DNA from: Sedimenticola sp. | GTDB lineage: Bacteria > Pseudomonadota > Gammaproteobacteria > Chromatiales > Chromatiaceae | Assembly: GCA_026992075.1 (NCBI GenBank) | Contig: JALXAM010000038.1 | Location: 81,303-145,302, forward strand | Direction of reading: 5' to 3' | DNA length: 64,000 nt | Shown here: piece by piece, positions 1-64,000 of the stretch | Numbering within the stretch: the first letter of the stretch is position 1 | Layout: every line of letters begins with the position of its first letter | Made by a program: the position numbers and the translations under genes | Notes under the pieces: model-generated | What the model was told of the DNA's origin: nothing | The model's input: only the letters and a program-made list of their open reading frames with translations | The model's database searches: none

Positions 1-513
1 GACGAGCAGCCCCCTTCCCCAGCCGAGTATGCCCGGGCGCTCTCGCAACGGCTGGGGCAACGCCCCCTGGAGCTGCTGGTGGAACCGGGACGCGCCATCG
101 CCGCCAATGCCGGCGTGCTGCTCACCCGGGTGGAATATCTCAAGCCCACCGAGGCGCGCAACTTCGCCATCGTCGATGCCGCCATGAACGACCTGTTGCG
201 CCCTGCCTTGTACGACAGCTGGCAGGAGATCGTGCCGGTGGAACCGGATCCGGAGGTGCCGGAGAGAGAATACGACCTGGTGGGACCGGTGTGCGAAACC
301 GGCGATTTCCTGGGCAAGGAGCGCTTGCTGGCGCTGCAGCCGGGGGACCTGCTGGCGGTGCGCTCCGCCGGCGCCTACGGTTTCACCATGGCCTCCAACT
401 ACAACAGCCGGCCAAGGCCCGCGGAGGTGCTGGTGGATGGCGACTGCGCCTACCTGGTGCGCGAACGTGAAAGCCTGTCCGACCTGTGGCGGGGAGAACA
501 CTTGGTCCCATGA
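1..513 (+). CDS. lysA: Diaminopimelate decarboxylase, C-terminal part (5' end outside window)
   Basis: PLP-dependent cytoplasmic enzyme that decarboxylates meso-diaminopimelate to L-lysine. The frame is open from base 1, so about 170 codons of a protein usually near 415 residues are present and the start lies upstream. Visible family signatures are EPGR, VCETGDFL (the C-x-S/T-G-D motif whose cysteine contributes to the partner subunit's active site) and GAYGFTMASNYNSRPRP near the C-terminus. Its stop overlaps the next gene's start (ATGA). With dapF two genes downstream it forms a lysine/cell-wall precursor cluster. Identification is firm; only the N-terminal part is missing. Confidence 0.95.
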   Translation, partial: DEQPPSPAEYARALSQRLGQRPLELLVEPGRAIAANAGVLLTRVEYLKPTEARNFAIVDAAMNDLLRPALYDSWQEIVPVEPDPEVPEREYDLVGPVCETGDFLGKERLLALQPGDLLAVRSAGAYGFTMASNYNSRPRPAEVLVDGDCAYLVRERESLSDLWRGEHLVP

Positions 514-1175
514 AGCGCGTGCCCGAACCCCAGGAGTTGATGGACGGAGTACCCCAGGCGCAGGCCTATGCGGAGGCGGATTTTTCTGAGGCCAATGAAC
601 TTTTTCTGGATCTCTTTGATCACCTTCATCCTGACGCTTTCCGCGGCACGGTCATCGATCTGGGCTGCGGCCCGGCCGACATTCCGTTGCGTTTCGCCTG
701 CCGTCATCCCGAGGCGCGTATCGACGCAGTGGACGGTTCCCTGCCCATGATCACACTGGCCCGCCGGGCCATCGAAACAGCCGGTCTCGAAGATCGCATC
801 ACCACCCGCTGCCAACATCTGCCAACCCGAGAGCTGCCCGCCAGCGCCTATGGAGCCGTGTTCTCCAACAGCCTGCTTCATCATCTCAACGATCCCCACG
901 ACCTATGGCGGACGGTACGCCACTGCGCCTCCCCCGGGGCCCTGGTTCTGGTGATGGACCTCATACGTCCGGACTCGGCAACCAATGTGGATCTCCTGGT
1001 CCGGCAATACGCCGCGGATGCACCGGAAATTTTGAAACGGGACTTCCGCGCCTCGCTCCATGCTGCATACACACTGGAAGAGGTGAAGGCACAATTGGAT
1101 CGATGCGGCCTGGAGATGCTACATGTCGAGCAGGTCAGTGACCGCCACCTTGCAATAATGGGAACCCTGCCATGA
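510..1175 (+). CDS. Class I SAM-dependent methyltransferase, substrate unknown
   Basis: A 221-residue protein with a class I methyltransferase fold: motif [12 protein letters not shown] at residues 48-58, an acidic residue ending strand 2 (IDAVDGS), and [10 protein letters not shown] in the motif II/III region. The ATG at 510 was chosen because it overlaps the lysA stop (ATGA); an upstream in-frame start at 486 would lie inside lysA. The gene sits between lysA and dapF with overlaps on both sides (its stop overlaps the dapF ATG), so it is translationally coupled to lysine/diaminopimelate synthesis. No motif tells the substrate, and a role in that pathway is only inferred from position. Confidence 0.85.
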
Positions 1176-1999
1176 AACTCGCCTTCACCAAGATGCAGGG
1201 GCTGGGCAACGATTTCGTGGTGATCGACGCCATCCACCAACAGGTTCAACTCACCGGGGAGCAGATCCGCTTTCTCGCCGACCGCCGCTTCGGCGTCGGC
1301 TGCGACCAGGTGCTGCTGGTGGAGCCGCCGCGGGACCAGCACACCCAATTCTATTACCGCATCTTCAACGCCGATGGCGGCGAGGTGGAACAGTGCGGCA
1401 ACGGGGCGCGCTGTTTCGCCCGCTTCGTGCGCGACAAGGGGCTCACCGACCAGGAGGTCATCGACGTGGGCACCGCCGCCGGACCCATCCGTCTCTTTCT
1501 CGAGGGAGAGCAGGTCCGGGTGAACATGGGAAGGCCGGTGCTGGAGCCGCGGGAGATCCCCTTTCAGGCGGAGGCGCGCAGCGCCAGCTACCCACTGTCG
1601 GTGGAGGGGCGGGAGGTCACCATTGGCGCCGTCTCCATGGGCAACCCCCACGCGGTGCTGGTGGTGGATGAGGTTGCCCGGGCGCCGGTGGAGAGTCTGG
1701 GACCCCGGATCGAGACCCACGAGCGTTTTCCCCAGCGTACCAACGTGGGCTTCATGGCCGTGCGCACCCCCCGGGAGATCGACCTTCGGGTGTGGGAACG
1801 GGGGGTGGGCGAGACCCTCGCCTGCGGCACCGGGGCTTGCGCCGCCGTGGTGGCGGGCCGTCTCCAGGGGCTGCTGGAGCCGGAGGTGCGGGTGCACCTG
1901 CCCGGCGGAGATCTTGTGGTAAGCTGGCAGGGAGAGGGGCAGCCCGTCTGGATGACCGGCCCGGCCAGCCCGGTATTCGAAGGCGTCATTGAGCTATGA
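1172..1999 (+). CDS. dapF: Diaminopimelate epimerase
   Basis: PLP-independent racemase that converts LL- to meso-diaminopimelate, the precursor of lysine and of the peptidoglycan cross-link. The 275-residue length equals the usual size (E. coli 274). The two catalytic cysteines are visible: Cys75 in [16 protein letters not shown] and Cys218 in ACGTGACAA. The N-terminus [15 protein letters not shown] is typical. The ATG overlaps the methyltransferase stop and the stop overlaps the following ATG, so the five genes from lysA to xerC look like one transcript. The order dapF-DUF484-xerC is the standard gammaproteobacterial one. Confidence 0.98.
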
Positions 2000-2670
2000 A
2001 GGCAGAGATCGACTCCCAGTACGAAGCGGAGATCGCCCGCTATCTCCTCGACCATCCCGATTTCTTTCTCCGTCACGAGGAGGTGCTGGATGATCTGGAG
2101 GTGCCCCACCGCACCGGCGAGGCGGTGTCGCTGCTGGAGCACAAGATCCGCATGCTGCAGGACAAGGCCTCCCGCTACCAGAACCAGCTGCAGGAGCTCA
2201 TTTCGGTGGCGCGGGAGAACGAGCAGCTCAACCAGCGGCTGCACCAGCTCACCCTCAATCTCATCGAGGCCACCTCGGTGGAGGAGGTGCTGGCCACCCT
2301 GCAGGATGAGCTGCGCGCCCGCTTCAATGCCGACGCGGTGGAGCTGAAGCTCTTTTCCCTGGAGGATCTGGAGGAGGCGCGGGTGAGCGAGGCGGGCATG
2401 GCCATCTTCCGCAAGTTCATGCGCACCGACAAACCCACCTGCGGCCCGCTCAGCGGGGAGAAGCTCAAGGTGCTGTTCGGCGACCAGGCCGGGGACAGCG
2501 GCTCCGCCGCCCTCATTCCCATCCGCACCAGCGACCTTTCCGGCGTGCTGGCCATCGGCAGCCGCGACCGCAACCGTTTCCACGCCGGCAAGGGGGTGGA
2601 TTTCCTGGTGCGGCTGGGGGAACTGGTGAGCCTCACCCTGCAGGCGGTGAACCGCCGCAGGCAGGGATGA
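1996..2670 (+). CDS. DUF484 family protein (YigA-like)
   Basis: A 224-residue soluble protein that matches the DUF484 family by order and content: an N-terminal segment ([16 protein letters not shown]), a helical, probably coiled-coil stretch at about residues 50-85 rich in Gln, Leu and Glu, and a GAF-like C-terminal half with [18 protein letters not shown]. The function of the family is not established. It lies between dapF and xerC, overlapping both by 4 bp, as in many gammaproteobacteria, so cotranscription with the recombinase is likely. Confidence 0.9.
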
Positions 2671-3572
2671 AGCCCGCGGACGAAGATCCCCTCGTCGCCG
2701 GCTTCCTGCGCCACCTGGCCCACGAACGCCGCCTTTCCCCCCGCACGCTCGACGCCTACCGGCGCGACCTGCGAAGCTTCCGCCACTGGAACCGGTGCCA
2801 CGGCGACCTGCCCTGGCAACGCCTGGACCAGGCCCAGGTGCGCGCCTATGTGGCGGACCAGCATCGCCAGGGAATCTCCGGCACCACTCTGCGCCGCCGC
2901 CTCTCCGCCCTGCGCAGTTTCTACCGCTACCTGATGCGGGAGGGCGAAGCGAAGTGCGACCCCGCCCGGGGAGTGCGAGCCCCGAAAGTGGCCCGCAAGC
3001 TGCCGGGGACCCTGGAGGTGGACCAGCTGCAGCAGCTGCTGGACCAGCCGGCCAACACCCCACTGGAGATCCGGGACAGCGCCATGATGGAGCTGGTCTA
3101 TTCCTGCGGCCTGCGGCTGGCCGAACTGGTGGCCATCGACCTGACGGACCTGGACCGGCGGGAGGCGATGCTGGAGGTCACCGGCAAGGGCAACAAGACC
3201 CGGCGTCTGCCGGTGGGGCGCAAGGCGCTGGAGGCGGTGGACCGCTGGCTGCGGCTGCGCGGGGAGATGGCCCGCCCCGGGGAGCCGGCTCTCTTCGTCA
3301 GCCGCCGTGGCCGGCGCATCAGCCGGCGCAGCGTGCAGCAGCGTATGGATCTGCTGGCGCGTCGGCGGGGCGCCCTGCGCCATCTCCACCCCCACCTGCT
3401 GCGCCACTCCTTCGCCAGCCACCTGCTGGAATCCTCCGGCGACCTGCGTGCCGTGCAGGAGCTTCTCGGCCACGCCGATATCTCTACCACCCAAGTCTAC
3501 ACCCACCTCGACTTCCAGCACCTGGCGCGCGTCTACGACCAGGCTCATCCGCGGGCGCGGCGGAAGAAGTAG
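2667..3572 (+). CDS. xerC: Tyrosine recombinase XerC
   Basis: Site-specific recombinase that acts with XerD at dif to resolve chromosome dimers. The 301 residues comprise an N-terminal SAM-like DNA-binding domain (about 8-95) and a C-terminal catalytic domain. The full catalytic set is present: Arg150 (SCGLRLAE), Lys174 (GKGNK), His243 and Arg246 (HPHLLRHS), His269 (LLGHA) and nucleophile Tyr278 (TTQVYTH). The start ATG overlaps the DUF484 stop. In many relatives a HAD phosphatase gene (yigB) follows; here a repeat and the nrdD control region follow instead. Confidence 0.97.
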   Translation: MKPADEDPLVAGFLRHLAHERRLSPRTLDAYRRDLRSFRHWNRCHGDLPWQRLDQAQVRAYVADQHRQGISGTTLRRRLSALRSFYRYLMREGEAKCDPARGVRAPKVARKLPGTLEVDQLQQLLDQPANTPLEIRDSAMMELVYSCGLRLAELVAIDLTDLDRREAMLEVTGKGNKTRRLPVGRKALEAVDRWLRLRGEMARPGEPALFVSRRGRRISRRSVQQRMDLLARRRGALRHLHPHLLRHSFASHLLESSGDLRAVQELLGHADISTTQVYTHLDFQHLARVYDQAHPRARRKK

Positions 3573-3591
3573 AGAATCGCCAAGGGGGTTC

Positions 3592-3651
3592 GTAGGTCGG
3601 ACTTCAGTCCGACAACAACCTGCCCAAATGTCGGGCTGAAGCCCGACCTAC
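3592..3651. repeat. Type A palindromic repeat, simple copy
   Basis: Two 22-23 nt units, each itself an inverted repeat (GTAGGTCGGACTTCAGTCCG at 3592 and GTCGGGCTGAAGCCCGACCT at 3630), face each other across a short loop containing AACAACCTG. REP-like, intergenic, directly after xerC. The same unit recurs at 5847 and 11357, where larger elements lie between the two halves. Confidence 0.85.
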
Positions 3652-3723
3652 CAGTGTTCCGTGGCCTGAAATGAAAACAGGGACGCCCCTTCTGACATTC
3701 CTCAGCTTTCCACCCCAATCTGG

Positions 3724-3737
3724 CTGATCCAGATCAA
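3724..3737 (+). promoter_or_regulatory. Candidate FNR/Anr binding site upstream of nrdD
   Basis: CTGATCCAGATCAA matches the FNR consensus TTGAT-N4-ATCAA at all but the first base. It is centred near 3730.5, about 84 bp before the nrdD ATG. Anaerobic activation of a class III reductase by FNR/Anr is well known in related bacteria; binding here is inferred from the match and its position. Confidence 0.65.
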
Positions 3738-3749
3738 AAACCCTGCCTA

Positions 3750-3765
3750 CCGCTATATCTTGTGG
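3750..3765 (+). promoter_or_regulatory. NrdR box 1
   Basis: CCGCTATATCTTGTGG fits the 16-nt NrdR box (acaCwATATaTwGtgt) at the core positions C4, A6, A8, T9 and G13. It probably overlaps the promoter between the FNR-like site and nrdD. NrdR is the general repressor of ribonucleotide reductase operons. Confidence 0.7.
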
Positions 3766-3781
3766 CAACTAAAATCTTATA

Positions 3782-3797
3782 CCGCAAGATAAAGAAC
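3782..3797 (+). promoter_or_regulatory. NrdR box 2
   Basis: CCGCAAGATAAAGAAC resembles the reverse complement of box 1 at 11 of 16 positions and keeps the core C4, A8, T9 and G13. It starts exactly 32 bp after box 1, about three helical turns, the spacing usual for paired NrdR boxes. It ends 18 bp before the nrdD ATG. Confidence 0.6.
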
Positions 3798-3814
3798 AGC
3801 CACCAGGAAAACCC

Positions 3815-5836
3815 ATGAAGCCCTCTACCCAAGTCACCACCCTCCCCAGCACCCTGCGCAAGCGCGACGGCAGCCTCGTCCCCTTCGACAGCCGCAAGAT
3901 CCACTCCGCCATCGCCCGCGCGGGACGGGCCACCGGCGAGTTCGGCGAGGACGAGGCGGGCCTGCTCACCGCCCAGGTGGTGAAGGTGCTGAGCCACCTG
4001 CCGGGCGTGCCCGAGGTGGAGCGCATCCAGGACATCGTGGAGCAGACCCTCATCTCGGCCAACCACTTCCGCACCGCCCGCGCCTACATCGTCTACCGTG
4101 AACAGCACGAGCGGCTGCGCCAGGACCGCCAGACCCTGGTGGACGTGGCCGCCTCGGTGAACGAGTACCTCGACCGCAGCGACTGGCGGGTGTCGGCCAA
4201 CGCCAACCAGGGCTACTCGCTGGGCGGCCTCATCCTCAACACCTCGGGCAAGGTGATCGCCAACTACTGGCTGAGCCACGTCTACCCGCCCGAGATCGGC
4301 CGCGCCCACCGCGAGGCCGACTTCCACATCCACGACCTGGACATGCTCTCGGGCTATTGCGCCGGCTGGTCGCTGCGCACCCTGCTCCACGAGGGGCTCA
4401 ACGGCGTGCCGGGCAAGGTGGAGGCGGGACCGCCGAAACACATGTCCTCGGCGGTGGGCCAGATCGTCAACTTCCTCGGCACCCTGCAGAACGAATGGGC
4501 CGGCGCCCAGGCCTTCAGCTCCTTCGACACCTACATGGCCCCCTTCGTGCGCAAGGACCGACTGGACTACCCCCAGGTGCGCCAGTACATCCAGGAGCTG
4601 ATCTACAACCTCAACGTCCCCTCCCGCTGGGGCACCCAGACCCCCTTCACCAACCTCACCTTCGACTGGGTCTGCCCCGAGGATCTGCGCGACCAGGTGC
4701 CGGTGATCGGCGGCGAGGAGATGCCCTTCACCTACGGCGAGCTGCAGCACGAGATGGACCTTATCAACCGCGCCTACATCGAGGTGATGAGCGCCGGCGA
4801 CGCGAAGGGACGGGTCTTCACCTTCCCCATCCCCACCTACAACATCACGCCCGACTTCCCCTGGGAGAGCGAGAACGCCGAGCTCCTGTTCGAGATGACC
4901 GCCAAGTACGGCCTTCCCTACTTCCAGAACTTCCTCAACTCGGAGCTCAAGCCCAACATGGTGCGCTCCATGTGCTGCCGCCTGCAGCTCGACCTGCGCG
5001 AGCTGCTCAAGCGGGGCAACGGCCTCTTCGGCTCGGCGGAACAGACCGGCTCCCTGGGCGTGGTGACCCTCAACTGCGCCCGCCTCGGCTACCTGCACCG
5101 GGGCGACGAGCAGGGGCTCTACGCCCGCCTGGACGAGCTGCTGGAGCTGGCCCGCAACAGCCTGGAGATCAAGCGCAAGGTGATCCAGCGCCACATGGAT
5201 GCCGGCCTCTTCCCCTACACCAAACGTTACCTCGGCACCCTGCGCAACCACTTCTCCACCATCGGCGTCAACGGCATCAACGAGATGATCCGCAACTTCA
5301 CCAGCGACGCCCACGACATCACCGACGAGTGGGGCCACGACTTCGCCTGCCGCCTCCTCGACCACATCCGGGCGCGGATGGTGGCCTTCCAGGAGGCCAC
5401 CGGCAACCTCTACAACCTGGAGGCCACACCGGCGGAAGGCACCACCTACCGATTCGCCAAGGAGGACCGCAAGCGCTGGCCCGACATCCTCCAGGCCGGC
5501 ACGCCCGAGAAGCCCTACTACACCAACAGCTCCCAGCTCCCGGTGGGCTACACCGACGACCCCTTCGAGGCGCTGGCGATGCAGGAGGAACTCCAGTCGA
5601 AGTACACCGGCGGCACCGTGCTCCACCTCTACATGAGCGAACGCCTCTCCTCCGCCGACGCCTGCCGGCGGCTGGTGAGGCGGGCGCTGGAGAACTTCCG
5701 CCTCCCCTACATCACCGTCACCCCCACCTTCTCCATCTGCCCGAAACACGGCTACCTGGAGGGGGAGCACGAGTTCTGCCCCAAGTGCGACCAGGAACTC
5801 ATCGCCCGGAAGAAGGCTGCCCATGCCACCGCCTGA
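3815..5836 (+). CDS. nrdD: Anaerobic (class III) ribonucleoside-triphosphate reductase, large part lacking the glycyl-radical C-terminus
   Basis: Catalytic subunit that reduces ribonucleoside triphosphates to deoxynucleotides without oxygen. The 673 residues begin with an ATP-cone (KRDGSLVPFDSRKIHSAIA, about 10-100), the allosteric activity domain, followed by the ten-stranded barrel. Cys387/Cys388 in SMCCRLQ are candidates for the thiyl-radical cysteine. The protein ends just after a zinc-type cluster, Cys642-x2-His645 and Cys655-x2-Cys658 (FSICPKHG, FCPKC), with a basic tail. The RVxGYxRP glycyl-radical segment that normally follows this cluster is absent; it is encoded separately at 6262. 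The upstream region carries FNR and NrdR sites. Identification is firm; the split is the oddity. Confidence 0.95.
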   Translation: MKPSTQVTTLPSTLRKRDGSLVPFDSRKIHSAIARAGRATGEFGEDEAGLLTAQVVKVLSHLPGVPEVERIQDIVEQTLISANHFRTARAYIVYREQHERLRQDRQTLVDVAASVNEYLDRSDWRVSANANQGYSLGGLILNTSGKVIANYWLSHVYPPEIGRAHREADFHIHDLDMLSGYCAGWSLRTLLHEGLNGVPGKVEAGPPKHMSSAVGQIVNFLGTLQNEWAGAQAFSSFDTYMAPFVRKDRLDYPQVRQYIQELIYNLNVPSRWGTQTPFTNLTFDWVCPEDLRDQVPVIGGEEMPFTYGELQHEMDLINRAYIEVMSAGDAKGRVFTFPIPTYNITPDFPWESENAELLFEMTAKYGLPYFQNFLNSELKPNMVRSMCCRLQLDLRELLKRGNGLFGSAEQTGSLGVVTLNCARLGYLHRGDEQGLYARLDELLELARNSLEIKRKVIQRHMDAGLFPYTKRYLGTLRNHFSTIGVNGINEMIRNFTSDAHDITDEWGHDFACRLLDHIRARMVAFQEATGNLYNLEATPAEGTTYRFAKEDRKRWPDILQAGTPEKPYYTNSSQLPVGYTDDPFEALAMQEELQSKYTGGTVLHLYMSERLSSADACRRLVRRALENFRLPYITVTPTFSICPKHGYLEGEHEFCPKCDQELIARKKAAHATA

Positions 5837-5890
5837 TACCCCTTTCGTAGGTCGGGCTTCAGCCCGACAGAACAACCTGTTGCGCCGGAA

Positions 5891-5998
5891 GGCCGCTGGC
5901 CGACCCTTGGTGGCGGGGTTTCGGCAGCAGGGATGCTGCCGCAAAGCCTACAGGGAGGTATTCACGGCGTCCCCGCCACCAAGGGTCGGCCAGCGGCC
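5891..5998. repeat. Type B element, copy B1: 52-nt core in perfect 28-bp inverted arms
   Basis: The arms 5891-5918 and 5971-5998 are perfect reverse complements. The core 5919-5970 contains the hairpin GGCAGC-AGGGAT-GCTGCC (5923-5940) and the conserved string CTACAGGGAGGTATTCACGG. The arm sequence is not found in the other copies. Confidence 0.85.
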
Positions 5999-6066
5999 CT
6001 CGCGAAAGCATTGGAATCATCATGCCTGGTTGCCGGGCTTTGGCCGGGCAACTGAAACGCTTTCGG

Positions 6067-6174
6067 GGCCGGCGGAGGGGAGCTTGTAGCGGGAACGCCG
6101 TGAATACATCCCTGTAGGCTCCGCCTCGGCATCCCTGCCTCGGAGGTCCCGCTACAAGCCCCCCTCCGCCGGCC
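6067..6174. repeat. Type B element, copy B2, opposite orientation
   Basis: The arms 6067-6094 and 6147-6174 are 28 bp each with one mismatch. The core 6095-6146 is again 52 nt; read on the minus strand it carries CTACAGGGATGTATTCACGG and a GGC-AGGGAT-GCC hairpin. The arms are unrelated to those of B1 only 70 bp away. Confidence 0.85.
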
Positions 6175-6261
6175 TACAGGCACTGTTGGTTGTTCTGTCG
6201 GACGGAAGACCAGCCTACATACGACGAGTTAAACCCATCGATCCAACAACGGAGGAACCCG

Positions 6262-6420
6262 ATGCAACAACAAACCATCACGCTCAAAGACGAAGAACGC
6301 ACCCGCTGCGAGATCTGGACCCGGGTGATGGGCTACCACCGCCCTGTCACCTCCTTCAACCCCGGCAAGCAGTCGGAATACCGCGAACGGCAGGTATTCG
6401 TGGAATCCAAGACTCGTTGA
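6262..6420 (+). CDS. Separate glycyl-radical domain of anaerobic ribonucleotide reductase (52 aa)
   Basis: A 52-residue protein whose central part is what ends an ordinary NrdD: WTRVMGYHRPV (residues 19-29) followed by FNPGKQSEYRER (32-43). This matches the family pattern RVxGYxRPV...NxGKxxEfxxR, so Gly24 is the expected glycyl-radical residue. It has its own ATG with a strong ribosome site GGAGGA 7 nt upstream, so it is built as an independent gene. It lies 425 bp after nrdD and 97 bp before nrdG, the activase that would make the radical. I infer that it docks into the NrdD barrel in trans, as YfiD does for pyruvate formate-lyase. Whether relatives have the same split I cannot check. Confidence 0.85.
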   Translation: MQQQTITLKDEERTRCEIWTRVMGYHRPVTSFNPGKQSEYRERQVFVESKTR

Positions 6421-6421
6421 C

Positions 6422-6502
6422 GTAGGAGCGCCGTCCCCGGCGCGAACCCGGAACGCGGTACCCGGTGCCGTTGTCCGTTCGGCGCGGGGACGCGCCTCCT
6501 AC
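6422..6502. repeat. Type E palindromic repeat between the glycyl-radical gene and nrdG
   Basis: GTAGGAGCGCCGTCCCCGGC at 6422 is matched in reverse complement by GGCGCGGGGACGCGCCTCCT just before 6502, with a few mismatches, around a GC-rich loop. It fills almost the whole gap and is followed at once by ACAGGGATTC. It resembles the widespread GTAGGAGCGG-type REP units of gammaproteobacteria. Confidence 0.75.
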
Positions 6503-6517
6503 AGGGATTCCTTCACC

Positions 6518-7141
6518 ATGCGCATCGGCGGCTTCGTTCCCTTCACCTCAATCGATTACCCCGGCGAGCTGGCGGCGGTGGTCTTCTGCCAGGGGTGTCC
6601 CTGGCGCTGCGGCTACTGCCACAACCCCCACCTGCTGCCGGCCCGTGGCAGCGAGCTGCTCGACTGGCGGGCGCTGCTCAAGATACTGGAGCAGCGGCGC
6701 GGACTGCTGGACGCCGTGGTCTTCAGCGGCGGCGAGCCCACCCTGCAGGGCAGCTTGCCGGAGGCGATGCGGCAAGTGAAGGCGCTGGGCTTCAAGGTGG
6801 GCCTCCACACCGCCGGCTGCTACCCCCGCCGCCTGGAACGGCTGCTGCCGCTGGTGGACTGGGTGGGACTGGACATCAAGGATCTGCCGCCCCACTACCC
6901 GGCCCTCACCGGCGTTCCCGGCAGCGGCGAGCGCGCCTGGAAGGGCCTGGAGCTGGTGTGTGCCAGCGGGATTCCTTTCGAGGTGCGCACCACCCTGGGG
7001 CCCCACCTGCCCGAAGAGCGGCTGTCGCAAATCGAAACGGTGTTGAAGGAAAAGCGGGTTCCCCGTCACCGCCTGCAGCCGCTCAACCCGCTGCCAGCAA
7101 CTGGCGAAGGGCCGCCTCCAGGTGGGGGTAAGCAAAGGTGA
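6518..7141 (+). CDS. nrdG: Anaerobic ribonucleotide reductase activase (radical SAM)
   Basis: Radical SAM enzyme that uses an iron-sulfur cluster and S-adenosylmethionine to install the glycyl radical. The 207 residues show the CX3CX2C cluster motif Cys27-Cys31-Cys34 in QGCPWRCGYCHNPH and the SAM-binding FSGGEPTLQ at about 71. The N-terminus MRIGGFVPFTSIDYPGELA is typical of the Pseudomonas-type NrdG. Its last 19 codons overlap the convergent epimerase gene, and the tail (PPPGGGKQR) looks unlike a natural NrdG end, so the 3' end may have been altered when the genes came together. It belongs with nrdD and the 52-aa radical domain. Confidence 0.93.
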   Translation: MRIGGFVPFTSIDYPGELAAVVFCQGCPWRCGYCHNPHLLPARGSELLDWRALLKILEQRRGLLDAVVFSGGEPTLQGSLPEAMRQVKALGFKVGLHTAGCYPRRLERLLPLVDWVGLDIKDLPPHYPALTGVPGSGERAWKGLELVCASGIPFEVRTTLGPHLPEERLSQIETVLKEKRVPRHRLQPLNPLPATGEGPPPGGGKQR

Positions 7142-7976
7142 AGCCGGCCTCCAGCAGGCGTTGCGGCACCGCGCGCTGGCTGGCCAGCAGGATCTCCGCC
7201 TGTTCACCCAGCAGCCAACGCAGTGCAAAAGCAGGCGCCGGCAGCCGGGCGGGCCGGCCCAGAACCCTTCCCAGGGTCCGCGCCAGCTCGCGGTTGGTGA
7301 CCGGCTCCGGCGCCACCAGATTGAAAGGCCCCTCGAGGGTCTCGTGCTCCACCAGGTAGCGGATCGCCGCCAGGTGGTCCTGCAGGTGGATCCAGGCCAG
7401 CCACTGGCGCCCGCTGCCCAGAGGCCCGCCCAGCCCCAGGCGAAAGGCAGGCAGCATCCGCGCCAGCATTCCACCGCCGGCACCCAGCACCGGGCCGGTG
7501 CGCAGCAGGCAGACCCGCACACCGAGCCGCTCGGCCTCCAGCGCCGCCTCCTCCCAGGCGACGCAGAGCTCGGCCCCGAACCCCCGGCCCGGCGGCGAGG
7601 ACTCGGTGAGCACCTGGTCGCCCCGGTCGCCGTAGTACCCCACCGCGGATCCCGACAGCAGCACCCCGGGCGGCGTCTCCAGCGTGGCCAGATGGGCCAC
7701 AAGACGGTTGGTGAGCGTCACCCGGCTCTCCCGGATGGCCGCCTTGCGCCTGGCCGTCCAGCGCGGCCCCAGGATGGGTTCGCCGGCCAGGTTCACCACC
7801 ACCTCCGGCTCCCCCATCTCTTCCATTTGCTGCACGGCGCGCACCGCCCCGCACAGGGCCGCCACCTGCTCGGGCCGTTGCCGGCTCAGCACCCGGATCT
7901 GGTGGCCGGCGGCCAGCCATTCCCGGCACAGGTGCCGCCCGATAAAGCCCGTGCCGCCGGTGATGAAGATACGCAT
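7083..7976 (-). CDS. TIGR01777/YfcH-type NAD(P)-dependent epimerase
   Basis: A 297-residue short-chain dehydrogenase/epimerase-like protein. The Rossmann glycine motif is at the N-terminus (MRIFITGGTGFIGRHL), followed by VVNLAGEPI, the SGSAVGYYGDRG region holding the YxxxK-like site, and a C-terminal DUF1731-like segment (VPQRLLEAGFTFAYPHLEAAL). These are features of the YfcH/SulA family of proteins of unsettled function. ATG 7976 was preferred over an upstream start because it begins right at the beta strand. Convergent with nrdG, overlapping it by 59 bp. Confidence 0.9.
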   Translation of the reverse strand: MRIFITGGTGFIGRHLCREWLAAGHQIRVLSRQRPEQVAALCGAVRAVQQMEEMGEPEVVVNLAGEPILGPRWTARRKAAIRESRVTLTNRLVAHLATLETPPGVLLSGSAVGYYGDRGDQVLTESSPPGRGFGAELCVAWEEAALEAERLGVRVCLLRTGPVLGAGGGMLARMLPAFRLGLGGPLGSGRQWLAWIHLQDHLAAIRYLVEHETLEGPFNLVAPEPVTNRELARTLGRVLGRPARLPAPAFALRWLLGEQAEILLASQRAVPQRLLEAGFTFAYPHLEAALRQLLAAG

Positions 7977-8033
7977 CTGACCGTTCTCCCAGGGGTGCTT
8001 CCCCACCCGGTCGATCAACGACCTTTCCTGAGA

Positions 8034-8130
8034 CCGGAAGGGGGTGTTCCAGAAAACGGCCGAGGCAGGATGCCGAGGCCGAGCCTACAGGGATGTATTC
8101 ACGGCGGTTTTCTGGAATACCCCCTTCCGG
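8034..8130. repeat. Type B element, copy B3
   Basis: The arms 8034-8057 and 8107-8130 (24 bp, one mismatch) flank a 49-nt core, 8058-8106. The core contains a GGC-AGGAT-GCC hairpin and CTACAGGGATGTATTCACGG. It lies upstream of hslV and of the divergent epimerase gene. The arms do not match those of any other copy. Confidence 0.85.
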
Positions 8131-8154
8131 CCGCCCCCGGATGAGCCGCTCAAG

Positions 8155-8301
8155 GGAAGGTCTGAAAAATTCAGACCTTCCGCCGGTACAGGGAAGTGCC
8201 GGCAAAATCGATCGCTGTAAGCGATTGATTTTGGAGCAAGCCGCAAACCGCGTTTGCGGCGTGGCGTGCTCTGATAAAGCCAGGGATGGCTTTTATCAGA
8301 G
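8155..8301. repeat. Type C hairpin cluster upstream of hslV
   Basis: Five hairpins stand in a row. They are 8155-8181 (12-bp perfect arms, loop AAA), 8182-8203 (GCCGGTAC-AGGGAA-GTGCCGGC), about 8204-8232 (AAAATCGATCGCTGTAAGCG and following), 8240-8260 (GCCGCAAA...TTTGCGGC), and 8269-8301, an arm ending AAAGCC before loop AGGGAT and GGCTTT. The order hairpin with A-rich loop, ACAGGGA, then GCTGTAAGCG recurs in weaker form at 21223-21300. With B3 it explains most of the 415 bp between the epimerase and hslV. Confidence 0.75.
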
Positions 8302-8391
8302 CTTCCCAAGGGATTCATTTTCCTGCTGGAGCCTTTCCCAGTTGAAGGATAGGTTAAAATTCCTCTCTTGTTATCTTTTCCGGAAGAACCA

Positions 8392-8934
8392 GTGGAACAG
8401 TTCAAGGGCACCACCATTCTCTCGGTGCGCCGCGGCGGCCGCGTGGTCATCGGCGGCGACGGCCAGGTCTCCATGGGCAACACCGTGATGAAGGGCAACG
8501 CGCGCAAGGTGCGGCGCCTCTACAAGGGGCAGGTGCTGGCCGGTTTCGCCGGCGCCACCGCCGACGCCTTCACCCTCTTCGAGCGCTTCGAGGGCAAGCT
8601 GGAGAAACACTCGGGCCACCTGGTGCGCGCTGCGGTGGAGCTGGCCAAGGACTGGCGCACCGACCGCATGCTGCGCCGCCTGGAGGCGCTGCTGTGCGTG
8701 GCCGACCGCGAGGCCTCGCTGATCCTTACCGGCAACGGCGACGTGGTGGAGCCCGAGCACGACCTCATGGCCATCGGCTCGGGCGGCCCCTACGCCCAGG
8801 CGGCGGCCATCGCGTTGCTGCAGAACACCGACCTTTCCGCCCGCGAGATCGTGGAGAAGGGGCTGGCCATCGCCGCCGACATCTGCGTCTACACCAACCA
8901 CAACCGCACCATCGAAGAGCTGGAGTGCGACTGA
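8392..8934 (+). CDS. hslV: ATP-dependent protease HslVU, peptidase subunit
   Basis: Threonine peptidase that forms a double hexamer capped by HslU and degrades misfolded and regulatory proteins in the cytoplasm. The GTG at 8392 was chosen: it gives MEQFKG before the catalytic Thr7-Thr8 ([10 protein letters not shown]), so a six-residue propeptide is removed to expose the N-terminal threonine, and GGAAGA lies just upstream. An in-frame ATG at 8368 would add eight atypical residues. The protein is 180 residues, close to the usual size, with [12 protein letters not shown] and [12 protein letters not shown] conserved. The stop overlaps the hslU ATG. Confidence 0.97.
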
Positions 8935-10271
8935 TGTCCGAGATCACCCCCCAGGAGATCGTCCGCGAGCTGGACAAGCATATCGTCGGCCAGGACCAGG
9001 CCAAGCGCGCGGTGGCCATCGCCCTGCGCAACCGCTGGCGCCGGACGCAGGTGGACCCCGAACTGCGCAACGAGATCACCCCCAAGAACATCCTCATGAT
9101 CGGCCCCACCGGCGTGGGCAAGACCGAGATCGCCCGCCGCCTGGCGCGGCTGGCCAACGCCCCCTTCATCAAGGTGGAGGCCACCAAGTTCACCGAGGTG
9201 GGCTACGTGGGACGCGAGGTGGACTCCATCATCCGCGACCTGGCCGACGCCGCGGTAAGCATGGTGCGCGAGCAGGAGCTGGCCAAGGTACAGGACGTGG
9301 CCGCCGCGGCGGCCGAGGAGCGGATCCTGGACATCCTGCTGCCGCCACCGCGCAGCGCCAGCGCTTGGGAGGAGGAGACCGCGCCGCCGGTGAGCTCGGC
9401 CACGCGGGAGAAGTTCCGCGAGCGGCTGCGCGCCGGTGAGCTGGACGACAAGGAGATCGAGGTGGACCTGGCCGAGCCCACCCTGGGGGTGGAGATCATG
9501 GCGCCGCCCGGCATGGAGGAGATGACCAGCCAGCTCCAGAGCCTGTTCCAGAACCTCTCCGGCGGGCGCAAGCGCAAGCGCAAGCTGCGCATCAAGGACG
9601 CCCTCAAGCTGATCCGCGAGGAGGAGGCGAGCAAGCGCATCAACCACGAGGATCTCAAGCTGCGCGCCCTGGAGATGGTGGAACAGCAGGGCATCGTCTT
9701 CATCGACGAGATCGACAAGGTCACCTCCAGCCACGAACGCCACGGCGCCGACGTCTCCCGCGAGGGGGTGCAGCGGGACCTGCTGCCGCTGGTGGAGGGC
9801 TGCACCGTCTCCACCAAGCACGGCATGGTGAAGACCGACCACATCCTCTTCATCGCCTCCGGCGCCTTCCACCTCTCCAAGCCCTCCGACCTGATCCCCG
9901 AACTCCAGGGCCGCCTGCCCATCCGCGTGGAGCTCGACGCCCTCACGGTGGAGGATTTCATCCGCATCCTCACCGAGCCCGACGCCTCCCTCACCGAGCA
10001 GTACCAGGCGCTGATGGCCACCGAGGGGGTGAAACTGGAGTTCACCGGGTCGGGCATCCGCCGCATCGCCGAGATCGCCTGGGAGGTGAACGAGCGCACC
10101 GAAAACATCGGCGCCCGGCGGCTGCACACGGTGATGGAACGGCTGCTGGAGGAGGTCTCCTTCCTGTCGCGGGAACTGGAGGGGCAGACGGTGGTGGTGG
10201 ACGACACCTATGTGGACAACCACATCGGCAACCTCTCCGAGGACGAGGATCTGAGCCGGTTCATCTTGTGA
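8934..10271 (+). CDS. hslU: ATP-dependent protease HslVU, ATPase subunit
   Basis: AAA+ unfoldase (ClpY) that binds, unfolds and threads substrates into HslV. 445 residues (family about 443). Visible are Walker A GPTGVGKT (57-64), pore loop GYVG (90-93), Walker B VFIDEIDK (255-262), the inserted I-domain (about 110-235) and the C-terminal end [13 protein letters not shown], whose last residues activate HslV. The ATG overlaps the hslV stop (TGATG), so the pair is coupled. I did not find a convincing heat-shock promoter upstream of hslV. Confidence 0.98.
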
Positions 10272-10293
10272 GAGTCTCATCCTGGCAACCGTA

Positions 10294-10581
10294 ATGCGGT
10301 GTCACTCCATTCAGTTCAGCGGTCACGCCATCAGTCGAATGTTCGAGCGTGACCTTTTTCCCAAAGACGTCACGGCGGCCATCGAACGAGGAGAGGTCAT
10401 CGCGGAATATCCCGAGGATCATCCTTACCCCAGCTATTTGCTGCTAGGATTTGTCGAAGGAGAGCCACTCCACGTGGTCGTGGCCCGGGATGAGGCCGGT
10501 AGCCGTTGCTTCGTCGTGACTGTTTACCGCCCTGATCCCGAACTCTGGCAACCCGATTTCAAGACCAGGAAAAGAACATGA
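10294..10581 (+). CDS. DUF4258 protein, candidate RelE-like toxin
   Basis: A 95-residue protein with the DUF4258 pattern: FSGHAISRMFERDL near the start, then VTAAIERGEVIAEYPEDHPYP, a hydrophobic LLLGFVEG, LHVVVARD and VVTVYRPDPELW. Members of this family are usually next to a YgiT-type zinc-finger gene and are taken to be toxins of a type II toxin-antitoxin pair; ribonuclease activity is an inference from fold comparisons. It starts 22 bp after hslU and its stop overlaps the following gene by 4 bp, so it is expressed with its partner and perhaps by read-through from hslVU. Confidence 0.8.
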   Translation: MRCHSIQFSGHAISRMFERDLFPKDVTAAIERGEVIAEYPEDHPYPSYLLLGFVEGEPLHVVVARDEAGSRCFVVTVYRPDPELWQPDFKTRKRT

Positions 10582-10802
10582 ACTGCGTGATCTGCAAAAC
10601 CGGCCAGATCAGACCAGGACGGGCGACCATCACCTTGCAACGCGGTGACACCACCGTGGTGATCAAGGGAGTTCCCGCGGACGTATGTGACAACTGTGGT
10701 GAATACTATCTGGATGAAGAGATGACAGAACGAGTACTGTCGATGGCGAAAGAGGCGGCAGCACCCGGCGTGGAGGTGGAAATCCTGCGGTGGGCCGCCT
10801 GA
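10578..10802 (+). CDS. YgiT-type zinc-finger protein, candidate antitoxin
   Basis: A 74-residue protein with two CxxC knuckles, CVIC (3-6) and CDNC (37-40), spaced as in the N-terminal zinc domain of MqsA/YgiT. It ends without the helix-turn-helix domain that MqsA uses for DNA binding. The start overlaps the DUF4258 stop, the normal order for this pair (toxin first). I infer that it neutralises the DUF4258 product by direct binding; with no HTH, autoregulation would need another factor. Confidence 0.8.
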   Translation: MNCVICKTGQIRPGRATITLQRGDTTVVIKGVPADVCDNCGEYYLDEEMTERVLSMAKEAAAPGVEVEILRWAA

Positions 10803-10978
10803 CCCAAGCCCGGAAGGAAAGACTTTCTTCCAATAAGCAACGCCGTGTCTCATCCCTTTCCGCCCTCCTCTCCTCCCGGTTGCCGGAATAGGGGCAAACC
10901 GGACGATCTCTGACGCAAATGGCCAGCCGCCTTGGGGCATAATGGCGCCATCGCAACGTCATCCGAGGAAAGAGGAAG

Positions 10979-11347
10979 ATGTCCCATCCCATTCCCACCG
11001 AACTCAACCTCCACCGCCTCTCCAGGGTGCTGGAGATCACTTTCGACAATGGCGAGTCATTCAAGCTGCCCGCCGAGTACCTGCGCGCCTGGTCCCCTTC
11101 CGCCGAGGTGATGGGTCACGGCCCCGGGCAGCGCAAGGTGCCCATCGGCATCGAGAAGGTGAACATCGACCAGATCGAACCGGTGGGCAACTACGCCATC
11201 ACCATCCACTTCGACGACGGCCACAACACCGGAATCTACTCCTGGGAAACCCTGTATAATCTGGGGAAGAACTACGAGGAGCTGTGGAACCGGTATCTTG
11301 AGGAGCTGAAGGAGGCCGGCTATACCCGCAAGGATCCCGAGTCCTAG
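10979..11347 (+). CDS. DUF971 / gamma-butyrobetaine hydroxylase-like N-domain protein
   Basis: A 122-residue stand-alone DUF971 domain: LEITFDNGESFKLPAEYLR, WSPSAEVMGHGPGQ, then ITIHFDDGHNTGIYSWETL. The domain occurs at the N-terminus of gamma-butyrobetaine hydroxylase and in proteins linked to iron-sulfur metabolism; the stand-alone bacterial form has no settled role. Position between hslU and ubiE is common in gammaproteobacteria. The ATG is preceded by GAGGAAAGAGGAAG. A CATAAT box at 10938-10943 may be its own promoter, since 176 bp separate it from the toxin-antitoxin pair. Confidence 0.88.
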   Translation: MSHPIPTELNLHRLSRVLEITFDNGESFKLPAEYLRAWSPSAEVMGHGPGQRKVPIGIEKVNIDQIEPVGNYAITIHFDDGHNTGIYSWETLYNLGKNYEELWNRYLEELKEAGYTRKDPES

Positions 11348-11356
11348 GCTTGACCC

Positions 11357-11664
11357 GTAGGTCGGGCTTCAGCCCGACAGATTGGGTGCTTGGTTTCAAT
11401 CCATTCGGGGGGCCGGTGGGGACTCCTTCCTGGCGGGGACGCCGTGAATACATCCCTGTAGGCTTTGCGGCAGCTTTGTAGCTTCGCAATCCATGTTACG
11501 CTACAAAGTCCAGCCTCGCCATCCTTGGCGAGGCGTTCGCCAGCTGCGAAAATCCACTGGATTTTCGGTCTGGCTCACCCCTGCTGCCGAAACCCCGCCA
11601 GGAAGGAGTCCCCACCGGCCTTCAAGCTGTGTCACAAGGTTCGTCGGGCTGAAGCCCGACCTAC
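11357..11664. repeat. Type A repeat pair enclosing a type B element
   Basis: The left half at 11357-11379 (GTAGGTCGGGCTTCAGCCCG...) and the right half at 11643-11664 are perfect inverted counterparts over about 22 nt. They flank type B copy B4 (11411-11620). The block fills the 367 bp between the DUF971 gene and ubiE; no gene is seen in it. Confidence 0.85.
11411..11620. repeat. Type B element, copy B4, with an extra hairpin block inside its core
   Basis: The arms 11411-11438 and 11593-11620 are perfect 28-bp inverted repeats. The core is 154 nt, not 52. Its start (ACGCCGTGAATACATCCCTG at 11439) and end (CTGCTGCCGAAA before 11593) match the B1 core read in reverse, interrupted after GCGGCAGC by about 100 nt. 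The insert contains a TTTGTAGC...GCTACAAA hairpin, GCCTCGCC-ATCCTT-GGCGAGGC (11512-11533) and CGAAAATCC-ACT-GGATTTTCG. Confidence 0.8.
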
Positions 11665-11714
11665 AGGTATCGGGTTTTCCGTAATTGGGGGTGAACCCCA
11701 CAAACGAGGTCGAC

Positions 11715-12467
11715 ATGAACCACGCAAGCGAAGAGACCCATTTCGGCTTCCGCAAGGTGGCGAAGGAGGAGAAGGCCACCCTGGTGAAGGGAGTGTTCGA
11801 CTCCGTGGCCTCGCGCTACGACCTGATGAACGACCTCATGTCCTTCGGCATCCACCGCCTCTGGAAGCGCTTCGCGGTGGAACTGGCCGGCGTGCGCGGG
11901 GGACAGAAGGTACTAGACCTTGCCGCCGGCACCGGCGACCTGGCGGAACGCTTCGCCGGCCTGGTGGGCCCCGAGGGGCTGGTGCTGATGACCGACATCA
12001 ACGCCAGCATGCTGCGCACCGGGCGCGATCGCATGCTCGACCACGGCCGCGCCGGCAACGTCCAATACGCCCAGGTCAACGCCGAGCAGCTCCCCTTTCC
12101 CGACAACACCTTCGACTGCATCACCATCGGCTTCGGCCTGCGCAATGTCACCGACAAGCAGAAGGCGCTCGAAGCCATGTATACCGCCCTCAAGCCCGGC
12201 GGGCGCGCGCTGGTGCTGGAATTCTCCCACCCGGTGAGCAAGCCGCTTCAGAAGGTCTACGATCTCTACTCCTTCACCCTGTTGCCAAAGATGGGCAAAC
12301 TGGTGGTGAACGACGAAGAGAGCTACCGCTACCTGGCCGAGTCCATCCGCGTCCATCCCGACCAGGAGACCCTCAAGGAGATGATGGAACAGGCCGGCTT
12401 CGAGCGCTGCGACTACCACAACCTCACCGGCGGAGTGGTGGCCATCCACCGGGGCTTCAAGTTCTGA
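11715..12467 (+). CDS. ubiE: Ubiquinone/menaquinone biosynthesis C-methyltransferase
   Basis: SAM-dependent C-methyltransferase that methylates the benzoquinol ring in ubiquinone synthesis (and demethylmenaquinol where present). 250 residues from the ATG at 11715, matching the E. coli 251; a TTG at 11685 would add ten unlikely residues, and GAGGT precedes the ATG. Motif [11 protein letters not shown] is at 67-76. The UbiE signatures [20 protein letters not shown] and [13 protein letters not shown] are present, as is the end [10 protein letters not shown]. Followed by ubiJ and ubiB, with which it acts at the membrane-associated ubiquinone complex. Confidence 0.97.
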
Positions 12468-12505
12468 GAGGCTGCCATGAGAACACCCGAAAGCATCGCC
12501 AAGGG

Positions 12506-12604
12506 CCGTCCGGGAGGCTTCGACGGGACGTCGGAGGCCATGGAGGGCCGACGCGAGCTTACGAGGAGGTACTTGCAGCGTTCCCGTCGAAGCCTCCCGG
12601 ACGG
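12506..12604. repeat. Type B element, copy B5 (diverged core)
   Basis: The arms 12506-12528 and 12582-12604 are 23 bp and perfect. The 53-nt core 12529-12581 carries a diverged form of the family string, GCTTACGAGGAGGTACTTGC, still ending in AGCGT. It lies between ubiE and ubiJ. Confidence 0.75.
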
Positions 12605-12639
12605 TCCGTTCCGACGGCCCATGAACAATCGAGGGACCC

Positions 12640-13266
12640 ATGAGCACTCGTGACCTCGCCCTCGCCTCCCTGGAGAAAGCGGTCAACGCCCTGCTGGCTC
12701 TCGACCCAGTGGCCATGGAGCGCCTGGCCCGCCACCACGGCCGGGTGATCGGAATCCACCTGCGCGGCCTGGAGATCACCCTCTACTTCGTTCCCGACGA
12801 AAAGGGCCACCTGCAGCTGCTGGGAGACATCGAGGGCGAACCCGACGCGCTCATCAGCGGCTCGCCGCTGGACCTGATGCGCTCCGGCGGCTCCGAGGAG
12901 GGCAGCCGCCAGCTTTTCGCCGGCCGCGTCACCCTGAACGGCGACACCGCCCTGGCTCACGATTTCAGCGCAATCCTGGCGGACCTCGACATCGACTGGG
13001 AAGAGCAGTTGTCGAAGTTCACCGGCGACCTGGTGGCCCACGAGCTGGGCAGCGCCGTCCGCCACCTCAAACACTACACCGAGGAGACCGGCGACCGCCT
13101 GGCCCGCGACCTGGGCGAATATCTCACCGAGGAGGCGCGCCTCCTGCCCACCCGCGCCGAGGTGGAAGAATTCATCGAGCAGGTGGACGAACTGCGCGAC
13201 GATGCCGAGCGGCTGGAGGCGCGGGTGAAGCTGCTGGAACGGAAACTGGGGAAAACGGCCGAATGA
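12640..13266 (+). CDS. ubiJ: Ubiquinone biosynthesis accessory factor (SCP2 domain)
   Basis: Lipid-binding scaffold of the soluble Ubi complex, thought to hold hydrophobic ubiquinone intermediates. 208 residues, close to E. coli UbiJ (201). An SCP2-like domain spans about 20-110 (hydrophobic strands, [12 protein letters not shown]), followed by a charged helical tail at about 150-205 ([20 protein letters not shown]) likely to form a coiled coil. It lies between ubiE and ubiB as in E. coli; its stop overlaps the ubiB ATG by 4 bp. Confidence 0.93.
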
Positions 13267-14915
13267 TCCCCCTGCGCCAGGGGCTGCGGGTGGCCCACAT
13301 CACCTGGGTGCTGCTGCGCAACGGGCTGGACGAGTTCATCCTCGCCGCCCACCTCTTCCGCCCCATCCGCTTCTTCCGTTTCCTCTCTCCCTTCTACTGG
13401 CTGCAGCGCGGCCAGCGTCCCGGCTACGGGGTGCGCATCCGCCGTACCCTGGAGGAACTGGGCCCCATCTGGGTCAAGTTCGGCCAGATTCTCTCCACTC
13501 GCCGCGACCTGCTGCCCGACGAGATCGCCGAGGAGCTGGTCAAGCTCCAGGACCAGGTGCCCCCCTTTCCCGGCAGCGAGGCGCGCCGCATCATCGAAAC
13601 GGCCCTGGGCGATCAGGTGAGTCACCTCTTCGCCCGCTTCGACGAACAGCCGTTGGCGTCGGCCTCCATCGCCCAGGTGCACGCCGCCACCCTCCACGAC
13701 GGCACCGAGGTGATCGTCAAGGTGGTGCGCCCCGGCATCGAAAAGGCCATCCGGCGCGACATCGAGCTGATGTACACCCTGGCGCGGCTGGCGGTGCGCT
13801 ATTCCAAGGAGGCGCGCCGGCTGCGGCTGGTGGAGGTGGTGCAGGAGTACGAGAAGACCATCTTCGACGAGCTGGACCTGCTGCGCGAGGCGGCCAACGC
13901 CTCCCAGTTGCGACGCAACTGGCTCGACAGCGAGATGCTCTACATTCCCGAGGTCTACTGGGACTACTGCCGCCGCGAGGTGCTGGTGATGGAACGGGTC
14001 TACGGCACCCCGGTGGACCAGGTGGAGGAACTCAAGCGGCAGGGCATCTCTATGGCGCTGCTGGGCGAGCGTGGTGTGGAGATCTTCTTCACCCAGGTGT
14101 TCCGGGACAACTTCTTCCACGCCGACATGCACCCCGGCAACATCTTCGTGGCGCCCGACGGCCGCTACATCAGCGTCGATTTCGGCATCATGGGCACCCT
14201 CACGCGGGAGGACCAACGCTATCTGGCCGAGAACCTGCTCGCCTTCTTCCACCGCGACTACCGGCGGGTGGCCGAGCTGCACGTGGAGTCGGGCTGGGTG
14301 CCGCCTGGCACCCGGGTGGAGGAGTTCGAGGCGGCCATCCGAACCGTGAGCGAGCCCATCTGGGAGAAACCCATCGCCGAGATCTCCTTCGGTCACTTCC
14401 TGCTGCGCCTGTTCCAGACCGCGCGCCGCTTCGACATGGAGGTGCAGCCCCAGCTGGTGCTGCTGCAGAAGACCCTGCTCAACATCGAAGGACTGGGGCG
14501 GATGCTTTACCCCGAGCTGGACCTGTGGGCCACCGCCAAGCCCTTCATGGAACGCTGGCTGAGCGAACAGGTGGGACCCAGGGCCTTCCTGCGCCGGGTG
14601 AAGGAGAGTGCGCCACAGCTCTCGGAAGAGCTGCCCGAGGTGCCTCATCTGGCTTACAAAGTGCTCAGCCAGGCCACGGAGGGAAAGCTCACCTTCAACT
14701 GGAAATCGCGTGAGCTGCGTTTGCTGCGCCGTGATATGAAGCAGGAACAACAGCGCACTCGGATGGTGGTGGCTGGCGGCGCCCTGCTGCTCGGTGGCAT
14801 CCTACTGGGGGGCTTGGGCTCGCCGCTACTGCCCGCTACCCTGCTCCCCTGGGCCAGTGGCACACTGGGGCTGGCGGGCCTGGTGATGGCCGGACGCGGA
14901 CTGGTCCGGCATTGA
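13263..14915 (+). CDS. ubiB: UbiB, ADCK-family atypical kinase/ATPase for ubiquinone synthesis
   Basis: Membrane-anchored atypical kinase-like ATPase needed for ubiquinone synthesis. 550 residues (E. coli 546). The family KxGQ motif is at Lys72-Phe-Gly-Gln75 ([13 protein letters not shown]). The ATP-binding lysine lies in VIVKVVRPG, the catalytic-loop equivalent is [10 protein letters not shown], and the metal site is VDFGIMG. Two hydrophobic segments at about 500-545 form the C-terminal membrane anchor. Final gene of the ubiEJB group; convergent with the next gene 21 bp away. Confidence 0.97.
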
Positions 14916-14936
14916 TCCACCTCGCCAGTTTCCGAG

Positions 14937-16199
14937 TCAAAACTTCTTCTCGGCGGCCACCGTCTGCAGCAAGTAGACCTCGGCCCGCTCCAGTTGGTCC
15001 AGTGAGAGGTAGGCCAGGAATTCGCCTCCCCGGATGTGCTGACGTAAAACCGCCTGCCCGTCCCTCACCTCCACCAGCACGCCGCTGCGTACGGGATCCC
15101 CCCGCTCCTGCAGCCGGGCGCGATGCCCCAGGTAGCGGGACAATTCAGAAGGGTTCACCACCCGGTAGCCCCAGCGCTTCTGCAGCCGCCGCAGGCGCGG
15201 TGCCCGCGCAGCTACCGGCGACCTCTTCCCCTGGCTAGCGCTTGCCAACTGCAAAGCGACCCCTTCCATGAGCCGACCATTCACCAGCAACTCCATCCCA
15301 AGCTTCTGCCGCAGCTGGTCCGGAGGCACAAAGGGCAGAAACGCCAGGCTGAGGGGTACCGGTGGCGTCAGGTTCAGCTCCAGCGAACCCCAGCTCCGTA
15401 CATACTGGTACAACGCCTCTTCCAGCTCGTCGTTCACCAGCACACCCGCTTTGCCCAGCTCCGCCAACACCCGTTCTGCCAACTGGTCCCCGAAAGCGGC
15501 CGGGGTGAGCTGACGTCTGGCGGCGCAGTGGCGAAGCAGGCGACGCCCAAAGGCCGGCTCGATCTCCACACGCAGCCCCAGCTCCGCCAATAGCGCAGTG
15601 GCCAACTCACCACTACGGAACCCCTGGTCAGTAACGTTCTGCAACCGTAACCGCAGGCGGGTATGTTCGATCTCCCCCAGATCCAGTGTCAGGCTACCCT
15701 GCAAGCGAGCCTCGGCTGGCCGGTAGCCGTACTCCCCCCGGATACTCCAGGGCAGCTCCCGAAAGCCCATCTCGCGCAACAATCCGAGGGAAAGACCCTG
15801 TTCCAGCTCACAGCCGTCTTCTCCGGCGTGGACCGGGCCCGCCAAGGGCAGCCGAGCTCCGCTGAAACGATAGGAAAGGTGTCGGGGTGGACCAAATCCG
15901 GTGATGGGGTTGTTGCGCAGGAGGTAGGCCGGCACCGAAGGACCCTGCAACTCGATTCTCCCCATGGCCACCGGCGCCGGGAGGGCGGACAGCACCAAGC
16001 GGGCATCCTCGATCTCCACCCTGCCGAGCAGCGAGGTGCGCAGGTCACCGTACTCGAAAACCGCGCCGGATGGCAGCTGGTGGGAGAGGTCGTTCAGCAG
16101 CCCCCGCATGTAGAAATGGAAGCCCCAGTGAGCCGCCACTCCGACAAAGAGAGGCAGCCCCAGGATCCACAGCCAACGCCTCCTGCGCAGTCTCATCAT
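14937..16199 (-). CDS. Membrane-anchored protein of unknown function
   Basis: 420 residues, not recognised with confidence. A basic N-terminus (MMRLRRRRW) is followed by one hydrophobic helix at about 10-28, so the rest should lie in the periplasm. The body is rich in alternating beta-type stretches (FEYGDLRTSLLGRVEIEDARL, RLQGSLTLDLGEIEHTRLRL) and has two Cys. It ends without further membrane segments. The layout recalls DUF945/AsmA-like periplasmic proteins, but I see no diagnostic motif. Its start overlaps the stop of the upstream DJ-1 gene by 4 bp, so they are probably cotranscribed. Confidence 0.7.
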   Translation of the reverse strand: MMRLRRRRWLWILGLPLFVGVAAHWGFHFYMRGLLNDLSHQLPSGAVFEYGDLRTSLLGRVEIEDARLVLSALPAPVAMGRIELQGPSVPAYLLRNNPITGFGPPRHLSYRFSGARLPLAGPVHAGEDGCELEQGLSLGLLREMGFRELPWSIRGEYGYRPAEARLQGSLTLDLGEIEHTRLRLRLQNVTDQGFRSGELATALLAELGLRVEIEPAFGRRLLRHCAARRQLTPAAFGDQLAERVLAELGKAGVLVNDELEEALYQYVRSWGSLELNLTPPVPLSLAFLPFVPPDQLRQKLGMELLVNGRLMEGVALQLASASQGKRSPVAARAPRLRRLQKRWGYRVVNPSELSRYLGHRARLQERGDPVRSGVLVEVRDGQAVLRQHIRGGEFLAYLSLDQLERAEVYLLQTVAAEKKF

Positions 16200-16753
16200 C
16201 CTCCAGGCCGCATGAGGGGTTCTTCCACCTGTCTGCGAGCCTCCTCACCCAGCAGGGTCTCGATCAGGGAAAGCGCGAAATCCATGGCGGTGCCCGGCCC
16301 CCTGGAGGTGATCACCTGACCATCGGCCACCACCGGCTTTTCCACCAGGCGGGTGCTGGGCAGCTCCATGGACTCCAGCACACCGGGATAGGAGGTGGCC
16401 TGGCGGGAATCCAGCAGGCCGGCGCTGGCAAGGACCTTGGGCGCGGCACAGATCGCCGCGGCGTACTTCCCCTCTTCCGACATCCGCTGGAGCAGCCGAC
16501 GTATGCGGGCATCCTGTTCCAGGTGATCGGCACCGGGGAGTCCACCCGGCAGCACCACCATGTCGAAGGTTTCGGAGAGTACCTGGTCGAGAGTGGTGTC
16601 CGGCACCAGGACCACGCCTCGACTGCATTTCACCGGTCCCTCTTTCAATCCTGCAGTGATCACCTCGATCCCTGCCCGACGCAGCAGGTCGATGATGGTC
16701 ACGGCCTCCAGCTCTTCACATCCCTCGGCCAGGGGAACCAACACTCTTGCCAT
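16196..16753 (-). CDS. DJ-1/PfpI family protein (YajL-like)
   Basis: 185 residues from the ATG at 16753 (MARVLVPLAEGCEELE), chosen because DJ-1 proteins begin at this strand; a longer frame adds 22 unlikely residues. The nucleophile-elbow cysteine lies in AAICAAPKVL and the partner glutamate in EGCEELEA. The substrates of this family are debated (glyoxalase or deglycase-like activity, oxidative-stress protection). GPGTAMDFALSLIE near the C-terminus matches YajL/DJ-1 rather than PfpI proteases. Confidence 0.9.
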   Translation of the reverse strand: MARVLVPLAEGCEELEAVTIIDLLRRAGIEVITAGLKEGPVKCSRGVVLVPDTTLDQVLSETFDMVVLPGGLPGADHLEQDARIRRLLQRMSEEGKYAAAICAAPKVLASAGLLDSRQATSYPGVLESMELPSTRLVEKPVVADGQVITSRGPGTAMDFALSLIETLLGEEARRQVEEPLMRPGG

Positions 16754-16879
16754 TGCTGTCACCTCCGCATCGCCGATGGAGCAGCCGGCCACGCGACCAA
16801 CCGCCCCCAAGCGATCCACTGTGAATTATCGATCAGATGGTAATGGAAAAATGCGACAAGGTTGCTTTTTCCGAAACCC

Positions 16880-18184
16880 TCACCTGCGAGACTGGGCGTA
16901 GATGGCCAGCCCCTTGAGCAGATTGAGCGCTTCATTGAGTTCGAAATCCTTCTCCAGCAACCCGTTCTTCTCCTGTTTCTCCCGGTGCTTCTTCTCTCCA
17001 TTGGGGTTGGCGAGGTGATCGGCCAAGTCCGCTTCGCGCAGCTGCAGCGCATTGCGCTCCACCGCCTCCAGCTTGACCCGGGAGAGGAGGATATCCGGCT
17101 CGATTCCCTCGGCCTGGATGGAGCGTCCGCTGGGAGTGTAGTAGCGCGCCGTGGTGAGCTTGATGGCGATCTTGTCGCTGATGGGAATGATGGACTGCAC
17201 CGACCCCTTGCCGAAGGTGGTGCGCCCCATGATCACCGCCCGCTTGTGATCCTGGAGAGCGCCCGCCACGATCTCGGAAGCAGAGGCCGAGCCCTCGTTC
17301 ACCAGCACCACCAAAGGCGCGCCATGCAGCTCGTCCCCCGGCTGGGCCCGAAATTCCAGCCGCGACGACTTTTCCCGCCCCTGGGTGTAGACGATGAGCC
17401 CTTTGTCGAGGAAGGCGTCGCTCACCGCCACCGCCGCCTGCAGCACGCCGCCGGGGTTGTTGCGCAGATCCAGCACCAACCCTTTCAGACGGCCTCCGTT
17501 CTTCTTCTCCAGCTTGCGGATGGCGCGCAACATCTCTTTCGGCGTAGGCGCCTGGAACTGGGAAAGACGCACGTAGCCGAAGCCGGGCGCCAGCATCTTC
17601 CACTTGACACTGGCCTGGCGAATGACGGCGCGGGTGATCTCGAACACCAGAGGCTTGGCCTCGCCGGCCCGGCGCACGGTGAGCTTGATCTTTGTGCCCG
17701 GCGTGCCGCGCATGATCTTCACCGCTTCGGTGAGACTCATCCCTTTCACCGGCCGGCCATCCAGGCGGATGATGAGATCACCAGCCTTGATCCCGGCACG
17801 CTGCGCCGGGGTATCGTCGATGGGGGCGATCACCTTGATGAAGCCGTCCTCCATGCCCACCTCGATGCCCAGGCCACCGAACTCGCCGCTGGTCCCCTCC
17901 TGCAGCTCCTTGTAGTCCTCCTCATCGAGATAGGCGGAATGAGGGTCCAGCCCGCCCAGCATGCCCCGAATGGCGTACTCGAGCAGCTCCTTGTCGCTCA
18001 CCGGCTCCACGTAGTCCTGCTTGATGCGGCCGAAGATGTTGGCGAAGATGCGCAGCTCCTTGAGCGGCAGGGCCGCCTTCTCCGCGGTGGCGGCCGCCTC
18101 CCGCGCCGGCGCCAAACCGGTAACGGAGACCAGCAGGGCCATCATCAGCCCGGTGAACAGAGTTGGTCTGGAAAAAAGCTTCAT
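16880..18184 (-). CDS. S41 carboxy-terminal processing protease
   Basis: Periplasmic serine protease of the CtpA family that trims or degrades proteins from their C-termini. 434 residues: a signal peptide at 1-27 (FTGLMMALLVSVTGLAPA), a PDZ domain at about 102-185 (GGLGIEV, AGDLIIRLDG), and the S41 catalytic domain. Ser301 in EGSASASEI and Lys326 in FGKGSVQ are 25 residues apart, as in E. coli Prc, and form the dyad. Its start overlaps the envC stop by 4 bp; the order gpmI-envC-ctp is usual in gammaproteobacteria and links it to cell-wall hydrolase control. Confidence 0.96.
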   Translation of the reverse strand: MKLFSRPTLFTGLMMALLVSVTGLAPAREAAATAEKAALPLKELRIFANIFGRIKQDYVEPVSDKELLEYAIRGMLGGLDPHSAYLDEEDYKELQEGTSGEFGGLGIEVGMEDGFIKVIAPIDDTPAQRAGIKAGDLIIRLDGRPVKGMSLTEAVKIMRGTPGTKIKLTVRRAGEAKPLVFEITRAVIRQASVKWKMLAPGFGYVRLSQFQAPTPKEMLRAIRKLEKKNGGRLKGLVLDLRNNPGGVLQAAVAVSDAFLDKGLIVYTQGREKSSRLEFRAQPGDELHGAPLVVLVNEGSASASEIVAGALQDHKRAVIMGRTTFGKGSVQSIIPISDKIAIKLTTARYYTPSGRSIQAEGIEPDILLSRVKLEAVERNALQLREADLADHLANPNGEKKHREKQEKNGLLEKDFELNEALNLLKGLAIYAQSRR

Positions 18185-19365
18185 GACTTTCCTCGGCCCG
18201 TCTTACGGCCGGATTTCCTGCGGCACCACCGCACCGGGTCCACCGGCTTGCCATCGTGTCGGATGCCGAAATAGATACCGGACCGCCGAAGACCACCGCT
18301 GCGACCTGCCAGGCCGATCACCTCGCCGGTCTCCACCCAGTCCCCGGTCTCCTTGAGGAGACTCTGGTTGTGCCCGTAGAGGCTCATGTAACCATCGCCG
18401 TGATCGAGAATGATCAGCAGACCATAGCCGCGCAGCCAGTCGGCATAAGCCACCCGACCGCTGTGCACGGCCTTCACTTCACGGCCCTCGGGAGCCCCGA
18501 TTATAACGCCGTCCCAACGCAGGTTACCGATTTTCTCCCGGCCATAGGGCACCAGCAGGCGGCCGGACAGAGGCCATTCCAGCTTGCCCCGGCGTTGAGC
18601 GAACGAAACCTGTTCGGGCAGCTCCAGCGCCCGCAACGCCCGAGCGCTCTCCTTCACCACCTCGGTGAGGCGGCGGGCATCCTCCTGCATTCGCCGCAGC
18701 CGTTCGTCACCCTTGCGCAACTCGCGCTCCAGCCGTGCCAGCAGCTGCTCGCGCGACCTCTTCTCCTGCTGGAGAAGACGGCGCTGCTCGGCGATCCGGC
18801 TGACGTTTCGCTCCAGCTCGGTCTGGGATTGCTGCACCTGCCTCTCCAGCTCCTGCAGCTCCTGCAGCCGGGTCTCCAGCTGCCGGATCTTCTCCACCCG
18901 GGTGCGGGCCAAGTAGTCGTGGTAGGCGAGCATGCGGTTCAGTAGGGCGGGATCGCCCTGATTGAGTAGGAGCTTGAGACGCTCCTCCCGCCCGGAGAGG
19001 TAGGCGGCTCGTACAAGAGCCGCCAGCTGGCGGCGCAGAAGCTGCACCTGTTGGCGATGCCGGTGCTGTCCCTGGCGCAGTTGCCCAAGGCGTTGCTCCA
19101 GGATCCGGCGCTCTTCGTCCAGCCGCCGCATTTCCCGGGCCAGCTCGCCGATGCGCTGGTCCGTTGCGGCCAGCTCGCTGCCAAGGCGGTCCCGCCGGGA
19201 ACGCAGTTGCTGTTGCTGGTTGCGCAGCCTCTCGATGGCCTGCCGCAGCTGTGCGTCCGCTTCTCCATCGCCGGCGGCTGCCGACGGCCCACTGACCGCC
19301 AGGAAGAACAGCAGCAGGCCCACCAGGCCATACTCAGTCTTGATCTTTTTCCTCGTCCTGATCAA
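18181..19365 (-). CDS. envC: EnvC-type murein hydrolase activator
   Basis: Periplasmic activator of cell-division amidases. 394 residues: a hydrophobic signal at about 13-30 ([18 protein letters not shown]), a long coiled coil (about 35-255, rich in Gln, Arg, Glu and Leu) and a C-terminal LytM domain (about 262-385). The LytM zinc ligands are missing: RWDGVIIGA and YGHNQSLL stand where active M23 peptidases have histidine ligands, as in E. coli EnvC, so it should activate rather than cut. The start is taken as TTG at 19365, overlapping gpmI by 32 bp; a GTG inside the signal region is a less likely start. Confidence 0.92.
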
Positions 19366-20908
19366 GGAACTCCAACAGAGGGTGGCCAGTCATCTCCATG
19401 GGCTGGGGAAGCCCCATGATCTGCAGCAGGGTGGGGGCCACATCGCACAGGGCGCCTCCATCGATGACCCGGGCCGGGCGCTCGCCGAAATAGACGATGG
19501 GCACCGGGTTGGTGGTGTGAGCGGTGTAGGGCTGGCCGGTCTTCTCGTCCCGCATCTTCTCGCAATTGCCATGGTCGGCAGTGAGCAGCATGGCCCCCCC
19601 CACCTTGTGAATGGCTCGGGTCACCCGTCCCAGGCACTCGTCCAGTGTCTCCACCGCCTGCACCGCCGCCTCGAAGTTGCCGGTATGGCCCACCATGTCG
19701 CCATTGGCGTAGTTGACGATGATGGCGTCGTATTTTCCCCCTTCGATGGCCTCCACTAGCCGGTCGGTGACCTCTGGGGCGCTCATCTCCGGCTTGAGGT
19801 CATAGGTGGGCACATTCGGCGAGGGTACCAGGATCCGATCCTCACCCTCGAAGGGCTCCTCGCGCCCGCCGTTGAAGAAAAAGGTGACGTGGGCGTACTT
19901 CTCGGTCTCCGCCAACCGTAGTTGGTGCAGACCCAGATTGGCGATGTATTCCCCGAACACGTTCTTCAGCTTCTCGGAGGGAAAAGCCACCGGCAGATCC
20001 CAATCCTTGTGGTACTCGGTGAGGGTGACGAACTGGGCCAGCCGCGGCCAACGGCTGCGCTCGAAACAGTCGAAGCCCGGCTCGATGAAGGCGCGCACGA
20101 TCTGCCGTACCCGGTCGGAGCGGTAGTTCATGCTGATCATCACGTCGCCGTCCTCGATGCGCACCGGCTCTTCGCCGGGCGGCACGATGCGGGTGGGCTT
20201 GACGAACTCGTCGGTCTCACCCCGCGCGTAGGCCATCTCCAGCCCCTGCTCTGCGCTGGGCGCCTCGAATTCCGCTTTGGCGTCCACCATCAGGTCGTAG
20301 GCCAGCTTCACCCGATCCCAACGGTGGTCGCGGTCCATGGCATAGTAGCGGCCAACGATGCCGGCAATGCGCCCGGTGCCCAGCTCCCGGAACACCTCGT
20401 CCATGGCTTCCAGGGAGGGGCCGGCGCTCTTCGGCGGCATGTCGCGCCCATCCAGGAATGCGTGCACATAGACCCGCTTTGCTCCCCGTTCCACCGCCAG
20501 CCGTACCATGGCGTGGATATGCTCTTCGTGGCTGTGCACGCCGCCGGGAGAGAGAAGACCCATGACGTGCACCGCCTTGTCGTGCTCCACCGCCAGGTCC
20601 ACCGCACCGGTGAGGGTGGCATTGTTGAAGAAAGAACCGGTACGGATGGAGCGGCTCACCCGGGTGAACTCCTGGTACACCACACGCCCGCTGCCGAGAT
20701 TGATATGCCCCACCTCGGAGTTGCCCATCTGTCCGCTGGGCAGCCCCACCGCGGAACCGGAGGTGTGCAGCACATTGTGCGGACATTCCCGCCACAGCCG
20801 GTCCCACACTGGGGTACGACCTGCGGCTATGGCGTTGTACTCGGTCTCTTCGCTGATTCCCCAGCCATCGAGAATGATGAGCACGACGGGGCGCGGTGAT
20901 TTGCTCAT
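19334..20908 (-). CDS. gpmI: 2,3-bisphosphoglycerate-independent phosphoglycerate mutase
   Basis: Glycolytic enzyme interconverting 3- and 2-phosphoglycerate with two Mn ions. 524 residues (family about 510-515). Asp14 (ILDGWGI) and the phosphoserine nucleophile Ser64 ([14 protein letters not shown]) are present, as are [11 protein letters not shown] and the metal-site motifs [10 protein letters not shown] and [10 protein letters not shown]. The C-terminal tail DQDEEKDQD is unusually acidic and encodes the overlap with envC. No motif suggests a change of function. Confidence 0.98.
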
Positions 20909-21080
20909 TGTTTCTGGTGTCGCCTCGGATACTGAGAACTTCCCGCCATCGGCCTGACCCGAACGGCGGCGAAGAGGTGGGCATGGAAAGGGGCGATTCT
21001 ATCAGAGCCGTCCGCCGACCGGGGAGGCGAACCACCGATAGGCCTCCCATTTCCTTTCGGCTTTCAGGGTAAAGCAGTGT

Positions 21081-21096
21081 ATCATTGTATAATGAT
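21081..21096. promoter_or_regulatory. 16-bp palindrome overlapping a TATAAT box, candidate operator
   Basis: ATCATTGTATAATGAT is a perfect 6-4-6 inverted repeat. TATAAT (21088-21093) lies inside it; no good -35 is visible at 17 bp. It is in the 417-bp region between gpmI (-) and the ArsR-type gene (+). ArsR dimers bind AT-rich palindromes near promoters, so autoregulation is plausible, but the site is about 230 bp from the chosen start. Confidence 0.45.
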
Positions 21097-21222
21097 CTTC
21101 GAATCTTGGCGCGGTGGAACCGCGGCGAAAATCCCGACAGCAGTTGCTTCGGGACCCCAGCCATCACCAGCCACCGCGGTGCTGAACCCGAACAGGCCAA
21201 AGCCGTTTTTCCATTGCTTTTT

Positions 21223-21300
21223 GGTGGGGCAGTCCGAAAAACCGGACCACCCTCCCTCACAGGGACGTGTCAGCAAGATCAGTTGCTATAAGCGAATCAA
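21223..21300. repeat. Type C hairpin element, second (diverged) copy
   Basis: A hairpin GTCCG-AAAAAC-CGGAC (21232-21247) is followed by CACAGGGACGTG (21258-21269) and GCAAGATCAGTTGCTATAAG. The order and several strings match 8155-8232 (GCAAAATCGATCGCTGTAAG). It lies in the leader of the ArsR-type gene. The rest of 20909-21325 shows only the palindrome above and a GCGGTGGAACCGC hairpin. Confidence 0.6.
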
Positions 21301-21325
21301 GAGAACGTTGACAGGCGAGGAATCC

Positions 21326-21682
21326 GTGGTGACGAAAAAGGCCTCCAGCAAAGCCGAAAGGCAGGAAGAGATGCAACAAGGCTGGTCGCTGCTGGGCAGC
21401 GACAAGGACATAGAGCGGGCATCACGTTCGCTCAAGGCGATGTCACACCCCCTGCGGCTGAAGATCCTCTGCACGCTGGGTGAGAACGAAGTGAGCGTGC
21501 ACGACATCGTCAGTCAGGTGGGCTCTTCACAGAGCAACATCTCACAACATCTGGCCATCCTCAGAGACAAGGGGATCCTGGACGCCCGCAAGGAGGCCAA
21601 CCGTGTCTACTATCGTGTGGCCGACGCCCGAACCCTGCAGCTCATCGGCATGATGCGGCAGGTATTCTGCAGTCACTCTTAA
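21326..21682 (+). CDS. ArsR-family regulator with the two-cysteine pattern of HlyU/SqrR/BigR persulfide sensors
   Basis: Winged-helix repressor, 118 residues from GTG 21326 (a second GTG follows at once; GCGAGG lies upstream). The fold shows in SLKAMSHPLRLKILCTL, the recognition helix SSQSNISQHLAIL and the wing EANRVYYRV. The metal-binding ELCVCDL of ArsR/SmtB is replaced by NEVSVHDIV, which has no cysteine. The two cysteines, Cys49 (LKILC) and Cys115 (VFCSHS), are 66 residues apart, the spacing I recall for HlyU Cys38/Cys104 and BigR/SqrR. These proteins sense persulfide by forming a sulfur bridge. The next gene is a membrane rhodanese, consistent with a sulfane-sulfur role; this remains inference. 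Confidence 0.8.
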   Translation: MVTKKASSKAERQEEMQQGWSLLGSDKDIERASRSLKAMSHPLRLKILCTLGENEVSVHDIVSQVGSSQSNISQHLAILRDKGILDARKEANRVYYRVADARTLQLIGMMRQVFCSHS

Positions 21683-21784
21683 CGGGCCACGATACCTTGT
21701 CGACCCAATACCGGCCTCTTCAAGTCCCCTGGAGAGAAGCCCGCGGGACCTCCATCCCGTCATTCCTGCCCGGCCCGGTTGCGC

Positions 21785-21790
21785 TATAAT
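21785..21790 (+). promoter_or_regulatory. Candidate -10 box for the rhodanese-secB-gpsA operon
   Basis: GCTATAATTCCC gives a perfect TATAAT 39 bp before the rhodanese ATG, in the gap after the ArsR-type gene. The -35 region (around ATTCCT) is poor, so an activator may be needed, or the match may be chance. Confidence 0.45.
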
Positions 21791-21828
21791 TCCCGCCTTT
21801 CCCCGCAACCCGGCCAAGATCAATCCGG

Positions 21829-22251
21829 ATGCAACAGCTATTGGAATTCGCCACCAACCACCTGGCGCTGGTGCTCACTTTCGTGGGCCTGGCGGCAGCC
21901 CTGGTCTGGAACCTTTTCTTCGACCCCGTGGCCAAATCGGCCGTCACCCCGTTGCAGGCAACCCCGCTGATCAATCACGAGGACGCGGTGGTACTGGACG
22001 TGCGTTCCATCGCCGAGTTCAACAAGGGTCACATCGTGAACGCGGTGAACATCCCCCTCAACAGTCTGGCCAAGCAGTTGCAACAGCTGGAGAAATACCG
22101 GGACCGGCCCATCATCGTCGCCTGCCGCTCCGGTTCCCGGTCGGGCATGGCGGTGAAGATGCTGCTGAAGAAGGGCTTCCAGAACGTGCACAACCTGCGC
22201 GGCGGCATGATGGCGTGGGAGAACGCCGGCTTGCCGGTGAAACGTTCCTGA
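21829..22251 (+). CDS. Membrane-anchored rhodanese-like sulfurtransferase (YibN-like)
   Basis: 140 residues: an N-terminal membrane helix at about 9-30 (NHLALVLTFVGLAAALVW) and a single rhodanese domain with VVLDVRSIAEFNKGHI and the active-site loop ACRSGSRSG, Cys99. It should transfer sulfane sulfur at the cytoplasmic face. Position before secB and gpsA matches E. coli yibN-grxC-secB-gpsA, except that grxC is absent here. The neighbouring persulfide-sensor-like regulator suggests a link with sulfur stress. Confidence 0.93.
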   Translation: MQQLLEFATNHLALVLTFVGLAAALVWNLFFDPVAKSAVTPLQATPLINHEDAVVLDVRSIAEFNKGHIVNAVNIPLNSLAKQLQQLEKYRDRPIIVACRSGSRSGMAVKMLLKKGFQNVHNLRGGMMAWENAGLPVKRS

Positions 22252-22297
22252 ATCCCGGCGACTCCTCTCGAAAAACTATGGCAACAGGAAATCCCCG

Positions 22298-22753
22298 ATG
22301 AGCGAAGAAAACCAGGAAAGACAATTCACCATCCAGCGAATCTATACCAAGGATGTCTCTTTCGAAACCCCCAACACTCCCGAGATCTTCATGCAGGAAT
22401 GGCGGCCGCAGATTAGCGTCAACATCAACAACGCGGTGCAGGATCTCGGCGAAGGCAACATCGAGGTTTCACTCACGGTGACGGTGACCGCCAAAGTGGG
22501 TGACAAGACCGCCTTCCTGGTGGAGGTGACCCAGGCCGGCATTTTCCTGGCCAAGGGAATTCCGGAAGAGGAGATGGGACCGCTGCTGGGCATCTACTGC
22601 CCCAACGTGATCTTTCCCTACGTGCGCGAAGTGGTCTCGGACCTGGTCACCCGTGGCAGCTTCCCGCAGTTCCTGCTGGCGCCGGTGAACTTCGAAGCGC
22701 TCTACGCACAACAGATGCAGCAGCAACAGGAAGGCCAGCAGCCCGGGCACTGA
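22298..22753 (+). CDS. secB: Protein-export chaperone SecB
   Basis: Tetrameric cytoplasmic chaperone that keeps presecretory proteins unfolded and hands them to SecA. 151 residues (E. coli 155). Family signatures: FTIQRIYTKDVSFETPN near the N-terminus, WRPQISVNINN, and GIYCPNVIFPYVRE before the C-terminal helices. The C-terminal tail is Gln-rich and ends GQQPGH. It lies 46 bp after the rhodanese and 13 bp before gpsA, so it is probably in one operon. Confidence 0.98.
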   Translation: MSEENQERQFTIQRIYTKDVSFETPNTPEIFMQEWRPQISVNINNAVQDLGEGNIEVSLTVTVTAKVGDKTAFLVEVTQAGIFLAKGIPEEEMGPLLGIYCPNVIFPYVREVVSDLVTRGSFPQFLLAPVNFEALYAQQMQQQQEGQQPGH

Positions 22754-22766
22754 ACCTCACTCCCAC

Positions 22767-23795
22767 ATGGAGCAAGCACCACCGCAGCGTTTCGCTCTTC
22801 TGGGCGCCGGTTCCTGGGGGACCGCCCTGGGTATCCTGCTGGCCCGCCACGGACACCAGGTGCGGCTGTGGGGGCACGAGCCCGACGCCCTGCGGAAGCT
22901 GCAGCAGCAGCGGGAGAACCGGCAATACCTCCCCGGCATCCCCTTTCCGCCCGGCCTGGAGCCGGTGGTGGAACTGGAGAGCGCGTTGGAGGGTGCCCAG
23001 GAGCTGCTGTTGGTGGTGCCCAGCCATGCCTTCGTCGAAGTGCTGGAGCGCGTCACCCAGGCTGGCATCCGCCCCTCCTCCCTCTCCTGGGCCACCAAGG
23101 GGCTGGAGCCGGGCCGACGACGTCTGCTGCATGAGGCGGCGGGAGCCTGTTTCCCCGAGGCCAGCCTGGCGGTGATCTCCGGCCCCACCTTCGCCATGGA
23201 GGTGGCGAAAGGCCTGCCCACCGCCGTCACCGTCGCCTCCCCGGATGCCGGGCACGCCCGCCGCCTGGCGGCCGCGCTGCATGGCGACACCTTCCGGGCC
23301 TACACCTCCAGCGACATCGTGGGGGTGCAGGTGGGCGGGGCCGCGAAGAACGTGATGGCCATCGCCGCCGGGATTTCCGATGGGCTGGGTTTCGGCGCCA
23401 ACGCCCGCGCCGCGCTCATCACCCGGGGGCTGGCGGAAATCACCCGGCTGGGGCTGGCGCTGGGCGGCCACCGGGACACCTTCATGGGCCTGGCGGGCCT
23501 TGGCGACCTGGTGCTCACCTGCACCGACGACCAGTCCCGCAACCGCCGCATGGGACTGGCGCTGGCCCAGGGGGAAACCGTCGAGAGCGCCCGACTCCGG
23601 ATCGGACAGGAGGTGGAAGGGGTGGCAGCCGCCAGGGATTTTCACCGCAAGGCACAGGAGCTGGGGGTGGAGATGCCCATCACCAGAGCAGTGCATGAGG
23701 TTCTCTACGAGGGACTGGAGCCTGCGGCAGCGGTGCGCGAACTGCTGGCGCGCCACCCCCGCGAAGAGGGGGAATCCCTCTCCAGCCCGCGCTGA
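22767..23795 (+). CDS. gpsA: Glycerol-3-phosphate dehydrogenase [NAD(P)+]
   Basis: Reduces dihydroxyacetone phosphate to sn-glycerol 3-phosphate for phospholipid synthesis. 342 residues (E. coli 339). The NAD(P)-binding motif LLGAGSWGTALG is at 11-22; ISGPTFAMEVAKG and the catalytic lysine region GGAAKNVMAIAAG follow. The end carries a short extension (REEGESLSSPR). No good ribosome site is visible before the ATG, so translation may depend on secB. Convergent with trmL 10 bp away. Confidence 0.97.
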   Translation: MEQAPPQRFALLGAGSWGTALGILLARHGHQVRLWGHEPDALRKLQQQRENRQYLPGIPFPPGLEPVVELESALEGAQELLLVVPSHAFVEVLERVTQAGIRPSSLSWATKGLEPGRRRLLHEAAGACFPEASLAVISGPTFAMEVAKGLPTAVTVASPDAGHARRLAAALHGDTFRAYTSSDIVGVQVGGAAKNVMAIAAGISDGLGFGANARAALITRGLAEITRLGLALGGHRDTFMGLAGLGDLVLTCTDDQSRNRRMGLALAQGETVESARLRIGQEVEGVAAARDFHRKAQELGVEMPITRAVHEVLYEGLEPAAAVRELLARHPREEGESLSSPR

Positions 23796-23805
23796 CGCGG
23801 GCGCC

Positions 23806-24270
23806 CTACCACCCTCCGGAGAAGTCGAGCTGGCGCCACGCTTCGTACACGGCGATGGCCACCGCGTTGGAGAGGTTGAGGCTGCGCTGGCCGGGCCGCA
23901 TGGGCAGGCGCAGGCGCTGTTCCGGCTTCAACCGCTCCAGCAGCTCCCCTGGCAACCCCCGGGTCTCCGGACCGAACAGCAGCAGGTCCCCCGGCGCGTA
24001 GCGCACCGCGCTGTGCCAGCGACGCCCGTGGGTGGTGAAGGCGAACAGGCGCGGCGGTGACAAGGCCTCCAACAGGGCGTCGACGGAAGCGTGCACCCGC
24101 ACCTGCACGAACTCATGATAATCGAGTCCGGCACGGCGCAACCGGGCCGAGTCCAGCTGGAAACCAAGCGGCTCCACCAGGTGCAGGCGACAACCGGCAT
24201 TGGCGCAGAGCCGAATGACATTTCCCGTGTTGGGGGGAATTTCAGGCTGATACAATGCGACGTCGAACAC
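23806..24270 (-). CDS. trmL: tRNA (cytidine/uridine-2'-O-)-methyltransferase TrmL
   Basis: SPOUT-family methyltransferase for the wobble base 34 of two tRNA-Leu species. 154 residues from GTG 24270 (E. coli 157). That start is preferred because GGAAGAG lies just upstream and the protein then opens at [17 protein letters not shown]; an ATG at 24297 would overlap the divergent pyrD start. Knot motifs: [18 protein letters not shown] and [16 protein letters not shown]. In E. coli trmL is also close to gpsA. Confidence 0.94.
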
Positions 24271-24295
24271 CGACTCTTCCGGAGTGAAGCTGGGC

Positions 24296-25270
24296 ATGAA
24301 CCAGGCGCCCGATCCCAGACTGGCTGTCGATTTCTGCGGTCTGCAGTTTCAGACCCCGCTGGTATTGCTTTCGGGCTGCGTGGGTTTTGGCGAAGAATAC
24401 ACCCGGGTGGAAGGCTTCACCAACCGCGACGTGGGCGCCATCTGCCTCAAGGGCACCACAGGCACGGCGCGCCTGGGCAACCCTCCCCACCGGGTGTTCG
24501 AGACCCCGGGTGGAATGCTCAACGCCATCGGTCTGCAGAACCCCGGCGTGGATCATGTGGTGAAGAAGATTCTGCCGAGGCTCGACTTCGGAGAGACCCG
24601 TTTCATCGCCAACGTCTCCGGCTCCACCCTGGAGGAGTACGAAGCGGTGACCCGGCGTTTCGACGACTCACCGGTGGACGCCATCGAGATCAACATCTCC
24701 TGTCCCAACGTGAAGGAGGGTGGCGCCAGCTTCGGCAATGACCCCGAGATGTCGGCGCGGGTGGTGGAGGTCTGTCGCCGCGCCACCAACAAGCCGCTCA
24801 TCACCAAGCTCTCTCCCAACCAGACCGACATCGCCGAGAACGCCCGCCGCTGCCTGGAGGCGGGAAGCGACGCCTTCTCCGTGATCAACACCCTGATGGG
24901 CATGGCCATCGACATCGAGAGCCGTACCCCGGTGCTGGGCAACAACCAGGGCGGCCTTTCCGGCCCGGCGATCAAGCCGGTGGCCCTGCTCAAGGTGCAT
25001 CAGGTTTACCAGGTGACCCGGGACCATGGCGTGCCCATCATCGGCCAGGGGGGCATCACCAGCGCCGAGGATGCCATCGAGTTTCTCATCGCGGGCGCCA
25101 CGGCGGTGGGGGTGGGCACCGCCCTTTTCTACGACCCCTTGGTGTGCAAGCGCATCAACCAGGGAATCCTGGAATACCTGGATCGCCACCAGCTCGCCCG
25201 GGTGGGACAGATCACCGGCAGCCTGAGACTCAATTCGCAGAACGCGCCAGGCTGCGGATGTGGCACTTGA
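24296..25270 (+). CDS. pyrD: Dihydroorotate dehydrogenase, class 1B-like
   Basis: Flavoenzyme of pyrimidine synthesis. 324 residues from ATG 24296 (a GTG at 24284 is possible). FMN-barrel signatures are [21 protein letters not shown] with the catalytic Cys136, and [27 protein letters not shown] and [12 protein letters not shown]. The cysteine base and absence of a membrane helix mark class 1, and the pattern resembles Gram-positive PyrDB, which needs the iron-sulfur partner PyrK; no pyrK lies nearby. Most gammaproteobacteria use the membrane class 2 enzyme. The tail CGCGT carries two Cys. Divergent from trmL with only 25 bp between starts. Confidence 0.9.
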
Positions 25271-25348
25271 TTACACTGAGAGGCTGCCGATGGAGTTCGA
25301 GCCACCGGCAGTTTGTCTGAAGCCCACTGGAGAACAGGAACCTCGACC

Positions 25349-26659
25349 ATGCTCGGTAAGACCAAACCCGTTGAACCCTCGGTGGAGCTGCTGCAGCAGT
25401 TCACCCCGCTGGACGAGGCGCCGCCGGAGCAGCTGGCGGAGATCGCCCGGCAGGCCGAGTGGCTGCAGGCGGGCAAGAAATCGGTGCTCATGGACCTGGG
25501 AGACACCGACGAGCACAGCATCTTCCTGGTCAAGGGCAACATCCTGCTGGAAGCTGCCGACGGTCGCAAGCGCATCATCAAGCACACCGACCCGGCCGCC
25601 CGCTCCCCTCTCTCCCGGCTGCGCCCCAGCCGCTACCGCGTCACCGCCCTTACGCCGGTGCAGTACGTGAAGATCGACAACACCCTGCTGGACCGGGTCC
25701 TGGAAGAGGAGGAGGCGTCGGAGATGATCTCCTCCCATTATTACGTGGTGGAAGAGGGGCCGGAAAGCGGGGGCGACACCGATTTCGCCACCCAGGTACT
25801 GGCGCAGATTTACGAAGACCTGCACCAGAACCGGCTGCTGATCTTCTCCTGGCAGCCGGCCAGCCTGCCCATCACCGCGCGCATCCTCGACGAGAAGGAA
25901 GAGAGCGACAAGCAGGCGGGGCTGGCCATGCTGGACCCTGTGCTGGCGCTGAAGCTGCTCCGTAAAGCCGGGGCAGGGGACGGAAAGGAGATTCCCGACC
26001 GGGTGGACAGTGCCGTGCGAACCCTGGGAATCGAGGGCACCCACCGGCTGGCCTTTCTCAACCTGTTCCGGGAATCCTGCCGGCCCCACACCCATTTCAT
26101 GAACGAGATCTTCCGCAACAGCTGGGAACAGGCCATCGCCGTCTCCCGCCTGGCTTCCGAACTCGCTCTGGAACAGGGGCTGGTACCGGTGGAGAGCGTG
26201 GCTCTCGCCGGTCTGCTGCACAACGTGGGCAAACTGACGCTCATCAGCTATGCGCACAATTTCTACCGGGAGGTGAGCCTGGAGGAGCTCAAGAGCTGCG
26301 TGCAGATGTTCTCCAAGGAGACCGGGCGCATGGTCCTCACCCACTGGAACTTGCCCCACTCCCTGGTGCGCGGCATCTCCGACTCCTTCGAATGGTCCCA
26401 GGAGCACGGTGGCAGCAAGGCCACCCTGGGGGACGTGCTCATTGCTGCCCGGCTCTACACCAGATTCACGCGCAAGAAGAAACCGCTCAAAGAGGTCCCC
26501 GCCCTCCGCAAACTGGGGCTGGTGGACCCCCGCTCGAGCCGCGGCCAGGCGCTGCAGAATCTGGTGATCCAGGCGGTGTCGGAGGCCCGGGAGCTGTTGC
26601 GGCTGGAGCGCAAGCCGGCAGCCCGGAACCCGGAACCGCAGCAGGCGCAGGAAGCGTGA
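25349..26659 (+). CDS. Cyclic-nucleotide-binding-like / HDOD domain protein
   Basis: 436 residues from ATG 25349 (AGGAACC upstream); an earlier in-frame start would add 12 residues. The N-terminal part (about 8-125) looks like a cNMP-binding beta-barrel (FTPLDEAPPEQLAEIARQAE, SIFLVKGNILLE), though the phosphate-binding cassette is weak. Residues about 155-425 form an HDOD domain (NSWEQAIAVSRLASELA, LAGLLHNVGKLTLISY), the degenerate HD fold where the second metal ligand is Asn. HDOD proteins act in signalling through protein contacts, not hydrolysis. It follows pyrD by 78 bp; no partner protein is adjacent. Confidence 0.85.
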   Translation: MLGKTKPVEPSVELLQQFTPLDEAPPEQLAEIARQAEWLQAGKKSVLMDLGDTDEHSIFLVKGNILLEAADGRKRIIKHTDPAARSPLSRLRPSRYRVTALTPVQYVKIDNTLLDRVLEEEEASEMISSHYYVVEEGPESGGDTDFATQVLAQIYEDLHQNRLLIFSWQPASLPITARILDEKEESDKQAGLAMLDPVLALKLLRKAGAGDGKEIPDRVDSAVRTLGIEGTHRLAFLNLFRESCRPHTHFMNEIFRNSWEQAIAVSRLASELALEQGLVPVESVALAGLLHNVGKLTLISYAHNFYREVSLEELKSCVQMFSKETGRMVLTHWNLPHSLVRGISDSFEWSQEHGGSKATLGDVLIAARLYTRFTRKKKPLKEVPALRKLGLVDPRSSRGQALQNLVIQAVSEARELLRLERKPAARNPEPQQAQEA

Positions 26660-26700
26660 GGGAAAGGACTCCCACACGCCCTGCCCGCCCGGCACGAGAA

Positions 26701-27102
26701 TCAACGATTGCGGATGTGCTCGATGTACTTGGGCAGGTCCTCCCGCTCCAGTTGCACCGATTCCGCCTCCACGCGAATGGGCTGGTCGTCCCCCTCCACC
26801 CTGAGCAAGCAGCCGGCCCGGCCGCGTCCCTCCAAGGGAACCGGAACCATGTCCCGATAGGTGTAGACGTTCAGGATCACGTCGCCCCCGGCGCAGGTGG
26901 CCGGCAGGTTCAAGTCACCGCCCTCCAGAAGCTCTGCACCACCAAACACCAGCTCGATGTTCTGGCGCCAGCGGGTGCGCTCCTCGGAACCGGTCATGGT
27001 CTGGATGAGGTAGGCGGGCTCGAAACGGATACGCACCTGGTCTCCCTCCACCCGCAGCCGCTGGATGACGGAACCCGGCAGTTCTATGCTGGTAAGGTCC
27101 AT
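26701..27102 (-). CDS. Hypothetical protein, 133 aa
   Basis: Not recognised. A compact, probably all-beta cytoplasmic protein: MDLTSIELPGSVIQRLRVEG, RIRFEPAYLIQTM, then LELLEGG-type turns, DVILNVYTYRDMVPVP and a charged C-terminal helix (QLEREDLPKYIEHIRNR). No signal peptide or membrane helix; two Cys. Codon use is like its neighbours, with strong GC3. It is the last gene of the leftward ntrB-ntrC group, 90 bp after ntrC, and converges on the HDOD gene. Confidence 0.7.
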   Translation of the reverse strand: MDLTSIELPGSVIQRLRVEGDQVRIRFEPAYLIQTMTGSEERTRWRQNIELVFGGAELLEGGDLNLPATCAGGDVILNVYTYRDMVPVPLEGRGRAGCLLRVEGDDQPIRVEAESVQLEREDLPKYIEHIRNR

Positions 27103-27114
27103 GGTTGACTCGAC

Positions 27115-27192
27115 ATGATGCTGATCGAACTGTTTCTGATTCTAGCGCTGGTGGCCCTGGTGATCGCCTTGTTGAAGCCGTGGAAATGGTGA
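27115..27192 (+). CDS. Possible 25-residue single-span membrane microprotein
   Basis: A short frame on the plus strand, in the 90-bp gap between two leftward genes. It starts ATG ATG; residues 3-20 are almost all Leu, Ile, Val, Ala and Phe (one Glu at 5), and it ends KPWKW. That is one membrane helix followed by a basic, aromatic anchor. Its stop abuts the ntrC stop without overlap. The ribosome site is weak (AAGG about 20 nt upstream), so expression is uncertain. Confidence 0.35.
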   Translation: MMLIELFLILALVALVIALLKPWKW

Positions 27193-28583
<1,391 letters not shown>

Positions 28584-28587
<4 letters not shown>

Positions 28588-29672
28588 GATTCGCTCTCCA
28601 GGGGAAGATAGACGGTGAACACGGTATGGCCCGGCTCGCTCTCGAACTCGATGAGCCCCCCGTGGCGGTGCACCAGGGACTGGGCGATGGAGAGCCCCAG
28701 CCCGGTGCCCTCCGCCTTGCCGGTGACCATGGGAAAGAAGACGGTATGCTGCAACTCCGGGGGAATGCCGGGGCCGCTGTCCACCACGTTCACCTGCACC
28801 ACCAGGCGGTGGCGCTGGCTGGCCAGGGTGAACTGGCGCAGGATCCGGGTCTGCAACAGCACCTCGCCCCCCCCGCTGCTGGCCTGCACCGCGTTGCGCA
28901 CGATGTTCATCAAGGCCTGAATGAGCTGGTCGGGGTCTCCCTGCAGCTCCGGAATGCTGGGGTCGTAGTCCCGCACCAGCTTCACCCGGTTGTCGGGATC
29001 CGATTCGATCACCGAGGCCACCCGCTCCAGCACGTGATGGATGTTCACCGCCCGCTTCACCGGCAGCTTGCGAGCCCCGAGCATGTTGTCCACCAGTGCG
29101 CCGAGCCGGTCCACCTCCTTGAGGATGATGTTGGTGTACTCCTTCAGCTCCGGATCGGCCACCTCCATCTCCAACAGCTGGGCCGCGCCCCGCAACCCGC
29201 CCAGGGGATTCTTGATCTCGTGGGCCAGCCCCCGCAGCAGGGTCCGGGTGGCCGAATTCTGGCGAATGAGCTGCTCTTCCCGGCTCAGCCGAAGCTGCCG
29301 GTCCACCTGGCGCAGCTCCATCAGGATCATGGGCGGGGACTCCTCCATCATCGGCACCATGGTGCAATCCAGGGTCACCGTATGACCATCCGCCAGCTCC
29401 ACCGCCACCTGGCGTTCGGTTACCGGCTGCTGTTGTTCCAGCACCACCTGCGCATGCTCCTCCAGCGAGCCTGCCACGCACTGCAGCAACTGCCCCACCG
29501 GCTGGCCCACCGCGGTACGGGCGCTCACGGAGAAAAGCATTTCCGCAGCGGTATTGATGAAGCGCACCCGCAACGCCTGGTCCAGCAACAGCAGGGCTGT
29601 CACCTGGTTGGCGACTATGCGCTCAGCCAGCGCTTGGGAAAGAGAAGAATCGCGTGCCTGTTGCGGTGCCAT
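28584..29672 (-). CDS. ntrB: Nitrogen regulation sensor kinase NtrB
   Basis: Soluble histidine kinase/phosphatase that controls NtrC in response to PII. 362 residues from ATG 29672; a TTG at 29699 is an alternative and neither has a good ribosome site. PAS domain at about 20-120 (VTALLLLDQALRVRFIN). The phosphorylated His151 is in LAHEIKNPLGG, the N box is NIVRNAVQAS, and the G boxes are VDSGPGIP and GTGLGLSIA. No membrane helix, as usual for NtrB. Upstream is a DUF4124 gene, a common arrangement next to glnA-ntrBC. Confidence 0.96.
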
Positions 29673-29727
29673 GGGGAAACCGCCGACCGATCCGGGCAAT
29701 GCGGAAAGCCCGATCCTATTTCGGCGC

Positions 29728-30264
29728 CTATTGGGGCCTGGCGATGGTGCGGTGCAGATAGAAGATATGGCTATCCGAGCGCTTCAGCTCGCGCCCCTTG
29801 CCGTCGTAGACGGCCACGGCGATGCTGTGTTCGCCGCGATCCACGTTTTCCAGCTTGATCACCGTACTGGTGAATTTCCCCGGCCAGGGCTTGCCATCCA
29901 GGATCACCTGCAGGTAATCCTCGCCCTGAAGGGGTGGATCCAGTGCCACGAAGACCGGCACTTCACCTGGCGAACTGCGCACCGTGCCTTCCGGTTCCGG
30001 ACTGATCACCTCCAGTACCCTGTAGCCGGCCTGCTGGGACGACGAATCCCCTGCCTCCGCATCCTTTTCCTCCTCCAGCACCGTCTCGGGAAGTTGGCGC
30101 GGCTCATAGGTGGAGAGCCCCGGCAGATCCTTCACCGGCCGCGCCCCCGGCGTGGCCGGATCATCGGTGTAATGCACCGTACCCTGCTCGTCCACCCATT
30201 TGTAGATCTGGGCGAGGGCCGGCAGAGCCAGGAACAGGAAAAGCAGTGGCATTCGTCTCGACAT
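29728..30264 (-). CDS. DUF4124 secreted protein
   Basis: 178 residues from ATG 30264 (MSRRMPLLFLFLALPALAQ), which gives a clean signal peptide cut after about residue 19. The DUF4124 motif follows at once: IYKWVDEQGTVHYTDDP. A low-complexity acidic middle (LEEEKDAEAGDSSSQQ) leads to a C-terminal beta-sandwich-like part (VPVFVALDPPLQ...HSIAVAVYDGKGREL). The role of the family is unknown. It is often found between glnA and ntrB and probably shares their transcript; it lies 55 bp before ntrB. Confidence 0.88.
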   Translation of the reverse strand: MSRRMPLLFLFLALPALAQIYKWVDEQGTVHYTDDPATPGARPVKDLPGLSTYEPRQLPETVLEEEKDAEAGDSSSQQAGYRVLEVISPEPEGTVRSSPGEVPVFVALDPPLQGEDYLQVILDGKPWPGKFTSTVIKLENVDRGEHSIAVAVYDGKGRELKRSDSHIFYLHRTIARPQ

Positions 30265-30314
30265 GTTCACGATGCTATCGCGGTTTGCCTCCGCTGCCAA
30301 GCTGCCCCCGCCCG

Positions 30315-31061
30315 TCAGCCCCAGCTCACCGGTGAGCCCACAGCCAGCCGCAGCAGATGGTCCGCCCGTCCCTGGTTCACGGCGACCTCCACCAACCCAA
30401 GGGAGTTGACATACCAGAAGGGCTCTCCCCGCGCCACTTCGGAAAAAGTGCCCGCGCGAGCTATCAGGCGATCACCTACCCGAAGAGGCTGCTCCTCTGG
30501 CCCCGTTGGCGGACGCAGGCCCGTCATTGCATTGCCATACTGGTCCAGATAGATCACTTCCGGCAGCTCTTCCGGCCATTGGTACCCCGTCAGGCTTTCC
30601 AGAGGCAACGGCTCCAGTTCCAGCGGTCGGCCGCTGAGCAACCGGCCCGCTGCGGGAGCAAAGAGGTCGCGGCCGTGAAAGCTGGCCGAAAGCTGGAAGC
30701 CGGAGGTGCCGATCGCCCAGGCCTGCACCGGCCCCTCGCCATGGCACAGTGGAGCCAGCAGGCCATTGTCGGGCCCGATGAAGCGCCGCGCTCCTGCCTG
30801 CACCAGCAGGGGACGCCGTGGCCCGCCCACACCGGGATCCACCACGGCAACCACCAACGCCGACCGGGCCATCCAGGGCACCATGGCCGCCAGGAGATAT
30901 CCGGCGTGGCGCGGTGAAAAGGCGGGCGCATCTGCGGCCAGGTTCACCACCCGGGCCGAAGGACATTGGGCCAGCAGCGCCGTTTCCATCAGCCCCAAAT
31001 AGGGACCGCCGGCACCGAAATCGGTGAAGAAATGGACGATTGGCGTGGTGTCGTTATCCAA
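30315..31061 (-). CDS. SAM hydroxide adenosyltransferase (DUF62 family)
   Basis: 248 residues. Members split S-adenosylmethionine to adenosine and methionine with water; they are relatives of fluorinase and chlorinase. Motifs: VHFFTDFGAGGPYLG, AVVDPGVGGPRRPLL, FIGPDNGLL, ASFHGRDLFAPAA, and YLDQYGNAMTGL in the C-terminal domain. The Arg of DPGVGGPRR and the His of FHGRD fit hydroxide rather than halide transfer. The start is taken as TTG 31061: no ATG or GTG exists between the rplQ-side hairpin and the first motif, and the long upstream frame runs through that hairpin. Confidence 0.88.
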   Translation of the reverse strand: MDNDTTPIVHFFTDFGAGGPYLGLMETALLAQCPSARVVNLAADAPAFSPRHAGYLLAAMVPWMARSALVVAVVDPGVGGPRRPLLVQAGARRFIGPDNGLLAPLCHGEGPVQAWAIGTSGFQLSASFHGRDLFAPAAGRLLSGRPLELEPLPLESLTGYQWPEELPEVIYLDQYGNAMTGLRPPTGPEEQPLRVGDRLIARAGTFSEVARGEPFWYVNSLGLVEVAVNQGRADHLLRLAVGSPVSWG

Positions 31062-31077
31062 ACCGGTGCCCCAGACG

Positions 31078-31109
31078 GCAGGAAGCCGGGCGGCCGCCCG
31101 GCTTCCTGC
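31078..31109. terminator. 32-bp perfect palindrome after rplQ, probable transcription/RNA end structure
   Basis: GCAGGAAGCCGGGCGG is followed directly by its reverse complement. Read leftward it lies 27 bp after the rplQ stop, the place expected for the end of the alpha operon. No U-run follows on the minus strand, so it is not a standard rho-independent terminator; it may act as an RNA stabiliser or a rho-assisted end. Confidence 0.6.
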
Positions 31110-31135
31110 TGCAATCCTCCGCGAAAGAGCCGGGA

Positions 31136-31528
31136 TCAGTCCTCGAACATCTCTTCCGTATCCTCGCTCACAGGCCGGTCCACCAGCTCCACGTAGGCCA
31201 TGGGCGCCTTGTCGCCGGGACGGTACCCGCACTTGAGGATGCGCAGATAGCCTCCGGGACGGTCCTGGTAACGCGGCCCCAGCTCGCTGAAGAGCTTGCC
31301 CACCGCCGCCTCGTTACGCAGGCGCGCAAAAGCGAGCCGCCGCCGTGCCACGCTGTCCTCCTTGGCCAGGGTGATGAGGGGTTCAGCCACCCGCCGCAGC
31401 TCCTTGGCCTTGGGAAGAGTGGTCTTGATCAGCTCATGCTCGATGAGCGAGGCAGCCATGTTGCGGAACATCGCCTTGCGATGGGCGCTGTTGCGATTCA
31501 ATTGCCGTCCGGCTTTGCGATGACGCAT
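31136..31528 (-). CDS. rplQ: 50S ribosomal protein L17
   Basis: 130 residues (E. coli 127). N-terminus [20 protein letters not shown] and the helical LRVPELITL-type core ([16 protein letters not shown]) are diagnostic. The C-terminal tail is acidic ([10 protein letters not shown]). L17 binds 23S rRNA near the exit tunnel. Last gene of the alpha operon (rpsM-rpsK-rpsD-rpoA-rplQ), 41 bp after rpoA. Confidence 0.98.
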
Positions 31529-31569
31529 GGGTCGACTTCCTGAATTTCTCGGGGTTCAATGAAAGGCGA

Positions 31570-32574
31570 TTACTTCGCCACCAGTTCCTGGATGTTCTCC
31601 GGCGGCCAGTTCTCCAGCCGCATGCCCAACGACAGGCCACGGGTGGCCAGCACGTCCTTGATCTCGTTGAGCGATTTCTTGCCCAGGTTGGGCGTCTTGA
31701 GCAGTTCCACCTCGGTGCGCTGGATGAGATCGCCGATGAGAAAGATGTTCTCCGCCTTCAGGCAGTTGGCCGAACGCACCGTGAGCTCCAGGTCGTCCAC
31801 CGGGCGTAGCAGGATGGGATCGATGGCCGGCGCCTCCGGCTGGGCCGTGGGCTCCGCCTCCGCAGCGGTCTCCTCCAGGTAGACGAAGGTCTCCAGCTGC
31901 TGCTGCAGGATGGTGGCCGCACGGCGGATGGCATCCTCGGGATCGATGGTGCCGTTGGTCTCGATGTCGATCACCAATCGGTCCAGGTCGGTGCGCTGTT
32001 CCACCCGCGCCGCTTCCACGCTGTAGGCGACACGGCGGATAGGGCTGAAAGCGGCATCCAGCTGCAGGTGACCGATGGGGCGGTCTTCGCCGGCCGCGCT
32101 CTCACGGGCCGCTGCCGACTCGTAACCCCGGCCACGCCGCACCCGCAGTTTCATCTTCAGCTCACCCTTGTCGGTGAGATGGGCGATGACATGGTCACCA
32201 TTCACCACCTCCACCCCATGGGTGAGCTGGATGTCACCAGCAGTGACCACGGCGGGGCCCTTCACATCGAGGGTCAGCTCGGCCTCGTTGCGATCCTCCA
32301 TGACGATGGCCACCCCCTTGAGGTTGAGCAGGATCTCCAGCACATCCTCCTGCACCCCCTCGATACCACTGTATTCGTGTTCCACCCCTTCGATTTGGGC
32401 GTCGACGATGGCGCAGCCGGGCATGGAGGAGAGCAGGATGCGGCGCAGGGCGTTGCCCAGGGTGTGGCCGAAACCCCGCTCCAGCGGTTCCAGCGAAACC
32501 TTGGAACGGTGATCGTTGAGCTTCTCGACGTTGACGATACGAGGCTTGAGGAAATCTGTGACGGCGTCCGTCAT
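31570..32574 (-). CDS. rpoA: RNA polymerase alpha subunit
   Basis: 334 residues (E. coli 329). The N-terminal domain (about 1-235) dimerises and nucleates assembly ([33 protein letters not shown]). A linker is followed by the C-terminal domain (about 250-320), which binds UP elements and activators; its [17 protein letters not shown] and [13 protein letters not shown] helices are intact. The linker is Ala/Glu/Pro-rich ([14 protein letters not shown]). In the alpha operon between rpsD and rplQ. Confidence 0.99.
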
Positions 32575-32592
32575 GAACTGTACCTTCCTGTA

Positions 32593-33213
32593 TTACTTGG
32601 AATAGAGCTCGACGATGAGCTGCTCGTTGATCTCCGCCGGCAGGTCGGCGCGTTCGGGGACACGCTTGAAGGTACCGCTCATCCCCTTCACGTCCACCTC
32701 CACCCAGTCGGGGAAGCCGTACTGCTCCGCCAGCGCCAGGGCGTTCTGGATGCGCACCTGCTTGCGCGCCTTTTCACGCACCGAGATCACATCCTCGGGC
32801 TTCACCAGGTAGGAGGGAATGTTCACCACCTTGCCGTTCACCTCGATGGCCTTGTGGCTCACCAGCTGACGCGCCTCGTTGCGGGTGGAGCCGAAACCCA
32901 TGCGGTAGACCACATTGTCCAACCGCCGTTCCAGCAACTGCAGCAGGTTCTCGCCGGTAGGGCCCTTCTGCCGATCGGCCTCGGCATAGTAGTTACGGAA
33001 TTGCCGCTCCAGCACGCCGTAGAGGCGGCGAACCTTCTGCTTCTCCCGCAGTTGCACGCCGTAGTCGGAGAGACGACGGCGACGCTCCTGGGTCTGCCCC
33101 GGCAGCTTGTCCATCTTGCACTTGGAGTCGACGGAACGCACCCGGCTCTTGAGGTACAGATCCGTACCTTCACGGCGCATCAACTTGCATTTGGGTCCGA
33201 GATACCTGGCCAT
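32593..33213 (-). CDS. rpsD: 30S ribosomal protein S4
   Basis: 206 residues, identical in length to E. coli. [20 protein letters not shown] opens the protein; the S4 RNA-binding domain is at about 95-160 ([20 protein letters not shown]). The protein starts 16S assembly and in E. coli represses the alpha operon by binding near rpsM. No zinc cluster is present (only two Cys), so this is the C-minus form. Confidence 0.99.
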
Positions 33214-33231
33214 GTTCTTCTAACTCCAGTG

Positions 33232-33621
33232 TTAAACGCGACGTTTCTTGGGCGGACGACAGCCGTTGTGCGGAATGGGCGTCACGTCCGTGATGCTGAG
33301 GATCTTGAAGCCGGCATTGTTCAGGGCACGCACGGCGGAATCCCGACCGGGACCCGGGCCCTTCACGTTCACGTCCAGGTTTTTGACCCCGAAGTCCTTG
33401 GCCATCTGGCCGGCACGATCCGCGGCCACCTGGGCGGCAAAAGGCGTGCTCTTGCGCGAGCCACGGAAACCGGAGCCGCCGGAAGTGGCCCAGCAGAGGG
33501 TGTTTCCCTGACGATCGGTGATGGTGATGATGGTATTGTTGAAAGACGCATGGATATGCGCGATCCCATCGGTCACCGTCTTCTTGACCTTTTTCTTGGT
33601 ACGGGTGGTTGTCTTGGCCAT
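33232..33621 (-). CDS. rpsK: 30S ribosomal protein S11
   Basis: 129 residues (E. coli 129). Central [19 protein letters not shown] and C-terminal [18 protein letters not shown] are diagnostic. A basic N-terminal tail ([15 protein letters not shown]) reaches the platform rRNA. Part of the alpha operon, 18 bp before rpsD. Confidence 0.99.
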
Positions 33622-33653
33622 GCCTGTGTCACCTGTATGCGTTCAGCTTGCTG

Positions 33654-34010
33654 TCAGCGCTTGATGGGGCGCCGCGGTCCCTTGCGGGTACGGGCGTTGG
33701 TCTTGGTCCGCTGGCCACGCACCGGCAGCCCGCGGCGGTGGCGGATCCCGCGATTGCAGCCCAGGTCCATCAGGCGCTTGATGTTCATCGAGATCTCCCG
33801 CCGCAGATCGCCCTCCACCGTGTACTTGGCCACCTCGGCGCGCAGGCGATCCACCTCCTCTTCGCTCAGGTCCATAACCTTGCGATCGCGGGGCACTCCT
33901 GCGTCGTCGCAGATCTTCGCCGCACGCGAGCGGCCGATGCCGTAAATGGATGTCAGCGCAATGACCGCGTGCTTGCGGTCAGGAATGTTGACGCCTGCTA
34001 TGCGGGCCAT
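33654..34010 (-). CDS. rpsM: 30S ribosomal protein S13
   Basis: 118 residues (E. coli 118). [20 protein letters not shown], the helix-two-turn-helix [13 protein letters not shown] and the C-terminal [19 protein letters not shown] are typical. S13 contacts the P-site tRNA and the 50S subunit. First gene of the alpha operon; a near-consensus promoter lies 55-83 bp upstream. Confidence 0.99.
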
Positions 34011-34064
34011 TCTCTTTTCTCCTGTGATTCAACTTCCAGCGCAACCGGCGCGAGGAAACGCGAA

Positions 34065-34093
34065 ATTATAACCGGGTGCGCCAGGCCTTTCAA
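34065..34093 (-). promoter_or_regulatory. Sigma-70 promoter of the alpha operon
   Basis: On the minus strand TTGAAA (34088-34093), a 17-bp spacer and a perfect TATAAT (34065-34070) lie in the 97-bp gap between rpmJ and rpsM. The predicted start is about 50 nt before rpsM, which leaves room for an S4-binding leader as in E. coli; I could not recognise that structure. Confidence 0.75.
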
Positions 34094-34107
34094 TAGAGTT
34101 GCCAGAC

Positions 34108-34221
34108 TCAGCCCTGACGCTGTTTGTGCCGGGGCTCCTTGCAGATCACGCGCACCACCCCTTTGCGGCGGATGATCTTGCAGTTGCGGCACATCTTCTT
34201 GACCGATGCTCGTACTTTCAT
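34108..34221 (-). CDS. rpmJ: 50S ribosomal protein L36
   Basis: 37 residues: [15 protein letters not shown], ending EPRHKQRQG. The zinc ribbon is complete (Cys11, Cys14, Cys27, His32), so this is the zinc-binding form. It follows secY by 33 bp, as in E. coli, and closes the spc operon. Confidence 0.97.
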
Positions 34222-34254
34222 GGCTCTTTACCTGGTGATGGTTCGATGACAGGC

Positions 34255-35607
34255 TCAGCGGATCATTCCACTGCTGCCCTGCCCCTTGAGGTTCGCTTTC
34301 TTCATCAGCCCCTCGTACTGGTGGGACATCAGGTGCGACTGCACCTGGGCGATGAAATCCATGATCACCACCACCACGATGAGCAACGAGGTACCACCGA
34401 AGTAGAAGGGCACGTTCCAGCCGACGATGAGAAACTCCGGCAACAGACAGACGGCGGTGATGTAGATGGCACCGGCCAGAGTGAGCCGAGTCATCACGGC
34501 ATCGATGTAGCGTGCCGTCTGCTCCCCGGGGCGAATGCCGGGAATGAAGGCCCCGGAGCGCTTGAGATTGTCGGCCGTCTCCCGCGCGTTGAACACCAAC
34601 GCGGTATAGAAGAAACAGAAAAAGATGATGGCGCCTGCATAGAGCCCCACATAGAGCGGTTCACCTGGCGACAGCTTGGCCACGATGTCCTGCAGCCAGC
34701 GCATGTTGGGCGTGTTCCCGGCCCAGGAAGCCAAAGTGGTGGGGAACAGGATGATGCTGGAAGCGAAGATGGGCGGGATGACCCCCGCCATGTTCAGCTT
34801 CAGCGGCAAAAAACTGCTCTGCGCCGCCATCAGCCGCCGCCCCTGCTGGCGCTTGGCATAGTTGATGGTGATGCGCCGCTGTCCCCGCTCGACGAAGACT
34901 ACGAAAGCGGTCACCGCCACCGCCAACAGCATCAGAAAGAGCGCGAACAACGCATTCATCTCGCCGTTGCGCACCAGCTCCGCCACGGAACCGAAAGCCG
35001 CCGGCAAGCCGGCAACGATGCCGGCGAAGATGATCATGGAGATGCCGTTGCCCAGCCCCCGCTCGGTGATCTGTTCGCCCAGCCACATGAGGAACATGGT
35101 TCCCGTCACCAAGGAGACGGCCGCAGTGAAGACGAAGCCCATGCCCGGCGCCATCACCAGCGACATGCCACCGGCAGACTGAGACTGTAACGCCACCGAG
35201 ATGCCCACCGCCTGGAAGGTGGCCAGCACCACGGTGCCATACCGGGTGTACTGGGTGATCTTCCGACGACCGGCCTCACCCTCTTTCTTCAGCTGTTCCA
35301 GCTTGGGGATCACCGCCGTCATCAGCTGCACGATGATGGAAGCGGAGATGTAGGGCATGATTCCCAAGGCGAAGATGGAGGCTCGTTCGAGCGCCCCACC
35401 AGAAAACATGTTGAACATGCCCAGGATGGTGCCCTGCTGCTGGTCGAACAGCGCCGCCAGCGCCGCCGGATTGACCCCCGGCACCGGGATGTAGGTGCCG
35501 ATACGGAACACCACCAGCGCCCCCAGCAGGAACAGGAAACGCTGGCGCAGCTCGGTGAGCTGCCCGAGCTGGATCCCGCCGGCCGCTGCAGAAGGGTTCA
35601 AGGCCAT
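34255..35607 (-). CDS. secY: Preprotein translocase channel subunit SecY
   Basis: 450 residues (E. coli 443), ten membrane helices forming the export channel with SecE and SecG. ATG 35607 ([11 protein letters not shown]) was chosen; the longer frame adds 23 residues that overlap rplO. Plug and pore regions: [16 protein letters not shown] after helix 1, [21 protein letters not shown]... in helix 2, and a C-terminal basic tail. In the spc operon between rplO and rpmJ. Confidence 0.98.
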
Positions 35608-35614
35608 GGAGGAA

Positions 35615-36049
35615 TCAGTCCTCCACCTTTCCGCCCGCTGCCTCGATGGCCGCGCGCGCACCCTTGGTGGCACCAATCCCCTTGAGCGTCACCGGGCGGT
35701 TGATCTCGCCGGAGAGAATCACCTTGGCACGTTTCATGGTGCGCGGCAGGATGTCCGCCTCGTAGAGGGCGTTCATGTCGATCACGTCGCCGGGCACCTT
35801 GTCGATCTCATGCAAACGCACCTCGGCGGTGTACTTCGCCTTGCGGGAGCGGAAACCCACCTTGGGCAGGCGCCGCTGAAGCGGCATCTGGCCGCCTTCG
35901 AAACCCACTTTGTGGAAACCTCCGGAACGGGACTTCTGCCCCTTGTGGCCGCGGCCGCAGGTCTTGCCCAGCCCGCTGCCGATGCCCCGGCCAACGCGCT
36001 TGCGCTCCTGGCGGCTGCCCGCTGCGGGCTTGAGGGTATTCAGGCGCAT
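35615..36049 (-). CDS. rplO: 50S ribosomal protein L15
   Basis: 144 residues (E. coli 144). [20 protein letters not shown] and the Gly-rich [20 protein letters not shown] stretch that threads into 23S rRNA are diagnostic. It ends [15 protein letters not shown]. 7 bp upstream of secY, 1 bp after rpmD, within the spc operon. Confidence 0.99.
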
Positions 36050-36050
36050 C

Positions 36051-36242
36051 TTATGCTTCCTCCACCAGCTGTACCATGTAGGAGACCTTGTTCAGCATGC
36101 CGCGGGTGGCAGGGGTGTCCTCCACCTCCACCACCTGGTGCATGCGCCGCAGCCCCAGACCACGCACGCAGGCCTTGTGGCTCTTCAGCCGGCCGTTCAT
36201 GCTCCGCACCAGCTTCACCTTCATCGTCTTCTTTTCCGCCAC
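36051..36242 (-). CDS. rpmD: 50S ribosomal protein L30
   Basis: 63 residues from GTG 36242 (TAAGGA six bases upstream); an ATG at 36224 would give 57. E. coli has 59. [20 protein letters not shown] and [15 protein letters not shown] are diagnostic. It sits between rpsE (5-bp gap) and rplO (1-bp gap). Confidence 0.95.
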
Positions 36243-36247
36243 GGTCC

Positions 36248-36754
36248 TTACTCCGTAATCTCTTCCACCGTCTTGCCACGCTTGGCGGCCACCTCTTCCG
36301 GGCTGCGCATCTGCACCAGGCCGTTCATGGTGGCACGCACCACGTTGATGGGGTTGTTGGAGCCGATGCACTTGGCCAGCACGTTGTGCACGCCCACCGC
36401 CTCGAAAATGGCGCGCATGGCTCCACCGGCAATGATGCCGGTACCCTCGGAAGCGGGCTGCATGAAGACCTTGGCCGCGCCGTGCTTGCCAATGATGGGG
36501 TACTGCAGGGTGCCGTCCTTCAACTTGATAGTCTGCATGTTGCGCTTCGCGGTCTCCATCGCTTTCTGGATCGCCACCGGCACCTCCTTGGCCTTGCCCA
36601 TACCGTAGCCCACCTTGCCGTCACCGTCGCCCACCACCACCAGGGCGGAGAAACCGAACTGGCGGCCACCCTTTACCACCTTTGCCACCCGGTTGACGGC
36701 GACCAGCTTCTCGATCAGCTCTTCGCCCGCAGGATTGGTATCGTAGTTTGCCAT
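36248..36754 (-). CDS. rpsE: 30S ribosomal protein S5
   Basis: 168 residues (E. coli 167). The S5 RNA-binding domain with [20 protein letters not shown] and the C-terminal [18 protein letters not shown] are intact. The loop around residues 20-30 ([12 protein letters not shown]), where spectinomycin-resistance changes occur in other bacteria, has the usual sequence. Part of the spc operon. Confidence 0.99.
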
Positions 36755-36765
36755 CGTTTGAATCC

Positions 36766-37122
36766 TCAGAACTGGAGCCCGGCCTCACGGGCCGCCTCGG
36801 CCAGAGCCTTCACCCGACCGTGATACTGAAAACCAGAACGGTCGAAGGCCACCTTTTCGATACCGGCGGCCCGGGCCCGCTCCGCCACCGCCCGACCCAC
36901 CACGGCCGCTGCGGCCACGTTGCCGGTGGAACCTTCGATACTGTCGCGCAGCGACTTGTCCACGGTGGAGGCGCTGCAGACCACGTCGGTACCGTTGGCG
37001 GCGATCACTTGGGCATAGATGTGACGTGGCGTGCGGTGCACGGTGAGGCGGGGGACGCCCAGTTCCCGGATTTTGGCACGGGCACGACGGGCCCGGCGCA
37101 GCCGACTTGCTTTCTTGTCCAT
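36766..37122 (-). CDS. rplR: 50S ribosomal protein L18
   Basis: 118 residues from ATG 37122 ([18 protein letters not shown]); the longer frame would run into rplF. E. coli has 117. [17 protein letters not shown] and the ending [19 protein letters not shown] match. L18 brings 5S rRNA into the large subunit with L5. Confidence 0.98.
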
Positions 37123-37135
37123 CGTCGTGACCTCT

Positions 37136-37672
37136 TTACTTCTTCTTCGCTTCTTTGCGAACCACGTGTTCGTCCGCGTAACGCACACCCTTGCCCTTGT
37201 AGGGCTCCGGTGGACGGTACCGCCGGATCTCGGCGGCCACCTGACCCACCTTCTGCTTGTCGCTGCCAGATACGACGATCTCGGTCTGCGACGGGGTCTG
37301 GATGGTGATGCCCTCGGGGATGGGATATTCCACCGGGTGAGAGAAGCCGAGACTCAGATCCAACACCTTGCCCTTCACCTGGGCACGGTAACCCACGCCC
37401 ACCAGCTGCAGCTTCTTCTCGAACCCCTTGCTCACACCCACCACCATGTTGTTGATGAGCGCGCGCATGGTGCCGGCCATGGCCCAGGCCGCCTTGTTCT
37501 CCGGGTCCACCGGGCTCACCCGTATCTGGTCGCCTTCCAGCGAGACCTCTACCAACGGATGCACTTCGTATTCGTGAGTGGCCTTGGGTCCCTTCACGGT
37601 GACCTTGCGCCCCTCCACTTTCACCTCCACCCCGGAGACCACGGGCACCGGTGCCTTTGCAATGCGTGACAT
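37136..37672 (-). CDS. rplF: 50S ribosomal protein L6
   Basis: 178 residues from ATG 37672 ([11 protein letters not shown]); E. coli has 177. Two tandem L6 domains; the second carries the signature [14 protein letters not shown] near the C-terminus, which contacts the sarcin-ricin region. In the spc operon, 16 bp after rpsH. Confidence 0.98.
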
Positions 37673-37688
37673 GGCAGCTACCTCCCGG

Positions 37689-38084
37689 TCAGGCGACGAA
37701 GGCGATGACCTCTCCGCCATGGCCCTGTTTACGGGCCTCGCGGTCGGTCATCAAACCCTTGGAAGTGGAAACGATGGCGATTCCCAGGCCGCCGCGCACC
37801 TTGGGCAGCTCCTCCTTGCCCTTGTAGACCCGAAGCCCGGGACGGCTCACCCGCTTGATCATCTCGATCACCGGCTGGCCCTGGTGATATTTGAGCTTGA
37901 TCTCCATGGTGGGCTTGCCGTCCTCCTCGATGAGGCTCACGCCGGCAATGTAGCCCTCGTCCTGGAGCACCTTGGCAATGGCCATCTTTTTCTTGGAAGC
38001 CGGCAGGCGCACGCTGGCCTTGCCCGCCTGCTGGCCGTTGCGGATACGCGTGAGCATATCCGCAATGGGATCTGACATACTCAT
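37689..38084 (-). CDS. rpsH: 30S ribosomal protein S8
   Basis: 131 residues from ATG 38084 ([17 protein letters not shown]); E. coli has 130. The C-terminal [17 protein letters not shown] is diagnostic. In E. coli S8 represses the spc operon by binding near rplE. Here the gap to the upstream rpsN is 152 bp, much longer than others in this operon; I recognise nothing in it. Confidence 0.98.
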
Positions 38085-38236
38085 CTGTTCTTGGCTCCTC
38101 GGGTCAGCCAACTCCTGGAGCGGAGTCCGATACCCAATGATGAAAGTCTGGCACCCACGAAAGGGAGCCGGCTAGGATAAAGGATTGGAATCGATAAATC
38201 CAGTGTTTTCGCCACCCACTCGGGTGACCAGAGAGA

Positions 38237-38542
38237 TCACCAGCTGGCTTTGCGCAGCCCCGGCACGTCACCCCGCATGGCCGCTTCCCGCAACTTGTTG
38301 CGACACAGGCCGAATTTGCGGTAGACCGCATGGGGCCGGCCGGTGATGCGGCAACGGCGCTGCTTGCGCACCGGGCTGGAGTCGCGCGGAAGCTTCTGCA
38401 GTTTCAGCACCGCGGCGTCGATTTCTTCCGGTGTGCTGTTGGGGTTCTTGATGATCGCCTTCAGCTCGGCCCGCTTCTGTGCGTACCTGGCCACCATCCG
38501 TGCCCGCTTGTTCTCCCGGGCAATCATGCTCTTCTTCGCCAT
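38237..38542 (-). CDS. rpsN: 30S ribosomal protein S14
   Basis: 101 residues (E. coli 101), the long form without a zinc cluster. [20 protein letters not shown] and [20 protein letters not shown] are diagnostic. The ATG at 38542 is right after rplE (17-bp gap). Confidence 0.98.
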
Positions 38543-38559
38543 TCTGTTACCGCTCCCGA

Positions 38560-39096
38560 TTACTTGAAGGGAAAGTTGAAGCCGTCGAGAAGCGCCTTGG
38601 CCTCCTCGTCCGAGCGCGCCGTGGTGGTGATGGTGATATCCATGCCGCGCAGTGCGTCGATCTTGTCGTAGTCCACCTCGGGAAAGATGATCTGCTCCTT
38701 CACGCCCATGCTGTAGTTGCCCCGGCCATCGAACGACTTGGCGCTCAGGCCGCGGAAGTCCCGGATCCGGGGAATGGCGATGTTGATCAGGCGGTCGAGG
38801 AACTCGTACATGCGTTCGGCACGGAGGGTCACTTTGCAACCGATGGGCCAACCCTCCCGGATCTTGAAACCGGCCACCGACTTGCGTGCCCGGGTGATCA
38901 CCGGCTTCTGCCCGGAAATCTTGGCCATGTCGTCCATGGCGAACTGCAGCACCTTCTTGTCGGCCACCGCCTCGCCCACCCCCATGTTGAGGGTGATCTT
39001 CTCGATGCGCGGCACCTGCATCACGCTCTTGTAGCCGAACTTCTCCATCAGTGCCGGCACAACCTGCTCTTTGTAGTGATCTCGTAATCTTGCCAT
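38560..39096 (-). CDS. rplE: 50S ribosomal protein L5
   Basis: 178 residues from ATG 39096 ([20 protein letters not shown]); E. coli has 179. [16 protein letters not shown] and the C-terminal [18 protein letters not shown] match. Binds 5S rRNA and helps join it to the large subunit. Confidence 0.98.
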
Positions 39097-39109
39097 TGGA
39101 CTGCCTGCC

Positions 39110-39427
39110 TCAAACGTCCACGATCTCGCCGTTGGACTTGTATACACGGACCTTGCGCCCGTCCTCCAGGGTCTTGAAGCCCACGCGGTCGGCCTTGTTG
39201 GTCACCGGATTGAAGAGCGCCACGTTGGAGATGTGTAGCGGCATCTCCTTCTCGATGATGCCACCAGGCTCGCCCTTCATGGGGTTTGGCTTGACGTGCT
39301 TCTTGGCCAGGTTGATGTTCTCCACCACCACCCGGTCCTCCAGCACCCGGAGAACGGTGCCCCGCTTGCCCTTGTCCTTGCCTGCGATGACGATGACGTC
39401 GTCGCCTTTGCGAATCTTTCTAGCCAT
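39110..39427 (-). CDS. rplX: 50S ribosomal protein L24
   Basis: 105 residues (E. coli 104). A KOW motif opens the protein ([20 protein letters not shown]); [16 protein letters not shown] follows. Assembly-initiator of the large subunit. 8 bp after rplN. Confidence 0.98.
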
Positions 39428-39435
39428 GACCTACC

Positions 39436-39804
39436 TCAGAGCACCTCGGGTGCCAGCGAAATGATCTTCATGAAGCGCTCCCCGCGCAGTTCCCGGGTCA
39501 CGGGGCCGAAGATGCGGGTGCCGATGGGCTGCAGCTGATTGTTGAGCAGCACCGCCGCGTTGCCATCGAAGCGGATCACGGATCCGTCGGGACGCCGCAC
39601 GCCCTTCTTGGTACGCACCACCACGGCGTTGTAGACGTCGCCCTTCTTCACCTTGCCCCTCGGGATGGAGTCCTTCACGGAGACCTTGATGATGTCCCCG
39701 ATGCCGGCATAGCGACGATGCGAACCGCCCAGCACCTTGATGCACTGAACCTTCCTGGCGCCGCTGTTGTCGGCCACGTTCAGCATGGTCTGCATCTGGA
39801 TCAT
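39436..39804 (-). CDS. rplN: 50S ribosomal protein L14
   Basis: 122 residues (E. coli 123). [20 protein letters not shown] and [16 protein letters not shown] are diagnostic. First of the spc operon genes; 55 bp separate it from rpsQ, the largest gap here apart from rpsH-rpsN, but no clear promoter is visible. Confidence 0.99.
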
Positions 39805-39859
39805 GACATTACCCCAATCTTGAATCGTTTATGCTTCGACCGGTTCGCGGGTGCCCCGT

Positions 39860-40120
39860 TCACTTGGCACGCTCGACCACTTTCACCAGCCGCCACTTCT
39901 TGGTCTTGGAGAGCGGACGGCACTGCTCCACCACCACGGTGTCGCCGATACGGCACTCGTTGTTCTCGTCGTGCGCATGCACCTTGGTGGAGCGGCGGAT
40001 GTATTTGCCATACAGGGGGTGCTTCACCCGGCGCTCCACCTGCACGGTGATGGACTTGTCCATGCGGTCGCTGATCACTCGTCCCTGCAGCGTGCGATTG
40101 GTTGGTTGTTGCTCGCTCAT
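39860..40120 (-). CDS. rpsQ: 30S ribosomal protein S17
   Basis: 86 residues (E. coli 84). [20 protein letters not shown] and the central [19 protein letters not shown] match the OB-fold family. Last gene of the S10 operon, 2 bp after rpmC. Confidence 0.98.
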
Positions 40121-40122
40121 CT

Positions 40123-40320
40123 TCAGCCTGCCTTCCGCTTCTCGTTCATGACCGTCTTCACCCGTGCGATGTCGCGACGCACCTGGCGCACCTGGTGGTG
40201 CCGGGCCAGCTGGCCGGTGCCACGCTGCATGCGCAGGTTGAACTGCTCCTTCAGCAGTTCGTGCAGCGTCTCCTTCAGTTCTTCCTGGGACTTCTCCCGC
40301 AGTTCGCTCGCTTTCATCAC
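40123..40320 (-). CDS. rpmC: 50S ribosomal protein L29
   Basis: 65 residues (E. coli 63), two helices: [19 protein letters not shown] and a second with [16 protein letters not shown]. It lies at the tunnel exit and contacts SRP and trigger factor. Its start overlaps the rplP stop by 4 bp. Confidence 0.97.
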
Positions 40321-40730
40321 ATCATCGTCCGCTTGACAAAGGTGGTCTCCACCGGCAGCTTCGCCGAGGCCAGCTTGAATGCCTCCCGCGCCAGCTCCTC
40401 CGGAACGCCCTCGATCTCGTAGAGCATGCGGCCCGGCTGAATCAGCGCCACCCAGTACTCCACGTTGCCCTTACCCTTGCCCATGCGCACCTCGAGGGGC
40501 TTCTTGGTGATGGGTTTGTCGGGAAAGACACGGATGTAGAGCTTACCGCCCCGCTTCACCTTTCGGGTGATGGTGCGGCGCGCCGCCTCGATCTGGCGGG
40601 CGGTGATACGGCCGCGCCCCACTGCCTTGAGCCCGAACTCACCGAAGCTCACCTCGTTGCCGCGGTGCGCCAGGCCCCGGTTCCGGCCCTTCTGCTGCTT
40701 GCGGAATTTCGTACGCTTGGGCTGCAACAT
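40317..40730 (-). CDS. rplP: 50S ribosomal protein L16
   Basis: 137 residues (E. coli 136). [19 protein letters not shown] and the [19 protein letters not shown] segment, which reaches the A-site tRNA, are present; an Arg at the usual hydroxylation position ([19 protein letters not shown]) is retained. 3 bp after rpsC. Confidence 0.98.
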
Positions 40731-40733
40731 GAC

Positions 40734-41426
40734 TTAACTTCTCCCGGCCGCTTTCTTGCCTTTCTTGCCGCCTTTGACGGCTTCCTCCGCAGGCTGATCA
40801 CCGAACACCTCGCCGCGGAAGATCCACACCTTGATACCGATGATGCCGTAGGTGGTCTCCGCCTCGGCGGTGCCATAGTCGATATCGGCCCGCAGAGTGT
40901 GCAGGGGAACCCTGCCCTCTCGGTACCACTCGGTGCGCGCGATCTCGGCACCGTTGAGGCGCCCGGCGATGCTCACCTTGATGCCCTCGGCACCCAGGCG
41001 CATGGTGTTCTGCACCGCCCGCTTCATGGCCCGCCGGAACATGATGCGGCGCTCGATCTGCTGAGCAATCCCCTCGGCCACCAGCTTGGCGTCCAGCTCC
41101 GGCTTGCGGATCTCCTCGATGCTGATGTGCACCGGACCACCCACCATCTGTGCCACCTCCTTGCGCAGACGGTCGATGTCCTCGCCCTTCTTGCCGATCA
41201 CCAGGCCAGGCCGCGCCGTGTGCACCGTGATGTGAGTGTTGTTGGCCATGCGGTCGATCTGGATCCGGGAGACCGAGGCGTGCGCCAGCTTCTTCTGCAG
41301 GAAGTCGCGCACCTGGAGATCCTGGTTCAGCAGCTCGGCATAGCTGCTGTTGTCCGCATACCATTTGGAGTTGTGCTGCTTGACGATACCCAGGCGGATA
41401 CCGATTGGATGTACTTTCTGGCCCAT
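40734..41426 (-). CDS. rpsC: 30S ribosomal protein S3
   Basis: 230 residues (E. coli 233). [14 protein letters not shown], the KH domain [18 protein letters not shown] and the C-terminal domain through [14 protein letters not shown]. The mRNA-entry helicase residues sit in this C-terminal half. S10 operon. Confidence 0.99.
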
Positions 41427-41441
41427 ATTCCTGAAATCCGC

Positions 41442-41774
41442 TTACTCGTCGCCCACTGCGACGGTGATATGGCTGGTCCGCTTGAGGATGCGCGTGGCCC
41501 GACCCTTGGCCCTGGCGCGAATGCGCTTCATGGTGGGACCCTCGTCCACCATAACCGCCACCACCTTGAGCTCGTCCACGTCGGCGCCCTCGTTGTTCTC
41601 GGCATTGGCTATGGCCGAATCGAGCACCTTCTTCATCAGCGCCGCGCCCTTCTTCTTGCTGAACTGGAGCAGCTCCAGCGCCTGCTCCACCGGTAGCCCC
41701 CGGATCTGGTCGGCCACAAGCCGCCCCTTCTGCGGAGAGATGCGCGCGTAACGCAATACTGCTTTCGTCTGCAT
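41442..41774 (-). CDS. rplV: 50S ribosomal protein L22
   Basis: 110 residues (E. coli 110). [20 protein letters not shown] and the tunnel-lining loop with [18 protein letters not shown] are intact, with no deletion of the kind that gives macrolide resistance. S10 operon, 15 bp before rpsC. Confidence 0.98.
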
Positions 41775-41788
41775 GATCGCTAGCCTCC

Positions 41789-42067
41789 TCAGCGCTTCTT
41801 CGCCTTCTTGTCCGCGGCGTGGCCCCGGTAGGTCCGGGTCAGCGCGAACTCGCCCAGCTTGTGGCCCACCATGTTCTCAGTGATGAGCACCGGCACGTGC
41901 TGACGACCGTTGTGAACGGCGATGGTCAGGCCCACCATCTCCGGCACGATCATGGAGCGGCGCGACCAGGTCTTGATGGGACGGCGATTGTTGCTGGCCA
42001 CCGCCTCCTCCACCTTCTTCATCAGGTGGTGGTCTACGAATGGCCCCTTGCGTACTGAACGTGGCAT
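41789..42067 (-). CDS. rpsS: 30S ribosomal protein S19
   Basis: 92 residues (E. coli 92). [39 protein letters not shown] and [16 protein letters not shown] are diagnostic. It forms a complex with S13 in the head of the small subunit. S10 operon. Confidence 0.99.
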
Positions 42068-42086
42068 TGCTCTTTACCCCGAAGAA

Positions 42087-42914
42087 TTACTTGCGGCGAC
42101 GATCGCGCACGATGAACTTGTCGGTGCGCTTGTTCTTGCGCGTCTTGTGACCCTTGGTGGGCACGCCCCAGGGGGTCACCGGGTGACGGCCGCCGGAGGT
42201 ACGGCCCTCGCCGCCCCCGTGCGGGTGATCCACCGGATTCATCACCACGCCCCGCACCGTGGGCCGGATGCCCCGCCAGCGGGAGGCGCCCGCCTTGCCC
42301 AGCTTGCGCAGGTTGTGCTCTGCATTGCCCACCTCTCCGATGGTTGCACGGCAGTCTGCGTGGATCTTGCGCATCTCGCCGGAACGCAGGCGCAGGGTGG
42401 CATAGTCCCCTTCCCGCGCCACCAGTTGGGCGGAGGTGCCAGCGCTGCGGGCGATCTGTGCACCCTTTCCGATCTTCATCTCCACGCAGTGGATGGTGGT
42501 ACCCACGGGAATGTTGCGCAGGGGCATGGCATTGCCCACGGAGATGGGCGCCTCCACCCCGGAAAGGATGGTGTCGCCGACCTCCAGCCCCTTGGGCGCG
42601 ATGATGTAGCGCCGCTCACCATCCAGGTATTTGATCAGGCAGAGATGGGCGCTGCGGTTGGGATCATACTCGATCCGCTCCACGATGCCCGGGACGCCAT
42701 CCTTGTTGCGCTTGAAATCGACGATGCGGTAACGGCGCTTGTGGCCACCGCCCCGGTGCCGGGTGGTGATGCGGCCCTGATTGTTGCGACCACCGGTCTT
42801 GGACTTCTTGGCCACCAGGGGGGCATAGGGCTCGCCCTTGTGCAGCCCCGGGGTCTTGACCTGGACCACGAAGCGGCGACCGGGTGATGTCGGCTTGGCT
42901 TTGACGATTGGCAT
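42087..42914 (-). CDS. rplB: 50S ribosomal protein L2
   Basis: 275 residues (E. coli 273). Conserved [19 protein letters not shown] and, near the peptidyl-transferase centre, [19 protein letters not shown] with the invariant histidine. The most conserved large-subunit protein; S10 operon between rplW and rpsS. Confidence 0.99.
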
Positions 42915-42962
42915 CTTTCTGCTTCCGCTGAATTCTCTTTAGTCTGGTGAATCCGCCCGGGA

Positions 42963-43259
42963 TCAGGCACCGCTTCCGAAATCGATGTCCTGGCCCTCGG
43001 CAAGGCGCACCACGGCCTTCTTCCAGTCCTTTCGCTTGCCCGGAATCTGCCCGAAACGCTTGCGCTTGCCCTTCACGTTTAGGGTTTGCACCTTCTCCAC
43101 GTCGACGTCGAACAGCATCTCCACCGCCGCTGCGATTTCGGGCTTGGTGGCGTCGCGGGTCACTCGGAAGGTGAACTGGCGCGCCGCATCGGCACCGATG
43201 GCGCTCTTCTCGGAGATCACCGGCCCCAGCAGGACCTTCATCAGTCGTTCCTTGTTCAT
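42963..43259 (-). CDS. rplW: 50S ribosomal protein L23
   Basis: 98 residues (E. coli 100). [20 protein letters not shown] and [19 protein letters not shown] match. Docking site for trigger factor and SRP at the tunnel exit. Its ATG overlaps the rplD stop by 4 bp. Confidence 0.98.
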
Positions 43260-43858
43260 GCCAGGCGCTCCTCGACTTTCTTCAGTGCCTCGGTGGTCAT
43301 CAACACTTTCTCGTAACCCACCAGGCTCACCGGATCCAGCTCCTCACTGTCGCGCACGTCCACGTGATACAGGTTGCGCGCCGCCAGATAGAGGTTCTCA
43401 TCGGCCTGCTCGGTAACGATGAGCACATCATCCAGGCCAAGCTCTTTCAGCTTGCCCACCAGTTGTTTGGTCTTGGGCGCCTCCACACCGAAGCCGTCCA
43501 CCACCACCAAGCGGTCCTGACGCACCAGCTCGGAGAGAATGGAGCGCAGCGCGCCGCGGTACATCTTCTTGTTCACCTTCTGCGCGTAGCTGCGCGGCTT
43601 GGCGGCGAAAGTGACGCCACCGCCCCGCCAGAGGGGGCTGCGGATGGTGCCGGCGCGGGCGCGCCCGGTGCCCTTCTGGCGATAGGGCTTCTTGCCCCCG
43701 CCGCTCACCGCGGAACGGTTCTTCTGGGCCTTGGTGCCGGCACGGGCGCCCGCCAGGTAAGCGGTCACCACCTGGTGCACCAACGGCTCCTTGAAATCGG
43801 CGCCGAACACGACGTCGGATACCTGCAGGGACGCCCCGCCTTGTACGTTGAGCTCCAT
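43256..43858 (-). CDS. rplD: 50S ribosomal protein L4
   Basis: 200 residues (E. coli 201). The tunnel loop ([20 protein letters not shown]) and the C-terminal domain ([19 protein letters not shown]) are present. In E. coli L4 represses the S10 operon through a leader before rpsJ. Here rpsJ follows tuf after only 7 bp, so that leader is missing. Confidence 0.99.
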
Positions 43859-43861
43859 GAC

Positions 43862-44512
43862 TTACCCCTTGTTCTTCAGTTTCACCGCAGGGGTGACCAC
43901 CACATCGCCGCCGGGCGCGCCGGGCACGGCGCCCTTGATCAGCAGCAGGCCCCGCTCGGGATCCACACGCACGATCTCCAACGTCTGTACCGTGACCCGC
44001 TTGTTGCCCATGTGGCCCGCCATCTTCTTGCCCTTGAACACCCGGCCCGGGGTCTGGCACTGGCCGATGGAGCCGGGCGCTCGGTGGGACAAAGAGTTGC
44101 CATGGGTGGCATCCTGGGTGCGGAAGTTGTGCCGCTTCACCGGCCCCTGGAACCCCTTGCCCTTGGAGATGCCGCTCACGTCCACCTTCTGGCCGCTCTC
44201 GAACAGCTCCACGGTGATCTCGCTGCCCACCTCGGGAATCTCGCCCTCGTGATCGTCCAGGCGGAATTCCCACAGGCCGCGACCCGCTTCCACGCCGGCC
44301 TTGGCGAAATGTCCCGCCATGGGCTTGTTCACCCGGCTCGGCTTGCGCCGCCCCACGGTGACCTGCACGGCCTGGTAACCGTCACGCTCCGGCGTGCGCA
44401 CCTGGGTGACCCGGTTGGGCTCCACCTGCACCACGGTCACCGGAACGGAGACCCCGTCCTCGGTGAACACGCGGGTCATGCCCGCCTTGCGTCCCACTAA
44501 TCCTAATGCCAT
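43862..44512 (-). CDS. rplC: 50S ribosomal protein L3
   Basis: 216 residues (E. coli 209). [17 protein letters not shown] opens it, and the long finger reaching the peptidyl-transferase centre includes [20 protein letters not shown]. The conserved glutamine that PrmB methylates in E. coli lies in this segment. Second gene of the S10 group. Confidence 0.98.
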
Positions 44513-44522
44513 GTTCGAAACC

Positions 44523-44834
44523 TCAGTTCAGCTTGATCTGAACATCCACGCCAGCGGCCAGGTCCAGCTTCATCAGCGCATCCACCGTCTTGTCGGTGGG
44601 GTCGATGATGTCCATCAGGCGCTTGTGGGTGCGGATCTCGTACTGGTCCCGCGCGTCCTTGTTGACGTGCGGCGAGATCAGCACCGTGTAGCGCTCCTTG
44701 CGCGTCGGCAGGGGAATGGGCCCCTTCACCCGGGCACCGGTACGCTTGGCGGTGTCCACGATCTCCTTGGTGGACTGATCGATCAGCCGATGATCGAAGG
44801 ACTTCAGTCGGATTCTGATACGCTGGTTGGCCAT
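44523..44834 (-). CDS. rpsJ: 30S ribosomal protein S10 / NusE
   Basis: 103 residues from ATG 44834 ([20 protein letters not shown]); the longer frame runs into tuf. E. coli has 103. [20 protein letters not shown] is diagnostic. It also acts as NusE in antitermination with NusB. 7 bp after tuf, so str and S10 genes form one transcription unit. Confidence 0.98.
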
Positions 44835-44841
44835 TACTGCC

Positions 44842-46032
<1,191 letters not shown>

Positions 46033-46061
46033 TTTTGGCTACCCTTTCAACGAATCGGTTG

Positions 46062-48152
46062 TCACTGGTTGATGATCTGTTCCGCGATGTTCTGCGGCAC
46101 TTCGGCGTACTTGGCGAACTCCATGCTGTAGTTGGCCCGGCCCTGGGTGGCGCCGCGCAGGTCGGTGGCGTAGCCGAACATGGAGGCCAGCGGCACCTCG
46201 GCACGGATGATCTTGCCGGTGGGAGCATCTTCCATTCCCTGGACCATGCCGCGGCGGCTGTTGAGGTCGCCGATGACGTCACCCATGTACTCCTCGGGGG
46301 TGACCACCTCCACCTTCATGATGGGCTCGAGCAGTACGGGATCGGCCTGCTGGGCCGCGTTCTTGAAGCCGATGGAGCCGGCGATGCGGAAGGCCTGCTC
46401 GGAGGAGTCCACCTCGTGATAGGAGCCGTCGAACAGGGTCACCTTCACGTCCACCACCGGATAGCCGGCCAGCACGCCGCTCTCCATGGCGTCCTGCACA
46501 CCCTTTTCCACAGCAGGAATGTATTCCCGAGGCACCACGCCGCCGACGATCTCGTTGACGAACTCGAAGGTCTCCTCGGAATCGGTGAGCGGCTCCACCC
46601 GAAGCCAGACGTGGCCGTACTGGCCACGACCGCCGGACTGACGCACGAACTTGCCCTCGGCCTCCACCTTCTTGCGGATGGTCTCGCGGTAGGCCACCTG
46701 GGGCGCGCCCACATTGGCCTCCACCTTGAACTCCCGCTTCATGCGATCGACGATGATGTCCAGGTGCAGCTCGCCCATGCCGGAGATGATGGTCTGACCA
46801 GACTCCTCATCGGTGTGCACCCGGAAGGAGGGATCCTCCTGGGCCAGCTTCTGCAGGGCGATGCCCATCTTCTCCTGGTCGGCCTTGGTCTTGGGCTCCA
46901 CCGCCACCGAGATCACCGGCTCGGGGAACTCCATGCGCTCCAGGATGATGATGTTCTTGGGATCACACAGGGTGTCGCCGGTGGTGACATCCTTCAGCCC
47001 CACCGCGGCGGCGATGTCGCCGGCGCGCACCTCCTTGATCTCGTCCCGGTGGTTGGCGTGCATCTGCAGGATGCGCCCCATGCGCTCCTTCTTGCGCTTC
47101 ACCGGGTTGTAGACGGTCTCGCCGGCGTTCACCACGCCAGAATAGACCCGGAAGAAGGTAAGAGTGCCGACGAAGGGGTCGGTGGCGATCTTGAAGGCCA
47201 GGGCCGAGAAGGGCTCGTCGTCGGAGGCATGACGCACCGCCTCTTCGCCGTCCTCGGTTTCGCCCTTCACGGGCGGGATGTCCACCGGCGAGGGGAGCAG
47301 TTCGATGATCTTGTCGAGCATCGCCTGCACGCCCTTGTTCTTGAAGGCGGAACCGCAGGTCACCGGGGTGATCTCCAGGTTGAGGGTGCGGATGCGCAGA
47401 CCCTTGAGAATCTCCTCTTCGGTGAGCTCCTCGCCTTCGAGATATTTCTCCATCATCTCGTCGTTGGCCTCGGCGGCGGCCTCCACCATCACCGAGCGCC
47501 ACTCCTCGGCGGTCTCCTTGAGATCGTCGGGGATGTCTTCATAGTGGAACTCCACCCCCATGTTCTCTTCCGCCCAGATGATGGACTTCATCTTGATCAG
47601 ATCGATGACCCCGCTGAAGCCCTCTTCCGCCCCCACGGGGATCTGCACCGGCACGGCGTTGGCGCCCAGGCGCTCCTTGAGCTGCTCCACCACCCGGTAG
47701 AAGTTGGCCCCCATGCGGTCCATCTTGTTGACGAAGGCCATGCGCGGCACTTCATAACGGTTGGCCTGACGCCAGACGGTCTCCGACTGGGGCTCCACGC
47801 CACCCACGGCACAGAGCACGAAGACGGCGCCGTCCAGCACCCGCAGGGAACGCTCCACCTCGATGGTGAAGTCCACGTGGCCCGGAGTGTCGATGATGTT
47901 GATGCGGTGCTCGGGATAGTTGCGAGCCATGCCGCTCCAGAAACAGGTGGTGGCGGCGGAGGTGATGGTGATGCCCCGCTCCTGCTCCTGCTCCATCCAG
48001 TCCATGGTGGCCGCACCGTCGTGCACCTCGCCGATCTTGTGCGAGACGCCGGTGTAGTAGAGGATGCGCTCGGTGGTCGTCGTCTTGCCCGCGTCGATGT
48101 GGGCCATGATACCGACGTTGCGATAGCGTTCGATGGGTGTAGTGCGTGCCAC
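46062..48152 (-). CDS. fusA: Elongation factor G
   Basis: 696 residues (E. coli 704). Translocation GTPase. G1 [11 protein letters not shown]3 [13 protein letters not shown]4 NKMDRMG; domain IV tip region with [17 protein letters not shown]. The fusidic-acid region shows no obvious change. 29 bp before tuf and 56 bp after rpsG in the str operon. Confidence 0.99.
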
Positions 48153-48208
48153 GGTTGTTTCCGTCCCGATAAAACCTGTCTGTTAAAGATCCTGCCGCCA
48201 GCCGGCGA

Positions 48209-48685
<477 letters not shown>

Positions 48686-48710
48686 CTACTCTGAATCCTG
48701 AATCGATCGA

Positions 48711-49085
48711 TCATTTCTTGGGACGCTTGGCGCCGTACTTGGAACGGCCTTGGCGACGCGCTTCCACACCGGAGGTATCCAACGCTCCCCGAATCACGTG
48801 ATAGCGCACCCCCGGCAGGTCCTTCACCCGGCCGCCACGGATCAGCACCACCGAGTGCTCCTGCAGGTTGTGCCCCTCTCCACCGATGTAGGAGGTCACC
48901 TCGTAGCCGTTGGTGAGGCGCACACGGGCCACCTTCCGCAACGCCGAGTTCGGCTTCTTGGGTGTGGTGGTATAGACCCGTGTGCAGACCCCCCGCTTCT
49001 GGGGACAGGCCTCCAGCGCGGGCACCTTGCTCTTTTCGACCTTGCGCTTGCGCGGCTTGCGTACCAGCTGATTAATCGTTGACAT
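48711..49085 (-). CDS. rpsL: 30S ribosomal protein S12
   Basis: 124 residues (E. coli 124). [36 protein letters not shown] (with the lysine where streptomycin-resistance changes occur) and [16 protein letters not shown] are all wild-type in pattern. The aspartate in the last motif is the usual methylthiolation site. First gene of the str operon. Confidence 0.99.
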
Positions 49086-49253
49086 AAAAAAACGTCTCCA
49101 AACGCTTCAGTCTTGCCGAAGCGCCAAAAAATTCGTGCAGAGGACGAGCCCTGCCGGAGCAGGATCCCATCGTGCAGAATCGGTTATCGCCCAGCGGCTT
49201 GCGCCGCAGAAAAAGAGAGACCGGCCGGAGCCAGTCCACTGCGAAGGACGCGC

Positions 49254-49282
49254 ATTCTAGGCAGACCGCGCCCTGGTGTCAA
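49254..49282 (-). promoter_or_regulatory. Sigma-70 promoter of the str operon
   Basis: On the minus strand a perfect TTGACA (49277-49282), a 17-bp spacer and TAGAAT (49254-49259), followed by a GCGCG discriminator, a feature of promoters under stringent control. The predicted leader of about 160 nt before rpsL has no recognised structure. The promoter starts about 10 bp after the rpoC terminator U-run. Confidence 0.85.
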
Positions 49283-49290
49283 GCGGGAAA

Positions 49291-49343
49291 AGGAAAAAAT
49301 CCGTGCCGTCGGGCGGGAAGCGTTTTCCCGCCCGACGGCACGG
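49291..49343 (-). terminator. Rho-independent terminator after rpoC
   Basis: An 18-bp perfect stem (CCGTGCCGTCGGGCGGGA at 49301-49318 and its complement at 49326-49343) with a short loop, followed on the minus strand by ATTTTTTCC. It starts 3 bp after the rpoC stop. It separates the rpoBC unit from the str operon. Confidence 0.92.
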
Positions 49344-49345
49344 GC

Positions 49346-53593
<4,248 letters not shown>

Positions 53594-53636
53594 GAATTCA
53601 TCTCCACTTGTTCGCCGACGGATACCGAAGGGGACC

Positions 53637-57779
<4,143 letters not shown>

Positions 57780-57929
57780 GCTTTGCCTTCCCTCAGTTTG
57801 ATCCGACTGGTTTGCGGCCGCCTCCGGCCATGGCCCTCACGGGCAAAACCGGCACAAGCGGGAAAAGGCCGGCGGCCCGAAAGCCACCAGCCATTTCCGG
57901 CTTTGCGATGACGCTCGTCAAGATCGGCG

Positions 57930-58310
57930 TTACTTGATCTCGACGGTGGCGCCAGCTTCTTCCAGTGCCTTCTTGGCCTCTTCGGCCTCTTCCTTGCTCA
58001 CACCTTCCTTGAGCACGGTGGGCACGCCCTCCACTGCTTCCTTGGCCTCTTTCAGGCCCAGGCCGGTGAGTGCGCGCACCGCCTTGATGACGCCGACCTT
58101 CTTGTCACCGAAGCCGGTGAGCACGATGTCGAATTCGGTCTTCTCGGCGGCGGCTTCGCCACCACCCTCGCCACCTGCAGCAGGCACGGCGGCCACTGCC
58201 GCGGCCGCGGTGACACCGAACTTCTCTTCCATGGCCTCGATCAGCTCCACCACCTCCATGACCGACATGTTGGCGATGGCTTCGAGGATCTCTTCTTTGG
58301 AAACTGCCAT
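57930..58310 (-). CDS. rplL: 50S ribosomal protein L7/L12
   Basis: 126 residues (E. coli 121). An N-terminal dimerisation part ([20 protein letters not shown]), an Ala/Gly-rich hinge ([19 protein letters not shown]) and a C-terminal factor-binding domain ([20 protein letters not shown]). Multiple copies bind L10 to form the stalk. 66 bp after rplJ. Confidence 0.99.
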
Positions 58311-58376
58311 TTTCAGGGCTCCTGATCTCTGATTGGTTGAAAGATTGAAAGGGTTGATGCCGGAGGGCGCCTGACC

Positions 58377-58904
58377 TCAGGCGGCCTCCTTGGCGTCGCG
58401 AATGGCTGCAAGGGTACGCACCAGCTTGCCCGGTACCTCGTTGAGCGTGGTGGCCAGCTTCTGCACGGGAGCCAGCATGGTTCCCATGAGCATGCTGACC
58501 GCCTGCTCGTAGGTGGGCATCTTCGCCAGAGTGGTGATGTCAGAGGGGGCCAGCAGCTTGCCATTGAGGGCAACCATCTTGACCACCAGCTGATCATGCT
58601 CCTTGGCGAAATCGCTGATGACGCGTGCGGCAGCACCCGGATCCTCCTGCGAGAAGGCCAGCAGCAGGGGACCGACGAAGCCCTCCTGCATGCAGGCGAA
58701 ATCCGTGTTCTCCACCGCTCGCCGCGCCAGAGTGTTCTTGACCACCCGCAGGTAGACGCCGGCATTGCGCGCCTCTTTGCGCAATGCGGTCATCTCATCC
58801 ACGGTGAGGCCGCGATACTCGGCGGCGATGGCGGAGTAGGCGCTGCTCGCCACTTCAGCCACTTCGGCGACGATGGCTTTCTTCTGCTCGAGATTGAGTG
58901 CCAA
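58377..58904 (-). CDS. rplJ: 50S ribosomal protein L10
   Basis: 175 residues from TTG 58904, giving [19 protein letters not shown], which matches the family N-terminus (E. coli MALNLQDKQAIVAEV). GGAGGTGA lies 5 nt upstream of that TTG. The GTG at 58913, which would add three residues, lies inside the ribosome site and is therefore unlikely. Binds 23S rRNA and carries L7/L12. C-terminus [16 protein letters not shown] is typical. Confidence 0.95.
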
Positions 58905-59018
58905 TGTCGTCACCTCCCGACAACGATGGGGAATGTCGCCATTCCCGTTTCGGTTACAGGAAGCGGATCGCCTCCCGGTTCACGGTGCACCGTCATCAGG
59001 AGCAAGCCCTGAATTCGG

Positions 59019-59075
59019 AGCGCCGTCTGCGCAGGCGGATTAAGCTTCCCCGAAGAGAAGCACCTGCGGTCTTTG
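59019..59075 (-). promoter_or_regulatory. L10 leader (autoregulatory mRNA structure)
   Basis: Read on the minus strand, GACCGCAGGTG, then TTAATCCGCCTGCGCAGACG. The strings CCGCAGGTG and CCGCCTGCGcAGACGG match what I recall of the L10(L7/L12)4 binding site in the E. coli rplJ leader. It lies about 115-170 nt before the rplJ start, in the 209-bp gap after rplA. Function as a translational repression site is inferred. Confidence 0.75.
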
Positions 59076-59113
59076 ACAGCGGGCGGTGTCGCCACCGCCG
59101 CTCCCAAAATCTC

Positions 59114-59809
59114 TCAAAGGCTCAATGAGCCCTGGTCCACGGTGAGGCCCGGCCCCATGGTGCTGGAGACCGAGACCTTTTTCATATACACACCCTTCGA
59201 CGAACTGGGTTTGGCCTTCTTCAGGTCGGCCAGCAGGGCTTCCAGATTCTCCTTGAGCGCGCTGGGCTCGAAGTCCACCTTGCCGATGGAGGCGTGAACG
59301 ATGCCGTTCTTGTCGGTGCGGTAGCGCACCTGCCCCGCCTTGGCGTTCTTCACCGCCTGGGCCACGTCCGGGGTCACGGTACCCACCTTGGGATTGGGCA
59401 TCAGGCCGCGGGGACCGAGGATCTGGCCCAGCTGACCCACCACCCGCATGGCGTCGGGGCTGGCGATGACCACGTCGAAATCCAGGTTGCCGCCCTTGAT
59501 CTCCTCGGCCAGGTCCTCCATGCCCACCTTGTCGGCACCCGCTTCCTTCGCTGCTTCGGCCGCGGGCCCCTGGGCGAAGACCGCGACCCGCACCGCCTTG
59601 CCGGTACCGTGGGGCAGCACGGTGGAGCCGCGCACCACCTGGTCGGACTTGCGCGGGTCGACACCAAGGTTCACCGCCACGTCCACCGACTCATTGAACT
59701 TGACGCTGGAAAGCTCCTTCAGCAGCTTGAAGGCCTCCTCCGCGTCATAGGCACGGGTGGGATCGATCTTTTCACGAATCGCGCGCAGGCGCTTGCTCAG
59801 CTTGGCCAT
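59114..59809 (-). CDS. rplA: 50S ribosomal protein L1
   Basis: 231 residues (E. coli 234). [40 protein letters not shown] and [17 protein letters not shown] are diagnostic. Forms the L1 stalk at the E site and represses the rplK-rplA mRNA in E. coli. Its ATG directly follows the rplK stop. Confidence 0.99.
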
Positions 59810-60241
59810 TTACACACCCTCCACGTCGATGCCCATGCTGCGGGCGGTACCGGCAATGGTCCGCACCGCGGCGTCCATGTCGGCGGCGGTGAGATCGGGC
59901 TCCTTGATCTTGGCGATCTCCTCCAGCTGCTCGCGGGTCACCTTGCCCACCTTCTCGGTGTTGGGCCGGCCGCTGCCCGACTGGATACCCACCGCTTTCT
60001 TCAGCAGGATGGAGGCGGGCGGCGTCTTCATCACGAAGGTGAAGGAACGGTCGTTGTAGACCGTGATCACCACCGGCACCGGCATGCCCTTTTCGATGTT
60101 CTGGGTCTGGGCGTTGAACGCCTTGCAGAACTCCATGATGTTCACCCCGTGCTGACCCAACGCCGGACCGACGGGAGGACTGGGGTTGGCTTCCTGTGCA
60201 GGAACCTGAAGCTTGATATAGGCTTCGATCTTCTTGGCCAT
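59810..60241 (-). CDS. rplK: 50S ribosomal protein L11
   Basis: 143 residues (E. coli 142). [36 protein letters not shown] and the C-terminal rRNA-binding domain ending [12 protein letters not shown]. Site of thiostrepton action and stringent-response sensing. 190 bp after nusG, a gap filled by a repeat. Confidence 0.99.
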
Positions 60242-60309
60242 GACTTACCTCTTGGTTTGGGTTCGATCGGCAGGGACTCTCACCCTGCCTCCCCGGTTTG
60301 ATTGCGGCA

Positions 60310-60415
60310 TCCGTGGTCGGGCACGCTTCGCTTTGCCCAACCTACCGGCTACCACTGAGCGCGGTGGCGACGAAGGTAGGATGAGCAAAGGCCGCCGGCC
60401 GTGCCCATCAACCGC
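60310..60415. repeat. Type D palindromic repeat between nusG and rplK
   Basis: GGTCGGGCACGCTTCGCTTT followed by GCCCAACCTACC, then, across CGGCTACCACTGAGCGCGGT, the opposite-facing GGTAGGATGAGCAAAGGCCG and GTGCCCATCAACC. The halves are imperfect inverted repeats; the unit belongs to the widespread GTAGGTTGGGCAAAGCGAAG family of intergenic repeats. It is placed inside the secE-nusG-rplKAJL unit. Confidence 0.75.
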
Positions 60416-60431
60416 CGCGCCAACACCCGGT

Positions 60432-60965
60432 TCAGCTTTTCTCGACCTGGCTGAACTCCAGGTCCACCGGCGTGGAGCGGCCGAAGATGGAAACCGACAC
60501 CTTGAGCCGGCTCTTGTCGTAATCCACCTCTTCCACCACCCCGGTAAAGTCGTTGAAGGGGCCGTCGATGACCCGGACCACCTCCCCCGGCTCGAACAGC
60601 ACCTTGGGGCGAGGCTTCTCGGTTCCCTCGCGCATGCGTTCCAGGATGGCTTCCGCCTCCTTGTCGCTCAGCGGCGCGGGTTTGTCCTCGGTGCCACCGA
60701 TGAAACCGAGCACCTGCGGCACGTCCTTCACCAAGTGCCAGGTCTCGTCGGTCATCTCCATGTTCACCAATACGTAGCCAGGGAAGAACTTGCGCTCGCT
60801 GCGGCGCTGCTGACCGCCCTTCATCTCCACCACCTCCTCGGTGGGGACCAGGATCTCACCGAAATAGTCCTCCATGCCGAAGCGCTTGATGCGCTCCTCC
60901 AGGGAGCGTTTCACCTTGCCTTCGTAACCCGAGAAGGCGTGCACCACATACCAACGCTTAGCCAT
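60432..60965 (-). CDS. nusG: Transcription antitermination protein NusG
   Basis: 177 residues (E. coli 181). N-terminal NGN domain ([40 protein letters not shown]) that binds RNA polymerase, and a C-terminal KOW domain ([20 protein letters not shown]) that binds Rho or S10. One base separates it from secE. Confidence 0.99.
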
Positions 60966-60966
60966 G

Positions 60967-61356
60967 TCAGCCTCCCTGGCCGGTGAACAGGCGCACCAGC
61001 ACGAACAGGATGGAGTCGACCCCCCAGAGGAACAGGGAGGTGATCAGCACCACGACGAAGATCACCAAGGTGGTCTGCAGAGTCTCCTGACGGGAGGGCC
61101 AGACCACTTTACGCACCTCCATGTAAGAGGCGCTGAAGAAACCCTGAATGCGGCGGCCAGGTTCGGTCTGCAGCGACAGGAAGACAGCGATGCCCGCCAC
61201 CACCAGGATCTCCAGCAGGCGCATCCACAACGGCTTCTCCTCCAGCAGATAGAAGCCAACGATGCCCCCCGCCAGCAGCAGCACTGCCAGCACGAGCTTC
61301 ACCGTGTCCATAGGGTTGGCGCCAGCCGCCTTGGCCTTGTCAGTTTTCGTGCTCAT
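60967..61356 (-). CDS. secE: Preprotein translocase subunit SecE
   Basis: 129 residues from ATG 61356 ([20 protein letters not shown]); the longer frame runs into the Trp tRNA. E. coli has 127. Three membrane helices (about 19-38, 45-62 and 95-120) with the conserved cytoplasmic segment [17 protein letters not shown] between the last two. Partners SecY. Confidence 0.97.
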
Positions 61357-61404
61357 CCCGCCCACTCGGGGAGCCGACGCCCAAGGCGCCGCCACCCGCT
61401 TGTA

Positions 61405-61480
<76 letters not shown>

Positions 61481-61574
61481 GAAATTCGATTGCAAGGCCC
61501 GGCCTTGCAAAAGGCAACGGGCGCAGCCGTTTCCGGCTGCACCCTGCCCCGGCTCGACCGAGCCGTAGTGAAGA

Positions 61575-62765
<1,191 letters not shown>

Positions 62766-62888
62766 CGCTGGACAATCTCCGAAAACAGATTCAAGTGGTC
62801 AACGTCAATTTCAGTAAAACCGCTCGTTGCGGCGGCACTCCCGGCCAGTGGAACTGGCTTGGACCCGGAACTCCGGGTCCCTGCAACA

Positions 62889-62964
62889 TGGAGCCCAGAA
62901 GCAGATTTGAACTGCCGACCTCACCCTTACCAAGGGTGTGCTCTACCAACTGAGCTATCTGGGC
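62889..62964 (-). tRNA. tRNA-Thr (anticodon GGT)
   Basis: 76 nt with CCA. Acceptor GCCCAGA/TCTGGGC, D-loop AGCTCAGTTGGTAGAGC, anticodon loop TTGGTAA between CACCC and GGGTG, T-loop GTTCAAATC. First gene before tuf copy 2, like thrT-tufB in E. coli. Confidence 0.96.
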
Positions 62965-63020
62965 ATGAAACTTTCGAATAAGGAGCCCCGCGACTCACTT
63001 CCTGGCCTCGAACCAGTAGT

Positions 63021-63094
<74 letters not shown>

Positions 63095-63207
63095 ACTGAA
63101 AACGTGGCCCCCACTCCGCCGTCTCACTCGCCCCCGGCGGGCCTTCCCCTGGGATCCTCCGGGGGATTCACATTGGCCGACGCATCGCCCGGCCATTTAC
63201 TCTGTCC

Positions 63208-63292
63208 TGGTGGAGGGGGGAGGATTCGAACCTCCGAAGGCTGAGCCAGCAGATTTACAGTCTGCCCCCTTTGGCCACTCGGGAACCCCTCC
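63208..63292 (-). tRNA. tRNA-Tyr (anticodon GTA)
   Basis: 85 nt with CCA and a long variable arm. Acceptor GGAGGGG/CCCCTCC, anticodon loop CTGTAAA between CAGA and TCTG, variable arm GCTGGCTCAGCC region, T-loop GTTCGAATC. First tRNA of the operon, equivalent to tyrU. Confidence 0.96.
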
Positions 63293-63306
63293 AAAAAAGA
63301 GGATGC

Positions 63307-63335
63307 ATTCTCCTCGAATTTTCTGAGCTTGTCAA
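63307..63335 (-). promoter_or_regulatory. Sigma-70 promoter of the tRNA-tuf operon
   Basis: On the minus strand TTGACA (63330-63335), a 17-bp spacer and GAGAAT (63307-63312), 15 bp before the tRNA-Tyr 5' end. The AT-rich stretch CAGAAAATTC lies in the spacer. No other promoter is seen before the four tRNAs and tuf. Confidence 0.75.
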
Positions 63336-63403
63336 CAGCCAAAGCGCCCTGCCCCGCGCCAGTGGATCTCCAGCGGGCCTGACGCCAGGCGGCGATATTC
63401 TAG

Positions 63404-63409
63404 TATAAT
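63404..63409 (+). promoter_or_regulatory. -10 box immediately before the TPR lipoprotein ATG
   Basis: TAGTATAATTTTTTTG gives a perfect TATAAT only 8 nt from the ATG at 63417. A transcript starting 7-8 bases downstream would begin at the start codon. The -35 region (near GACGCC) is weak and no ribosome site is visible. Confidence 0.5.
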
Positions 63410-63416
63410 TTTTTTG

Positions 63417-64000
63417 ATGAGCAATCCCCTTATTCTGCTGCTGGCCGCGCTTTTCCTCGCCCTGGCTGGCGGCTGTCAAAGCCTCCCGGAGAAAACTGCG
63501 CAGCGGCAGGAAAGCCCCAAGCCTCCGGAGCTGCCTTTCCAGCGCCAGGTAACGCCGCCAAAGGAGCTGGATGCCGATCTGGTGTTCGATTACCTGGCGG
63601 GAGAGCTGGGCACCCAACGGGGCGACCGCAACGCCGCCTATGAATACCTGCTGCAAGCCGCCCGCCGGGCCAAGGATCCCATTGCAGCCGCCCAGGCCAC
63701 CCAGGCCGCCCTGAGCATTAACGACATCGCTCGCGCCGTGCGCGCCGCCGACCTTTGGGTGGAATACGACCCAAACTCGGTGAAGGCCCGGGAGCTGCGC
63801 ATGATCCTGGCCCTGCGCCAGGGCGACCTGTCCGAAGCCCTGAAGCAGGCGGAAGCGGTGTTGCGCATCAGCAAGGCCCTGAACAAGGATGGCTTCCTGG
63901 AGCTGGCCAGCATACTCTCGGTGGAGACCCGGGAAGACAAGCTGCGCTTGATGAAGGAGCTGGCCCGGCGCTATCCGGACAGCGCCAGCGCGCGCTACGC
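63417..64000 (+). CDS. Lipoprotein with tetratricopeptide-like repeats, N-terminal part (3' end outside window)
   Basis: The frame stays open to base 64000: 194 complete codons. A hydrophobic signal (residues 4-19, NPLILLLAALFLALAG) ends in the lipobox LAGGC, so Cys20 should be lipidated. The Asp-free +2 residue (Gln) favours the outer membrane. A Pro-rich linker is followed by helical repeats (LVFDYLAGELGTQRGDRNAA, QAARRAKDPIAAAQATQAAL, ALRQGDLSEALKQAEAVLR) typical of TPR/Sel1-like superhelices. The signal lacks Lys or Arg before the core, which is unusual. A TTG directly before the ATG is an alternative start. In relatives such a gene often precedes lolB. Confidence 0.82.
   Translation, partial: MSNPLILLLAALFLALAGGCQSLPEKTAQRQESPKPPELPFQRQVTPPKELDADLVFDYLAGELGTQRGDRNAAYEYLLQAARRAKDPIAAAQATQAALSINDIARAVRAADLWVEYDPNSVKARELRMILALRQGDLSEALKQAEAVLRISKALNKDGFLELASILSVETREDKLRLMKELARRYPDSASARY

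What the first reader, a model, noticed from the sequence alone, without database searches (positions are those of the whole stretch)
3815..7141. Class III ribonucleotide reductase with its glycyl-radical domain on a separate 52-aa gene
Seen: the 673-aa NrdD ends right after its CxxH...CxxC cluster and lacks RVxGYxRP. A 52-codon gene 425 bp downstream, with its own GGAGGA site, carries WTRVMGYHRPV and FNPGKQSEYRER, the missing segment with candidate Gly24. The activase nrdG follows. Known: in standard NrdD the glycyl loop is the C-terminus of the same chain; YfiD shows that a glycyl-radical domain can work in trans for pyruvate formate-lyase. Inference: this is a three-component anaerobic reductase (NrdD core, radical peptide, NrdG). 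The gap is filled with repeats, so repeat insertion may have split an ancestral gene. I have a vague memory of short NrdD-like entries beside nrdD in other gammaproteobacteria, so the split may be wider than this genome.
Basis: partly seen in the sequence, partly recalled or inferred. Interest (0 to 1): 0.75.

Follow-up and report, generated by a model that had tools for sequence, protein, structure and literature searches.

The report
Anaerobic ribonucleotide reductase with detachable radical
This bacterium's gene for the predicted oxygen-free enzyme that makes DNA building blocks is split into a large body and a separate 52-residue peptide that has the glycine which would hold the enzyme's radical; the same split occurs in many other bacteria, Pseudomonas aeruginosa among them, and predicted phages carry lone copies of the peptide that likely plug into their hosts' enzyme.

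Summary
NrdD (3815-5836, 673 aa) has the ATP-cone, barrel and CxxH...CxxC cluster but stops before the glycyl-radical loop. A 52-aa gene (6262-6420) encodes that loop (RVMGYHRP, Gly24), and nrdG2 follows. No other nrdD was found in the genome.

It is neither decay nor a local accident. Of 39 NrdD-positive genomes in a class draw, 30 are split and 7 fused; a phylum draw is mostly fused (46 of 66). P. aeruginosa and Cupriavidus necator H16 have the split. Most relatives have short gaps or overlaps, in all three frames, so repeats did not cause it. In two genomes core and small gene are unlinked. The glycine is invariant and the small gene is under purifying selection. A distant NrdD lineage shows the same split independently.

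Beyond the finding: 109 IMG/VR viral contigs encode the small protein, and 107 show no NrdD core in the DNA held. Of 50 records searched whole, 48 hold only this peptide. The five contexts examined contain phage genes.

Best reading: a three-component class III reductase with a likely exchangeable radical cartridge, which phages appear to supply too. Docking, radical formation and exchange are untested. I found no description in the papers searched.

The parts
3724..3737 (+). FNR/Anr/Dnr-like box CTGATCCAGATCAA, 91 bp upstream of the NrdD start (predicted regulator site)
   Evidence: One mismatch to TTGATN4ATCAA. A box with at most 1 mismatch lies within 300 bp upstream of 37 of 106 nrdD genes against 1.2% in base shuffles
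3815..5836 (+). NrdD core, 673 aa: ATP-cone, NRDD barrel, SMCCR (Cys387/388), CPKH...CPKC (642-658); no glycyl-radical loop
   Evidence: Pfam PF03477 and PF13597 2-529/562; NF006126 1155 bits; conserved Cys/His
5837..6261 (.). 425-nt spacer rich in repeats
   Evidence: 158 of 425 bases in 16-mers recurring in the window; gap an outlier among relatives
6251..6256 (+). GGAGGA, likely ribosome-binding site, 5 nt before the ATG
   Evidence: read directly from the sequence
6262..6420 (+). Separate glycyl-radical protein, 52 aa, Gly24 in RVMGYHRP
   Evidence: PF13597 532-562, 32.4 bits; glycine in 153 of 153 bacterial and 120 of 120 viral matches; median dN/dS 0.20
6518..7141 (+). nrdG2, radical-SAM activase, 207 aa
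   Evidence: TIGR02495 210 bits, PF04055

Best explanation
The window encodes a class III ribonucleotide reductase split over three neighbouring genes: a 673-aa NrdD core without a glycyl-radical loop, a 52-aa protein that has the missing loop with Gly24, and the activase NrdG2; the small protein likely docks into the core's barrel and holds the catalytic glycyl radical in trans. Predicted cycle: NrdG2 takes an H atom from Gly24 of the docked small protein, the glycyl radical makes a thiyl radical on the core (probably in SMCCR, Cys387/388), and a ribonucleotide is reduced. Because oxygen cuts a glycyl radical at its glycine, damage would hit the 52-aa cartridge and spare the 673-aa core, which a fresh copy could recharge. 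Phages that carry lone copies would supply such cartridges to the host enzyme. Shown: gene separation, conservation, selection, unlinked copies and lone copies in predicted viral contigs. Inferred: docking, radical, exchange and the phage role.
For: Core lacks the loop, the small ORF has it. No other nrdD in the genome. Core plus separate small gene in 102 of 111 loci, in all three relative frames, with nrdG next (several loci are one genome twice). Class draw: 30 split, 7 fused, 2 unclassifiable of 39. Pseudomonadaceae: no uninterrupted full-length NrdD seen among 74 positives of 198 genomes. P. aeruginosa NrdD P0134 (675 aa) ends without the loop and a 48-aa protein P0245 has it. G640: core about 8.4 kb from small+nrdG on one contig. 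RUG11852: core and small on different contigs. Gly 153 of 153 bacterial, 120 of 120 viral. dN/dS medians 0.20 and 0.24. An independent split in a distant NrdD lineage, G623 and G691. Function where the split exists: C. necator H16 nrdDG needed for complete denitrification, PAO1 NrdDG complements. Viral lone copies: 48 of 50 records.
Against: No biochemistry: no EPR, no complex, no activity. The genetics seen in papers did not test the small gene on its own. Fused NrdD is the majority in the phylum draw (46 of 66), and two fused relatives, Acidiphilium and Actinomyces, sit inside the split clade, so being split is not required for function; one clade of all split rows was not rejected (p 0.093). 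The structure model was too poor to use (mean pLDDT 56.8), and the small protein has no PDB match. RUG11852 is a MAG, so binning error is possible. No viral record searched is rated 90% complete, and no cultured phage in INPHARED matched.
Confidence: 0.87

Rival explanations
1. One chain is still made: a frameshift or stop read-through joins core and small ORF.
For: 26 of 111 loci have the two ORFs in the same frame, separated by stops.
Against: 54 loci are in frame +1 and 22 in +2. Same-frame cases have TGA, TAG or TAA, sometimes several. Distances reach 425-600 nt, and in two genomes the genes are unlinked. The small ORF here has its own likely ribosome-binding site.
Confidence: 0.02
2. The locus is decayed: a truncated nrdD with a leftover 3' fragment.
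For: The 425-nt gap is rich in repeats. Bradyrhizobium and Thiothrix plasmid loci L114 and L113 do show a core that matches only in two pieces.
Against: Same anatomy in most sampled relatives that have NrdD, purifying selection, invariant glycine, and activity in organisms with the split.
Confidence: 0.02
3. The small protein is only a repair part, as YfiD is for pyruvate formate-lyase, and the core keeps another radical site.
For: YfiD works in trans on cleaved enzyme, and its authors suggest spare parts for other glycyl radical enzymes (PMC8683613 passages). Lone phage copies resemble T4 Y06I in arrangement.
Against: No glycyl motif anywhere in the window's core; in 142 split cores scanned whole a loose pattern occurs 6 times and never as RVxGY. 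The small protein is the only candidate radical site.
Confidence: 0.05
4. Core and small protein are joined after translation by protein splicing.
For: An intein-like insert with a LAGLIDADG domain does occur in one of these cores (L184).
Against: That insert lies in the middle of the core; the small protein matches only PF13597, and 44-52 aa leave no room for an intein half.
Confidence: 0.01

Closest known systems
Canonical class III ribonucleotide reductase NrdD (T. maritima, P. copri, T4, E. coli)
   Same: NRDD barrel, ATP-cone (in many), Cys motif, Zn cluster, glycyl loop sequence and NrdG activase; nearest solved chains 8p23, 4u3e, 4coi.
   Different: There the Gly loop is the C-terminus of the same chain; here it is a separate small protein (52 aa here, 48-55 in the Pseudomonas ones read).
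YfiD/GrcA and T4 Y06I, spare parts of pyruvate formate-lyase
   Same: A small protein supplies a glycyl-radical domain in trans; a phage copy exists (PMC8683613 passages).
   Different: YfiD replaces a loop that the enzyme also has; here the bacterial enzyme has no loop of its own. The Pfam family is NRDD PF13597.
Split class II RNR NrdJa+NrdJb of P. aeruginosa
   Same: An RNR C-terminal domain encoded as a separate gene (PMC5704485 passages).
   Different: NrdJb has the cysteine-rich domain for re-reduction, not the radical; class II uses B12.
Split nrdD/nrdA genes of phages (introns, inteins, homing endonucleases)
   Same: RNR genes cut in pieces (PMC3653736 passages).
   Different: Those breaks are sporadic and often tied to mobile elements; this break is at one fixed place and widespread.

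Membership tests
Class III ribonucleotide reductase NrdD | NRDD barrel domain | tested here: met
   PF13597 587 bits; TIGR02487 466 bits, over its cut-off
Class III ribonucleotide reductase NrdD | Catalytic cysteines (SCCR-type motif) | tested here: met
   SMCCR Cys387/388 and Cys182 in 105 of 105 split cores aligned; role of SCCR from PMC4493059 passages
Class III ribonucleotide reductase NrdD | C-terminal Zn cluster | tested here: met
   Cys642, His645, Cys655, Cys658 in 105 of 105; metal itself not tested
Class III ribonucleotide reductase NrdD | Glycyl-radical loop in the same chain | tested here: not met
   Motif absent from the core, present in the separate 52-aa ORF
Class III ribonucleotide reductase NrdD | Radical-SAM activase NrdG | tested here: met
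   TIGR02495 NrdG2 downstream
Class III ribonucleotide reductase NrdD | Glycyl radical and anaerobic activity | not testable with these tools
   needs EPR and an assay
YfiD/GrcA spare-part proteins | Stand-alone small protein with glycyl-radical motif | tested here: met
   52 aa with RVMGY
YfiD/GrcA spare-part proteins | Homology to the pyruvate formate-lyase C-terminus | tested here: not met
   only PF13597 NRDD matches at E 0.001
YfiD/GrcA spare-part proteins | Partner enzyme also has its own loop | tested here: not met
   core has none

The most novel reading that the evidence does not exclude
In much of the Proteobacteria the anaerobic ribonucleotide reductase is a cartridge enzyme: its radical sits on a disposable peptide of about 50 residues that can be swapped after oxygen damage, an arrangement that evolved at least twice. 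Phages exploit this by carrying the cartridge alone, so that 150 bases recharge the host's whole anaerobic dNTP factory during infection.
Probability: 0.55. Interest if true: 0.88.

Novelty: new variant of a known kind. Interest (0 to 1): 0.8.

Why it matters
Class III reductase is taught as NrdD plus NrdG. If the radical sits on a third, separable protein in P. aeruginosa, Stutzerimonas, Cupriavidus, Thiobacillus and others, purified NrdD plus NrdG from them should be inactive, knock-outs need reinterpretation, and the small gene is an overlooked essential part for anaerobic growth. It also gives a natural system in which glycyl-radical docking, activation and oxygen repair can be studied with a peptide short enough to synthesise. 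The lone copies in predicted phages suggest that they support host anaerobic dNTP synthesis with one tiny gene; the best PHROGs match is a family of unknown function (phrog_4132).

Tried and rejected
Structure: the AlphaFold2 model of the core (13 rows, 74-91% identical to the window) had mean pLDDT 56.8 and pTM 0.46, so no fold search was run and no docking claim rests on it. Solved structures: the small protein has no sequence match in the PDB at E 1.

Phage collection INPHARED: no tblastn match for the window's small protein or the viral one of L287, so the phage claim rests on IMG/VR contigs and two bacterial genomes.

Repeat insertion as cause of the split: rejected. Oxygen lifestyle as driver of the split: considered, not tested, because facultative E. 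coli has the fused form (recalled). Re-fusion in Acidiphilium and Actinomyces: favoured by the tree (0% of 200 bootstrap trees hold all split rows as one side) but not significant (AU p 0.093).

A first count of the invariant glycine was circular because the pattern demanded G; it was redone with X at that position. The open_frame figure of the genome search is the same for core and small gene in same-frame cases and says nothing about stops between; I checked that on the DNA. That check moved G623 and G691, first counted as fused, to an independent split. Vogesella (L033, L310) and one Thiobacillus (L041, L311) looked unlinked, but the contigs break right there, so they are not used.

Siedow 1999 on the H16 enzyme is not held; it may have noted the split. 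Paper searches.
Full report
OBSERVATION. The finding is real. The NrdD ORF 3815-5836 (673 aa) has an ATP-cone and matches Pfam NRDD only up to position 529 of 562. It ends shortly after CPKHGYLEGEHEFCPKC. The 52-aa ORF 6262-6420 matches positions 532-562 of the same family (32.4 bits, cut-off 26.2), with Gly24 in RVMGYHRP and GGAGGA 5 nt before its ATG. nrdG2 follows at 6518-7141. The own genome gave these two NRDD pieces and no other.

HOW WIDE. A protein search with the 52-aa sequence found 756 homologues (120 listed, 51-91 aa), and one with a Pseudomonas version found 3377 (120 listed). Of 111 loci (80 named contigs, the rest; some are the same genome twice, and L001/L002 are the window itself), 102 have core and small gene as separate ORFs, one is fused (L095) and 8 lack one part, mostly at contig or locus ends. 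The small gene lies in frame +1 (54), +2 (22) or the same frame after a stop (26). The distance from the core's stop to the first aligned residue of the small protein is mostly between -23 and about 130 nt, with outliers of 175, 246, 320, 339, 425 (the window) and 600 nt. Of 112 core frames read, only the two fused ones (L095, L115) have the motif in the last 160 residues; at least four others are cut by contig or locus ends. Scanned whole, the window's core has no such motif, and 142 split cores have a loose version 6 times, never RVxGY.

SURVEYS. In an even draw of 370 Gammaproteobacteria-class genomes (the window's class) 39 have an NRDD match: from the rows I class 30 as split, 7 as fused and 2 as unclassifiable (G183 weak, G237 a fragment). 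A draw of 397 from the phylum gives the opposite balance: of 66 matches 17 are split in the window's way (G564 among them, with two TAA between the parts), 2 are split in another lineage, 46 are fused and one is weak (G664); many of the fused come from a few families. The draws overlap. In Pseudomonadaceae 74 of 198 have NrdD: 66 show core and small as separate matches, 7 show one match that reads through one or more stops, one is a fragment. Of the 66, 14 are in the same frame as the core; in all 14 (13 fetched, G524 as L174) a stop lies between, and the same holds for the 3 of the 7 that I fetched. Plasmid records with the small protein include C. necator H16 pHG1, C. metallidurans, Paracoccus and Sulfuricurvum (split); Acidiphilium, Actinomyces and Geoalkalibacter are fused.

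A SECOND SPLIT. In G623 and G691 (one genus) a distant NrdD, 21% identical to the window's core, also stops after its Cys cluster; a separate downstream ORF of about 70 aa has RRITGY, and a radical-SAM ORF that looks like NrdG follows in another frame (by eye). This looks like the same solution reached independently.

WELL-STUDIED ORGANISMS. The P. aeruginosa NrdD (P0134, 675 aa, 1277 member sequences) ends ...CPKCDEELLQRSTPKSCCGGCGG without the loop, and a 48-aa protein with RVMGYHRP, named by NCBI from P. aeruginosa, exists (P0245). I did not see the P. aeruginosa DNA; its relative G524 has the small gene directly after the core. The papers seen treat the enzyme as NrdDG: PMC5645315 (passages and section 13) complemented PAO1 mutants with a PCR fragment of 'the complete nrdDG genes', which would include a gene lying between them; PMC12284477 (passages) lists NrdD as 76 kDa. 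In C. necator H16 the genes lie on pHG1 as core, 66-aa small gene and activase, and PMC2864759 (passages) reports nrdDG as essential for complete denitrification there, citing Siedow 1999, which I could not read. So the split form works in cells, although these sources did not test the small gene alone.

TWO SEPARATE GENES, ACTING IN TRANS. In G640 the core lies about 8.4 kb from a small-gene/nrdG pair on the same strand and contig, with many ORFs between. In the rumen MAG RUG11852 the core sits between lysS-like and rpoA/rplQ-like ORFs on one contig, and the small gene near an hrcA-like ORF on another, with no nrdG match in the 7.6 kb held (ORF names by eye; binning error possible). These arrangements exclude frameshifting or read-through as the general solution.

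SELECTION AND MOTIF. With a query masked at the glycine, all 153 bacterial matches (fused relatives and repeated genomes included) and all 120 viral loci (109 contigs) have glycine there. Nei-Gojobori dN/dS over 34 codons has median 0.20 for bacterial small genes (3695 of 8515 pairs usable) and 0.24 for viral ones (490 of 3570); pairs are not independent and synonymous sites are near saturation. In 105 aligned split cores Cys182, Cys387, Cys388, Cys642, His645, Cys655 and Cys658 are invariant. SMCCR is probably the SCCR motif whose cysteines are needed in T. maritima NrdD (PMC4493059 passages). An FNR-like box with at most one mismatch lies upstream of 37 of 106 nrdD genes (1.2% expected in base shuffles), including the window.

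ORIGIN. A careful tree of 53 rows separates the split clade from fused NrdDs with 100/100 support; fused Acidiphilium and Actinomyces fall inside it, but a tree with all split rows together is not rejected (p 0.093). One old split with two re-fusions is the simplest story for this lineage, not proven. The window's repeats look like a later local addition.

PHAGES. Two scans of IMG/VR gave 120 loci on 109 distinct contigs (the first kept its best 80 of 140). In the DNA held, a core is found in two (L214, L307) and nrdG in none (tblastn with the window's nrdG, so distant activases may be missed); 39 contigs have at least 5 kb on each side, 38 of them without a core. I searched 50 of the 109 records whole: 48 hold only the terminal piece, 2 also a core. 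None of them is rated 90% complete or more. PHROGs places the lone gene among tail-fibre and virion genes (L287), between endolysin and integrase with tail genes and a reverse transcriptase (L204), between DNA polymerase and clamp loader near thymidylate synthase (L281), after a tape-measure gene (L208) and after a portal gene (L238). These were five loci chosen from the 109. The six small proteins tested, the window's included, match phrog_4132, unknown function. Two host links: genome G271 has a complete split system and a second lone small gene (L177) beside ORFs that look like SSB, RecT and class II RNR (by eye); L214 is a stretch of the Parasutterella muris genome (all 31-mers of L312 shared), which also has its own split system. 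In the surveys every genome with a small piece also has a core.

MECHANISM. Inferred: the small protein docks where the C-terminal loop of canonical NrdD enters the barrel, NrdG2 activates Gly24, and the radical moves to the core cysteine. Oxygen would destroy the 52-aa part only. By analogy with YfiD (PMC8683613 passages; its authors suggest spare parts may exist for other glycyl radical enzymes) a new copy would restore the enzyme. Here the arrangement is obligatory for the bacterium and, in phages, looks like a supply of cartridges.

NOVELTY. NCBI and JGI already name many of the small proteins 'anaerobic ribonucleoside-triphosphate reductase', 'oxidoreductase' or 'hypothetical protein', so the homology is in databases. 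I found no paper on a bacterial NrdD whose glycyl loop is a separate gene, or on NrdD cartridges in phages, in searches (open-licence PMC only; listings, and passages of the papers named).

Noticed in passing
L189-L308 (IMG/VR contigs): Lone glycyl-radical peptides in predicted phage contigs, mostly without NrdD or NrdG: candidate phage-supplied cartridges for host class III reductase.
   Followed up: yes
L328, L329, L168 (genomes G623, G691): Independent split in a distant NrdD lineage: core stops after its Cys cluster, a separate ORF of about 70 aa has RRITGY, and an NrdG-like ORF follows.
   Followed up: partly
L177 3803-3991 (-), genome G271: Second, lone small gene in a genome that has a complete split NrdD, beside ORFs that look like SSB, RecT and class II reductase; prophage-like.
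   Followed up: partly
L214 / L312, Parasutterella muris: A region classed as viral carries a second core (with an insert) plus small gene but no nrdG match in the DNA held, in a host with its own split system.
   Followed up: partly
L184 921-3899; also L185, L186: Large in-frame insert in split NrdD cores near PF13597 position 157; L184 matches LAGLIDADG_3 and looks like an intein (ends by eye).
   Followed up: partly
L308 10001-10177: Viral small gene with an in-frame TGA where the family has Gly; the virus or host may read TGA as glycine.
   Followed up: no
L113 (Thiothrix) and L114 (Bradyrhizobium) plasmids: Small gene and nrdG are annotated while the core matches only in two pieces; these plasmid copies may be broken.
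   Followed up: no
window 6421-6517: An inverted repeat (GTAGGAGCG...CGCCTCCTAC by eye) between the small gene and nrdG, possibly a REP-like element.
   Followed up: no
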